Source of the DNA: Chloropicon primus
Taxonomy: Eukaryota; Chlorophyta; Chloropicophyceae; Chloropicales; Chloropicaceae
Length of the DNA: 64,000 nt
Direction: 5' to 3'
NCBI GenBank assembly: GCA_023205875.1
Contig: CP060764.1
Location: forward strand, 1-64,000
Shown here: piece after piece, positions 1 through 64,000 of the stretch
Layout: every line of letters starts with the position of its first letter
Numbering within the stretch: position 1 is the first letter of the stretch
Notes under the pieces: generated by a model
Databases searched by the model: none
Told to the model about the DNA's origin: nothing
Seen by the model: only the letters and a program-made list of their open reading frames with translations
Program-made: the position numbers and the translations under genes

Positions 1-290
1 AAAGGCCTAAAGCCTAAAAGCCTAAGCCTGGGCCTAAGCCTAAGGCCTAAAGGCCTGAGGCCTAAAGGCCTGGGCCTAGGCCTAAAGCCTAAGCCTAGGC
101 CTGGGCCTAAAACCTAAAACCTACCAAGGCCTAAGGCCTGGGCCTAAAGGCCTAAAACCTAAAACCTAAAACCTAAAACCTAAAACCTAAAACCTAAAAC
201 CTAAAACCTAAAACCTAAAACCTAAAACCTAAAACCTAAACCTAAACCTAAAACCTAAAACCTAAACATAACAACCTAACAGCCTAACAA
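1..290. repeat. Telomere-type array, C-rich strand
   Basis: From about 157 to 265 the sequence is a nearly perfect run of the 7-base unit CCTAAAA (G-strand TTTTAGG). Positions 1-156 hold degenerate relatives such as GGCCTAAAG and GCCTAAG. The C-rich strand reads 5' to 3' inward, as expected at a left chromosome end. It is inferred to be telomeric or telomere-adjacent. The outer part being more degenerate than the inner part is unusual, since terminal repeats are normally the purest. Confidence 0.85.
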
Positions 291-310
291 ACCTACAATC
301 CTAAACCTAA

Positions 311-805
311 GGAAGGACGACCTGGCCAAGGAAAGGAGCCGGAGAACAAAAGAAGCCTAAGAGAAAGACACCGTCGCATCATCCAACCTTTCCGTGGTGC
401 CTCCGAGTCACCGCGTTTCCTAAAGCCTTGGGAGTCCGAAAACCTAACGCCTAAAAGGCCCTCTCGTGGGTCCGAAGTGCCTTGAGTAGGGTTTACCCGA
501 GGAAGGAAGGAAGGACGACCTGGCCAAGGAAAGGAGCCGGAGAACAAAAGAAGCCTAAGAGAAAGACACCATTGCATCATCCAAGCTTTCCGTGGTGCCT
601 CCGAGTCACCGCATTTCCTAAAGCCTTGGGAGTCCCAAAACCTAACGCCTAAAAGGCCCTCTCGTGGGTCCGAAGTGCCTTGAGTAGGGTTTGCCCGAGG
701 AAGAAAGGAAGGAAGTCCTGGCCAAGGAAAGGAGCCGGAGAACAAAAGAAGCCTAGGAGAAAGACACCGCCGCATCATCCAACCTTTCCGTGGTGCCTCC
801 AAGCC
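311..805. repeat. Subtelomeric 198-bp tandem repeat, about 2.5 copies
   Basis: The landmark CCTGGCCAAGG recurs at 321, 519 and 717, exactly 198 bases apart. Each unit contains CGTGGTGCCTCC, AAAACCTAACGCCTAAAAGG and TCGTGGGTCCGAAGTGCC. The third copy stops near 805. Because 198 is divisible by 3, one minus-strand frame stays open across the array, but I see no sign that it codes. The units contain telomere-like CCTAAAA fragments, so they may derive from degenerate telomere sequence. Confidence 0.9.
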
Positions 806-1483
806 TAAACCGCATGTTTTCCTTCTGGTATAAGTTTTAAGTGTGATCTTGGTTTTAGTCGGCCATAAACCAGGTCGCATAAGACGACGGATTCCAGCAG
901 AAGAGTGGATCAGGGTAAGGTTTACGATTGAAACTCTTTATTGTCAGGTGCCCTAGATTGCACTCCACCCGGAACAAGTCTCTTCATCACGGACTCCATT
1001 CACACAACATCATCATCATCCATGGAGGGCTGTGGTTTGGGTTTTAGTGGTCCGACAGATGGACCTCTACAGGTTCAAGGACGACGGGAAGATACACCAT
1101 ATTACAAGAGTATCCAAATATAAAATACAAACGCCTTCTGACAAAGTTTAATAGCCATCGGACACGAACTGGATCCGTCACTACACTATTCGTACCAAAA
1201 AATAGGCCCCAAAATGGACAATAATGCAACAGAATCATATCATACACATCTACATTACACAATCAAGTCAGCATGAACCAAACCAAGAGGATCCAATCCA
1301 CGAACAACTACCCACAATCATCTCTACTTGCCTTCTCTCCTCTCCCACTCTCCTGCATTGCCCCAAGAACACCTCTCCTCTCCCACCCCTCGACGCCGGT
1401 GCCCGAACCCGAGCACATCATCTGGATTGAGAGATCTTGCTGGGGATCTTCGGTTTTTGTGGCTGTGAGATCATCGGGCGACG
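806..1483. other. Gene-free interval upstream of the SDR-CIA30 gene
   Basis: Only short, low-information reading frames occur here. This is the junction between subtelomere and unique sequence, and it presumably includes the promoter and 5' UTR of the gene at 1484. I see no repeat, RNA gene or recognisable protein. Confidence 0.6.
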
Positions 1484-3458
1484 ATGGCGACGGTGGCGGT
1501 GAGGAAGCAGGGCGCCAGGCCCGCGCGAGGAGTCCAGAGGGCGGCCACTCGCCCTACCCGGTGCCCCAGGGCCTCTCGAGGGAGGCTCGCCGTGGTGGTG
1601 GCCAGCAAGGTCAAGGGCGAGGAGGACAAGGAGGCCGAGGACTCCTCGAGATCGAGGTCGAGGTCGAGGAAGTGGAACGTGAGTCGGTTCGCCAAGCAGC
1701 TTCTTTTCTTTAGGACGGGCGGCGTGGTCGGGGGGACCGTGAGGGTCGTCACCTTCCCCTTCCGCCTGGCGAAGAGAATGCTCGGCAGGGGGGCCTCCCC
1801 GTCGGCGGATGGCCTCGTGGAGGTCCTGCTGGACCACACGAGAACGAGAACCTCCGAGGAGGGGGAGGACCTCGTGGTGATGGTGGCGGGGGCGACGGGA
1901 GGGGTGGGCAAGCGCTGCGTGACCAAGCTGCTTTCCCTCGGCCGGAGGGTCAGGGTCCTGGTGAGGGACGCGGACAAGGCCAGGGAGCTCTTCAGGGGCG
2001 CCGGGGACCTGGCCGCACCGGGGGCCAAGCTGGAGCTCTGCGCGGCGGACATCACCCAGCCACAGACCCTGCAGCCCTCCATGTTCCAGGACGTGGGGAC
2101 CGTGATGTGTACCACGGCGTGCAAGGTCGCGCCCAAGGAGGGGGACACCGACAAGAGGGACAAGTACTACCAGGGCATCAAGTTCTTCGACCCCGAGATC
2201 GTGGGGGACACGCCGGAGGTCGTCGACTTTGAGGGCGTGAAGAACCTGGTGGACGCCTTCAAGGAGAAACGGCGTGAGCACCATGAGCAAGGAGAAGAGG
2301 TGGCTGGCCAAGAACAAGTCGGGCGGGGAGGGCGTGGACTTGCTTTCCCTCCCCCAGCTGGCTTGGGGGTCTCTGGACGACGTGGTGATGGGCGGCGTCA
2401 GCGAGAGCTCCATGGAGGCGTCCGGGGAGAACGTGGTGTTCAAGGGCATCGTGAGGACGGAGAACAACGGGGGGTTCGCGTCCATGAGGACGAGGAACGT
2501 GGACCCCGCGCTGGACCTCTCCGGGGAGGCTGGCATAACCCTCAGGGTGAGGGGGAACGGCATGAGATTCAAGTTTCTCGTGAGGACGGAGACCGGGTTC
2601 GATGCCGTGGCGTACGCGTCCTCCTTCGACACGAAAGACGGCGAGTGGCAGGAGATCGACCTGCCTTTCAAGGACTTCATTCCTGTGTTCCGGGCGAAGA
2701 CCGTGACTGGCGACGAGGCGAAGCCCCTCAACACCAAGAACATCGTCAGCATGCAGGTCATGCTGAGCAAGTTCGAGTACGACGGGGCCCTCAACCCGAG
2801 CTTCCGGGCTGGGGAGTTCGAGCTTCCCATCGCGGGCCTCAGAACGTACCGAGGCTCCGCCAGAGCGGGCGGCGAGGAAGAGGAGGAGGAGGAGGAGGAG
2901 GAGAGGCCTCGGTTTGTGTACGTCAGCAGCGCGGGGGTCACGCGTCCCAACAGGCCGGGCATCGACGTGGAGGTCGAGCCGCCCGCCGTGAAGCTGAACG
3001 ACGCCCTCGGCGGCATCTTGACCTACAAGCTCAAGGGGGAGGACTACATCCGGGAGAGCGGGCTGAGCTACTGCGTGGTCAGGCCGTGCGCCCTGACGGA
3101 GGAGCCGGAGGGCGCAGAGATCGTCGTGGAGCAAGGGGACACGATCAGGGGCAAGATCAGCAGGGAGGACGTCGCGTCTCTGATGTGCTCCATGGTGCTG
3201 GAGAAGTTTGACCAGGTCAAGGACGTGACGTTCGAGGTCACTTCCACCCAGCCCTTCAGCGAGCCTTACGTGCAGGGGGAGGGGCACCAGCCCAGGACGG
3301 GGTCGGACTGGAAGGCGATTCTGGACAAGGCAAACGTGAGGAGAGGCGTTACGGGCAAGACCATCAATGGCAAGTACACGGGAAACGTGCCGGAACAAGA
3401 GACCCTCGCCGGGACTGGGGCGGAAAGGCCCCTCACGGACGCCTGGTACTCGTGGTGA
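1484..3458 (+). CDS. Plastid SDR-type NAD(P)-binding protein fused to a CIA30 domain (At4g18810-like)
   Basis: The N-terminus is Ala/Arg/Ser-rich and looks like a plastid transit peptide. An atypical short-chain dehydrogenase Rossmann fold follows (VMVAGATGGVGKRC near residue 131). A CIA30-type domain (WGSLDDVVMGGVSESS) comes next, followed by the returning SDR half (FVYVSSAGVTRPNRPG, LTYKLKGEDYIRESGL, VVRPCALTEEPEGAE). This order matches the plant At4g18810 family as I remember it, whose exact reaction is not known to me. The reading frame changes between the SDR and CIA30 parts. A 58-nt intron at 2300-2357, ending in a strong pyrimidine tract and CAG, restores the frame and keeps both conserved blocks, although its GTGGCT donor is weak. 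The end is the TGA at 3456-3458. Confidence 0.85.
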
Positions 3459-3467
3459 GAAGCTAAT

Positions 3468-4072
3468 TCATTTTTTTTCCTTTTCAAGCGAGTCGTCGTC
3501 GTCGGTTGTCGCGCGTTTTATCGTGTCTTCTTCGCTCCGCCGAGGCCCCGCCGCCGTGGCGTGCTGGTGGTACACCTTCCCCATTTCCCTGTAGTCCACT
3601 GTGAGCTCGGTTCCCTGGCGGATCGTGTCCTTGGCCACGTAAGTGTTGAAGCCGTTCTCCTCCGCGCACTCGACGAATTGGATGTTGGGCCTATCGCTGT
3701 GGTTCAAGTACCAGGAGACATCCAGGGTATTTGTTCCCGTGGCGTTCACTCCGTAGAGCAGGTCCCCCGATGCCGTCGTGGCCTCCCTCTCCATTCCAGT
3801 TCGGTTGCACTCCTCGGTGAGAGGGGCGAAGAAGCTCTTGATGAGTTCGAGCACTGCGGTCGACCCCGCCCTCCTGGAGACCTCCCGCACCTCCGTCTCA
3901 GTGAGCGTCACCATGGTTTCCCTCCTGAGGAGTCCCTCGTTGCAGGACGTGAATGGATTGGTCCCCTTGGGTATGTCCCTGATGGCGATGACACCCACCC
4001 CCTCGATGTCGCTCACCCCGAGCTTCACGTACACCTCCGAGCCCAGCCACCTCACCAGTTCCCTCTTCCATA
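3468..4072 (-). CDS. SET-domain protein, 5' end unresolved
   Basis: This exon encodes a compact SET domain, found in protein-lysine methyltransferases. The motifs are GVGVIAIRDIPKGTNPF (start of SET), SWYLNHSDRPNIQFVE (the NHS block of the cofactor site) and TELTVDYREMG (the catalytic-tyrosine segment). There are no obvious pre- or post-SET cysteines, so histones are not necessarily the substrate. The exon begins after a polypyrimidine tract and CTGCAG acceptor at 4073-4074. The frame has no Met before that point, so an upstream exon is needed. Only about 135 bp separate the acceptor from Fanzor copy 1, and I find no initiating ATG in frame there. The gene may have lost or rearranged its first exon when the element inserted. 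The C-terminus is Asp/Lys-rich. Confidence 0.7.
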
Positions 4073-4209
4073 CTGCAGAACAACAAGAAGAAGAACAACA
4101 AGAAGAAGAATCCTTGTCCTTTGGTGACGCAGATGGTGAAGCAGATGGTGCTGTGGTGCTGGGTTTGTTTTTTCCTGGGGGTTCCGTTGAGCCCAGGAGG
4201 GGTGTTGTA

Positions 4210-4488
4210 GTGTTCAGACATCAGATCAAAACAGCACACAGAAAAGTCACGAAAGGACGGTAGGGAAATCACAGTCAATACTGGAAGCACAAAGGCAAGT
4301 TCTCCTTTCCACTGAAGAGGCCGGCCCCTACTTACCTGTTAGTTTTCTGCAAAGGTCGTTTCACCGAGTTTGTAAGTTTCTCGGCAGGGTAATTCAGCCC
4401 TACCACGACCATTCCACCGTACATGAACGAATACTTCCGCCCACGCACGGCAGCCCGTACTAACAAACGTATGTGCAACCCTGAGGAG
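4210..4488 (-). ncRNA. Candidate omega-RNA / 3' guide-RNA region of Fanzor copy 1
   Basis: These 279 bases lie between the Fanzor stop codon and the element end. Compared by eye with the 288 bases of copy 2, they differ only by two small deletions (5 and 4 nt), with no substitutions. The region folds into the same hairpins as copy 2 and carries the same CAG/GTAAGT splice-donor consensus. TnpB and Fanzor guide RNAs are known to come from the element 3' end. Assigning this stretch as the guide RNA is inference. Confidence 0.45.
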
Positions 4489-6081
4489 TTACACACTTTT
4501 TGGTTGACGCAAGTGCTTCAGGAGGACGTTGCGTGCCCCGTTCACATCCCGACCGCACTTGAAGCCACACTTCTGGCACTTGTACACCTCTGCTCCACCC
4601 AGGTTCTTCTTGATGTGTCCGCACCTGCCACAGGTCTTGGAGGTGTACTCCTCCGTCACGATCGCCAGCTCACTGCCGTGCAAGAGCACCTTGGAAGCCA
4701 AGAACGTTCTGAACGCATAGTGCCTCAACGTCAAGAGCGTGCGAGCCGTCTTCTTCCTGATCACTCGGCGTCTCCCGTTGTTGTTCTTCTTCACCATGTC
4801 TTGGGACTTGAACTCCGGGAGGAGGATTGTGTCGAACCTCCTGCATAGATCGTTGGCTACCTTTTTGTGAAGCTCGTTCGTCAGACCTCGAAGTTTCTCC
4901 ATGCAGGCGTATTGCTGTCTCTTCAAGTCGCGGCGGTCGAGGTAAGGGAGCTTCACCTTGGGATCTTCGCGCTCGGAAATGATCTCATCAATCCTCCGGC
5001 AGAGGTGGAACAGCCTCGCGAAGCCTCGCTCGCCCGTGGCATACTCCCCGACGCCTTCTTGCGGCGAGTACGACGTCTGAAAGGTCCTGACTCCCGGATC
5101 CAGGGCGACAACCTTCCGCTTGTTCTCAGGCTTCAGGGGTGGCAGGCGATCCCATGGCGTCGCGATGGGAATGTGCATGTGGAACTGCCCAAGGCGATTT
5201 CTTGTGATCTTCACGGCACCCTCGATCTTGCCCCCGGGGATCTCCTCCGTCAAGTACAGGGGCCCGCCGGCCATCTTCTTCTTGAACACCTCCAGCTTGG
5301 TCCACTTGCGTCGTTTGTTGTGCTTGGTGTCATCCTTGTGCCTCGTGTTTGGCCTTTCGATCGTCTCCACGTTCTTTAACTCTCTTGCATCAATTTCAAT
5401 GGTCCAAGAACTCGGTTGCTGACGTTGACGATACTTGAGAACGAAGCGGTGCCCCTTCTCCTCGCCGCGCTCCTTCATCGCTTCCTGCTTCGCGATGTTC
5501 GAATCCCATGCCTTGATGAGACTTCGCACGGCAGCTTGTCTGATGGCACAGGGGGTATCCTTCAGCCAAGGATGCTTCTGATTTACAAAGGCCCCGCTAA
5601 CGTAGTCCCGGTCCTTGGCCACTTCGGTGCGAAAAGCTCTGCCTCCAATTTGGCTCTCGAGTCTCTTCTCTCTGGCCGCGAAAAGCTCTGCCTCCTGTTT
5701 TGTCCATGGCCGTGGAGAGCATTGGATTTCTTTCAGCTCTTTCTTCAGGCCCTCAAAGACCTCAGGGCCTCGAGGTTTGGCCGTCACAAATCTGTCCAGC
5801 AGGACGGTCCAAACCAGCGGAAAACGCTCCTTCTTGACCGCCTCCAAACACTTGTTGTATGTGAAACGCGCAGCTCCCATCCAGTTGCAAAGGCACTTCG
5901 CCTGCTCAGGGTTCAAGCGCATCCTCAGCTTCCTCGTCCGTATCACCGTTCGCTCCGACAATACCTTGGAGGTCTTCAGTTTCTGCCCCTCTTCCTTTTG
6001 GCGGGCGGCTGCAATGTCTCGACGGATACCACAAGATCTTCTGGAAGGTTCAAGCACGACCTCCATCCCGTCTTCGGACAC
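4489..6081 (-). CDS. Fanzor RNA-guided nuclease (TnpB-like), copy 1
   Basis: This is an uninterrupted 530-codon frame. An N-terminal segment typical of TnpB/Fanzor (RKLRMRLNPEQAKCLCNWMG, then ARFTYNKCLEA) is followed by a RuvC nuclease split around a zinc ribbon. RuvC-I is VVALDPGVRTF (D328), RuvC-II is ILLPEF (E423) and RuvC-III is CGRDVNGARNVLL (D512). The zinc ribbon uses C484, C487, C502 and C505 (TCGRCG, YKCQKCG). All three acidic residues and four cysteines are present, so the enzyme looks catalytically whole. It differs from copy 2 at about 17 positions (roughly 97% identity). Fanzors are known to be RNA-guided DNA endonucleases encoded in eukaryotic transposons. The N-terminal reading frame just upstream may be part of the same protein. 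Confidence 0.93.
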   Translation of the reverse strand: MSEDGMEVVLEPSRRSCGIRRDIAAARQKEEGQKLKTSKVLSERTVIRTRKLRMRLNPEQAKCLCNWMGAARFTYNKCLEAVKKERFPLVWTVLLDRFVTAKPRGPEVFEGLKKELKEIQCSPRPWTKQEAELFAAREKRLESQIGGRAFRTEVAKDRDYVSGAFVNQKHPWLKDTPCAIRQAAVRSLIKAWDSNIAKQEAMKERGEEKGHRFVLKYRQRQQPSSWTIEIDARELKNVETIERPNTRHKDDTKHNKRRKWTKLEVFKKKMAGGPLYLTEEIPGGKIEGAVKITRNRLGQFHMHIPIATPWDRLPPLKPENKRKVVALDPGVRTFQTSYSPQEGVGEYATGERGFARLFHLCRRIDEIISEREDPKVKLPYLDRRDLKRQQYACMEKLRGLTNELHKKVANDLCRRFDTILLPEFKSQDMVKKNNNGRRRVIRKKTARTLLTLRHYAFRTFLASKVLLHGSELAIVTEEYTSKTCGRCGHIKKNLGGAEVYKCQKCGFKCGRDVNGARNVLLKHLRQPKSV

Positions 6082-6649
6082 TTTACCTCTTCAAGTTCTC
6101 TCTTCATCGATGAGAACCAGGTCTTCTTCACGCTGTCGCCCGCCAAGCCACCCGGCTGCTTCCTGCTTTCTTCCCCTCTTGTTCTTCTTCTTCTTACCCT
6201 TCTTCTTGTTCTTCTTCTTGCCCTTCTTGCGAGGCTTCTTGCGAGGCTTGCCTGACGAGCTCGAACTCTCACCGCAGAGGAAGCCGCCTCCGGCGGCTTC
6301 CCTTACCCGCTTCCCCCGCTTCTTGCGAGGCGTGCTCGAACCCTCCTCGAAAGCAGAGGCGGGGTCGTCCAGCAGCTTCTCCTTCCGCCCCCCGCTTCTT
6401 GCGAGGCGTGCTCGAACCCTCACCCGCAGAGGCGGGGTCGTCCGCGATAGGAAGCATGCACTTCTCGTAGAGCCACTTCAACGCCTGATTCCAGAACCGA
6501 CGTAACGGCCGCTCCGTCGTCGGAGACTCCTGCCCCGACTTCGAAGCGCCCTGAGCATGACTCTCGCCAGAGTGCGACCTCCTTGTGGAACTCGTCGAGC
6601 CACTCCCCTGCTTCTCCTTTTTCTTACGGCGCTTCCCTGATCGCGCCAT
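5976..6649 (-). pseudogene. N-terminal Lys/Ser-rich ORF of Fanzor copy 1, frame-broken
   Basis: This is the counterpart of the intact 226-codon frame in copy 2. Here the same protein is spread over three frames: 6649 to 6269, then within 6423-6091, then 6272-5976. That implies at least two frame-shifting indels. It starts MARSGKRRKKKEKQ and carries repeated blocks of DDPASA, GSSTPRKKRG and RKKPRKKGKKKNKK, resembling multiple nuclear-localisation signals. The last 35 or so codons overlap the start of the nuclease frame. The frame relation at that junction is the same as in copy 2. Confidence 0.6.
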
Positions 6650-6816
6650 GACGGTTATTAGGGTTTCACTCGCTGCCCTCCTCGTAACTCCTCGTAACTA
6701 TAGATTTGCCTTGTCCAGCAAGTGAGAACACGAAAAAAACATTTTGTGGGTTGTCCTTTGGGTGTGACCAAACTGGTATACACTGGAATCCCACCAACAG
6801 GGGAAAACCTCCAACA

Positions 6817-7021
6817 AGGGGAACGAACGAACACAAGAACACCAGACGACGACGACGACGACGACGACGAGGAGGAGGACGAGGACGAGGACGAGGAGGA
6901 CAACAAGAACATACAACCGGACTGGAGGATAACACACACACACACACACACACACACCACATAGAGATAGATAGATAGATAGAACAACGAGGAGTTTTGT
7001 GTGTTTGTGTGTTGATGGAAC
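6817..7021. repeat. Low-complexity flank between Fanzor copy 1 and POLD4
   Basis: A (GAC)n/(GAG)n stretch at 6845-6905 is followed by (AC)n at 6932-6958 and (GATA)n at 6964-6981. It lies directly between the element end and the POLD4 start codon, so it is also the only room left for the POLD4 promoter. Confidence 0.8.
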
Positions 7022-7426
7022 ATGATGTTGGGTCAGGAAAGGTTGAGACTCAAGCATGAGAAGAAGACGGAGGCGAGGATAAACACAAACACAACGCAAC
7101 AAAACAAACATCACCAACAACAACAGCAACAGGAACAACATCACCAACAACAGCATCAGCATCAGCAACAGCATCAGCAACAGCAGGAGCATCCTCCTTG
7201 TGGGTACGAGCCCGAGGACGAGAGCCTGGACCGGGAGGAGCGTCTCCTTCGGTCGTTCGACCTGAACTCGCGGTTCGGTCCATGCACGGGGTTGTCCAGG
7301 ATGGAGAGGTGGGAGAGGGCCAAGGGACTCGGACTCGAACCACCGGAGGAGGTCAAGAGTACCATACTCGGACTGCTGGAGGGGGGGAAGAGGGGGAGCA
7401 AGGGCCTGTGGGAGGGAAGGGTCTGA
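7022..7426 (+). CDS. POLD4: DNA polymerase delta subunit 4 (p12)
   Basis: The 134-residue product ends with the conserved POLD4 block LRSFDLNSRFGPCTGLSRME, then RWERAKGLGLEPPEEV. This aligns with the human p12 pattern of FDL, YGPC, GITRLxRWxRA and GLEPPxEV. POLD4 is the small accessory subunit that stabilises DNA polymerase delta in the nucleus. The N-terminal half is a Gln/His-rich tract (about residues 25-56) that looks species-specific. I see no clear PCNA-binding box. There is no intron. The gene starts only about 205 bp from the end of Fanzor copy 1, and two adjacent ATG codons open the frame. Confidence 0.88.
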   Translation: MMLGQERLRLKHEKKTEARINTNTTQQNKHHQQQQQQEQHHQQQHQHQQQHQQQQEHPPCGYEPEDESLDREERLLRSFDLNSRFGPCTGLSRMERWERAKGLGLEPPEEVKSTILGLLEGGKRGSKGLWEGRV

Positions 7427-7743
7427 CTGAACGGATGGACTGGGACACCACGCACCGCACGCGTCACTTGATGGACTTGAGGGAGGCTTGGAGACCTGCG
7501 CAATGCCTCGAGGGCGTCTCGTTGGATTGCTAACAAGCACGAGGTTTTTGGAATAATGTTTTTGTTAAAAAATCACTTATGTCGTTGTTGTCTCGTCAAC
7601 CTAGCGTAACGCCCTTGCTGGGTATCGAGCCAGCAGTAATTTAGTCGTCGTCGGTCGCTCGGTCCTCTCCTTCTACTATTGTACAGTGTCACTTGCTTGG
7701 TGTCCCTCTCCTGTTGTTTGTCATCGATTCGATCGGCCGTCGC
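7427..7743. other. Convergent 3' interval between POLD4 and COX15
   Basis: Only 3' flanks and short frames are visible. I see no repeat and no structured element. Confidence 0.5.
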
Positions 7744-9375
7744 TCACGCCACGGTCCTCCCCAGCACCGCTTGCGCCCCCCGCGAAGCGGCTTGCGCTGC
7801 CTTGAGGGGTCTGGTGCAGTATATGGAGGCCAAGGCGACCGACATGAGGGTCAAGGCGCCCGCTTGGTGGGCGCTGCCCAGGTGAACGGGCACGTAATTC
7901 AGCAAAGTCGTGATCCCGAGGCCCACCTGGCACCAGGCCATCCCGCAGAGAACTTTGAGCAAGGTCGCCGAGTGGTTCGGCAAAGGGCTTCTCCTGTGGA
8001 TCAGGAAGAGCGAGGTGGACGCCAGGAGGGTGGTCACCGCGAGGACGCGGTGGTGGAACTGCACGGCGCACGTGTTCTCGAACGTGTTCGCGAGAATCCT
8101 GGAAACTCGGTCGGCCGGGTCAAGGCCAGCCCAGTCGCCCCAGTCGCCCCCCTCGTGCCCCCAGTAGTCCGTGGGAAAGACCCTCCCGGGGTCTCCCATC
8201 AGAGGGAACGTGTTGTAGGCGTGTCCCGCGTCAAGGCCCGCGACGAAGGCGCCGCTGACGGCCGTGAGGGAGACCAGAACGGCGTACAGACCCAAGTGCC
8301 TCCCGAGCCTCCTTCCTCCCGAGATGACCCCGGAGCCCGCCGCGTGGAGCTCCTGGGCCAGCTGCATGGGGGTCTTCGGCATGAGGACTGAGAGGGTCGT
8401 CCACAGAAGCCCGGAGTAGATGACAAAGGCCGAGGTGAGGTGGGCCGCGAGCCTGTAGGGCGAGACCCTGGGCACGTCGTACTGGTACTCCGTGGGTTCC
8501 TTCAGCCCGCTCTTGACCATCCACCAACCCACCAGACCCTGGCCGCCCCCCATGAGCATCAGGAGCCCAAGCCTCCTGGTGAGCGGGGCCGAGAGCTTCC
8601 GCGTTGCAGCAAAGTACGCGAACGGCAGGCCGAACACGAGTCCGAGCACCCTCCCCCACATCCTGTGCCCGTACTCCATCCAATAGATGAACTTGAACTC
8701 CTCGAGGGACATGCCCAAGTTCACCTTCTTGAACTCCGGACTCTGCTTGTACTTTGCGAATTCCTTGACCCAGTCCTCGTGATTGAGCGGCGGCCTCTCC
8801 CCAGCGAACTTCCACTCCGTCATGCTCAAGCCACTCCGCGTGAGCCTCGTGATCCCGCCGAGGACCACCATGGAGAACACCCAAGCGCTGCAGAGACCGA
8901 GCCAACCCCCAACCCACTTCCTGCTCGTGGAGCTCATCCCGCGCGTCAAGCCGCTCTCGACACTCGCCTCGCTCATTGTCCCGAACGACCGCCGCCAAGG
9001 ATGCCAACCAGGACGAGGATGAGGACGAGGACTCAACCTCAACGCGTTCGCCGGCAACCCCTTCCCCTTCGAGGATGAGGATGAGGACGCCTTGGTCAAG
9101 GAGAAGAATCCTCGCGTCCACTTGGGCGCCGCTCGAGCGCTCGATGCCGCGGACGGTCCCCCGCATTGCCTCAGTCCAAGGGACACACCCCTCCTGCGGT
9201 TGGCGTGTTCGGTCGCCATCCTCCGTGCCAAAGTCGTCGTCCTCGGTGCCGTCTTCGCCATGAAGGGAAGGGAGGGGAGTAAGGTTACCTTGGCCTGCGT
9301 CCCCTCGGCCCTCCCCATCCCCAGGACGCCCCGCCGCAAAACCTGCGACACGAGGGCCGTCACCGCCATCGCCAT
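7744..9375 (-). CDS. COX15: Heme A synthase COX15, mitochondrial
   Basis: COX15 oxidises heme O to heme A for cytochrome c oxidase in the inner mitochondrial membrane. The 543-residue frame has the family hallmarks LGGITRLTRSGLSMTEWKF, then EFKFIYWMEYGHRMWGR with a heme-ligand histidine. Later blocks include AGLDAGHAYNTFPLMG and VQFHHRVLA. About eight hydrophobic segments span residues 150 to 530. The first 130 or so residues are Arg/Ser/Ala-rich and would act as a mitochondrial presequence, longer than usual. Internal Met codons make the exact start uncertain. No intron is needed. Confidence 0.95.
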   Translation of the reverse strand: MAMAVTALVSQVLRRGVLGMGRAEGTQAKVTLLPSLPFMAKTAPRTTTLARRMATEHANRRRGVSLGLRQCGGPSAASSARAAPKWTRGFFSLTKASSSSSSKGKGLPANALRLSPRPHPRPGWHPWRRSFGTMSEASVESGLTRGMSSTSRKWVGGWLGLCSAWVFSMVVLGGITRLTRSGLSMTEWKFAGERPPLNHEDWVKEFAKYKQSPEFKKVNLGMSLEEFKFIYWMEYGHRMWGRVLGLVFGLPFAYFAATRKLSAPLTRRLGLLMLMGGGQGLVGWWMVKSGLKEPTEYQYDVPRVSPYRLAAHLTSAFVIYSGLLWTTLSVLMPKTPMQLAQELHAAGSGVISGGRRLGRHLGLYAVLVSLTAVSGAFVAGLDAGHAYNTFPLMGDPGRVFPTDYWGHEGGDWGDWAGLDPADRVSRILANTFENTCAVQFHHRVLAVTTLLASTSLFLIHRRSPLPNHSATLLKVLCGMAWCQVGLGITTLLNYVPVHLGSAHQAGALTLMSVALASIYCTRPLKAAQAASRGAQAVLGRTVA

Positions 9376-9702
9376 GATCTCCTCTCTCAGTTGACGTCAC
9401 CGCTGCAGGATGATGGCGAGGGCGATGACGAGGGCGATGGCGTTGGGGGAGAGAGAGGGGTGGGGACGATAGGAAGCGCTTGGAATGCAGGACACGGAGA
9501 TTGATCTTCATCACATGTCTCTCCATCGGGAACAAGGGCAACACTTCTTGCTGGCGACGGGCGCGAGGGTAACGCTCCTGGGCAGCAATACGATAGGATA
9601 GGGAGGGAGGTGATCGGCAAAGCAAAGTGTGTTCTTGGATTCAAAATCTAGTGACGAGGGGTTACTCTTCCTCTCGAAAATCGAACGGCGTGCGTGCGTT
9701 GT
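9376..9702. other. Upstream region of COX15
   Basis: It includes TTGACGTCACC at about 9393-9403, a CRE-like ACGT element just upstream of the COX15 start. Otherwise it is simple GA-rich sequence without a gene. Confidence 0.4.
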
Positions 9703-10389
9703 TCAGACGACGGGCATGCCGGCCTTCACCCAGCCCTTGATGCCGGGCTCCAGGTTCATCACGTTCTCGTAACCCATGAAGAGGAGGGTGTTGGCCACGT
9801 CTGCACTCCTCCTTCCGCTGTTGCAGTAGACGAGGACCGGGGCCTCCTTGTCCTTCGGGAGCTCGCCGTCCCTGTTGGGCAACTCGTTTGACGTGATCCG
9901 CACGGCGCCCTCGATGTGGCCCTTGTTGAACTCCTCCTCAGACCTGAGACCCCGAGAAGAGAGAGGGAGAGAGACACACACACAGACAGAGAGAGAGAGA
10001 GAGAGAGAGAGAGGACAAGGCGGCGAGGTGTCAGGAGTCGTCATGCATCGTGCTTGTGGCTGGCAGGCGGGAAGAAGAACGTGGATCAGGACGGGGGACA
10101 CTCCTCGTCGCCCAGGACCCGCCTCAGGGAAAGAAAGGCCAAGGTTAGGTTCCCTTCCACGAGGGAGGGAGGAGGCGAAGGAAGGGGAGACTCACCTGAC
10201 GTCCAGGACGAAGGCATCGGGCTCCTGCATGGTCTCGTTGAAGATCGTGACGTTGACGTTCTTCACCTCGTGGATTGCATCATCGTCGTGAGAGTGCTCG
10301 TGGTTCTCCTCGGCAGCGGTCAAGGTCAAAGATCCCGCCGCGACCAAACCGACGAGCAGGACAATCGCAAAAACGTTTCTCCTCACCAT
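9703..10389 (-). CDS. Secreted/ER rhodanese-domain protein, two exons
   Basis: Exon 1 is 10389-10196 and exon 2 is 9943-9703, joined across a 252-nt intron (GTGAGT to CTCAG) to give 144 residues. The joint restores the conserved DVRSEEEFNKGHIEGAVRI. The active-site loop is VYCNSGRRSADVA with the catalytic cysteine, so sulfurtransferase activity is plausible. Exon 1 encodes a clear signal peptide (VFAIVLLVGLVAAGSL) followed by a His/Asp-rich stretch (NHEHSHDDD). That points to secretion or an endomembrane location rather than cytosol or plastid. The intron is filled with GA and CA microsatellite. A TTACGTCA octamer lies at 10468-10475, 79 bp before the start codon. Confidence 0.88.
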
Positions 10390-10977
10390 CGCGTACTCTC
10401 CCTTCCTCTGCGCTTTGCTTTGCTTTACGTTTGCGTTCCGGTGTTGCGTTCCTCGAAGGCTCAGGCGTTACGTCACCTCTAGGGTTATTTTTTCTGGCGG
10501 TGGCGTTGGAGCCGCCAGGAGCCAGGAGCTTGGAGACATGAGGAGGACCAACCCAACCCCGGGGAGGAAAGGATGGTGGGACACGGGAGGCAGAATTGGG
10601 TCAGACGGCGGCGCACCAGAGGAAGTGGCAATCCGCATTGTTCAACAACAATCAGAATAGAACACGGGTGTTTCAGGAAGGTTGGGCTCCTCCCGAGGGA
10701 GTCTAGCGGTGTGTTTGAAGGCTTCTGCTTCGTGGTTTGAAGTTGTGGTCAATCGCGTTGCACCTTTAGGTGCTTCAGATACTTGTGGGGTGCTTCAAGA
10801 CACAGTTGCACCAGAACAAGAGTCCATCAGCAACTCCAGGAGGAGATTATCTTTAGCAGGAAAAAGTCTTGGTGATGGATGTTTAGAGTCTAATGTGGAA
10901 ACACTTGGCTTGGCTTGGCTTGGCGTGGGTGGAGGGCTCCGCTCCACTCTGTAATCTTGTTGTCTTGAGCTTTGGGT
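10390..10977. other. Intergenic interval with a TTACGTCA site
   Basis: This is the upstream region of the rhodanese gene and the 3' flank of the nsLTP-like gene A. A short (TTGGC)n run at 10904-10925 belongs to the duplicated block shared with 12037-12074. No coding potential is evident. Confidence 0.5.
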
Positions 10978-11709
10978 TCATTGCTGGGCGCATTCCGGGA
11001 ACACCTTGGTGTCAGGGTCGACGTCCGGCACCGAGGACATGCGATCGCACCCGAGTCCCGCGACCACCTGGAGGACTGCGAGGACAGTACGGTAAGAGGT
11101 AAGGTTTTCGGGTCAATCCAAAGCGCCTTTCGTGCCGTGCGTGTTTGCGTGTGCTCACTTACCTTGGGAGAGGAACGCCTCGTGATCGGGGCCGAGGATC
11201 CTCTCGGTGGCGTTGGTCTCGCAGAGGCAGCCCCCGCGCCAGCCGTTGGGGCCGTAAGACGCGATGAGCGGGGGGAGGGAGTCGCAGCAGGGTTCCGTGA
11301 TAGTCCCCTCGCAGCAGGGTCCGAGGGCCTCCTTGATCTCCGGGATGCTCTCCGAGGCGTTGGCGGCGTCGCCGCCCTTGTTGACCCAGCCGGCCACCGC
11401 GACGATCTCCGCCAGGCAGTTGGCGCCCAAAATGGGTGCGACGATGCCCTGGCACTCCGAGTCGAAGCCGGAGCAGGGGAGAAGCTTCTGCAGTCCTTCC
11501 ACGACGTCCGTGTCGTCAGGGGCCGCTTGGACCTGCTGGAGGGTATCCACGAGCCCCTGGACCCCTTGCTTCTCGTAATCCTTGATCAACTTGTCGCACT
11601 CCTTGGGCGGGTTGGCGCCTGCGTCCTGCGCCGCGGCCACGGTCGCCATCGCGGCGAACACAACCGAAACAACAACCGCCATCGTCCTCGTCCTCGTCCC
11701 GGTCCTCAT
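10978..11709 (-). CDS. Secreted cysteine-rich nsLTP-like protein A, two exons
   Basis: Exon 1 (11709-11163) and exon 2 (11075-10978) are joined across an 87-nt GTAAGT-CAG intron, giving 214 residues. A signal peptide (VVVSVVFAAMATVAAA) precedes the mature part. The cysteine spacing includes LPCSG, GPCC, EPCCDSLPPL, GGCLCETN and, after the intron, LGCDRM and PEC. The CC, CxC, C, C order and the late intron resemble plant non-specific lipid-transfer proteins, which bind lipids outside the cell. The length is greater than a usual nsLTP, so the call is tentative. It is a tandem duplicate of the gene at 12114-12952. Confidence 0.72.
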
Positions 11710-12113
11710 TCTCCCTTTGTCGGTCGTCGTCGTGTGTCGCCCTGGTTCGTGCCAAAGTGAAAGCGTTACGTTACTCCTCTCGCCCAATCAGATTTTGGTT
11801 CGTCGTCTAACGCCTCGCCTCGCTCCTGTTGTCCATCGAGTGAGGGGACCGAAGCGATGAGCTATGGAAACGGAAACCTTGCACTCACTCCATCACTCCT
11901 GGGGCTCTGGCTCCTTCCATGACGATGGAGGCCCAGGATGCTAGTGGGTTGTTGTCTCTGTCTCTCTCCTTGGAAGGGGAAGGAAAAAAAGTCTTGATGC
12001 ATGACATGGTGGACCACACTTGGCTTGGGGTGGTTAACTTGGCTTGGCTTGGCTTGGCTTGGCTTGGCTTGGGGTGGAGGGCTCCTCCCTCCCTCGCGAT
12101 GGGAGGTTCACTG
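11710..12113. other. Spacer between the tandem nsLTP-like genes, with TTGGC minisatellite
   Basis: GCGTTACGTTAC lies at about 11763-11774, some 55 bp upstream of gene A. A (GGCTT)n minisatellite at 12037-12074 directly follows the 3' end of gene B, mirroring the shorter run after gene A. The duplicated unit therefore includes gene plus 3' minisatellite. Confidence 0.65.
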
Positions 12114-12952
12114 CTAGACGCATCCCGGGTACGGCACCACTTCAGGCGGCACGTTCGGTGGAGGATTGGCCAGCGTATCGCACCCGAGTTCCGCGACCAC
12201 CTGGAGGACTGCGAGGACAGTATGGTAAGAGGAGGAGGGGTCAGGTTTTCGGGTCAATCCAAAGCGCCGTTCGTGCCGTGCGTGTTTGCGTGTGCTCACT
12301 TACCTTGGGAGAGGAACGCCTCGTGATCGGGGCCGAGGATCCTCTCGGTGGCGTTGGTCTCGCAGAGGCAGCCCCCGCGCCAGCCTACGCGGCCGTACGT
12401 CGCGACGAGTGGGGTAAGAGAGACGCAGCAGACATCCGTCAGCGTCCCGCCGCAGCAGGGACCGAGGGCCTCCTTGATCTCCGGGATGCTCTCCGAGGCG
12501 TTGGCGGCGTCGCCGCCCTTCTTGACCCAGCCGTCCACCGCGAGAATCTCAGGCAGGCACGTCGCGCCCAAGATCGAAGAGAACGCAGACTGGCACTCCG
12601 AGTCGAAGCCGGAGCAGGGAAGAAGCTGCTGCAGTCCATACACGCGGTCGATCTCCGGCGCCGTTTGGACCTGCTGGAGGGTATCCACGAGCCCCTGGAC
12701 CCCTTGCTTCTCGTAATCCTTGATGAACTTGTCGCACTCCTTGGGCGGGTTGGCGGTCGGGTCCAGGCCGGTTCCGGCGAAGAAACCCGCATCAGCCGTC
12801 CCAGGCGCCACGTTGTCCTCCTGCGCCGCGGCCACGCTCACCCTCTCGGCAACAAACACCAGCAAAACAACAACAACAACACCAACCGCCACCCTTGCCC
12901 TCCTCCTCCCTTGGTCCTCCTGGCGTCGTGCCCTCTCCCTCTCCCTCGCCAT
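12114..12952 (-). CDS. Secreted cysteine-rich nsLTP-like protein B, two exons
   Basis: Exon 1 (12952-12304) and exon 2 (12208-12114) give 247 residues. The intron (95 nt) sits at exactly the same codon as in gene A. The signal/anchor segment [18 protein letters not shown] follows a basic N-terminus. The cysteine pattern is that of gene A: LPCSG, GPCC, DVCCVSLTPL, GGCLCETN, then ELGCDTL and YPGCV. The first 60 intron bases are almost identical to those of gene A, which indicates recent duplication or conversion. The linker after the signal (VAPGTADAGFFAGTG) is unique to this copy. The extracellular lipid-binding role is inferred from cysteine spacing only. Confidence 0.72.
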
Positions 12953-13255
12953 CGCAGCGGTTGTCTTAGAGCAACCTCGTGCCTTGGACGTCGTTCCGGA
13001 CGCCGGCACCTCCTCCTCCGTCAAGCAATTCAATTGACAATTCACTCCCACGTCCACACGTGGGCGAACGATGAGGCTGCAGCAATCTGAAAATATAAAA
13101 ATATCTTTTTTTGATATTGATAATGATAATTTTTTGTAACGCTCGCCTCGCTCTCCTCCGAGGAAACCGTGACCTGCGGCGAGACAGAGAGACACGAAGC
13201 GGCGGAGGGAAGAGAGGAGAGAGGAGAGAGGAACACGACGACTGAGACGAGGACG

Positions 13256-13729
13256 ATGAGGGGAACGATGGACGTGTGGGTGGCGGTTGTTTTGTTTACC
13301 GTGATGGGGGTGGGGATGGCGGGAGTGGAGGCGTCGTCGACGCCGGGGGCGATTGCGGCCGTGGGGAGCTTGGGGTCGAGCATCTACGGAGGGAGGAGGG
13401 CGCTCCAGCAGTTCCCGAGCCAGCCGGCGCTCATGCCGGGACCCTTCCTCGCGGGAGGATGGTCCGAGGTGAGCGCGGACCAGGACTTTCAGACGCTTGT
13501 GAACGTGTTCAACTACGCGACCCTCGTCATGCCGGAACTCAACGCGAACGCCAAGTCGCCCGGCGGGACGATGGAGCTGTGCGAGGCCCGGTCTCAGGTG
13601 GTTGCGGGGATGAACTACTTTTTGAGCCTGTCGCCCGACTGCGCCGACCCGAACGTGCAGCCGAAGAACATCACCGTCTACCAGTCCCTGGACGGGCAGT
13701 ACGAGATCACGGCCCTCGCGGGGTTCTAG
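13256..13729 (+). CDS. Secreted cystatin-like cysteine-protease inhibitor
   Basis: The 157-residue product has a signal peptide (VWVAVVLFTVMGVGMAG) and a single cystatin-like domain. It carries the N-terminal Gly pair (LAGGWSEV), a helix-like segment (FNYATLVMPELNANAKS) and the hallmark QxVxG loop as QVVAGMNYFL. Two cysteines could form a disulfide. Cystatins block papain-type proteases by inserting the Gly, QxVxG and a late hairpin loop. The late Trp loop is not obvious here, so the fold call is moderate. I chose the ATG at 13256 because it directly precedes the signal peptide. It is divergently arranged with nsLTP-like gene B, another secreted product. Confidence 0.7.
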   Translation: MRGTMDVWVAVVLFTVMGVGMAGVEASSTPGAIAAVGSLGSSIYGGRRALQQFPSQPALMPGPFLAGGWSEVSADQDFQTLVNVFNYATLVMPELNANAKSPGGTMELCEARSQVVAGMNYFLSLSPDCADPNVQPKNITVYQSLDGQYEITALAGF

Positions 13730-14049
13730 GCGCGGGGTTCTAGGCTAGAACTTCTAGCAGGAGCGCGGGGAGCAGCGAGACGACGGCGAGGCGGCGGAAG
13801 ATGGTTCCGTCGTCTTCTTCCTTCGTCCTTCTTTTTCTTTCTTCTTCTTCCTAAAAGGTGTTGTAGTGTATATTTCATTCAAACCAACGGGGAAGGGGTA
13901 GCCCACAGCCTTATCCATCATAATGTTCTAAACCAAAGCGCCGGACCCGTCCCACGACTCCCGCCGTTCCGAATGGTTGGTGGTCATAGTTAGTTATTCT
14001 TCAATGCCCTCCGAGAACCCCGTGCCTACGCGCGCGAGTAACGCGCTTC
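13730..14049. other. Convergent 3' interval
   Basis: 3' flanks of the cystatin-like gene and eS6. It contains CT-rich simple sequence near 13815-13850 and nothing else notable. Confidence 0.5.
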
Positions 14050-15008
14050 TTACGCGTCGGAGGCCTGGGACTTGGCCCTCCTCTTGGCGAGGGACTCAGA
14101 TCTCCTCTCCTTGGCCTCCTTGGTTCTGACGGCAAGGAGCTTCTGGTAGTTGGCGGCCTCGGCCTTGGCCTTCTGGATCTTCTTGGCCTTGAGGTTCTTG
14201 ATCCTTCTCTTCCTCTGCAACTTGGTTGGGGTGATGAGCCTCTGGATCTTGGGGGCGGTGGAGTAGGTCTTTCCGTTCTTCTCGGTCGTCCTCCTGTAGA
14301 TGTTGACGTACTTCCTGACATCGTCCTGCTTGGAGAGGGCGAAGAGCTTCCTGATGGTGCTGGCCCTCTTTGGTCCTCTAAGCTTTGGGATCTCCTTGTC
14401 GGTCAGTCCTGGGATAGGGTTCTCGCCGATCTTGGTGATGATGACGTTGAGGACGGAGAGGTCTGGGGACACGATGCATCCTCTCACACCCTTTCTCCTT
14501 CTCTCGCCGTTCCTCCTTCCGTAGCCACGGAAGCACTGGTCGCCAGGGGCCATGAGAATCTTGCACCTTCCAGGGATCAAGCAGCCCTGCTTCATGCCGA
14601 AGCCCTGCTTGTCGTGTCCACCGGCGATCTTCAGGATGTATCCCTTCCACTCGTCTCCGAGCACCTCGCCTGGCACCTCCGCCGCGAGCCTCTTGTCATA
14701 AAAAGCTCTCAGCTTGGAGTCCTCCTCCACCTTGATCTGCTTCTGCGCTCCCGTCGAGGGGCAAGCCACGTTAACCTGTTCCAGTTCAAAAAAAACAAAA
14801 CAATAACAGAGTCAGTTCAGTCCCTTCCTTCCTTCCTTCCTTCCTTCGAGGTCGCTCGGTCGCTCGGTCGCGTGCTTCGGAGGGAACCGTGTCCGGCATC
14901 GTGGGTTTGGATACGAATGAATGAAACAACCCCCCAAGAAAGACAGCCGAGTCGTAGGAGTAGGTCGTGGTTGTGGTTGTTGTTCTTCTTGTTATGTCTT
15001 ACCTTCAT
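14050..15008 (-). CDS. RPS6: 40S ribosomal protein eS6, two exons
   Basis: Exon 1 is only ATGAAG (15008-15003). A 227-nt intron (GTAAGA to AACAG) leads to exon 2 (14775-14050), giving [14 protein letters not shown] at the start, as in other eS6 proteins, and 243 residues in total. Conserved blocks include [33 protein letters not shown] and [17 protein letters not shown]. An intron right after the second codon is typical of eukaryotic ribosomal-protein genes. The C-terminus retains a basic tail with serines ([16 protein letters not shown]), the region that S6 kinases phosphorylate in other eukaryotes. Confidence 0.97.
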
Positions 15009-15519
15009 GTTCGATGCTTCTTGTTATGCGTTGGTTCGTTGGTGTGTGCCGCCTCCTGCGTCCGTCGTCTGCGTCTCTTCCGTCGCTCCTCTTCGTGTTT
15101 CGTTTTTTTTTCTCTTTCTTTCTTTCTTTTTTTTCTCCGTTTTTTTTCCTTCTCTTTCGAGTAGAAAACACGTCTTAGGGGAGGGAAGGGAAGGCCGCCG
15201 CCGCCGCCTATCGTCTCCCACCGATCATAAATATAAACACAAATATAAAAATGCTGGACGAGGAACATCAGGCAATCCGGGAGGAACAGGAACATCCCGG
15301 AGGACAGGGGACAGGGACAGAGGGGGCGAACACGCTACAGGAGGTCAGGAACGATGAAGATTATGATTCATCATCATCTGATTCATCATCATCTGATTCA
15401 TCGTCATCGTCATCTGCTTCGGCTTCGGCTTCGGAGAAAGCAACACAACAGTGGAGAGGATAGAACTGGAGATTAGAATTACAATTACAAACAACTCCTT
15501 CCTTCCTTCCTTCCTTCCC
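15009..15519. other. Upstream region of eS6 with microsatellites
   Basis: A pyrimidine-rich tract at about 15060-15165 lies 50-150 bp upstream of eS6 on its coding strand. Such tracts often mark ribosomal-protein promoters. (CATCATCTGATT)n-like simple repeats occur at 15365-15420, and TTCC repeats at 15500-15518. Confidence 0.5.
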
Positions 15520-17205
15520 TCAAGTTGCTGTTGCCTCGTCGCACCACCGGATCAGTTGGTGGGCCGAGGGCCTGTCCTGGGGCTTGAAGGAGAGCATGGG
15601 ATAGATCATGTCGCACAGGGAATCGGGGACGCCGCAAGACAAAAGCTCGCGGGCGATCAGGTCCTTGAAGGATCCCGGGACCTCCCCGCCTCCAGACCCG
15701 CTCTCCAGCTCGATCCTGTTGGTGGGAATGGTCCTGCCCGTGCAAGACTCGAAGAGGACGGCGCCGAAGCTGTACACGTCGGCCTTGCTCGTCGCCTGGG
15801 CCTCGTCGTCCAGGAGCTCCGGGGCCAGGTAGCGCCCGTCCCCCTCCTCCCAGTCCCAGCCCAGCTGCCCGAGGACCGCCAGGCCAAAGTCCCCGATGTG
15901 GTACGTCCCCTCGCCGTCCAGGTAGATGTTCTCCGGCTTGATGTCCAGGTGAAGGACGCCGTGGTCCTCGAGGAAGGACAGGCCGAGGGCTATCTCCCCG
16001 ACCAGGCGGAGGATTTCCCCGACGGGCAGAACCATCCGCTGGCTCCCGCCGGCCGTCCCCAGCGACTCGTCCTGCGCCCCCGCGAGCTTCTGCTTCAGGG
16101 TTCCCCCCTCGCAGAACTCCATCTGGGTGAACACATAGGAGTCCTCCTGCCAGGCCCTGTAGTAGAAAACGATGTTCGGGTGGGGCGGAAGGTCCGCCAC
16201 GCTCTGCATCTCCCGCTTGCACTTGTCCCTCTCCTGCTTGCTCGAGAAGTGCCTCTGCTTCACCGCGAAGTTTCTCCTGTTGTACTTGTGCTTCACCAGC
16301 CAGACTTCCGAGCACTGGGAGGACCCGATCTGGCGTGTGAACTCAAAGTGAGACATGTGCATGAAGAGCTCGGGGATGACGATGCTCTCGGAGCGAAGCA
16401 GAGCGGAGGGGACCTTGGTCGCCGCGAGGACCTTGGTCTCGTCCAGGGAGCTCGTGCGGTTGATGGGGCCCCCGAAGTTGAGAACGCCTCCCAGTCCCCC
16501 ACTCCCGTCCGAGTCCGCCTCCTGGTGCAGCACGGAGTACACCCTCCTCTGCTTAAGCACGGACGGGGGCTGCCTGATCCCGTCCTTCTGCACGCTGCCG
16601 GACGGCCTCCCGCCGGAGAACTCCGCGGCGAGATCGGTCCTCAGGGTGGGCACGGGGGAGTCAAACGAGCTCCCGTCGGTGTTGCACGTGTTCGAGGTGC
16701 TGGGCGTTTTCGTGCTGGCGCCGCTGGAAGCCTGGGAACGCGACTCCAGCATATCCCCGCGAATGTTGAGGGCAGTCTCCAGGTCCGGAAGGGGTTTCGC
16801 AGCCTTGAGGAGTCCTGATATGATGCCCTTGGATCCGCCCTTCGCCGGACCTTGCGACCCCGACGGGGCGGGCGGAGTCTTGAAGGCCAGCCCGCTACCG
16901 AGGACGCTCTCCGGCGTCAGCATCACGGACTCCCCTCCGCGTTCCCCCTCCCCCTTCCTCCTCCCGGAGGCCTCTCCCTCGCCCTCCGTCTTCGCAAAGG
17001 GCGCCGGCGTGCTTCGAGTCCCACCCGTGCACTCCATCGCATCCAACTGCGCGTTCAGGTCCAACAACGTCGTCCCCTTCTCGTCATCAACGCCAACACC
17101 ATCATCAACAACACCCTCACCCCTCACTCGGACTGCTTGCGACCTCATCCTCTTCGGTCTCTGCTCCTCGTGCACCCTCGCCTCCATCGTGGCGATAGGG
17201 AACAA
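15520..17205 (-). CDS. WEE1: WEE1-type cell-cycle protein kinase
   Basis: The 561-residue frame has a low-complexity regulatory N-terminus (about 1-285) and a C-terminal kinase domain. Motifs are the glycine-loop variant RQIGSSQCSEVWLVKHK, the lysine in NFAVKQRHF, the catalytic loop LHLDIKPENIYL, the metal site HIGDFGLAV and the WEE1-type activation segment EGDGRYLAPELL. WEE1 phosphorylates the inhibitory tyrosine of CDK1 and delays mitosis. The N-terminus has Ser/Thr-Pro sites (LTPES, KTPPAPS, KTPSTS) that CDKs could target. There is no intron. The start could also be the Met six codons downstream. Confidence 0.9.
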   Translation of the reverse strand: MFPIATMEARVHEEQRPKRMRSQAVRVRGEGVVDDGVGVDDEKGTTLLDLNAQLDAMECTGGTRSTPAPFAKTEGEGEASGRRKGEGERGGESVMLTPESVLGSGLAFKTPPAPSGSQGPAKGGSKGIISGLLKAAKPLPDLETALNIRGDMLESRSQASSGASTKTPSTSNTCNTDGSSFDSPVPTLRTDLAAEFSGGRPSGSVQKDGIRQPPSVLKQRRVYSVLHQEADSDGSGGLGGVLNFGGPINRTSSLDETKVLAATKVPSALLRSESIVIPELFMHMSHFEFTRQIGSSQCSEVWLVKHKYNRRNFAVKQRHFSSKQERDKCKREMQSVADLPPHPNIVFYYRAWQEDSYVFTQMEFCEGGTLKQKLAGAQDESLGTAGGSQRMVLPVGEILRLVGEIALGLSFLEDHGVLHLDIKPENIYLDGEGTYHIGDFGLAVLGQLGWDWEEGDGRYLAPELLDDEAQATSKADVYSFGAVLFESCTGRTIPTNRIELESGSGGGEVPGSFKDLIARELLSCGVPDSLCDMIYPMLSFKPQDRPSAHQLIRWCDEATAT

Positions 17206-17591
17206 CGTCGCGTCTCCAGGTGACCCCTGTGAGTGACGGGATCAGTAACGCCTGACCTGTGTGGATCAAAGGCCGAAAAGGATGAATGAATGACCCAAAA
17301 GCCAACGCCAATCCCCTTCCCCTTCCGTCCTCGCACCCACCTTGACCCAAAGCCAAGCGAATTGAAGCGATAATTGATCGTCCTCTCGTCCTTCGTCACC
17401 TCCTCCCTCTCCCTCTAACCCCTGCGCCCTCGCTGGATGGTGATGCCCCTTCGATGCCGGAGGGATGATGATGAAGATGAAGATGCTGCTGATGATTATT
17501 CCTGTCGTGGACGAACCCCTTCGATGGTGGCGTCTACGGAAAGTCCACGAGATGGTCCTTCCTCCTGACCGGCCCTCGTCCTCCTCCTCGC

Positions 17592-17633
<42 letters not shown>

Positions 17634-17703
17634 CGCGAGGCGCCAGAAACGAATTCAAAAACCAACAGAGCGGCAAAACGACGAAAGCGGCGAAGGCGAC
17701 GAC

Positions 17704-17740
<37 letters not shown>

Positions 17741-17743
17741 GAG
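17206..17743. promoter_or_regulatory. Divergent promoter region WEE1 / prefoldin 1
   Basis: The interval between two divergent start codons carries a (CGT)n run at about 17597-17630 and (GAGGAC)n at 17705-17742. The second repeat directly abuts the prefoldin start codon and stays open upstream of it. Confidence 0.5.
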
Positions 17744-18148
17744 ATGTCTGGCGTGGGAGCGGATGGTGTCAAGGAGGAGGACAGGAAGGCGTTCCTGGAC
17801 CTGCAGAGGACGATGTTCTTGGAGTCTCAGAAGTTGAAGAAACTGGAGCAGCAACAGAGACAAAGTCAAGTGGAGAAGAGAAAGAATGAGTTGTGTTTGC
17901 AAGAGTTGGGAAGCTTGCCACCGCAGGTGAACTGTTATAGAACGATCGGGAGGACTTTCGTTCTGGTCAACAGGGAGGACATGTGTCGCGAGCTCGAGCA
18001 GTCGTGCAAGGACAACGAGGAGTTCTTCGTCAACTCAAAGGACAAGAAGGTCTACTTGGAGAAGCAGGTCAGGGAAGCGGAGGAGAACATTAGGGAACTG
18101 CTCAGGGGGGCGCCGCTACTCGCCAAGCAGATCGCAGGGGTCCAATGA
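17744..18148 (+). CDS. PFD1: Prefoldin subunit 1
   Basis: The 134-residue, coiled-coil beta-type prefoldin subunit has two long helices (about 10-55 and 95-125). Between them is the conserved hairpin LQELGSLPPQVNCYRTIGRT followed by FVLVNR. The C-terminal helix KKVYLEKQVREAEENIRELL is also family-typical. Prefoldin is a cytosolic hexamer that passes unfolded actin and tubulin to CCT. I chose the ATG at 17744 because the frame upstream is only repeat-encoded. Confidence 0.9.
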   Translation: MSGVGADGVKEEDRKAFLDLQRTMFLESQKLKKLEQQQRQSQVEKRKNELCLQELGSLPPQVNCYRTIGRTFVLVNREDMCRELEQSCKDNEEFFVNSKDKKVYLEKQVREAEENIRELLRGAPLLAKQIAGVQ

Positions 18149-18470
18149 GAACTCGGGCGCGAGCCGAACGAGCAAGGGATCGGCCAAACCACAAACAGGA
18201 GCCTTGACTTGACTTGATTTGCCTCGGCTTGGCTTGGCTTGGGTTTGTTTTGATACCTGCTGGCCTTGGGAACGCAAGGGTTCTTGTTCTTCTTCTTCTT
18301 CCAAGGGAAGTTTCTTTTGAAAACTGAAGAGAAAGTATTTATAAATTATTTCTCTCTCCATTTCGTTTCGTTTCGTTTTGTTTCTCATTCTGTTATATCT
18401 AAATGCTCGCCAAAGGGCCTCCCGTTCCATCTCCCGAACGAGAGCCGGATCAGCGCCACGACGTTTTACC
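18149..18470. other. Convergent 3' interval
   Basis: 3' flanks of prefoldin 1 and the DFRP1-like gene. It contains a short TTGGC-type run at 18224-18242 and TTTCG repeats near 18360-18380. Confidence 0.5.
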
Positions 18471-19562
18471 TCAGAGGGTAACGTCCACCGCAGCAGCTTC
18501 GCCTTCTTGTGCCACTTCTTGGACCTCTTCCTCTTCTCCCTCGTCTTCTGAAGGTGGCTCGGACGTCTTCTCGTACATGTCAACTGCGTCCTCTTCGTCC
18601 TGCGTCTGCACTTTGAACTTGAACCAGATCTCCTTCCCGGTGTATCTAATTGGGGACGACGATGACGGCAAAACGCGAACGAAAGAGTCAGGCTAGGTCC
18701 AAGGTCTTCCATTTCCCCTTCTACGAGGGGGGGAAGGTCGACGGCAGGATGGAGTTGGAGTTGGAGATGTCCTTACCTATTTTTCCTCCACCTTTCCGCC
18801 TTGTCCTTCTTCTCTTGCTCCATCTGCCTCTTGTTCTTCTTGTCGAGCCACTTCTTGAAGACCTCTTCGTTCATCTTGGTCTTCTTCTCCACCAGAGTCC
18901 TCGCCTCCTCGATACGGTCTTCCAGGGTCCGGTCGGCGAACTCCGGAAGGGTGCCTTCCAGCAGCTGCCTGATGCGGGTCTGGTGCAGCGCAAGGGTTTC
19001 AGAAGAATCAAAGGGGGAGAAAAGACGCGTCAGTCCCCGCAACCAACCAACCCAAGAGCCAAACCGAAGGCACAGACGACCGACGACGCGGTTGCCGTTC
19101 GTTCCTGTCCGTCCGTCTGCCTGTCGTCGCGAGGAGATAGAGGCAGCGCATGTCTCCATGCGCGTGTGTCCCTGCATGTGCAACTCCGTGCTCCTGCGGT
19201 AACCTTACCTTTGCATCAACCTTGACGACCTTCTTTTCCTCCTTCTGTTCCACTTGAAGGTGCTTCTGGTTGTCGTTGTCCTTCTTCTTGACGGACTTGA
19301 ACATGAGTTCCATCTCCCTCCTGGCTTCCTCCTCGGCAGCCTTCTGGGCCTTCCTCGCCTTGTTCTCCTGGGCGGCCCTCTGGGATCCCGGATCGTTCAT
19401 GGAGTTCTTCAACTGATTGATCTTATTCTGCACCACTTTGCTCTTGTTCTTGTTCTTCAACCCAAACGTCGCATCTTTCATCTTCTGCTCCGTCTTCTTC
19501 TTCTTCTCCGCCTTCTTCTGATCCTTCTGCGTGGCCTTCGCGGCCGTTCCCTTCTTCCCCAT
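18471..19562 (-). CDS. DFRP1/ZC3H15-like protein lacking CCCH zinc fingers, three exons
   Basis: Exons are 19562-19209, 18979-18777 and 18645-18471. The two introns (229 and 131 nt, GTAAGG donors) keep the frame, giving 243 residues. The N-terminus (MKDATFGLKNKNKSKVVQNK) and C-terminus (VFKKWLDKKNKR, then KNRYTGKEIWFKF) match the ends of the DRG-family regulatory protein DFRP1 (ZC3H15, yeast Tma46). That protein stabilises the DRG1 GTPase at ribosomes. Known members have two CCCH zinc fingers in the middle, about 150 residues. Here that region is absent, and the 229-nt intron is too small to hide it. The tail is acidic. Confidence 0.72.
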
Positions 19563-20255
19563 CGCGACGACGACTCAACCTCTTACCCCTCTCCTCTCCT
19601 CTCCTCTCCTCTCCTCGATCCCTTTCCCTTTGCCTTTCGCTCGATCCCTTTGCCTTTGCCTCGCCTCCACGAAACGAAACAAGGCAACCAGCCGACCGAT
19701 CGAAAGACCACGACAAGCGCCGTCGCGTGAAGCCCTTGCGTTCGTCTCAAGACCTCGACCCTGACCGCTCCTCGCCGCAAACGATCGCTCCGCTCCTCCG
19801 CTCCTCCGCTCGCTCGATCCAACTGCAACTGCGGCGCCACACGAGGGGTAAGTGATGTTCGAGGAAGGGAGCGACGAGGGGCGCGGCCTTGGGAGCGACG
19901 AGGGGCGAGGGTCTACACCATGGAAATCCTTGGGTCGCGGGCTTTCGAATGAGCGCTCCCTCGACGCGTTTGGCGTCCGAACGAGGATGAGGGACACTGA
20001 AACGAATGGTTTTGTCTTGTTGATGCCACGAGAAGGGAAGGGGAAGAGGGCGAGGTAGACGGCGAGAGAGGGGAGGAGGTCGAGATAGGGGGCAACAGGA
20101 GTGATCTTCGCCTCGTGATCTTTCGAAAGAGCCCTCACTCGAAGGGAATGGCGTCGTGGTGAGGACGAGAGAGGGGTGAGACGAGGGAGGGAGAGAGGAG
20201 GGCAGAGGCGAGGAGGGCAGAGGCGAGAGGCGAGAGGCGAGAGGGGGCGCAGCGC
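19563..20255. other. Divergent intergenic interval
   Basis: Upstream regions of the DFRP1-like gene and the aspartyl protease. It has (CTCTC)n at 19595-19615 and repeated GGAGCGACGAGGGGCG at about 19867-19905. Long minus-strand frames here are Arg/Pro-rich and repetitive, and I do not regard them as genes. Confidence 0.5.
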
Positions 20256-22607
20256 ATGATAAGGACCAAGTGGAAGCTGTGCCATCCCAGGCACAATGCC
20301 AAGGCGTGCTATTGGGGGGGCAAAGGCGAGGGGAACGGACTCGGTGCCGGAGTGAAGAGAGACGTGTTGTTCGGGCCAGGCCACTATGGTGCTGGGAGGA
20401 GGCACGTGTTGGCGACGGCGACGGGGGGGAGGGGTGCGTTGGGCTTGAGGGCGTACGCCGAGGTGCAGCATGGGGCAGCCTTGCCGCTGGGTCTCCTGGA
20501 CGCCCACTCAGGGAGGGAGCTGCAGCTGCAGCGGAGGACGGGCCTGGGCGCGTTGTCGCGCGGGCTCACCGACGCCGCGGGGCTCCGCTGCTTGCTGGGG
20601 CATAGACCGCTGCTGAGGGGGTTGCGCTGCAATGCGAAGAGCAAGGCTGATGCCTCGACGAAGGTCAGCGTGAAGGGGAAGAAGGGGACGAAGGCCAGGA
20701 ATACCTTGACGGCGCGGACGGAGAACGCGAGCACGGACACCAGGGCCGGTGGCGACGACGGGGGCGCCGGGAACACCTACTTGGACCACGTCCTCACGCA
20801 GCTGACGAGGACGCAGTTGCCCTTCCTCCAAGGGGCTTCCGAGGCCTCGGAAGGTGCGGACCTCGAGGCCGGCCCCTGGGACAGCTCAAAGTCCGTCGTG
20901 GTCGTGCAGGGCGAGGCCAAGCACTTGGGAATGAAGTGCACTTGGAAGCAGCACTTTCATTACAACACCGGGGCGTTCTGCGAGGAGCTGGTGAACGATG
21001 ACATGCACGTCTGGTGGGGGTACGACGGAAAGGACACCACCTGGGAGGTGGATTTCAGTGGGCTGCCATCGATTCTTGAGCTGGACGACAAGGAGACCTC
21101 GCTGCTGTGCACTTGGATCAGAAACGGGATCTGGTTGGTGCCTGGGTTGAGGGAGAACCAGCTGAAGATCACCTTGGCGGAGGAAGTGAAGGAGCCCGGG
21201 GACTGGCAGCTCCTGAGGGAGCAGTCCTATGGGAGGGCCGCGGGCAGTCAGGGTAGGGGGGTCGTGGTCAGAGAAAGGCAGGGCAAGGCAGGAGGAGGGA
21301 GCGACTCAACCATACTGGAGGTTCAACTGAAGGAAGGAAAGGTGAAGGCGAGGCTTCAGGTCTGCACCAAGACTTGGCGGCCCATGGACTTGACTCTGCC
21401 CGTCTGCGGGGACATCGAAAAGACGACGTACACGGACTTTGAGGCCATGTGCAAGGTGGACGAGGGGGAGCTCGATGTCGTTTACCCGAGGCACACGGTT
21501 CAGGTGGCGTCGGGAGGCGGGAAGAACGAGTATTGGGCGACCGAGTGCTACTTGAGGGATGCCAACGAGGAAAAGGAGGGCTCCTTTGACTTGTTCACTG
21601 TTCCGGAGGTGCCACTTTTTCCGCCAGACACTAGCTTTGACGCCGATATGAAGGGGGAGATCGATTACTTTCAAGCCAGGAGTGGCCACATCGTTGTCAA
21701 GCCCAAGATAAACGGCAAGGAGATCCCAGGGATGATGATTCTGGACACCGGGGCCAGCGGGTTTGTGATCACGAAGAAACTCGCGGATGACCTGGATCTG
21801 GAAGCCTTCGGGGAGCTCTACGTTGCTGGTGTCACTCAGAAAGTAAAGAGCCAGTTCAGAAGAGCCTCGTCCATCCAGCTCGGTCCCGTCTGCATGAGAA
21901 ACCCTTTGTTCATGGAGATGAACATCGATGGCGTCGTCCACGGTTCCCCGGAGCCTGTGGTCGGCATCCTGGGCTACGACTTTTTCAGGCGGTGTGTGGT
22001 CGAGATGCCCCCGCTGGAGCAGACCGTTCTCCGCAGCGGCTTTGTTCCGAGCAGCTACATGCCTCGCCCGGAGAGGAAGATCATGGTCTATGATCCCACC
22101 CAGTACGAGGAGCTGAACCACAAGTACGCGGACAAGCTCGTGTGGAAAGATTTGCAGCTTGTGGCCAACGTGCCCCACATTTACGCCACCTTTGGGAAGG
22201 ACAGCAAAAACGGAAGCGCAAAGGATGGTGGGGAAGAGGAGGAGCACTTGGCGCTCTTCATGCTGGATTCTGGCGCCGGGGGTGCCGGTATCATGTTCCA
22301 CGCCAGGGCGAGCCAGGAGTACCAGCTGCTGGAGCCCAGCGAGCTGGAGAGCCTGAGCAACACCAAGTCTATCCGCGGCATTGGGGGGGAAGCGAGTTCA
22401 GGGGGAATGAAAGTGATCGAGGGAAAAATGAAGTACCTGCAGGTGTCCGGGGCAAGGTTTGAGAACGTACTTTCCCTTATCGCAATGGGAGGGGGGTTCG
22501 ACCTCAGCCTTCACACCGCGGGAATGATTTGTGCTGATCTGATGGTTCAGTGCCGAGTAATCTTTGACTACCCGAGGAGGCGGTTTGCCATGATTCAAGG
22601 GGAGTAA
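20256..22607 (+). CDS. Predicted plastid protein with two aspartyl-protease active-site loops
   Basis: The 783-residue frame starts with about 130 residues of basic, Leu/Gly-rich sequence resembling an organelle transit peptide. A middle domain (about 205-440) of unknown type follows. The C-terminal half has two retropepsin-like units. The first has MMILDTGASGFVI (Asp497) and GILGYDFFRR. The second has LFMLDSGAGGAGIMF (Asp671) and a closing strand RVIFDYPRRRFAMI. Two lobes in one chain, each with a D-T/S-G triad, suggest a self-contained bilobal protease. Similar proteins exist in plants and bacteria. The flanks are ordinary host genes and I see no reverse transcriptase or repeats around it. 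The substrate is unknown. Confidence 0.7.
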   Translation: MIRTKWKLCHPRHNAKACYWGGKGEGNGLGAGVKRDVLFGPGHYGAGRRHVLATATGGRGALGLRAYAEVQHGAALPLGLLDAHSGRELQLQRRTGLGALSRGLTDAAGLRCLLGHRPLLRGLRCNAKSKADASTKVSVKGKKGTKARNTLTARTENASTDTRAGGDDGGAGNTYLDHVLTQLTRTQLPFLQGASEASEGADLEAGPWDSSKSVVVVQGEAKHLGMKCTWKQHFHYNTGAFCEELVNDDMHVWWGYDGKDTTWEVDFSGLPSILELDDKETSLLCTWIRNGIWLVPGLRENQLKITLAEEVKEPGDWQLLREQSYGRAAGSQGRGVVVRERQGKAGGGSDSTILEVQLKEGKVKARLQVCTKTWRPMDLTLPVCGDIEKTTYTDFEAMCKVDEGELDVVYPRHTVQVASGGGKNEYWATECYLRDANEEKEGSFDLFTVPEVPLFPPDTSFDADMKGEIDYFQARSGHIVVKPKINGKEIPGMMILDTGASGFVITKKLADDLDLEAFGELYVAGVTQKVKSQFRRASSIQLGPVCMRNPLFMEMNIDGVVHGSPEPVVGILGYDFFRRCVVEMPPLEQTVLRSGFVPSSYMPRPERKIMVYDPTQYEELNHKYADKLVWKDLQLVANVPHIYATFGKDSKNGSAKDGGEEEEHLALFMLDSGAGGAGIMFHARASQEYQLLEPSELESLSNTKSIRGIGGEASSGGMKVIEGKMKYLQVSGARFENVLSLIAMGGGFDLSLHTAGMICADLMVQCRVIFDYPRRRFAMIQGE

Positions 22608-22730
22608 GGACGGCGTGACGAGTTTTAGGGGGTGCGATGGTTTTTGACATGTAACGTGCGCTTGCTTGTGTACAAATTCAATTCATTGTTTGCCTTTTCC
22701 CTCTCCCGTCCAGCACCAGCCAGACCACAC

Positions 22731-24095
22731 TTAGGCGCCGGGCCGTCTCAACCTGTCTCCCCCTGAGAGGATCTCAACCTTTTCGATGACGTCCCCACCT
22801 TCAACTTGCGCCACCAGGTCAGCTCCACTGGTCACGTACCCCACCACGCTGAACTGCCCCTCGTCGAAACTGAGCCCGGCCAAACCTCCCATGGATTCGT
22901 CAAACTTGTAGATGAAGAAATTCTCTGTGCTGGACTTGTTCGCGTCAGCGCTGTCGTGAGACATCACAACGGCACCGAAGACGCTCATGGGAAGGATGGG
23001 GTACTCCATCTCGAGCACGTCAAGCTGCTGGTTGTAGAAGGGTTCGAACTCCCCGGTCTGAAAAATCTCCAGCGGAAGAGTTTTTGGCACAAACTCGCCA
23101 CTGGAAGCGGGCTCCCCTCCGTCCATTTCGGCAGCGCCCTCAGCCTCAGACGCCTGGGCAAAGGCTCCCTTCTTTGCATTCATGATCAAGGCGGTGCCGT
23201 TCAAGTCCTGAAGAATTTCGATGCCATCGTACTTCCTGCTCTTGATGTTGGTCAGGAGCTGGCCCGAGGTCACGGGCGCGGAGAATCCGTCCAGGTCTAT
23301 CGTCACCGTTCCCACCGAGTCCTGCCTCGTCTCCTCGTCCAGGACGTACAGTTTTGGGGATCCAGCCTTCTTCCTTATGGTCAGCCTTACCTGGGCGCGG
23401 CCTGTGAGGACCGGGTACTTTGCTACCAGATCCCTTGGCAGGCTGTACGGCAGCCCCCTAACTTGGGCCAGCTCTACCGTGTTCACGTTGCTAAGCGCCA
23501 CGCTCAGGTACTTGGTGCTGTACGTCGCGTCCTTGTATTCGATCCCTCTCAGCACTTGGCCAAAGGCCACGTCCATACTTTCGATGTTTTCCCGAACCTG
23601 TCGCTGCGCCTCTTCCCCGGCCGTAACGTCCTTCAAGATGGCTTCCATGACGCTCGGGTTCCTGACCTTGTCCCTGCACTCTGTCAGCTTCTGGCCCATC
23701 TTGTCCCACTGCTTCCTTTGAGGAATCCTCAGCAAGGAGGCCACGTCCTCGAGCAGCTTCTGTATCTCGGCCATCTCCGAGTTCACCACCGGCGTCGACC
23801 GCCTCAACGCCGCCTCCGCGTTCCTCGGTATCTTTGCGTTCGGGTTGCCCTTCAGGATCGCATGCGCGGGGGAAGCCACCGCCAGGGGAAGCTGCAAGCA
23901 CACGCAGAGGGCCACCACTGGAACCTTGGAACCCAGCACCTCCAACGAGGATTCCAGCAGCGTGGAGAACCACGTCTTCGTCCTCGGCCTCGAGGCGTGG
24001 CATCCCGTCCCTACACGCCGTGAAGCGAGGCACGAACGCCTCAGCCTCCTGCCCTGACTCCAGTCTCTCCCTCTCCCTCGAGGAGGAGAAGCCAT
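22731..24095 (-). CDS. CYP38: Thylakoid-lumen cyclophilin, CYP38/TLP40 type
   Basis: The frame encodes a bipartite targeting region: an Arg-rich stroma-targeting part, then VVALCVCLQLPLAVASPAHA ending in an AHA lumenal cleavage site. An N-terminal helical-bundle domain follows (about 85-225). The cyclophilin-type domain comes last (TIDLDGFSAPVTSGQLLTN, KYDGIEILQDLNG, PLEIFQTGEFEPFYNQQ, VVGYVTSGADLVAQVEGGDV). The order and spacing match plant CYP38, which assists photosystem II assembly and may lack isomerase activity. I chose the Met at 24095. An upstream Met at 24179 would add a repeat-derived poly-Ile stretch and overlap the neighbouring gene. Confidence 0.9.
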   Translation of the reverse strand: MASPPRGRGRDWSQGRRLRRSCLASRRVGTGCHASRPRTKTWFSTLLESSLEVLGSKVPVVALCVCLQLPLAVASPAHAILKGNPNAKIPRNAEAALRRSTPVVNSEMAEIQKLLEDVASLLRIPQRKQWDKMGQKLTECRDKVRNPSVMEAILKDVTAGEEAQRQVRENIESMDVAFGQVLRGIEYKDATYSTKYLSVALSNVNTVELAQVRGLPYSLPRDLVAKYPVLTGRAQVRLTIRKKAGSPKLYVLDEETRQDSVGTVTIDLDGFSAPVTSGQLLTNIKSRKYDGIEILQDLNGTALIMNAKKGAFAQASEAEGAAEMDGGEPASSGEFVPKTLPLEIFQTGEFEPFYNQQLDVLEMEYPILPMSVFGAVVMSHDSADANKSSTENFFIYKFDESMGGLAGLSFDEGQFSVVGYVTSGADLVAQVEGGDVIEKVEILSGGDRLRRPGA

Positions 24096-24175
24096 TCCGA
24101 GGAGGTTTGTTGTCATGATGATGATGATGATGATGTTGATGGTGGTGGTGGCGGTGGTGATCCCTGGCGTTTCCT

Positions 24176-24447
24176 TCACCTGTTTTGGTTTCTTTGGCGT
24201 CTGCTGGCGTAGTCTGTGGTGTCCGGCCCAATATCCTTGGACCCAATGTTCGTGTACGCTCCCCTAATGGCGGCCTGGGCGGACAAAGGCCTCTCCGTCT
24301 TGGTCGTCAGTGTGTTCTGGGGATCCAGCTTGGCCTGGAACCATAGAAGTGGTCCCAGCCCTAAGCCGCACAAGACAGCCCCGGCGAGGACAAGGGCCGT
24401 TCTCCTCGTGCCTGCCTTTTGGGCCTCCCTGTATTCCCTCGCTCTCC
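24176..24447 (-). CDS. Small conserved single-TM protein, 3' exon (5' exon not found)
   Basis: The frame gives a basic start (REYREAQKAGTRRT), one membrane segment (ALVLAGAVLCGLGLGPLLWF) and a tail ERPLSAQAAIRGAYTNIGSK followed by DIGPDTTDY. That tail, with RGAYxNxGSKDxGPD, resembles a small plant and algal organelle membrane protein whose function I do not know. No Met lies in frame before a possible acceptor (ACGTTCCCAG, ending at 24448). The only room before Fanzor copy 2 is about 80 bp. The first exon may lie beyond the element, or it may have been lost. The stop at 24176-24178 is 80 bp upstream of the CYP38 start. Confidence 0.5.
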
Positions 24448-24695
24448 CTGGGAACGTAATCTTTGCCCTCCTCCGCACGCAACAACAAGCAACACGACCC
24501 ACGACCACGACGATCCGATCGACGACAGATGTTGGAGGTTTTCCCCTGTTGGTGGGATTCCAGTGTATACCAGTTTGGTCACACCCAAAGGACAACCCAC
24601 AAAATGTTTGCTCGTGTTCTCACTTGCTGGACAAGGCCAGTCTATAGTTACGAGGAGTTACGAGGAGGGAAGCGAGTGAAACCCTAATAACCGTC

Positions 24696-25376
24696 ATGGC
24701 GCGATCAGGGAAGCGCCGTAAGAAAAAGGAGAAGCAGGGGAGTGGCTCGACGAGTTCCACAAGGAGGTCGCACTCTGGCGAGAGTCATGCTCAGGGCGAT
24801 TCGAGGTCGGGGCAGGAGTCTCCGACGACGGAGCCGTTACGTCGGTTCTGGAATCAGGGTTTAGCCTGGCTCTACGCGTTGTGCCTGCTTCCTATCGCGG
24901 ACGACCCCGCCTCTGCGGGTGAGGGTTCGAGCACGCCTCGCAAGAAGCGGGGGGGGAAGCGGAAGGAGAAGCCGCTGGACGACCCCGCCTCTGCTTTCGA
25001 GGAGGGTTCGAGCACGCCTCGCAAGAAGCGGGGGGGGAAGCGGAAGGGGCGTCCGCCGGAGGCGGACGCCTCTGCGGGTGAGAGTTCGAGCTCGTCAGGC
25101 AAGCCTCGCAAGAAGCCTCGCAAGAAGGGCAAGAAGAAGAACAAGAAGAAGGGTAAGAAGAAGAAGAACAAGAGGGGGAAGAAAGCAGGGAAGCAGCCGG
25201 GTGGCTTGGCGGACGACAGCGTGAAGAAGACCTGGTTCTCATCGATCAAGAGAGAACTTGTAGAGGTAAAGTGTCCGAAGACGGGATGGAGGTCGTGCTT
25301 GAACCTTCCAGAAGATTCTGTGGTATCCGTCGAGACATTGCAGTCGCCCGCCAAAAGGAAGAGGGGCAGAAACTGA
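24696..25376 (+). CDS. Lys/Ser-rich N-terminal ORF of Fanzor copy 2
   Basis: This intact 226-codon frame starts MARSGKRRKKKEKQGSGS. Two near-identical blocks (DDPASA followed by GSSTPRKKRGGKRK) and a Lys-rich tract (RKKPRKKGKKKNKKKGKK) look like repeated nuclear-localisation signals. An ordered-looking piece follows (VKKTWFSSIKRELVEV, GWRSCLNLPED). It overlaps the nuclease frame by about 105 bp in a different frame. Splicing could join the two. Frame-compatible options are a 41-nt intron 25271-25311 (acceptor TTGAACCTTCCAG) or a 104-nt intron 25266-25369 (donor GTAAAG). It could instead be a separate protein or an unusually long N-terminal extension of Fanzor. Confidence 0.6.
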   Translation: MARSGKRRKKKEKQGSGSTSSTRRSHSGESHAQGDSRSGQESPTTEPLRRFWNQGLAWLYALCLLPIADDPASAGEGSSTPRKKRGGKRKEKPLDDPASAFEEGSSTPRKKRGGKRKGRPPEADASAGESSSSSGKPRKKPRKKGKKKNKKKGKKKKNKRGKKAGKQPGGLADDSVKKTWFSSIKRELVEVKCPKTGWRSCLNLPEDSVVSVETLQSPAKRKRGRN

Positions 25377-26863
25377 AGACCTCCAAGGTATTGTCGGAGC
25401 GAACGGTGATGCGGACGAGGAAGCTTAGGATGCGCTTGAACCCTGAGCAGGCGAGAACACTTTGCAACTGGATGGGAGCTGCGCGTTTCACATACAACAA
25501 GTGTTTGGAGGCGGTCAAGAAGGAGGGTTTTCCGCTGGTTTGGACCGTCCTGCTGGACAGATTTGTGACGGCCAAACCGCGACGCCCTGAGGTCTTTGAG
25601 GGCCTGGAGAAAGAGCTGAAAGAAATCCAATGCTCTCCACGGCCATGGACAAAACAGGAGGCAGAGCTTTTCGCGGCCAGAGAGAACAGACTCGAGAGCC
25701 TCATTGGAGGCAGAGCTTTTCGCACCGAAGTGGCCAAGGACCGGGACTACGTTAGCGGGGCCTTTGTAAATCAGAAGCATCCTTGGCTGAAGGATACCCC
25801 CTGTGCCATCAGACAAGCTGCCGTGCGAAGTCTCATCAAGGCATGGGATTCGAACATCGCGAAGCAGGAAGCGATGAAGGAGCGCGGCGAGGAGAAGGGG
25901 CACCGCTTCGTTCTCAAGTATCGTCAACGTCAGCAACCGAGTTCTTGGACCATTGAAATTGATGCAAGAGAGTTAAAGAACGTGGAGACGATCGAAAGGC
26001 CAAACACGAGACACAAGGATGACACCAAGCACAAGAAACGACGCAAGTGGACCAAGCTGGAGGTGTTCAAGGAGAAGATGGCCGGCGGGCCCCTGTACTT
26101 GACGGAGGAGATCCCCGGGGGCAAGATCGAGGGTGCCGTGAAGATCACAAGAAATCGCCTTGGGCAGTTCCACATGCACATTCCCATCGCGACGCCATGG
26201 GATCGCCTGCCACCCCTGAAGCCTGAGAACAAGCGGAAGGTTGTCGCCCTGGATCCGGGAGTCAGGACCTTTCAGACGTCGTACTCGCCGCAAGAAGGCG
26301 TCGGGGAGTATGCCAAGGGCGAGCGAGGCTTCGCGAGGCTGTTCAACCTCTGCTGGAGGATTGATGAGATCATTTCCGAGCGCAAAGACCCAAAGGTGAA
26401 GCTCCCTTACCTCGACCGCCGCGACTTGAAGAGACAGCAATACGCCTGCATGGAGAAACTTCGAGGTCTGACGAACGAGCTTCACAAAAAGGTAGCCAAC
26501 GATCTATGCAGGAGGTTCGACACAATCCTCCTCCCGGAGTTCAAGTCCCAAGACATGGTGAAGAAGAACAACAACGGGAGACGCCGAGTGATCAGGAAGA
26601 AGACGGCTCGCACGCTCTTGACGTTGAGGCACTATGCGTTCAGAACGTTCTTGGCTTCCAAGGTGCTCTTGCACGGCAGTGAGCTGGCGATCGTGACGGA
26701 GGAGTACACCTCCAAGACCTGTGGCAAGTGCGGACACATCAAGGACAACCTGGGTGGAGCAGAGGTGTACAAGTGCCAGAAGTGTGGCTTCAAGTGCGGT
26801 CGGGATGTGAACGGGGCACGCAACGTCCTCCTGAAGCACTTGCGTCAACCAAAAAGTGTGTAA
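25271..26863 (+). CDS. Fanzor RNA-guided nuclease (TnpB-like), copy 2
   Basis: This 530-codon frame has the same architecture as copy 1: RuvC-I VVALDPGVRTF (D328), RuvC-II ILLPEF (E423), zinc ribbon TCGKCG and YKCQKCG (C484, C487, C502, C505) and RuvC-III CGRDVNGARNVLL (D512). All catalytic and zinc residues are present. About 17 residues differ from copy 1, scattered and mostly conservative (for example R486K in the zinc ribbon). The start is uncertain, since the true protein may begin in the upstream frame or at an internal Met. Fanzors cut DNA guided by RNA from their own element. Confidence 0.94.
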   Translation: MSEDGMEVVLEPSRRFCGIRRDIAVARQKEEGQKLKTSKVLSERTVMRTRKLRMRLNPEQARTLCNWMGAARFTYNKCLEAVKKEGFPLVWTVLLDRFVTAKPRRPEVFEGLEKELKEIQCSPRPWTKQEAELFAARENRLESLIGGRAFRTEVAKDRDYVSGAFVNQKHPWLKDTPCAIRQAAVRSLIKAWDSNIAKQEAMKERGEEKGHRFVLKYRQRQQPSSWTIEIDARELKNVETIERPNTRHKDDTKHKKRRKWTKLEVFKEKMAGGPLYLTEEIPGGKIEGAVKITRNRLGQFHMHIPIATPWDRLPPLKPENKRKVVALDPGVRTFQTSYSPQEGVGEYAKGERGFARLFNLCWRIDEIISERKDPKVKLPYLDRRDLKRQQYACMEKLRGLTNELHKKVANDLCRRFDTILLPEFKSQDMVKKNNNGRRRVIRKKTARTLLTLRHYAFRTFLASKVLLHGSELAIVTEEYTSKTCGKCGHIKDNLGGAEVYKCQKCGFKCGRDVNGARNVLLKHLRQPKSV

Positions 26864-27151
26864 CTCCTCAGGGTTGCACATACGTTTGTTAGTACGGGCT
26901 GCCGTGCGCTAAGTGGGCGGAAGTATTCGTTCATGTACGGTGGAATGGTCGTGGTAGGGCTGAATTACCCTGCCGAGAAACTTACAAACTCGGTGAAACG
27001 ACCTTTGCAGAAAACTAACAGGTAAGTAGGGGCCGGCCTCCTCTTTCAGTGGAAAGGAGAACTTGCCTTTGTGCTTCCAGTATTGACTGTGATTTCCCTA
27101 CCGTCCTTTCGTGACTTTTCTGTGTGCTGTTTTGATCTGATGTCTGAACAC
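26864..27151 (+). ncRNA. Candidate omega-RNA / 3' guide-RNA region of Fanzor copy 2
   Basis: This 288-base noncoding stretch runs from the Fanzor stop to the element end. A 7-bp hairpin pairs 26953-26959 with 26968-26974 (GGTAGGG with CCCTGCC, one G-U pair, 8-nt loop). A second, partly competing 5-bp hairpin pairs 26973-26977 with 26989-26993 (CCGAG with CTCGG). At 27019-27027 it carries a perfect CAG/GTAAGT donor, followed by an acceptor-like TTTGTGCTTCCAG ending at 27080, which would define a 59-nt intron. The near-absence of changes from copy 1 supports an RNA-level function. Identity as the guide RNA is inferred from other Fanzor/TnpB systems. Confidence 0.5.
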
Positions 27152-27413
27152 CATAACAAAAGAATAAGATATTGATATACTTATTGGCTTTGATGCATGG
27201 TTTGGTTTGATCGTCTCTTCCACTTTCCCAGGAGGAGAGGAACTGCAACTTGGATGGAGGGGAACCTTGGCTTTGATGCATTGTGTTGTGGGTAGGTAGG
27301 GAGGGGGAGAGTCGTGTTGGCGGGTGAGGTGTTGGAGGGGATCCACGGCTGGGGTTCTGTGCGGGATCAATCCGGTGGATGCGAACAAGAATCAAAGGTG
27401 TTGATAAGAAAGA

Positions 27414-36915: not shown

Positions 36916-38577
36916 GTGTGGATGTTTCCTGGGCAGCATCATACGACGACGATGACGACGATGTTGCCTTCCACGTCGAGCAGGCTTCAGGAGGGGTGGG
37001 GTTTGGGTTACCCCTTGAGGTGGGGAGGGAGGTTCACGCCGCCGCCGCCGCCGTCGTCGCCCGCCTTGTCGAGGTTTGGGGCAAGGAAGGGGCGCCGGGG
37101 GGTTTGTTGGAGGGAGAGGGGCCAACAGCAGTCGGTGCTGCGTTGTCGGGCTCAGGTGGACAAGGAGCGGGGGCAGGAGGGGGCGAGGAGCCAAGGGGAT
37201 GGTGATCTCGACGGAGTCTCTCTCGTGGAGGACGACAAGGAAGTCACTGCCCTTTCGACGCTCAGGGAGTTCAAGGACTATTTTTTCTTCCGCTTCAGCG
37301 AGCTGGAGGGTCGGTACCAAGTGATTCTGGGCATAGCCGTCGCGTTTGTGATCTGCAACATGGACAGGGTGAACATATCCGTGGCGGTCATTCCGATGTC
37401 CGCGGATTACGGGTGGACTCCGACCCAGGCGGGCCTCATACAGTCGGCCTTCTTCTACGGGTATTTGGTGGCTCAGCTCCCGGGGGGCTGGCTGGCCAAC
37501 AAGTTTGGGGGGGAGAAGGTTCTCCCCTTCGGGGTGTTCCTCTGGTCGGCGGCCACGTTTGCGGTGCCGTTCCTGACGGGGGATACGGGGGCGCTGTACC
37601 TGTCGAGGGCGGCGGTCGGCCTGGGCGAGGGCATCAGCCCGCCCGCGGCCGTGGATATCATCGCAAAAAGGGTGCCGGTGAATGAGAGGTCCAGGGCAAC
37701 CACCTTCGTTTTCGGGAGCATGCACGTCGGGACGATCTCTGGGCTCCTGATCGCGCCAGCCTTGATCAAGATGCTCGGCTGGCCGTCCGTCTTCATCGTT
37801 TTCGGGGCCGTCGGAGTCATATGGTGCTTTTGGTTCGAAAGCTTCTTCTCGAAGAATGAGGAGAGGCTGAACATGGAGATGGAGGCGAGCACGGGGGCCG
37901 AGGTTGGGAACGGAAACGACTCGTCTGCTGCGTCGACGGTGAAGGAGAAGATCAAGAGCGAGCAAGTCCCGTGGGGCGCCATCGCGAAGAGCACCCCCAT
38001 CAGGGCCCTGACTTACATCCACTTTTGCAACAATTGGGCGCAGTACTCGATCTTGGCCTGGCTGCCGACTTTCTACAAGGACGAGCTCGGGATGAAGCTC
38101 CACGAGGCCGCCCAGTTGTCCTTGCTCCCCGCCCTAGCGGGTATCGCCGTGTCCTTTTTCGCGGCCCCCCTGGCAGACAACCTGGTCGAGGGAGGGATGC
38201 CAGTCACTCACGTGAGGAAGATCATGCAGGGTGTAGCCTTCGCAGCGCCGGCTGGTTGCATGCTCGCCTGCATGGCCGGGGACGAGCACTTGGTGACTTG
38301 GCTTCTCCCCCTCGGGATAGGATTCCAGGCCTTCTCTCTCGCAGGGTTATACTGCAATCATCAAGACATCTCTCCGAAATACGCCAGCATCCTTTCGGGG
38401 ACCACCCACTTGTTCGCGAGCTTGCCCGGCGTCTTCGGCGTGCCCTTCACCGGGTGGCTGCTGGACCACACCGGCTCTTGGTCCATCAGCTTGTTCGTTC
38501 CCTGCTTGTTCTTCTACATCAGCGGAATCCTTGTGTACACCAAGTGGGGCAGCGGAGAGGAAATCGCATTTGAGTGA
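36916..38577 (+). CDS. PHT4: Plastid anion transporter, PHT4/ANTR type (MFS)
   Basis: The 553-residue frame has a long basic transit-like N-terminus (about 1-130), then twelve membrane segments of the SLC17/PHT4 major-facilitator family. Signature blocks are FVICNMDRVNISVAVIPMSA, YGWTPTQAGLIQSAFFYGYL, QLPGGWLANKFGGEKVL and NNWAQYSILAWLPTFYKDEL. The central loop (about 305-355) is charged. Plant PHT4 members carry phosphate or ascorbate across the chloroplast envelope or thylakoid, and I cannot tell which substrate applies here. The true start may be a later Met, since the first 15 residues are Thr/Met-rich repeat. Confidence 0.9.
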   Translation: MWMFPGQHHTTTMTTMLPSTSSRLQEGWGLGYPLRWGGRFTPPPPPSSPALSRFGARKGRRGVCWRERGQQQSVLRCRAQVDKERGQEGARSQGDGDLDGVSLVEDDKEVTALSTLREFKDYFFFRFSELEGRYQVILGIAVAFVICNMDRVNISVAVIPMSADYGWTPTQAGLIQSAFFYGYLVAQLPGGWLANKFGGEKVLPFGVFLWSAATFAVPFLTGDTGALYLSRAAVGLGEGISPPAAVDIIAKRVPVNERSRATTFVFGSMHVGTISGLLIAPALIKMLGWPSVFIVFGAVGVIWCFWFESFFSKNEERLNMEMEASTGAEVGNGNDSSAASTVKEKIKSEQVPWGAIAKSTPIRALTYIHFCNNWAQYSILAWLPTFYKDELGMKLHEAAQLSLLPALAGIAVSFFAAPLADNLVEGGMPVTHVRKIMQGVAFAAPAGCMLACMAGDEHLVTWLLPLGIGFQAFSLAGLYCNHQDISPKYASILSGTTHLFASLPGVFGVPFTGWLLDHTGSWSISLFVPCLFFYISGILVYTKWGSGEEIAFE

Positions 38578-39011
38578 GAAGGCTTGTTGTTGGAGCTGGA
38601 GGCAGACTCCACGCTCGCTTCAGTCCAAGCCAAACCAATTCCGCTTGTGCGTCAAGAAATTTTGTTTCTCTGTGGAGGATTTTCATATAAACCGTGTTTC
38701 ACCGCGTCCCCCGCGTCCCCCCCCCTCCTCCTCCTCCCTCCCTCAAAATCAAAGGACTCTTCTCTTTGCAGAAGCAGGTGGAAGTACAAGGAGCAAGATC
38801 CAGCGGAAGGAGCAAGATCCAATGGAAGAGACCATGCAAGACACAAAGCCCTCCCAATCCTCCCTCCCCTCCATCACAATCATCGACCATCCCCTCCCTG
38901 GATCCATCCATCCATCGCCATGGCTTCCTCCTCATCTGATCCAAAACTTCTGGCTCTCAGCGGCGCTGGCCGAGGTGGGCAGAGGGGTCGAGCACCTTGG
39001 CGGGCAGGAGC
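38578..39011. other. Interval between PHT4 and the next gene
   Basis: It contains two overlapping GGAGCAAGATCCA direct repeats (about 38791-38820) and a short frame starting at 38921 with good ATG context (GCCATGGCTTCC). That frame could be an upstream exon of the following coiled-coil gene. The evidence is insufficient to call it. Confidence 0.4.
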
Positions 39012-40016
39012 ATGGGTTGCGGGAGAGTGAGGCAAGAGAGGAGCGGCACGGGAAGGCGAAGGATGCTCCGCTCCCTGCCACAACGCAGCACGAGGCGTGG
39101 CAACGCCAAAGCGGAGAGGGGAAGGACACGAACCGAGAGGCCACACCCACACCAGGAGGATGGGGATGGAGGGTGGAGGGTGGAGGAGGGGAGGCTGGGG
39201 AGGAGGAGGGCGCTGGGACTGGGGATCTCTCTGGCGGGAGTACTCTTGCGGCGGGATGCGAAGGCGGAGCCGGAGCGGGAGCTGGAGACGGAACCGGAGG
39301 TCGTGGTGGAGAGAAAGGTTTTAGAAGTAGTGAGTTCAGAGGAAGGTCCGCTGGTGGCCGACCCGGTGGCGAAGCCGGTGGCGGAGGGAGACTCGGGGCA
39401 GGCGGAGTCGTTGCCTTCCCCCTCTTCGAGCGAGGGCGATCTGCGGGAGCCAGCCGCCGACGAGGAGCCTAGCAGGACCAGCCCAAACCCAAGTGCCCTT
39501 CCGTCTGGGGAGGCTCCGCCGCCTCCGGACGGGAGTGAGCGAGGTCCAGAGGCTGGTGAGCAAGAGAAGCCGCCGGAAGCGAGTCAAGAAAAGCTGGAGA
39601 AGCCAACCGAGCAGCCAGTTGAAAAGGAGAAGGAGAAGAAGGAAAACATTTTTAGTGTGAGGAAGTCCAAAGTCAGGGAGCTTCAAGAGGTAAGAAGGAA
39701 GGCAGCACGCGCAAGACATCCCCTCGGGCCTCACTACCAGGTCTCTCGCTTCGCCGCTCGGGCGCCTGACAGGAATTTCCCCCTTTTGTCGTGTCCTGCA
39801 CGCCACCAGCTTCGAAACAGCTTGAAGGAGAAGGAGTTTGCGCTGATGGAGAAACAACAGGAGCTCGAGGGGAAGGAGCAAACTATCATCGTCATGAAGG
39901 AGCAGCTTGCGCTGGAAAAGAAGATCAGGGATATTCTGATCGAAGAGAAGGAGAAAGCCGTCGAGGAGGCAAAGCTGACGGCAGGCTTGTGCGCTCAAGG
40001 AGGGATGATGCCTTGA
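39012..40016 (+). CDS. Unknown protein with Pro/Glu-rich middle and C-terminal coiled coil
   Basis: From the ATG at 39012 (MGCGRVRQERSG) the frame is basic, with a possible short membrane or lumen-targeting stretch (GRRRALGLGISLAGVLLRRD). A Pro/Glu/Ser-rich linker and a C-terminal coiled coil follow (LRNSLKEKEFALMEKQQELE, LEKKIRDILIEEKEKAVEEA). A 120-nt in-frame intron, 39690-39809 (GTAAGA to CCACCAG), is likely. Removing it joins KVRELQE directly to LRNSLKEKEF and makes one continuous coil of about 295 residues in total. The family is not recognised. The start is uncertain, since an exon at 38921 is possible. Confidence 0.6.
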   Translation: MGCGRVRQERSGTGRRRMLRSLPQRSTRRGNAKAERGRTRTERPHPHQEDGDGGWRVEEGRLGRRRALGLGISLAGVLLRRDAKAEPERELETEPEVVVERKVLEVVSSEEGPLVADPVAKPVAEGDSGQAESLPSPSSSEGDLREPAADEEPSRTSPNPSALPSGEAPPPPDGSERGPEAGEQEKPPEASQEKLEKPTEQPVEKEKEKKENIFSVRKSKVRELQEVRRKAARARHPLGPHYQVSRFAARAPDRNFPLLSCPARHQLRNSLKEKEFALMEKQQELEGKEQTIIVMKEQLALEKKIRDILIEEKEKAVEEAKLTAGLCAQGGMMP

Positions 40017-40230
40017 AACATCCTGTTCTGTTTTTCATCATCCTTCCTCGGGCGGGGTGCACGCGGGGTGCAGGCAACCACCACCATGGCTCCCTCCCCC
40101 TCGTTGCACACGCATTTGGGCCCATCCACGAGCAGGTAACCTCCGTGGTAGTCCATTGTTTTGTATTCATTCATGCATTCCCTCTCTCCCTCAAGTGGTC
40201 CTCGTCCGCGGGCTGCTGACCCACTCGAGA

Positions 40231-40437
40231 AGCCTTGATCCATCCATCCAGAAAAACACAGAGAGAGTGAGTGAGAGAGAGAGAGAGTGTGTGTGTGTAA
40301 CAGATGCTTCGTGAATGAGATCCAATCCAATCCAATCCAATCCAAACCCTTGTCCCTTGTCCCTTGTCCCTTGTCCCTCTCCGCTTGAGCCCCTTGCCTT
40401 CAGCCTTGATCCATCCATCCAGAAAAACACAGAGAGA

Positions 40438-40468
<31 letters not shown>

Positions 40469-40556
40469 TAACAGATGCTTCGTGAATGAGATCCAATCCA
40501 ATCCAATCCAAACCCTTGTCCCTTGTCCCTCTCTCCGCCTTGAGTCCCAGTCCCCC
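40231..40556. repeat. Tandem duplication of about 170 bp upstream of NUP50
   Basis: Two copies of a block begin GCCTTGATCCATCCATCCAG (about 40233 and 40403). They continue through AAAAACACAGAGAGAGTGAG, a GT/GA microsatellite, ACAGATGCTTCGTGAATGAG, (ATCCA)n and (CCCTTGT)n. The copies differ mainly in microsatellite length. Confidence 0.85.
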
Positions 40557-40851
40557 TAGTCCCCCTTGCCTCCTCTGCATCCGGCCATTCAAAGCAGGAG
40601 GGCGGAGAGAGGCGAGGTGAGTGCGTGCGTTTGAAGCGGAGCGGAAGGGAAGGGAAGGGAAGGGAAGGGGCAAGGAATTGAAAAAGGAAGTCCCACCGTT
40701 TAGTCCCGTCCCGCTACCTCTCGTCTTTCTTCTCTTCTCTTCTCTTTCCAAGGACCCCTCGCTGACCTCGACAAGCATCGTGTTCGTGTTGCAGACAGGC
40801 CAAGGCCAAGGGGAAGGAAGTGATCGGTGATCGGTGGTTCGTGGTCGTATC
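40557..40851. other. Leader region of NUP50
   Basis: It contains (AAGGG)n at about 40648-40670 and pyrimidine-rich sequence. It probably holds the promoter and 5' UTR. No gene is recognised. Confidence 0.4.
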
Positions 40852-42063
40852 ATGGTGGAGGAGCAAGCGAAGAAGAAGCGCGTGGCGGAGAGGCAGCTGA
40901 CGAAAGATGATCCCGTGGACGTGGACGAGAACAGTGAGGAAGGGGAGAGGGATCCTGGCAGCGAGAGGGCGTTCAACCCGAACTTGAAGGCTGGAGTGTT
41001 TGCCAAAGCGAGCGAGGAGGAGCTGAAGACGAGGAGGTTCGTGAGGGCCAAGCGGAGGGGAGCTGTCGCTCCGGGGACGGGCGCCTTCCTCAAGGCCCAG
41101 CAGGTCGGAGCAAACCAAGGGGGCGCCGCTGAGAAGAAGGAGAAGGAGGAGGAGGAGGAGGACAACGGAACTCGTGCTGCCAAGAAGGAAGAGGAAGAGG
41201 CCAAGAGCAAGACCAACCCTTTTGCTGGGATATCGTTCAGCACGGGAGGAGGGGGCGGGTTCGGCTCAGTGGGAGGCGGAGAGGCGAAGAAGGTCAACCC
41301 ATTCGCTGGCGTGAGCTTTGGCAGCGGTGCGGGTGGCTTCGGGGCCGTGAAACCGAGCGCGGCGGGCGAGAGCGTGGACGACGGACCGAAGAAGGCCGAG
41401 GGGGGGAACGCTAGCAAGGACGACAAGAAGGCGGATCCGAGTGCATCAGCGGCGGCCACGACTGCGGGGACTGGTGCAGCGGGCACCGCGAACCCCTTCA
41501 GTGGAGGGTTCAGCTTTGGGGGAGGGTCTGGCGCTGGTGGCGGCTTTGGGGCGTTCAGTGGAGGCAGCAAGGGCTTCAGTTTCGGAAGCAAGCTTGGTGC
41601 GGGGACCAAGACGGAGGACGGCGGTGGCGGGGCGGAGACCGGGGCGAAGGACGAGACGCCGAAGTCTGTGGCCATCGGAGTGAAGCAGGGCACCGTCTCC
41701 AAGGAGTTCACGGAGAAGGAGACCGTGACGGGTGAGGAGGACGAAGAGAGCGTGTTTTCGGCCTCCGCAGTCTTGTTCGAGTACATCGATTCGTCGTGGA
41801 AGGAGAAAGGCCGGGGCCAAGTAAACCTGAACGTGAACAAGGAGAGCAAGAAAGCGAGGCTTGTGATGAGAGCCAACGGTAGCAAGAGGGTGATACTGAA
41901 CGCAAACCTTTGGCCGGAGATGGTGATCACGCCGATCACCAACGGCGTTACTTTCGCTTGCCTCAACGTCGTGAAGGAGGGCAAGACGCCCCAGACCTAT
42001 GCCCTGAGGATACCCAACACCAAGGAGTTCCAGGAACTTTTGAACAAGCACAAGAAAGCATAA
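40852..42063 (+). CDS. NUP50: Nucleoporin NUP50-like, Ran-binding domain
   Basis: The 403-residue product starts with the NUP50 importin-alpha-binding type motif (KKKRVAERQLTKDD) and a second conserved block (KASEEELKTRRFVRAKRRGA). A Gly/Phe-rich centre follows with NPFAG and GFSFG repeats typical of nuclear-pore FG proteins. The C-terminal RanBD has VLFEYIDSSWKEKGRGQVNL and RLVMRANGSKRVILNANLWP. NUP50 is a mobile nuclear-basket nucleoporin that helps release cargo from importin-alpha. I chose the ATG at 40852 because the frame upstream lacks family residues. No intron. Confidence 0.9.
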   Translation: MVEEQAKKKRVAERQLTKDDPVDVDENSEEGERDPGSERAFNPNLKAGVFAKASEEELKTRRFVRAKRRGAVAPGTGAFLKAQQVGANQGGAAEKKEKEEEEEDNGTRAAKKEEEEAKSKTNPFAGISFSTGGGGGFGSVGGGEAKKVNPFAGVSFGSGAGGFGAVKPSAAGESVDDGPKKAEGGNASKDDKKADPSASAAATTAGTGAAGTANPFSGGFSFGGGSGAGGGFGAFSGGSKGFSFGSKLGAGTKTEDGGGGAETGAKDETPKSVAIGVKQGTVSKEFTEKETVTGEEDEESVFSASAVLFEYIDSSWKEKGRGQVNLNVNKESKKARLVMRANGSKRVILNANLWPEMVITPITNGVTFACLNVVKEGKTPQTYALRIPNTKEFQELLNKHKKA

Positions 42064-42734
42064 GAGAATATAACAAAGGAGAAGGAGAGGAAGAGGAAGA
42101 GGAAGAGGAGGATCTTTTCTTCTCCTGAGGAGGATGCAAATAGATCACAATGTTAGGGTCACGCCCGAATCAACTTTCGTGCAAACTCGGATCCACGAGC
42201 AAGGCCATCCACGAGCAAGGCCATCGCCATCCCATCCCACCACCTTCCTCCTCCTCCTCCCTCGATCATCACCGCGCAATCATCGTCATCCTTGTCTCCC
42301 TCCTCTTGCATCCCCACCATTCACCTCAAGCGAGGGCTCATTGGAAAGAGGAAGAGACGAGGCATTCATCCATGTTGAATCCCTTCCACCCCACCTCCCC
42401 CCTCTCCCTCCTCCCCCCCTCCTCCTCTCCTCCTCCCCTAGAGACGCGCTCCTCGCCTGGAGAGTCCATTGGAGTCCTAATCTCGTGGGTCCAGAAGAAA
42501 AACGCTCGCGTCGCTCGGCAACACAACGAGGACGCCGAGAGCGACGAGGGCAAGGACGAGGACGAGGACGAGGGGCTCCCATCCTTCATGAGGCCGTGGT
42601 GAGGCACCCTTTCGACACCACTGCCGCTTGTCTTGGCCTTGTCACGAGGCATACTCTTTGGCATCGTCTTCGGCAAGGGGATTTTGTTTTGGTTTTGGTT
42701 TTGGTTTTGTGTGTTTTGTGGTCGGAAGGGAAGG
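42064..42734. other. Interval between NUP50 and the PRT1-like gene
   Basis: (GAAGAG)n follows the NUP50 stop. Two ATCCACGAGCAAGGCCATC direct repeats occur at about 42190-42225. A (GGTTTT)n run at 42688-42712 lies just before the PRT1-like start. One 150-codon frame ends with acidic residues but shows no family features. Confidence 0.5.
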
Positions 42735-43925
42735 ATGACGGAACAGGAGTGGGAGTGTGCGGTGTGTTGTGAGCTTCTTTACAAGCCAGTAGTACCTCCG
42801 TGCGGCCACCCTTTCTGCTTTTGGTGTGCGCACAGGTCGATGAGTTACACCAGCGTGAGCAAGTGTCCCCTCTGCAGGAGCGAGTTCACGCACTTGCCAA
42901 GGGTGAGTGAGCTCCTGCATACGTTGCTGCAGACCAAGTTCCCTGTCAAGTATAGAACGAGGGCGGTGGACACGGTGGAGTTCGAGGCGGAGCAAGAGAT
43001 AGAGAGCATGAGCACGGACCCCAATCAGGAGGAAGGAGGTCCCTCGAGTGGTGCAGAGGAGGAGGAGGCCAAGGTGGAGGAGTGCGATGAGATGTTCAAG
43101 TGTGACAAGTGTGGGGAGAGGCTCTTTCACCCTTGCATAGTGAGCCCGTGTAGCCATTGCCTTTGCGGACTGTGCGCCGGGGTCTACGAGAAGGGGGAAG
43201 AAGGAGAAGGCTCGGGAGGGAGGTCGAGGGCGTCTTCGCAGCCTCTGAGAACTTGTCCGGTGTGCGACTGCACTCTGGTTGCACCGCCGAAAGTTTGCCA
43301 CATCCTCAACAACTATCTTGTGAAGAAGTTTGGAAACTACGAGGAGCAGGCGAATCTGAGGAGGAGGATGAGCACGCCGTTCGGGTCGCCTCAGACGAGG
43401 GCCTGCATTCCTTGCCCCCCTCCGGATAGAGATAGAGACGGGGGCGACGGATGCCCCTGCTGCAGCGACGAGGCCGCTGACATGGACGCCAGCGCAGCAG
43501 CTCCGGGTGAGGAGGGGGCGAACGGGGAGGTCGCGCCGCAGGACCACCAAGGAGCCACGGAGCAAGAGCTGGAGGCAAACTTGCAGGATCGGATCATCCA
43601 GGTCCTCAAGTCGCCGTGCGATACGGTGAGTCCAGAGAATTTCGTTCACTTTGGCGTGGGCTGTGATGGTTGCGGGGTCTGCCCAATCGTGGGGCGGCGG
43701 TACAAGTGCCTGGAGTGCGAGGAGAAGATAGGGTTCGATTTGTGCGCGCAGTGCCACCAGAGCCACCGGGGGCCGGGAAGGTTCAACCAGCAGCACAGGC
43801 CGGAGCACAAGATGGTCCTGGTGGAGCCCAAGGAAACGTTCTTGCACGCGCTACTGAAGAGTCATCCGGGCTTCACGCCCGAGTATCTATTGGACCTTCT
43901 GAATGGCATGTATTCCGACGTCTGA
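42735..43925 (+). CDS. PRT1: PRT1-like N-degron E3 ubiquitin ligase (two RING-type fingers + ZZ finger)
   Basis: The 396-residue product begins directly with a RING finger (CAVCCELLYKPVVPPCGHPF, then CPLC). A second RING-like finger follows (MFKCDKCGERLFHP, SPCSHCLCGLC, CPVCDCTL). After an acidic linker comes a C-terminal ZZ-type zinc finger (GCDGCGVCPIVGRRYKCLEC, FDLCAQCHQSHRG). RING-RING-ZZ is the layout of plant PRT1, which ubiquitinates proteins with aromatic N-terminal residues. The first cysteine pair of the second RING is spaced normally. The linker with a CPCC motif (about 235-250) is extra. The start at 42735 places the RING at the N-terminus. No intron. Confidence 0.85.
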   Translation: MTEQEWECAVCCELLYKPVVPPCGHPFCFWCAHRSMSYTSVSKCPLCRSEFTHLPRVSELLHTLLQTKFPVKYRTRAVDTVEFEAEQEIESMSTDPNQEEGGPSSGAEEEEAKVEECDEMFKCDKCGERLFHPCIVSPCSHCLCGLCAGVYEKGEEGEGSGGRSRASSQPLRTCPVCDCTLVAPPKVCHILNNYLVKKFGNYEEQANLRRRMSTPFGSPQTRACIPCPPPDRDRDGGDGCPCCSDEAADMDASAAAPGEEGANGEVAPQDHQGATEQELEANLQDRIIQVLKSPCDTVSPENFVHFGVGCDGCGVCPIVGRRYKCLECEEKIGFDLCAQCHQSHRGPGRFNQQHRPEHKMVLVEPKETFLHALLKSHPGFTPEYLLDLLNGMYSDV

Positions 43926-44010
43926 ACTGTGTGTATTATAAGCATCAATATTCTTTGTTATGTCATCGTGCCTTCCAAGCGAGCAGGTAGGCAGCGAGGT
44001 TCTCGTCGTG

Positions 44011-46509
44011 CTACTTGAGTTGCAGGAATCTTGGCCAAGTTTCCACCTCGCTGTTTTGCCAGTCGATCCCCCCCAGGATTTCCTCCATCTCCTCCAGCGT
44101 CGTTGCGGAATTCTCGATCTGTAGCTTCCACAGCCACTCCTTCAGCCTTCCCAGCCTCATTCCCTTGTCGAGGCCGGTCATCTGCATGATCCACTCGCCG
44201 TCCGCGAGGGGCTCCACGTCCCTCATGGACATGATCTGCTCCCCGATCTCCTCCACTTGAAGGTGCTCCTTGCTCAGCCAGCCGTGCTCCGCGCACGCCA
44301 GGGAGGCCTGGAGGCAGAGCTGAAACCGAAGCCTGGGCCCCACAAACCTCTTGTAGGCCGCCATCTCGATCACGGAGGAGCTCACGCTGGGGAAGGCCTT
44401 GAATCCCGTGAGGCAGGACTTTATGATCTTCTTGTCCTCGTTCCTCTTCCAGCCGTTCCTTAGCATCCACTTTTGCGTCTTGTCCATCTCAGACTTGTGC
44501 AGCATGAGGGCGGCCCTCGCCACCGAGATGTCTGGCATGTGCTTCCGGATGTTCTCCCGCGGCTGGACGGCTTTTCTGTCAAAGTACTGCACGGGAAAAT
44601 CCTGGCAACCGTCCAGGTGCATGGCGTGGACGATCTTCGCCAGATTCTTCGAGTCGTTCAGGGCGTTGTGGGGCCGGCCCTCCCGCGCCACCCCCAGCTT
44701 GGACGACATTGTTCTCAAAGAGTTGTAATTCTGGTTGCCGCTCCAGTAATAGTTCGCGAAGACGTCCTGGACGTCCGAGTAGTACCTCAAGTACGCTGGC
44801 ATGGGAATGTTGTACGAGTTGGCTTTGCACTGGATGGGCACAAGCTTTTCGAGGTCCCAGCACCCGCAGGTGAGGAGGGTCACCCCCTCCTGGCGGAGGT
44901 TGGACCTCTCGTCCAGCAGATCGTGCTTCTGAAGCCACTTTTGAAAGAGCCCGAGGACTTTTTTGAACTTTGGGCTCTCGTTCACGTCCCGTTGGGCGAT
45001 CCCCGTGAGCTTGGTGCAGAACGCGGTGAGCTCCTTGTGGATCACGGGCTGGCACAGCGAGTTGAAGTGGTCCAAGACTCGCATCTCTTCGCCCCCCGCC
45101 CCGGCGATGTGGAACAACGTTGCCGAGAATTGGATGACCTCCTGGGGAAACTTGTTGTTCTCCTCGCTGCAAGTCGCCTCCAGATCCAACGCGATGTACG
45201 TCTTGGCCCTTCTCGAAGCGGCGGGGGCGGCGGGGGCGGCGGGGCCCTCCCCCTCCGCCGTCGGAAGGGGGACCGGCCTCGCGAACATCTCGTGCATTCT
45301 CCTCCTGCACTTGAGGAGGTAGTCCTGCGCCACGAGCCTGGGATCCTCCCGCGATTCGATCCCTTCGTCCCCCTCGTAGTCGAAGACGTGCCTCAGCATC
45401 CCGTTCTCCTGCAACTTCCTCAGAACGAACGGCGCGTTTTGGCCCCCCAGAATTTTCTGTACCTCCTCCCAGATCCTCTCCGAGGACACCCGCGCGGCCG
45501 CCTTGACCGTGTCCGGGTGCTTCAGACACAGGTCGAGCTCCTCGCAAGGTTCCCGCGTCGACCTCATCCCGTCGTCCATGAACCTGTAGGCCCTCCAGAC
45601 CCTCAGCCCGTCCTCGGTCATCCTCCTGCCCGTCTCCGACGACGACGACGGGCTCAGCACTACCCTGAGTGTGCCTGTCCTCAAGTCCCTCATCCCGTCG
45701 AAGGGGTCCACCAAATCGCTCGAGAGGGGGTCGAAAGCCATGGCATTTATCGTGAAGTCCCTCCTCCCCAAGTCCTCCAAGATCTCGGTGGTGTACTCCA
45801 CCTCGTCCGGCCTCCGCCCGTCGGTGTACCGCCCGTCCCTCCTCAGGGTGGTGATCTCGAACTTGGACTTGTGGAGCCCCGCGGTCACCGTGACCGTGCC
45901 GAACTCCTCCCCCGTGGCCTTGGCCCTCTTGCCGAAGATCTCCACGATCTCGCTGGACTTGAGGTCGGTCGCCAAGTCGATGTCCTTTGGCGAGCCCCCC
46001 AGGAGGGCGTCCCTCATGCACCCCCCCACCAGCCACGCCTTCCCCCCCCTCGCCTTCACCGCCCGGCACACCTCCCACAACCCGCTGTCGCTCAGCTCCA
46101 AGTGACCCACCCAAGAGTCCAGGTTCTGCCGAAGCAGGACGGCATCCTCTGCCTGGACCACAACCTTGTCCGAGGAGGAAGAGGAGGAGGAGGACCTCGT
46201 GGTGGTGGTGGTGGTGCCGCTCGACGACGAGGACGACGTGTGCCTGTGCGAGCTGCTTCGGTGGTGGTGGGGAATGGGGTTAGGCGACGCGGCGGTGGCA
46301 GACTTGCAACACGACGACCACGACGGCGGAAGCGCTTGCGCACCGAGGGGTGGGTGGCTGCCTCGAGCGTGGACGACCCCTTGGCGCCTCGACGACGACG
46401 ACGACGACGACGACGAGGACGCCGGGCTCCAGAGGCTCAGCGTTCGCTGCTGCCTTTGGCTCCACCAGCACCGGACCTTCATGCGGTTCGCCAACGAGTG
46501 GAGCAACAT
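44011..46509 (-). CDS. CCA-adding tRNA nucleotidyltransferase with an inserted ERI1-like 3'-5' exonuclease
   Basis: One intronless frame (878 codons from an upstream Met, 832 from the Met at 46509). Numbered from the upstream Met, a Ser-rich organelle-type leader precedes the class II nucleotidyltransferase head: LVGGCMRDAL (206-215), catalytic KDIDLATD (D222, D224), RRDFTINAMAFDP (295-307) and EDGLRVWRAYRF (345-356). A DEDDh exonuclease follows at about 482-680: IALDLEATC (D488, E490), CGCWDLE (D598) and HNALNDSKNL (H660, D665). The CCA-enzyme tail then resumes (about 711-862; DVEPLADGEWIMQMTGLDKG, then LGRLKEWLWKLQ). The exonuclease therefore sits between neck and tail. It probably trims and then rebuilds tRNA 3' ends, but the coupling is inference. 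Confidence 0.88.
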   Translation of the reverse strand: MLLHSLANRMKVRCWWSQRQQRTLSLWSPASSSSSSSSSSRRQGVVHARGSHPPLGAQALPPSWSSCCKSATAASPNPIPHHHRSSSHRHTSSSSSSGTTTTTTRSSSSSSSSDKVVVQAEDAVLLRQNLDSWVGHLELSDSGLWEVCRAVKARGGKAWLVGGCMRDALLGGSPKDIDLATDLKSSEIVEIFGKRAKATGEEFGTVTVTAGLHKSKFEITTLRRDGRYTDGRRPDEVEYTTEILEDLGRRDFTINAMAFDPLSSDLVDPFDGMRDLRTGTLRVVLSPSSSSETGRRMTEDGLRVWRAYRFMDDGMRSTREPCEELDLCLKHPDTVKAAARVSSERIWEEVQKILGGQNAPFVLRKLQENGMLRHVFDYEGDEGIESREDPRLVAQDYLLKCRRRMHEMFARPVPLPTAEGEGPAAPAAPAASRRAKTYIALDLEATCSEENNKFPQEVIQFSATLFHIAGAGGEEMRVLDHFNSLCQPVIHKELTAFCTKLTGIAQRDVNESPKFKKVLGLFQKWLQKHDLLDERSNLRQEGVTLLTCGCWDLEKLVPIQCKANSYNIPMPAYLRYYSDVQDVFANYYWSGNQNYNSLRTMSSKLGVAREGRPHNALNDSKNLAKIVHAMHLDGCQDFPVQYFDRKAVQPRENIRKHMPDISVARAALMLHKSEMDKTQKWMLRNGWKRNEDKKIIKSCLTGFKAFPSVSSSVIEMAAYKRFVGPRLRFQLCLQASLACAEHGWLSKEHLQVEEIGEQIMSMRDVEPLADGEWIMQMTGLDKGMRLGRLKEWLWKLQIENSATTLEEMEEILGGIDWQNSEVETWPRFLQLK

Positions 46510-46841
46510 GCGGCGGTCCGTCGATCCAGCGCGGCAAGTGAGGACTCGAAGGTCTCGACGCAAAACCAAATGGTGCTGCAAATGAATGGTAAGGCTGCAG
46601 GGCGAGAACTTCTCTCCGCTTCGTTTCCTGACGAACCCGTGGTTCAAAATCCTCCACCGACCCCTCGATCGAAAGAGGAGAACACGAACCTATCGATCAA
46701 GACAAACAAACCCTCTTTCCCTACACCTACAACACCTCGTTCAGTCGACCGAACAAACCAAACCGATCGATCCCGCCCGCCCCTCCGCCCCCTCTGCACT
46801 GATCGCGCGCGCTTTTTCCCTTCCCTTCCCTCGTTCTTCTC
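46510..46841. other. 5' side of the CCA/ERI1 gene
   Basis: It includes the possible upstream start at 46647 and probably the 5' UTR and promoter. No separate gene is seen. Confidence 0.4.
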
Positions 46842-46871
46842 GTGACGTTACTTCTCCCAGTATAACGTCAC
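46842..46871. promoter_or_regulatory. 9-bp inverted repeat with TGACGTTA arms in a divergent promoter
   Basis: GTGACGTTA at 46842-46850 and its exact reverse complement TAACGTCAC at 46863-46871 are separated by 12 bases. The arms carry the TGACG core bound by bZIP (CREB/TGA-type) factors. The site lies between the divergent CCA/ERI1 gene and CHLP, about 220 bp from the CHLP ATG. It is a plausible dimer-binding site or shared promoter element. Confidence 0.55.
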
Positions 46872-47059
46872 TCCAAGAACGCGTATTTCCAAAGACGTGG
46901 TACAATGTGTTATTTCTACCCTCTATCCATTTGTTTATCCGAAACGTTCGATGGGGTTCGTTTCCGCCTGACGCGGACCAATGAAATTGCACGAGAGCCA
47001 CAGACATATCTTCAAAGGGGGGGTGGGTTTTGGTGGAAGCCGACACAACGACGACGAGA

Positions 47060-47092
<33 letters not shown>

Positions 47093-47093
<1 letters not shown>

Positions 47094-48595
47094 TGCAGTG
47101 CGGTACGAGAGCGACGAGTGTGAAGGTGGGAAGCGCTTCCGCTACCAAGAAGGTGGCGGGTTCCAGGAAGGCGGTGGTGATGTGTCCTGGACTCTATCAG
47201 GGGAACCACCAGAGGGTTTCGGTTTCTTCGAGAGGTGGAGTCCTGTCTTCGTGGGCCTCCGGTGGGAGGAGAGAGGTTGGAGTGAGGGCCGTGATACAGG
47301 ATGGGGCCAAGCTCGATAGGCCATTGAGGGTCGCCATCATTGGCGGGGGACCTGCCGGGGCTTGTGCCGCCGAGGAGTGCGCCAAGAACGGCTGCGAGAC
47401 GTACATGATCGAAAGGAAGATGGACAACTGCAAGCCTTGCGGCGGAGCCATCCCGTTGTGCATGATTGACGAGTTCGACCTCCCTCCGGAGATCATCGAC
47501 AGGCAGGTGAACAGGATGAAGATGATCTCCCCATCCAACAGGGAGGTTGACATCGGGTCCACCCTCAAGCCGAACGAGTATATTGGCATGACCAGGAGGG
47601 AGGTCCTCGACGACTACTTGCGCCAGAGGGCGGAGAAGTACGGGACCAACGTCATCAACGGCTTGTTCATGGGCATGGAGCAGAAGGAGGGCGAGAAGGG
47701 CCCGTGGACCCTGAGCATCAACAACTACGGCGAGGGGGCCACCTCCAAGGGCGACAAGGCCAGGGAGAAGATGGAGCTCGAGGTCGACGTCGTCGTGGGC
47801 GCCGACGGGGCCACCTCCCGCGTCGCCAAGATCATCGACGCCGGGGACTACGACTACGCGATCGCGTACCAGGAGAGGATCAGGATCGACCAGGAGAGGA
47901 TGAAGTTCTACGAGAACTTGGCCGAGATGTACGTCGGCGACGACGTTTCCCCTGACTTTTACGGCTGGGTCTTCCCAAAGTACGACCACGTCGGAGTCGG
48001 AACCGGAACCGTGATCAACAAGCCCGCCATCAAGCAGTACCAGGACGCGATCAGGGACAGGGCCGGAGACAAGATCACGGGGGGCAAGATCATCAAGATC
48101 GAGGCCCACCCCATCCCCGAGCACCCGAGGCCCAAGAGAATTGAGGGCAGGGTCGCCCTCGTCGGTGACGCGGCAGGGTACGTCACCAAGTGCAGTGGAG
48201 AGGGAATCTACTTTGCTGCGAAGAGCGGCAGGATGTGCGGCGAGGCCATCGCCCAGAGGAGCAACCAGGGGCAGAGGATGATCGGAGAGAGGGACCTCAG
48301 GGTGTACCTCAACAAGTGGGACAGGAAGTACTGGCCGACCTACAAGGTGTTGGACATCCTGCAGAAGGTCTTCTACAGGAGCAACGCCGCCAGGGAGGCC
48401 TTCGTCGAGATGTGCCAGAGCGAGTACGTCCAGAGGATGACCTTCGACTCTTACCTCTACAAGACTGTCGTTCCCGGAAACCCAATCAATGACATCAAGC
48501 TCTTGTTCGGCACCATCGCCAGCATTTTGAGGGCCAACGCCCTCCGCGTCACCAACGGGCCCAGCGTGACCTTCGGCGAGCGCAAGGAGGCTTAA
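47093..48595 (+). CDS. CHLP: Geranylgeranyl diphosphate/chlorophyll reductase, plastid
   Basis: The 500-residue product has a transit peptide (about 1-65), then the FAD-binding Rossmann motif RVAIIGGGPAGACAAEECAK. The family blocks MIERKMDNCKPCGGAIPLCM and DLPPEIIDRQVNRMKMISPS follow. Mid-chain DVVVGADGATSRVAKIID and GRVALVGDAAGYVTKCSGEG complete the geranylgeranyl-reductase fold. CHLP uses NADPH to reduce geranylgeranyl chains to phytyl for chlorophyll and tocopherol. The start at 47093 follows a (GAC)n repeat that is open but encodes only poly-Thr. A C-terminal hydrophobic segment (DIKLLFGTIASILRANAL) may help membrane binding. Confidence 0.97.
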
Positions 48596-48831
48596 GCGGG
48601 GCACGCACGCAACGCACGCACGCAACAGAGAGAGGGGGGGTGGATTGTAAAACCAAAAGCACAAACACACACACACACACACATCGGATAAGAAAAAATC
48701 ACTAAGAGTTGCTTTTAAAAGAACAAAAGAATGGTGGGCCTGCCCCGAAAACGGGTAGGAAATTTTTAAAGGAAACCTATTCCTCTTTTTTGTCGACGAT
48801 TCTCCTGGGTCCCAAGGAAACGCCTTCCTTC

Positions 48832-50497
<1,666 letters not shown>

Positions 50498-50848
50498 GCG
50501 AGCAAGGTGAGGAGGTAGAGGGCGATAGAGAACAGGGACGGAAGAGAGGAGGGGAGTAAGAGAGAGAGAGAGCGATAGAGTGTCTCGCGATCTTTCGGTT
50601 GAGTGTCTCCTTGGAAGAAATGGTTCGCTTTTGAGGATTTGGGAGACTGAAACGTTGACTGTTCTGTTGTGCGATTGGTGAGTGAGCGAGCAAGGTGAGG
50701 AGGTAGAGGGAGACAGAGAATAGGGACGGAGGTAAGGAGGGTATCAACCAATAGAATGTCTCGCGATCTTTTGGTAGAGTGTCTTCTTGGAAGAAATGGT
50801 TCGCTTTTGAGGATTTGGGAGACTGAAACGTGACTGTTGTTCGATTGA
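50498..50848. repeat. Tandem duplication, 188-bp spacing, upstream of the TatD gene
   Basis: GCGAGCAAGGTGAGGAGGTA starts at 50498 and again at 50686. Both copies continue through GAGTGTCT, TTGGAAGAAATGGTTCGC, TTTTGAGGATTTGGGAGACT and GAAACGT. The second copy lacks part of the GA-rich middle. Confidence 0.88.
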
Positions 50849-50861
50849 TTGATTGTGGTCA

Positions 50862-50903
<42 letters not shown>

Positions 50904-50909
50904 GTGTGC

Positions 50910-52004
50910 ATGGCGACGAGGAGGCTGGCGAGGGACATCATCATCAGGAGCAGCAGAAGCGGAGACGGTCTAGTTATCAGAAGAACTGGCGCGCCTTTGT
51001 GCTACCATTTGTCGTGCCGTGGCACTGCCAAGCACTCAGAACTGGGAGAGAGAGGCTTCCTGTCGTCGTGGCCTCGGCTCCGTTTCGACGTCCGTGCGAT
51101 GTCGAGCTCGAAGAAGAAGGAGTTCCCGGAGGGCGCGTTCCTGAAGGACTCAGAGGGTGGGCAAGTGGTGGCCTTGCCTTGCGTGGACATCGGGGCCAAC
51201 CTCGTGGACGACGCTTTCGACAAGGACGTCGACGAGGTGCTGGAGAGGGCGAGGAGGGCCGGGCTCAGGGCCCTGGTGGTGACCGGGACGAGCCTGAAAG
51301 GGAGCGAGATGGCCATCCGGTTTGCCAACGAGAAGTCCTCGGAATCCCTCCGCGTGTACGCCACGTGCGGCGTCCACCCTCACGACGCAAAGTCTGTGGA
51401 CGAGGACACCATGTCCAAGATCAGGGAGCTGGCCAAGGACCCAAAGTGCGTGGCAATCGGGGAGTGCGGCCTCGACTTTGACAGGAACTTCAGCCCGCAA
51501 GACACCCAGAAGGACGTGTTCGAGCAGCAGCTCTTGCTGGCGAAGGAGCTGGGCAAGCCGGTGTTCATGCACTGCAGGGACGCGAGCGCGAGTCTGAGGG
51601 AGATCATGGAGAAGGCCGATTGCTCTTTCAAGTCCGACGAGGGGGGCATGGAGGGCGTCGTGCACTGCTTCACTGGGACCATGGAGGAAGCCAAAGCGTT
51701 CCTTGACCTTGGCCTGCACATCGGCATCACCGGCTGGATTTGCGACGACAGGGAGGACCGGAGCGTCAACCTGTCCCGGGTGGTGAAGGAAGTGCCCCGG
51801 GGAAAGCTGATGGTCGAGACGGACGCCCCTTACCTGACCCCACGATCGATTCGGCCGAACAGAGTGCGGCCCTGGAGGAACGAACCCTGCCTGCTGCCCC
51901 ACGTCATGGCAAAGGTCGCCGAGGCTAGAGGAGAGACGGTCGAAGACCTCGCGAGCCACGCCTTTCAGACCTCCGTGGACTTCTTCGGCCTGGAAGCCCA
52001 ATAG
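50910..52004 (+). CDS. TatD-family metal-dependent deoxyribonuclease, TATDN1-like
   Basis: The 364-residue product has a basic, Ser-rich leader (about 1-65) that could target an organelle. The eukaryotic TATDN1 pattern follows: PCVDIGANLVDDAFDKDV (where bacterial TatD has HxH), ATCGVHPHDAK, AIGECGLDFDRNFSPQDTQK, PVFMHCRDAS, VVHCFTGTMEEAKAFL and LMVETDAPYLTPRSIRPNR. The metal-binding His and Asp/Glu residues of the later motifs are present. TatD enzymes are 3'-5' exo/endonucleases linked to DNA repair and apoptosis-like DNA breakdown. The ATG at 50910 immediately follows a (GT)n microsatellite at 50866-50902. Confidence 0.92.
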   Translation: MATRRLARDIIIRSSRSGDGLVIRRTGAPLCYHLSCRGTAKHSELGERGFLSSWPRLRFDVRAMSSSKKKEFPEGAFLKDSEGGQVVALPCVDIGANLVDDAFDKDVDEVLERARRAGLRALVVTGTSLKGSEMAIRFANEKSSESLRVYATCGVHPHDAKSVDEDTMSKIRELAKDPKCVAIGECGLDFDRNFSPQDTQKDVFEQQLLLAKELGKPVFMHCRDASASLREIMEKADCSFKSDEGGMEGVVHCFTGTMEEAKAFLDLGLHIGITGWICDDREDRSVNLSRVVKEVPRGKLMVETDAPYLTPRSIRPNRVRPWRNEPCLLPHVMAKVAEARGETVEDLASHAFQTSVDFFGLEAQ

Positions 52005-52195
52005 ATAGATACACAACAAGTTAAAAGCTTGTTGGTCGAGGGATACTCGCCTAAGGTGCACCAGCACCGACAACGTAACCATGAATCATATTAATGAAGC
52101 TCATCATGTGAGTCACCTCACAACGACGACGACGGTGCCCTCGCCCCCCCCTCTCAGCGCCTCAAGGGATAGCAGAGCCGAGAAGACACACATAC

Positions 52196-52232
<37 letters not shown>

Positions 52233-52356
52233 GGAGAAGGGAAGTGACTGGTGTCTTGGATCCTCCCTTCCAAGGGTCTTTCCTCTCGCATCTTGGCCAC
52301 CTCGCTCGCGCTCGTCCTCCCATCCGCATCCGCATCAGCAGAGTAACGGCGATGCG
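52005..52356. other. Leader region of the ABC1 kinase
   Basis: A (GA)n run at 52199-52228 and GC-rich sequence. It probably contains the promoter and 5' UTR. Confidence 0.45.
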
Positions 52357-53899
52357 ATGCAGGGCGGGCAGGAGGTGGAGCGGAAGAGGAAGACAGGGAG
52401 GGGAAGGAGAGGTGGTAAGGGTGGGAGGAAGAGAGGGAGCAGGGTTCTGGAGGTCGGCCTGGGTCTGGGCAGGATTTTGGTGAAGAGGCACCAGGGAAAC
52501 GAGGAACAGGTGAGGCTAGAAATTTTCAGACTGGGTCCTGTGTTCCATAAACTGGGACAGTTGCTCGGGACGAGGCCTGATGTCGTTGGGTCTGGTTGGG
52601 CCGCGACGCTGGCTCCGCTTCAGGACAGGGCCTTCCCTTTCCCCTTCCAGGAGGTGGAGGAGGAGCTCTCCATGTTCCAGTTCTTCGACGAGACGGGAGC
52701 GGAGGCGGAGGACCCTCCGAGGCCGGTGGGCGTGGGGTCCCTCGGCCAGGTCTATCGCGTGGCCCCGAGGACGGGTGGGAAGCACATGGCGCTCAAGGTG
52801 CAGAGGCCGGGAGCGTTGGAGAGCGTGCGCTTGGATTGCGAACTCTTGCAGGGATTTGTGGATAACATGAAGCTGAGGTCGACCTTGTTTGCTGAGATCG
52901 TGGACCGAGGTAAGCGCTTGGATTGGGCCAACCGCCAGGTGAGACTGATCACTGACAAGAGCTTCCCCCTCTCTTTCGCAGTCACCCAGGCGTTACTGGC
53001 GGAGCTGGACTACGCCCAGGAGGCCAGAAACACTCGAGAGTTTGCTGCGGTGATGAATGAAGTGCCGGAGGTTGTTGTTCCTCTGCCTGTGGAGCGTTAC
53101 TGCGGGGAGAGGACGCTGGCGATGGAGTGGGTGGAGGGGCGAACGCCGGCACAGTTGTTGGAGGCGGGGGACAAGGAAGGTCTGCGGCGGCTCACGGAGC
53201 TAGCAATCAAAAGCACGATGGCGCAGTTGCTTTCCACCAACGTGCTCCACGGGGATCCTCACGGAGGGAATCTGATGGTGAGTGCTCCATCGGTTGGTTG
53301 CTTGGCCAACTGACGCTCTGACTGACGCTCTGCTCTGCTCCTAGCTGAGCCCCGAAGGGAAGCTGGTGTACTTGGACTTTGGTGTACTGTGTCGCATCAC
53401 GGAGAAGAAAGCCCGGGGGCTCTTGGTGATGTCGGCCCATATGGTGAACCAGGAGTGGACCGGATTGGCATCCGCCCTCAAGGACATGGAAGTGGTCGGG
53501 GATGACACGGACCAGGCCGTTCTGGGCCTTGACTTCGCGAAGGAGCTCCGCGGCTGCATGGATCAGCAAGCCATTAACTCCGCCATGATGAAGCTCGGCG
53601 TCAAGTACAAATTCAGGTTCCCAAGCTATTACATGCTCCTGGCACGAGCACTGGCGCCCATTGAGGGCTATGGCAAGGCTGCAGACCCGGACTTTGACGT
53701 CATGAATGCAAGCTATCCCTACGTGATGGAGCGTCTCAGCAGCGCGGATCGCCGCAAACTTGCAGAGGAGTTGGGTTCCGGTCCATCGCTGTCCCTCCTG
53801 CTGAAGTCCCTGCTCCGGTCGATCGTACTTGCTGTGGCCGCCATCCGCAGGTCTCTCAAACGCCTCTTGTGCTTCTTCCTTCCACGCCGATCTGCATAA
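52357..53899 (+). CDS. ABC1/ADCK (UbiB) atypical kinase
   Basis: Exon joining at 53277/53345 (67-nt intron, GTGAGT to CTCCTAG) links the pocket DPHGGNLM to LSPEGKLVYLDFG. A second, in-frame 72-nt intron at 52910-52981 (GTAAGC to TTTCGCAG) is also likely. Family marks are the KxGQ motif (VFHKLGQLLGTRPD), an ATP-lysine region (ALKVQRPGALESVRLD), LHGDPHGGNL and LDFG. The usual alanine-rich nucleotide loop is replaced by glycines (PVGVGSLGQVYR). ABC1 kinases control quinone/prenyl-lipid metabolism in mitochondria and plastids. The C-terminus has a hydrophobic segment (LLKSLLRSIVLAVAAI) and a basic tail. There is no strong transit peptide, so location is open. Confidence 0.88.
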
Positions 53900-54004
53900 A
53901 ACCTGTATCGCCTGTAAGGACGCACACGACGACAGAAAGCCGCATCTCGATGAATCGCCGCTTCATCACGCAAGACAGAGAAGAGAGTGACGGATGCCGA
54001 TTGC

Positions 54005-54455
54005 GATGCTGGCTTGCCAAGCTCATCCTCAATCCCCACCTTGCCCCTTCTCCTTCTCCTCCTGTCATGCATTGCGATGGCTCCATACTCCCCTGCTTTT
54101 TGGATCAAGGAGCTGGAAGACAGAGAGAGAGAGAGAGAGGAGAGGAGAGCCGATGCTGGCTTGCCAAGCTCATCCTCAATCCCCACCTTGCCCCTTCTCC
54201 TTCTCCTCCTGTCATGCATTGCGATGGCTCCATACTCCCTTGCTTTTTGGATCAAGGAGCTGGAAGACAGAGAGAGAGAGAGGAGAGGAGAGGAGAGCCG
54301 ATGCTGGCTTGCCAAGCTCATCCTCAATCCCCACCTTGCCCCTTCTCCTTCTCCTCCTGTCATGCATTGCGATGGCTCCATCCTCCCCTGTTTGCTTTTT
54401 GGACCAAGGAGCTGGAAGACAGAGAGAGAGAGAGAGGAGAGGAGAGGAGAGGAGA
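54005..54455. repeat. Three tandem copies of a 147-bp unit upstream of the syntaxin gene
   Basis: GATGCTGGCTTGCCAAGCTC starts at 54005, 54152 and 54300 (spacing 147 and 148). Each unit ends in a GA-rich tract of different length. The units are more than 95% alike by eye. The array ends about 20 bp before the syntaxin start codon. Part of it stays in frame with the syntaxin, but it looks non-coding. Confidence 0.92.
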
Positions 54456-54476
54456 GCGTCGAGGTGCGAGGCGATC

Positions 54477-55355
54477 ATGAGCTTCACTGACGTTGCAGGA
54501 GGCGGGACGGGCGGAGACTGGACGCATCGCGCGGCCCGAGGTCTCGGTCCAAAGGTGGGGGACGAGGAAGTGAAGCCAAGCGGTGGAATGGACACGGCGT
54601 TGGACGTGTTGGAGAAGACCGAACGCATGGCTTTCCAACTGACGACTAAAGTGGCGTCGTACAAGAGGATGGTGGATAGGATAGGAACCCGGAAGGACAC
54701 GGAGGGGCACAGAGCAAAAGTGCGGGCCATGGGGGAAGAGATTGGGATTCTCGCCAAGGAAGCGGTGCACGAGTTGAGGGGATACAAAGCGAAAGGGAAG
54801 CGGGCCAAGACGAGCCAGAACAAGCTGTTGAAAGATATACAAAACGTTTTGGCTGACTTCCAGCAGGCCCAGAGGCTGTGTGCAGAGAAGAGGAGCGCAT
54901 CGGAGCCAGTGAAGACTCCCGTGAAGCGGAGCAAGAGCAGGAGGAGCAGGGCGGCGACGAACAACGCGGATTCGGAGCGACCCCTCCTGGAGGAGGAACG
55001 GGAGGACCCAGGCTACCGGCTGGTGCAGGAGCAGATGGCAGTGGAGGGAGAGCTTGAGCACAACAATGCCATCTTGACTGAGAGAGAGGAGGACATCAAG
55101 GAGATACAGTTTCAGATCGGGGAAGTGACGGAGATCTTCCAGGACTTGGCCGTCCTCGTGAGCGAACAGGGAGAGGTCATCGACGACGTGGAGTCGAATA
55201 TTGTGAGTACGTACGACAGGACGGAGGAGGCGAACAAGGAGTTGAAGAAGGCGGCAAAGCACCAGAAGGCAGCAAGAATGCAGCTGTGCACAATTTTCAT
55301 GATTTTGGTCGTGGGCCTTATCGTCCTATGCATGGTTTTGGGCCTATTCAAATGA
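54477..55355 (+). CDS. Syntaxin (Qa-SNARE), STX7/SYP2-like
   Basis: The 292-residue product has an N-terminal helical (Habc-like) region (about 35-140), a basic linker (KTPVKRSKSRRSRA), a SNARE coil and a C-terminal anchor. The SNARE coil is ILTEREEDIKEIQFQIGEVT, then EIFQDLAVLVSEQGEVIDDV, with the zero-layer Gln in IFQDL. The anchor is CTIFMILVVGLIVLCMVLGL. It lacks an N-terminal DRT-type Sec1-binding motif. Endosomal or vacuolar fusion is the best guess from resemblance to STX7/PEP12. No intron. The start is the ATG right after the tandem array. Confidence 0.9.
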   Translation: MSFTDVAGGGTGGDWTHRAARGLGPKVGDEEVKPSGGMDTALDVLEKTERMAFQLTTKVASYKRMVDRIGTRKDTEGHRAKVRAMGEEIGILAKEAVHELRGYKAKGKRAKTSQNKLLKDIQNVLADFQQAQRLCAEKRSASEPVKTPVKRSKSRRSRAATNNADSERPLLEEEREDPGYRLVQEQMAVEGELEHNNAILTEREEDIKEIQFQIGEVTEIFQDLAVLVSEQGEVIDDVESNIVSTYDRTEEANKELKKAAKHQKAARMQLCTIFMILVVGLIVLCMVLGLFK

Positions 55356-55473
55356 TCCATTATTTATTAATAAGCCGGCGGATATGATGCCGCCGTCGTT
55401 GCCCTCCCAAGCAGATTTACACGAAATTGCTTTACAAACTCGGCCTCGCCTCCCCGCAGGCTTGCCAGACAAG

Positions 55474-57507
55474 TTAGTGCGACGGGGGCTCCGCTTGGCC
55501 ATCATCCTGCGAGATTTGCGTTGAGAGGCAGATCCTTTCCTCCTCGCAGTCGTAAGTCCTTGGCGTGAGCTTGATCACAGTGTTCAGTGGGATGCTGAGC
55601 CTGGGGCAGTCCTCCCTCTTCTTGCCAATGAAGTATCCATACAGCAGCCTCAGGACGGCCTGGTGGCCCACAATAAGGAGGGGCTCCCTGTAGCTCTCCA
55701 TCTCCATCACCAGCGGGTCCAGCCGGGACAAGATATCCAAGTACGATTCCCCTCGAGGATACCTGTAATTGAACTTGTCCTCCTGCCTCCTCTGAAAGTC
55801 CTCGGGGTACATCTGCTCGATCTCCTCGTACGTCATGCCATCGCACACGCCCGCGTAGAGCTCGTCCAGACTCCTGTAGATTCTATGGTCCATCTGGATC
55901 CACTCGTTCCTCCCTGTTTCCGGGTGTTTGATTTTGGGGTGAGGGATGTGCCGCGCGGTTTGGACCGTCCGGACCAGTGAGGACGTCCACAACCTCGCAG
56001 GCTTGGCCTCGCCCGTCTCCTCGTCGACGCAGATTTTCTCCGACGCGAACTTCCCCAAGTCAAGGGCGTACTGCTCCCCAAGCTCGGTCAGATCAGAGTC
56101 ACCCCCGATCTTCAAAGACTTGTTGTACTCGGACTGCCCGTGCCTCGACAAGAAGAAGGAATGGGGGAAGGCGTGGATGTTCGTAAGGAACTGGACCATC
56201 TTCATGGGGAGAAAGCCATGAATTCGGTTGATCACGACCTTCTGACCGTTGTTGATAAGCTTCACCCAACTGAGATTGTCCTCGTCCACTTTCTGGTACA
56301 CCTTTTCGTAATTCGCGATCCTTTGCTTGAAGTCCGTGTAGGCCTTTTCCCTCTTCTTCTTCAGGTGCTCGTAGTCAGGCAAAGTCACCTTGGAGTCCCA
56401 GATGTTCTTCTCGATCGTGGCTTCGTCCGTGCAGATGCTCTCGATGAAAATGATCTTCAAAGGGAGCCCCTCGAGCTGGGAGCAGATCCACTTTCTCCTG
56501 GCCTTTGTGGTGTTGGTCGCGTCAAAGAAGGCAACCTTGCCCGAGTCGACGCCCTTCTGCTGGTTCCTGATAGCATGGCGCTCGTGCTGGTGCTGCTGGG
56601 AGGCTTTCTCCACTATCGCGCTTTGGCCCAAATTCTCCAGGGACTCCACCTTGATGATCTGCTGCTGGGCGTGGTCCTCGTACAGGAACTGTATCATGTC
56701 GTCCATCGCCATCTTCGCGAACGTAGCTCGGAGCTTCTTGTTCTTCTCCACCTTGTGGTCAAAAAAGTCGCTGCTGCACTGCTTGTTCGACATGTGCTTC
56801 CTTCTGTACTCCCCCACGTTGAACACCTTGGTCCTGGCTCCGTGGAAGAAGGCGAGGTACCTCGCCAGCCTCCGTGCCATGTGGGTCTTCCCCCTCGCCG
56901 GAAGCCCGACCATCACGATGACGTGCTTCTCGCCCACGGCGCCCGTCTCCACCGGCGGTGGAATGATCTGAGGGGTGGGGTTGCTGACATAGAACTCCTC
57001 GCTGTCCCCACCAGAAGTGGTCGACTCCGAGGAGGAGTTGCTCCTGGAAGACGCCCGCTGCTCCGCACGCCTGGCCGCCCCGCTCAGGTCGTCCTCCCTC
57101 TCGCTCCCCTCCAACGGGTGCCCGATATCCTTCTCCTCCTCGTCCCTGTTGCTGCTCGCCCGACTCGAGCACCTGCTCACCTCATCCCCTGAGTGCGTGT
57201 TACTGTCGCTGCTCAGGTAGTTCTCCTCCTGGTGCTGCTCGGTCGCCTTCCTGTCCTCCGACGCCGTGGAGGCAAACGGTATCAATGTCTTCAAGCTCTG
57301 GTTCAACATATTGACCGAGAGAGGACTCGACGACCCGATGAAATCCGACATGGAGACAGACCTCGTGTGGTGGCTCTGGCCCTTGCTTCTCCCGCCATTC
57401 ATTCCGTTCCTGTTCTGCTTCTTGGTCGGCGTCCTGGTGTTGGTTCCACCTTCCCCTTCATCGTCGAAACCAGCACTTAGTGCAGCCAACTCTCCAGAGT
57501 CCTGCAT
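55474..57507 (-). CDS. F2KP: 6-phosphofructo-2-kinase / fructose-2,6-bisphosphatase
   Basis: The 677-residue bifunctional enzyme sets the level of the regulator fructose-2,6-bisphosphate in the cytosol. A Ser-rich N-terminal extension (about 1-180) precedes the kinase: P-loop VIVMVGLPARGKTHMARRLA, KVFNVGEYRRK, VAFFDATNTTKARRKWIC and IFIESICTDEATIEKNI. The phosphatase half begins at about 460 with FLSRHGQSEYNKSLKIGGDS (catalytic His). It continues with WTSSLVRTVQTARHI, YPRGESYLDILSRLDPLVME and LLIVGHQAVLRLLYGYF. I chose the Met at 57507. Frames further upstream are Arg/Thr repeat sequence. The plant-type starch-binding N-domain is not visible. No intron. Confidence 0.93.
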   Translation of the reverse strand: MQDSGELAALSAGFDDEGEGGTNTRTPTKKQNRNGMNGGRSKGQSHHTRSVSMSDFIGSSSPLSVNMLNQSLKTLIPFASTASEDRKATEQHQEENYLSSDSNTHSGDEVSRCSSRASSNRDEEEKDIGHPLEGSEREDDLSGAARRAEQRASSRSNSSSESTTSGGDSEEFYVSNPTPQIIPPPVETGAVGEKHVIVMVGLPARGKTHMARRLARYLAFFHGARTKVFNVGEYRRKHMSNKQCSSDFFDHKVEKNKKLRATFAKMAMDDMIQFLYEDHAQQQIIKVESLENLGQSAIVEKASQQHQHERHAIRNQQKGVDSGKVAFFDATNTTKARRKWICSQLEGLPLKIIFIESICTDEATIEKNIWDSKVTLPDYEHLKKKREKAYTDFKQRIANYEKVYQKVDEDNLSWVKLINNGQKVVINRIHGFLPMKMVQFLTNIHAFPHSFFLSRHGQSEYNKSLKIGGDSDLTELGEQYALDLGKFASEKICVDEETGEAKPARLWTSSLVRTVQTARHIPHPKIKHPETGRNEWIQMDHRIYRSLDELYAGVCDGMTYEEIEQMYPEDFQRRQEDKFNYRYPRGESYLDILSRLDPLVMEMESYREPLLIVGHQAVLRLLYGYFIGKKREDCPRLSIPLNTVIKLTPRTYDCEEERICLSTQISQDDGQAEPPSH

Positions 57508-57907
57508 CCTCGTCGAAGAAACAGAAACAGAAACAAAAACAGAAACCCTTCCACGACGAGGACGATGAAACTGCCGTCCACTCCACCTCTGTCCTCCGCC
57601 ACAAGCGACTTGTCCCCTCGGCTCGGTCCTCGTCCTCGTCCTCGTCCTCCTCGTCGTCGTCCTCGTCCTCGTCGTCGTGGTGTTGCGCCGCGTCGGTTGT
57701 GGAGTGTCGGGTTGAAGTGTTTTGCGTACGCACGTGGTACGTGTTCGTCCTCGTCTCGGGTTGCTCTTGCTCTTCTCCCTCTCTCCCTCTCTCCCTCTCT
57801 CTCCTCGTCCTCGAGTGTGTCGATGGAGGCGGAGGATCTTCTTCGCCTTCGCCTTCGTCCTCTTCGTCCTCGTCCTCGTCCTCGTCATCGGCGGGAAGCG
57901 TGCCACC
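57508..57907. other. Upstream region of the F2KP gene
   Basis: Repetitive CTCGTC-rich sequence, open in several frames on both strands. It probably contains the promoter and 5' UTR. No independent gene is supported. Confidence 0.4.
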
Positions 57908-58638
57908 TGGCGGGAACTCGGCCAGGAGGAGGAGGAGGAGGAGGACAATGAGGGAAAGGAAGGACACCAGGGAGGGGGAGTGAGATGGCTGGCTTACTTT
58001 GATCAGGATGATGATGATGAGGAGGAGGAGGAGGAGGAGGAGGAGGAGGACAATGAGGGAAAGGAAGGACACCAGGGAGGGGGAGTGAGATGGCTGGCTT
58101 ACTTTGATCAGGATGATGATGATGATGATGAGGAGGAGGAGGAGGAGGAGGAGGACAATGAGGGAAAGGAAGGACACCAGGGAGGGGGAGTGAGATGGCT
58201 GGCTTACTTTGATCAGGATGATGATGATGATGATGAGGAGGAGGAGGAGGAGGAGGAGGACAATGAGGAAAGGAAGGACACCAGGGAGGGGAGTGAGATG
58301 GCTGGCTTACTTTGATCAGGATGATGATGATGATGATGATGAGGAGGAGGAGGAGGAGGAGGACAATGAGGGAAAGGAAGGACACCAGGGAGGGGAGTGA
58401 GATGGCTTGCTTACTTTGATCAGGATGATGATGATGATGATGATGATGAGGAGGAGGAGGAGGAGGACAATGAGGAAAGGAAGGACACCAGGGAGGGGAG
58501 TGAGATGGCTTGCTTACTTTGATCAGGATGATGATGATGATGAGGAGGAGGAGGAGGAGGAGGAGGAGGAGGACAATGAGGGAAAGGAAGGACACCAGGG
58601 AGGGGGAGTGAGATGGCTGGCTTACTTTGATCAGGATG

Positions 58639-58669
<31 letters not shown>

Positions 58670-59085
58670 GGAGGACAATGAGGGAAAGGAAGGACACCAG
58701 GGAGGGGGAGTGAGATGGCTGGCTTACTTTGATCAGGATGATGATGATGATGATGATGGTGATGATGAGGAGGAGGACAATGAGGGAAAGGAAGGACACC
58801 AGGGAGGGGGAGTGAGATGGCTGGCTTACTTTGATCAGGATGATGATGATGATGATGAGGAGGAGGAGGAGGAGGAGGAGGACAATGAGGGAAAGGAAGG
58901 ACACCAGGGAGGGGGAGTGAGATGGCTGGCTTACTTTGATCAGGATGATGATGATGATGATGAGGGGAGGAGGAGGAGGAGGAGGACAATGAGGGAAAGG
59001 AAGGACACCAGGGAGGGGGAGTGAGATGGCTGGCTTACTTTGATCAGGATGATGATGATGATGATGAGGGGAGGAGGAGGAGGAG
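57908..59085. repeat. Minisatellite, 11 copies of a unit of about 104 bp
   Basis: The core TGGCTTACTTTGATCAGG occurs 11 times between about 57990 and 59050. The spacing is about 100-110 bases. Each unit has a (GAG)n tract, GACAATGAGGGAAAGGAAGG, ACACCAGGGAGGGGGAGTGA, the core and a (GAT)n tract. Length variation lies in the two trinucleotide tracts. It stands between the start of F2KP and the 3' end of the HMA1-NicO gene. Frames on both strands are open over much of it, a by-product of the repeat composition. Confidence 0.96.
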
Positions 59086-59289
59086 GTGCCTGCAGCATCA
59101 ACATTAAGCACAGAGGGAGAAAGGACAGAGAGGGTGGGTTGGATTGCCACAAGAAGAAAAAATGTAGATTGAAGGGGAAAAAATGCATGCCTTTTATTGT
59201 TCCCATGAGCGGAACTCTCTTACGTTCTGTTCTGCACGGTCCCCAACGACACTATCGGTGAGGCCTCGGATCACACTCTCTCAACTCCC

Positions 59290-62200
59290 TCAGTGGCCGC
59301 CCATCTGGAGGAGGTCGATGCCGAAGATGGCGCTTAAGACCAGGGCCACGCCCAGGAAGACGGCAACGAAGGAGGACCCCATGGAGACCTTCCTCGTGAT
59401 GTCCGGCGACTTTTGGGCCAGGGCAGAGGATCCAACGCCGATGAAGGCGGTGTAGGAGGCCATGGACGCGATCGTGCCGAACAAGAAGGACACCACAAAG
59501 GCAAAAGCGCAGGCTTTGGTGTTCATGGTGATCGCGGGGAGGATGGGAAAGATCGCATCCGGGGAGAGCCCGTGGAGGAAACCCGTTCCGAACGTGGCCA
59601 GGGAGAACTTGGAGAGGACCTTCCCCTTCTTCCCGCCCTCCTTCCTCATACGGTCAAAGTTGAAGTTCTTCGCCTCCTTGTAACCGACGTACCCTATCGC
59701 GATCAAGGTCAGGCCGACGGCCGCCCCAGCAAAGTTCTCGATCAGGTCGAGCTGCAACGTGAGCTTGGATTTCAGCAGAATGAAAAGCGCTCCGAAGAAA
59801 AGCTGGCCCATGCTGTGCCCGAAGCCCCAGAGCCCCCCCAGAAAGCCCGCGGCCAGCGTGGTGCGGCCCATGGAAAGGGGGGCGAGGGCAGCAAGGTGGT
59901 CTGGCCCCGTGAGGGAGTGCAGAGCCCCGGCAAAGAGCCCCGCGGAGGCGCTCTCGAGCATGAGGGCGAGGCCTCCCAGGCTCAAACCCAGCCCCAGCTG
60001 AGAGAGGGACACCCCAATCTGCATGACCTTCGAAAAGTAGAACCCGGGGACCATGAGGGCGGTGACGAGCAGGGCGGCTCCGACCCACCACTTGCTCTCG
60101 GGGAGGAGGCACCTCAAAGAATTCAGGGCCACCAACAAGGTTGACCCCTCGTGGATGGAGACTGACAGCCAGAGAGGGAACTTTCCCGCCACCGAGGGCA
60201 GGGTGGCCGCGACGATAGAGACTACCGCCAAGATGAGGTTCTGCTTGATGATCGTCTTGGTCTTCCGAGCCACCCTGAAGATGTAAGGCAAGGAGCTGAT
60301 ATGGTCGCCCCCCTCCTTCAGGACGATGACATCCGCCGCAGAGGCTGCCGCCGCGGTCGTGGAATTGGCAAAAGCAATACCAACGTCCGCAGTCGCCAAG
60401 GCTGGCGCGTCATTGATTCCATCCCCGACAAAAGCGATGTGACCGCTCTTGCTGACGTCCGACCTCATCTCCTCCACGTACCTGACCTTGTCCTCTGGCA
60501 GCAAACTCGCGTAGACCTTCTTGATCCCAAGCTTGTCCGCGACGTGCATGGCGTTGGCCTCCCTGTCACCCGTCAGCATCAGCACGTCTAGCCTCTTTCC
60601 CTTGTACACAGACTGCAGGGTATCCACCGCAGTTGCGCTAGCCGACCGAACCTTGTCCGTGAAAAAGAACAGCGAGGTCATTTCGCCCTGCGATTGTGCC
60701 TCTCCCCTGGACTGAGGCTGAGCGTGCAACACCGCAATCACCTTGTCCTTACCACTGGCTTCAACGAGGCTGTCGAGCTGCCTGGAGGAAGCCTCCGAAA
60801 GGTACTTGGAGACGTAGTCAATCGATCCGAACTGAAGCTTGTAGTTCCTCTCGCCGTTCTCCACCACAGCTTCCACGCCATGCCCAGGAATCATCCTAAA
60901 ATCTTGGGTCTTGAACCCATTCTGCGCCTCGGCCCTCGCAGAGCACTTCTTGACTGCCCGAGAGATGGGGTGCGTGCTTCCCTGGCTCACTGCCAGCGCC
61001 AAGGAAAGGCTTTCCGTGTCCTCCAGGGGCGACATCATGTGCGGCTCAGAGAGACCGTTTGAGGAGGGAATTCTGGTGATTCCAATGCACTCGAGCTTGC
61101 CCTCCGTGAGGGTTCCCGTCTTGTCGAGGGCCACCGTGTCGCAACTCGACAGGGCGTCGATGACTTTCCCTCCCCTCACGATCACCCCCCTCCTGGCAAT
61201 CGCCGAGATGGCAGAGATGTAGGCCAGCGGGGTCATCACGAGGGCGCAGGGCGCGGCCGCGGCGAGAAAGGCCGCCGCCCTGTACACCGACCCATTGGTC
61301 CCGAGGACGGGCACGCCGACGAGGGGCAGCGCCAAGGACACCGCGAGGGTGCAGACCAGGACGGCCTTGCTGTACATGTCCAACCAGCTGTCGAGGAACA
61401 TCGAGATCCCTGGCTTCTTGATCTGCGCGGCCTTCGTGAGCTTCAGAATTCTCATCGGGGTGGACTCCTCGACGTTCTTCAGGGTCCTCAGGACGATGGT
61501 GCCGTCGACCGACCTCGCTCCCGCCGGAATGCAGTCACCCACCACCTTGGTGTAAGGCAGGGACTCGCCCGTGATGTTCTCGGAGGTGATCAGGGACTTG
61601 CCGTACACGATGGTCCCGTCAAGGGGGACGATGTCCCCGGCCTTGACCACGACGTATTTTCCCGGGCTCACCGACTCGACCCTCACGGACTTCTCCGTGT
61701 CGTACTTCGGCGAGTAGTCCGCCTGGTTGACGCTGACCGTGACCGCCACCTTTGGCGTGCTCTCCAAGAGCGAGGTCAAGTCGCCCCTCGCGGCGCTCGT
61801 CAGCTTGTCCTCCACGGCGTGGGCGAACTCGAACAGCACCAGGAGAAGGGCGCCCTCGAGGGGCGACCCGATGACGACGGTGCCGAAGACGGCGAGCATC
61901 GTCAGGACGTGAATGTTGATCCTGAACGCCACGAGGTTGTAGCTGAGGTCCAGGAGCGCCGGTACGCCAAGGATACCGTACACGGAGCACAAGCAAGCCC
62001 GCCCCAGCCTGCTCCACAGAACGTTCTGAGCGGCCCCGGCCACTCCGTTCCCTCCCACGTAAGACAGCAAGCCCGCGAGCACCAGGAGGACCCCGCTCGC
62101 CACCGTGAACCCGATCCTCTCCTTGACGTACCCCGCGTAGTCCGTCAGCCTCAGGGCATCAAACACTCTTCTCAAGTTCTGCGTCACCTGCGGCTCCTCC

Positions 62201-62601
62201 AGGTCCTCGCAGTGGGAGCCGCAGCACGACGACGACGACGACAACGATCCCGCCACCTGCAAATCCATGTCCATGTCCTCGAAGTCCTGCTCGCTGAAGG
62301 ACGAGGATGCCGTCAGGGCCTCCTCGATCTGCTCCTCCAGGCCCCTCGCTTTCGTCTTTGTCTTTCCTTCCTCATCCCGAACGGACCAACCCATCCCGCG
62401 GCGGTGGCCACAACCAAGGTGGCAGCCGTCGCCATGGCGGTGGCCGATCCCCCTTGCCGATGCAAGGACGAGCCGCCCGCGCTTCACCCCGACAAGGGGG
62501 GAGCCTTGACGTCGATCCAAGGGAGGAGGAGGAGGAGGAGGAGCAAGTGATCGACGACGAGGGGTGCCAACCTGGCGCGACGTCGCCACCCTCACCGCCA
62601 T
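59290..62601 (-). CDS. HMA1: HMA1-type P1B ATPase fused to a NicO-like transporter domain
   Basis: One intronless 1103-codon frame. A transit-like N-terminus with His/Cys-rich segments (GIGHRHGDGCHLGCGHR, CCGSHC) precedes the ATPase: TGES (344-347), metal site APC (450-452, where plant HMA1 has SPC), DKTGT (493-497), THP (543-545), TGD (677-679), GDGINDAP (726-733) and HEGSTLLVALNSLR. Residues 860-1100 are a separate polytopic domain with LHSLTGPDHLAALAPLSMGR, GLWGFGHSMGQLFFGALF and FLHGLSPDAIFPILPAI. This resembles plastid NicO/RcnA-like nickel-cobalt proteins. HMA1 exports metals at the chloroplast envelope. Coupled handling of one metal by both modules is inferred. Confidence 0.9.
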   Translation of the reverse strand: MAVRVATSRQVGTPRRRSLAPPPPPPPLDRRQGSPLVGVKRGRLVLASARGIGHRHGDGCHLGCGHRRGMGWSVRDEEGKTKTKARGLEEQIEEALTASSSFSEQDFEDMDMDLQVAGSLSSSSSCCGSHCEDLEEPQVTQNLRRVFDALRLTDYAGYVKERIGFTVASGVLLVLAGLLSYVGGNGVAGAAQNVLWSRLGRACLCSVYGILGVPALLDLSYNLVAFRINIHVLTMLAVFGTVVIGSPLEGALLLVLFEFAHAVEDKLTSAARGDLTSLLESTPKVAVTVSVNQADYSPKYDTEKSVRVESVSPGKYVVVKAGDIVPLDGTIVYGKSLITSENITGESLPYTKVVGDCIPAGARSVDGTIVLRTLKNVEESTPMRILKLTKAAQIKKPGISMFLDSWLDMYSKAVLVCTLAVSLALPLVGVPVLGTNGSVYRAAAFLAAAAPCALVMTPLAYISAISAIARRGVIVRGGKVIDALSSCDTVALDKTGTLTEGKLECIGITRIPSSNGLSEPHMMSPLEDTESLSLALAVSQGSTHPISRAVKKCSARAEAQNGFKTQDFRMIPGHGVEAVVENGERNYKLQFGSIDYVSKYLSEASSRQLDSLVEASGKDKVIAVLHAQPQSRGEAQSQGEMTSLFFFTDKVRSASATAVDTLQSVYKGKRLDVLMLTGDREANAMHVADKLGIKKVYASLLPEDKVRYVEEMRSDVSKSGHIAFVGDGINDAPALATADVGIAFANSTTAAAASAADVIVLKEGGDHISSLPYIFRVARKTKTIIKQNLILAVVSIVAATLPSVAGKFPLWLSVSIHEGSTLLVALNSLRCLLPESKWWVGAALLVTALMVPGFYFSKVMQIGVSLSQLGLGLSLGGLALMLESASAGLFAGALHSLTGPDHLAALAPLSMGRTTLAAGFLGGLWGFGHSMGQLFFGALFILLKSKLTLQLDLIENFAGAAVGLTLIAIGYVGYKEAKNFNFDRMRKEGGKKGKVLSKFSLATFGTGFLHGLSPDAIFPILPAITMNTKACAFAFVVSFLFGTIASMASYTAFIGVGSSALAQKSPDITRKVSMGSSFVAVFLGVALVLSAIFGIDLLQMGGH

Positions 62602-63147
62602 CGTGACTCTGTCAATCGTGTGCGTTACGCTCGCCCACCGTCAGCCGTTACGAACGAAGACAAGACGGCGGCCGCGAGCGAGGGATGGAGGGAGGGAGCA
62701 CTGCAATGGAGCCGAGCCGAGCGAGGCTGGTGGCGTCTCCGACCTTTGTCGCCCTAATTCGGCACCGAATGGGACAAGTGAGGTAGCAATGGAAAGAACG
62801 AGACGAGGATGACCTCGTTGTCCCGCCTTACGTTGCGTCAGACGTCTCTCCGTTGGTCACGAACCCCCAACAGCGCAACCGCGCGCGCCCTCGCCCTCCG
62901 TGTCACGGACGAGTGTCACGACTAACGTCCCTCGCGAACGAACTCTCGTTACCAATCTTGGATCAAAACCGAACGAAAACACTCAACATCGCCAAAAATC
63001 GATATTTGTAGTTTCCCAAACGTCATATTCGGAATCCTTTTTTTGGCGGGCCCCTTGTTTTCGTTTAGAGACGAAAGCCACGTGGATGGTTCCCAAGGGA
63101 CAAAAAAAAGGGTTTCAAGGGCGCCCCACCGATCGATCGCGATCACA

Positions 63148-63182
<35 letters not shown>

Positions 63183-63573
63183 GTGAGTGCCGCGAGGAAG
63201 ACAACGACGCCGACGCCGCCGACGACGAGGACGACGAGGAGGAGGGCTTGTGTCTGTGGCAGAGACAGAGAGACAGAGAGAGAGACAGAGAGACACCAGG
63301 GAGGACGAGTCACGAGTTTTGTTTTGTTGGGGCGGAGGAGAACTCTTTCCTTGCTCTGCTCTGGTTTTGGTTTTGGTTTTGGTTTTGGTTACTTTGGTAG
63401 CGGAGTTCCTGACTTTGCCTTCTTCTTCTTCTTCTTCTCTCTGGGTCTTCTTCATCTTTTTGTGACGGAAACCCGGGAAAAAAAAAAAGAAGCGAGAATC
63501 GTTTTTCTCTTCTTGTGCATCCCATCACGTCCCATCACACGAAGAACCCTACGACAAGGACAACGAGGAGGAA
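62602..63573. promoter_or_regulatory. Divergent promoter region HMA1-NicO / ferritin
   Basis: Almost 1 kb without a supported gene, shared by two metal-related genes. It contains (GAC)n at 63148-63182, GA-rich tracts near 63260-63300 and a (GGTTTT)n run at 63362-63391. Several ACGT cores occur near 62830-62850. I cannot recognise a defined iron-responsive element. Confidence 0.4.
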
Positions 63574-64000
63574 GATGTTGTTCGGAGCGGCGCGGTTGAG
63601 CAGCACGAGGGCGACGAGGACGTCCTCGGTGGTCCAGTGCAAGGCCACCAGCAACAACAAGGGTGGTGCTGGTGCAGGAGGAAGGAAGCAGCAGCTTTGG
63701 TCCCCGAGGCAGGAGAAGGTGTTGGTGTCCCCCCTGGATGCCCTGAACAAGTCGGATGCGATCACGGGACTCACCCTGGAGTCCTTTGACGGGGTGAGTG
63801 AGGTCACCACCAAGCAGGGGGAGCTGCACCAGATCGAGCAGGCCAAGCCCTCCGAGTCCTTTGCCAGGAAGATGTACGCCGAGGACTGCGAGGCCGCCGT
63901 GAACAGGCAGATCAACATCGAGTACAGCATCAGTTACCTGTACCACTCGATGTACGCCTTCTTCGACAGGGACAACGTGGGCCTCCCCGGGTTCGCCGAG
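63574..64000 (+). CDS. FER: Plastid ferritin, 5' part, cut by the window end
   Basis: The frame from the ATG at 63574 runs open to the window edge (142 codons, no stop). A Ser/Thr/Arg-rich transit peptide (MLFGAARLSSTRATRTSS) is followed by the plant-type extension (ITGLTLESFDGVSE) and the start of the four-helix ferritin: FARKMYAEDCEAAVNRQINI, then EYSISYLYHSMYAFFDRDNV. These match helix A and B of plant ferritin, with the ferroxidase Glu and Tyr. Plastid ferritin oxidises and stores iron. The divergent neighbour is a metal-transport ATPase, so a shared metal response is possible. A donor-like GGGGTGAGTGAG in the coding part reads through in frame, so I do not call an intron there. Confidence 0.93.

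What the first reader, a model, noticed from the sequence alone, without database searches (positions are those of the whole stretch)
4210..6816. Two near-identical Fanzor elements in inverted orientation within 21 kb, both with complete RuvC and zinc-ribbon residues
Copies at 4210-6816 and 24530-27151 share sharp ends (TGTTGGAGG... to ...GTCTGAACAC). Their 530-codon nucleases are about 97% identical by hand count, with D328, E423, D512 and all four zinc cysteines kept. Fanzors are known RNA-guided nucleases of eukaryotic mobile elements. No transposase, long terminal inverted repeat or target-site duplication is visible, so the mode of spread is unknown. Two recent copies near one chromosome end suggest present or recent activity.
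Basis: partly seen in the sequence, partly recalled or inferred. Interest (0 to 1): 0.85.

Follow-up and report, generated by a model that had tools for sequence, protein, structure and literature searches.

The report
Algal Fanzor transposon with break-scarred guide site
The two copies belong to an already described family of about thirty jumping DNA elements in a tiny marine green alga that carry an RNA-guided DNA-cutting enzyme; what looks new is that almost every copy carries its own repair-like scar next to the sequence that could serve as the enzyme's guide.

Summary
The Fanzor call is right, but the element is already in print and the reading needs correcting. The genome is Chloropicon primus RCC138 (assembly figures match). 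Yoon 2023 names C. primus Fanzor2s in cut-and-paste transposons with TIRs and TSDs; Lemieux 2019 counts 25 such proteins in strain CCMP1205. Here 30 copies lie on 14 of 20 chromosomes. Both window copies are frameshifted in the N-terminal third; 20 of 30 copies keep a full frame. No mobilising transposase was found.

New observations: (1) nine older Fanzor 3' fragments, 7 ending CTAACGG, resemble IS607-type right ends; the same scaffold end lies inside the living element. (2) Just after it, a 15-mer precedes a junction that differs in 20 of 21 complete copies (median elsewhere 3), at about Fanzor cutting distance. (3) Synonymous diversity in the adjacent half of the core gene is eleven-fold lower. 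Recurrent breakage there, possibly self-cutting, is inferred and untested.

The parts
4203..6816 (-). Fanzor2* element, copy a, TGTTGGAGG...GAACACTACAACA
4198..4202 (.). TSD of copy a at the gene-3' side (AGGGG on + strand)
6817..6821 (.). TSD of copy a at the gene-5' side (AGGGG on + strand)
6648..6650 (-). ATG of the MARSGKRRKKKEK N-terminal extension; frame broken downstream in this copy
4489..6066 (-). 525-aa open core ORF (HTH, RuvC, zinc ribbon): D323, E472, D507; C479, C482, C497, C500
4335..4488 (-). predicted reRNA scaffold part downstream of the stop, ending ACTAACAGG; ACTAAC can pair with GTTAGT upstream
   Evidence: folding done on copies L009 and L010; region near-identical
4321..4335 (-). 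near-constant 15-mer GTAAGTAGGGGCCGG after the scaffold end (candidate captive guide; also a splice-donor-like motif)
4312..4320 (-). hypervariable junction, copy a (CCTCTTCAG)
4203..4311 (-). transposon backbone 3' tail, shared with short non-autonomous elements
24530..27158 (+). Fanzor2* element, copy b
24525..24529 (.). imperfect TSD of copy b (ACAGA; right side AAAGA)
27159..27163 (.). imperfect TSD of copy b (AAAGA)
24696..25376 (+). N-terminal ORF of copy b (226 aa) running just past the frameshift at codon 224
25286..26863 (+). 525-aa open core ORF of copy b
26864..27022 (+). predicted reRNA scaffold part downstream of the stop, copy b
27022..27036 (+). 15-mer GTAAGTAGGGGCCGG, copy b
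27037..27049 (+). hypervariable junction, copy b (CCTCCTCTTTCAG)

Best explanation
A non-autonomous DNA transposon family (Fanzor2*) of Chloropicon primus. SHOWN from sequence: ~2.6-kb elements with TGTT...AACA ends and 5-bp TSDs; a ~723-aa Fanzor2-type protein with a Lys-rich N-terminal extension; a structured, little-varying region from the end of the gene to ACTAACAGG; short (~0.35-0.64 kb) relatives that share the ends but lack the gene. INFERRED: a transposase supplied in trans, not identified here and perhaps lost, cuts target DNA with a 5-bp stagger and moves both forms. The Fanzor protein binds the reRNA and cuts matching DNA. The Fanzor unit was captured from an IS607-type element, so its scaffold end (and possibly its guide) now lies inside the transposon. 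The site just downstream is repeatedly broken and repaired, which leaves copy-specific scars and, by gene conversion, a uniform 3' half.
For: 30 copies in 17.58 Mb. Perfect 5-bp TSD in 17 of 24 elements with both ends (16 of 22 Fanzor copies, 1 of 2 short elements) against 6 of 552 mismatched flank pairs. No long shared flanks except L031/L034 and a 68% match L025/L030. Fanzor2 signature DPG-E(alt)-C4-D matches the pattern quoted from Yoon 2023. pN/pS 0.55 over the core of the 20 intact copies, 0.45 in its first half. reRNA-region diversity 0.004 against 0.066 in the 5'UTR, 21 copies. Fold z -2.7, -3.4 and -1.7 for three stretches containing it; the backbone tail shows none (z -0.20 to +0.75 in 4 of 4). 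Eight of nine old fragments end CTA[AG]CGG, one CTAACAG. Short elements L046-L049 share one or both ends. Junction.
Against: No transposase found: no match to the integrase core (PF00665) or MULE (PF10551), both with working controls; the hAT search is inconclusive because its control was silent; other DDE families were not searched. TIRs beyond TGTT/AACA are not above chance (one copy). Of 22 Fanzor copies with both ends, two (copy b, L031) match at only 4 of 5 TSD bases and four (L014, L018, L024, L032) have no TSD in register (L014 has one shifted by a base). Covariation in the reRNA helices does not exceed shuffles. The second half of the core has pN/pS 1.59 on very few changes and the N-terminal extension 0.87, so purifying selection shows only in the first half of the core. 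Yoon 2023 (text read, figures not) says the TSD appears to be part of the scaffold in Fanzor2*s, which disagrees with an internal scaffold end.
Confidence: 0.8

Rival explanations
1. Self-cutting. The reRNA uses the captive internal guide (TAAGT[A/T]G[G/T]GGCCGG plus ~6 nt). The Fanzor complex cuts the element family at this site; end joining leaves copy-specific scars and gene conversion homogenises the neighbouring 3' half of the gene.
For: Left edge of the variable zone is nearly fixed: 15 constant nt plus 4-6 filler nt in 24 of 30 copies, then a right side cut back to 18 different lengths, in 10 phases of a 12-nt repeat among the 24 copies with at least 14 nt of it. Published Fanzor cuts lie at 9-21 nt, mostly 14-21 (Saito 2023). 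The exact 15-mer occurs at 28 places, all inside copies. Synonymous diversity is 0.0041 in the adjacent half of the core against 0.0467 in the far half.
Against: No expression or cleavage data; TAM unknown; a scaffold end normally does not act as TAM. None of 30 copies shows a leftward deletion, so one must assume end protection or selection. Ten of 30 copies lack a full frame as assembled. The diversity drop is a step near nt 1560 rather than a smooth gradient.
Confidence: 0.27
2. The junction is variable for reasons unrelated to Fanzor: slippage in a pyrimidine-rich 12-nt repeat tract inside a relaxed, intron-like stretch (GTAAGT...TTTCAG), or abortive gap repair after excision.
For: The right side is a (TTTCTCTCCGTG)n tract; most fillers are pyrimidine-rich; donor and acceptor splice motifs frame it in most copies. 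Another repeat in the gene's N-terminal part also varies in length.
Against: Slippage should keep the repeat phase, but 10 phases are seen in 24 copies. Up to 17 lengths in 21 copies far exceed the other windows printed (at most 6 lengths among the most variable windows outside the junction). The fixed left edge is unexplained.
Confidence: 0.48
3. The reRNA scaffold extends through the transposon 3' end and TSD, so that the guide is the genomic flank of each copy (model stated for Fanzor2*s by Yoon 2023). The ACTAACAGG boundary would then be a relic.
For: Published statement for Fanzor1 and Fanzor2*. S. punctatus 'ghost' elements carry the RNA next to the right end, and short elements here also keep the tail.
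Against: The tail shows no structure above chance in 4 of 4 sequences and is more diverse (0.0235) than the scaffold region (0.004); 7 of 30 copies lack the tail end.
Confidence: 0.3
4. LTR-type element: TGTT...AACA with a 5-bp TSD is a solo LTR or an integrase-mobilised element.
For: TG...CA ends and TSD length fit LTR retrotransposons (recalled).
Against: No integrase-core match in the genome, control working; no terminal direct repeat above chance in the one copy tested; no longer element shares the ends at the sensitivity used.
Confidence: 0.05
5. Segmental duplication of a chromosome end.
For: Two copies lie within 28 kb of a contig end.
Against: Unrelated flanks, a perfect TSD on copy a and a near-perfect one on copy b, 30 dispersed copies.
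Confidence: 0.01

Closest known systems
Fanzor2* of Chloropicon primus (Yoon 2023 NAR, PMC10711439)
   Same: Same species; Fanzor2 protein; cut-and-paste transposon with degenerate TIRs and TSDs; DPG plus alternative Glu.
   Different: In section 24 and the passages read, nothing on copy-specific junctions, an internal scaffold end, older fragments with a GG end, short non-autonomous relatives or frame status. Figures and supplements not seen.
25 'IS605 transposase-like' proteins of C. primus CCMP1205 (Lemieux 2019, PMC6731263)
   Same: Evidently the same gene family in the other sequenced strain (98% identical protein cluster named putative IS605 transposase, C. primus).
   Different: Annotated as transposases; element structure not described in the passages seen.
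SpuFz1 elements and 'ghost' loci of Spizellomyces punctatus (Saito 2023, PMC10432273, passages)
   Same: Multi-copy Fanzor elements, no transposase within the ends, and short gene-less relatives sharing the ends.
   Different: Fanzor1; 30-nt IRs; RNA at the right end with the guide in the flank. The short elements here lack the ACTAAC scaffold.
IS607-type Fanzor2 / TnpB
   Same: Scaffold end at a GG dinucleotide resembles the old fragments' ends.
   Different: The live element has a 5-bp TSD and no recombinase inside; left ends of the old fragments are lost.
Mimivirus L79 TnpB-like protein (PDB 9b0l; virus name recalled)
   Same: Best solved relative over RuvC-zinc ribbon (E 4e-20 single sequence, 5e-36 profile).
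   Different: N-terminal half aligns only weakly by sequence.

Membership tests
Fanzor2 (TnpB superfamily) | RuvC-I DPG motif | tested here: met
   D323-P324-G325 invariant in 11 rows
Fanzor2 (TnpB superfamily) | alternative RuvC-II Glu just before the first zinc Cys; C4 zinc ribbon; RuvC-III Asp | tested here: met
   E472-x6-C479-x2-C482-x14-C497-x2-C500-x6-D507 fits the pattern quoted
Fanzor2 (TnpB superfamily) | TnpB/Cas12f-type domain profiles | tested here: met
   PF07282, PF12323 over cut-off; NF040570 103.8 of 100 bits. OrfB_IS605 PF01385 below cut-off (14 of 30.5)
Fanzor2 (TnpB superfamily) | reRNA at the gene's 3' end with terminal pairing near the guide | tested here: inconclusive
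   Fold z -1.7 to -3.4; GTTAGT/ACTAAC paired in every cell with letters, but almost invariant, so no covariation
Fanzor2 (TnpB superfamily) | phylogenetic placement among Fanzor2s | not tested
   taken from Yoon 2023; no tree built here
Fanzor2 (TnpB superfamily) | RNA-guided DNA cutting | not testable with these tools
   bench assay needed
IS607 element | serine recombinase within the element | tested here: not met
   The 4 resolvase hits in the genome all lie outside the 30 copies; the two fetched lie in a ~3.2-kb repeat
IS607 element | no TSD, GG crossover | tested here: not met
   5-bp TSDs; a GG-type end is seen only in old fragments and internally
Fanzor2* cut-and-paste transposon | TSD on independent insertions | tested here: met
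   16 of 22 Fanzor copies with both ends
Fanzor2* cut-and-paste transposon | terminal inverted repeats | tested here: inconclusive
   TGTT/AACA only; 60-nt ends of L010 not alignable above chance
LTR retrotransposon / solo LTR | integrase in genome; terminal direct repeats | tested here: not met

The most novel reading that the evidence does not exclude
Capture of an IS607-type Fanzor2 by a cut-and-paste transposon trapped its guide inside the element. The enzyme therefore targets its own family, and nearly every copy records its cuts as a unique scar about 19-21 nt from the scaffold end: a natural self-targeting guide RNA whose cuts also drive gene conversion among copies.
Probability: 0.25. 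Interest if true: 0.87.

Novelty: new variant of a known kind. Interest (0 to 1): 0.55.

Why it matters
What Fanzors do for the transposons that carry them is treated as open in the papers read. Here one genome holds about 30 copies, many with TSDs, short relatives without the gene, and older GG-ended Fanzor fragments: possibly the two sides of a capture from IS607-type to DNA-transposon carriage. The copy-specific junction gives a direct test. If Fanzor cuts its own family at a captive guide, its role may be to spread or homogenise element alleles by break repair rather than to home to a genomic site, and the scars would be a natural record of nuclease activity. The element family itself is already known; only these features are new.

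Tried and rejected
Segmental duplication (rejected for the window copies). LTR or integrase element (rejected). IS607 as present carrier (rejected: TSDs). Serine recombinase as mobiliser: 4 resolvase hits exist; the two fetched lie in a separate repeat. Viral contigs: three scans, none confirmed. Rfam, 801 bases of L009: no match. Genic or intergenic preference: uninformative, 10 of 17 insertion points inside an ORF of 150+ aa against 54% ORF coverage. Target motif: weak A at the first TSD base (11 of 17), not above the 95% null. hAT search inconclusive, silent control. Diversity figures leave out 9 of 30 copies that lack an end; one search gives them for all 30. A tenth short locus (L044, ~150 bp of the 3' region) was fetched but fell out of the fragment analysis because the anchor was not found.
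Full report
Source. The window is contig C11:1-64000 of a genome of 17,584,162 bases in 20 contigs. Total size, chromosome number, longest (1,855,637) and shortest (417,210) chromosome equal the printed values for Chloropicon primus RCC138 (PMC12301720, passages read; contig lengths).

Census. BLAST of copy a against the genome gives 30 copies carrying the Fanzor gene or most of it, on 14 of 20 contigs, plus shorter fragments (the tool scored 40 of 52 candidates and calls its counts lower bounds). I fetched all 28 others with about 2 kb of flank. Comparing 1.9 kb on either side, flanks are unrelated except L031/L034, which share 858 bp at 99.8% and are taken as a segmental duplicate, a 68% match between L025 and L030, and a few matches of 65-190 bp.

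Ends and TSD. As cut, 24 of 30 copies start TGTT and 20 of 30 end AACA; the others are truncated or altered at that end. Twenty-four elements have both ends recognised (22 Fanzor copies, 2 short ones); 17 have a perfect 5-bp TSD (16 and 1), against 6 of 552 mismatched 5'/3' flank pairs. Copy b and L031 match at 4 of 5 (L031's 5' end lies in a rearranged neighbour, so its value is doubtful); L014, L018, L024, L032 and the short L048 do not match in register. TIRs beyond TGTT/AACA are not above chance (copy L010).

Short relatives. The 5' end was found at 31 places and the 3' end at 35. Beyond the Fanzor copies these reveal short elements: L046 (C1, ~570 bp, TSD AGTGG), L047 (~640 bp, last bases lost), L048 (~350 bp, no TSD) and one beside L031 (L049), with an interior unrelated to Fanzor, present at 4 loci. 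A lone 3' end lies at C1:71 kb (L050). No longer element with these ends was found at the sensitivity used.

Protein. The intact frame is 695-746 aa (16 of 20 are 722-724), starting MARSGKRRKKKEK about 165 nt from the 5' end, in 20 of 30 copies. The other 10, both window copies included, are shifted. Several indels lie in G runs, and the assembly came from nanopore reads, polished and then checked against short-read contigs (passages), so some may be errors. Relatives from public metagenome sources at 51-59% identity also have parts of the N-terminal extension (P0007, P0009, P0010), so the 525-aa ORFs in the window probably lack a real domain. The 11-row alignment holds P0001, P0002, L009 and 8 of the 11 hits (P0004, P0005 and P0013 left out); five rows are C. 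primus. In it D323, E472, D507 and C479, C482, C497, C500 are invariant.

Already known. Yoon 2023 (PMC10711439; section 24 and passages read) reports Fanzor2s of C. primus in cut-and-paste transposons with TSDs and degenerate TIRs. Lemieux 2019 (PMC6731263, passages) lists 25 IS605-transposase-like proteins in strain CCMP1205. So the finding as given is not new. Bao and Jurka 2013 (PMC3627910; abstract, section 12 and passages) describe other Fanzor elements without a transposase inside.

reRNA and capture. Nine shorter loci hold only the last ~140-290 bp of the gene plus ~100 bp: seven at 91-94% identity and two at 83-84%. Their left edges vary; their right ends are CTAACGG (7), CTAGCGG (1) and CTAACAG (1), followed by unrelated flank (two of the nine are an identical duplicated pair on C16, counted here as two). 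In the intact elements the same place reads ACTAACAGG and is followed by GTAAGT..., roughly 120-185 nt before the transposon end. IS607 elements cross over at GG, and the right-flanking nucleotide belongs to the scaffold (Yoon 2023). I infer that the fragments are right ends of IS607-type Fanzor2s and that a relative was captured. In helix 1 one pair changes on both sides and two on one side; GTTAGT pairs with ACTAAC in every sequence with letters there. Overall 93.9% of cells pair, against 27-42% for slid controls, but four helix-1 pairs fail in some sequences and covariation does not exceed shuffles. Folding is better than shuffles for stretches with the scaffold (z -2.7, -3.4, -1.7 for two Fanzor copies; -1.9 and -2.9 for two fragments) and not for the backbone tail (z +0.06, -0.20, +0.59, +0.75).

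Hypervariable junction. After ACTAACAG all 30 copies have GTAAGT[A/T]G[G/T]GGCCGG (two with an extra T), then 0-7 nt of filler in 28 copies and 17 or 27 nt in the other two (5-6 nt in 21 of 30), then a pyrimidine tract cut back to 18 different lengths, down to none in L019. Twenty-nine of 30 stretches are distinct (L013 and L035 are the same). In 21 copies with both ends a 36-nt window here has 20 haplotypes and up to 17 lengths; the median window has 3 haplotypes and the best window not overlapping the junction 11. The exact 15-mer occurs at 28 places, all inside copies. Fanzor cuts reported by Saito 2023 (passages) lie after nt 16-17/20-21 (SpuFz1, non-target/target strand), 14-17/14-16 (GtFz1), 19/19 (NlovFz2) and 17-18/9-14 (MmeFz2); the scar edge here, 19-21 nt counted from the G of GTAAGT in 24 of 30 copies, is in that range. 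The two halves of the core differ in synonymous diversity (0.0467 far, 0.0041 near the junction) although the near half is not lower in its N:S ratio (1.59, few changes); that points to homogenisation rather than protein constraint. I read this as recurrent breakage with conversion. Whether Fanzor is the breaker is unproven; repeat slippage, gap repair or a short intron under no constraint remain possible, and the region does look like an intron.

Mobiliser. Integrase core (PF00665) and MULE (PF10551) gave no match with working controls; the hAT dimer search had a silent control; other transposase families were not searched. Resolvase domains occur at 4 places; the two fetched lie in a separate ~3.2-kb repeat encoding a 949-aa frame. 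The mobiliser remains unknown.

Literature on the novel part. Searches for Chloropicon+Fanzor (3 papers, 2 listed; the second, on Auxenochlorella, not opened), TnpB+Fanzor+self-targeting (listing only) and solo/non-autonomous reRNA terms (listing only) showed no such description in titles or abstract starts; subscription papers, figures and supplements were not seen.

Noticed in passing
L051, L052; G000 C2:316320, C3:1404945, C9:638220, C16:68745: A ~3.2-kb repeat (98% identical between the two fetched copies) encoding a 949-aa frame with two resolvase-type stretches: a possible serine-recombinase element in a green alga. A further truncated match lies in L039, and its end is ~250 bp from an old Fanzor 3' fragment.
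   Followed up: partly
G000 C14:513915-514514: A diverged Fanzor relic (57% identity over residues 102-306, two stops): a second, older lineage.
   Followed up: no
L037:3096-4864 and 7583-9351 (C16:60-66 kb): A 1769-bp unit, 100% identical, present twice 4.5 kb apart, each with a Fanzor 3' fragment; parts are also inverted nearby.
   Followed up: no
L041 and L045: Two Fanzor 3' fragments share roughly 80 bp of upstream sequence but belong to different 3' subfamilies, which suggests chimeric small elements.
   Followed up: partly
L039:2575-2890: By eye the Fanzor fragment seems to be read in another frame as the end of a longer open frame, a possible exonised transposon piece; no translation was run.
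   Followed up: no
L011: A copy lacking the last ~24 bp of the 3' end is nevertheless flanked by an 8-bp direct repeat (CCACCAGA, seen), perhaps a truncated insertion.
   Followed up: no
element nt ~1560-2460 in all copies: A step drop in diversity between copies (60-nt windows mostly 0.001-0.02 against mostly 0.01-0.06 further 5') ending at the hypervariable junction.
   Followed up: partly
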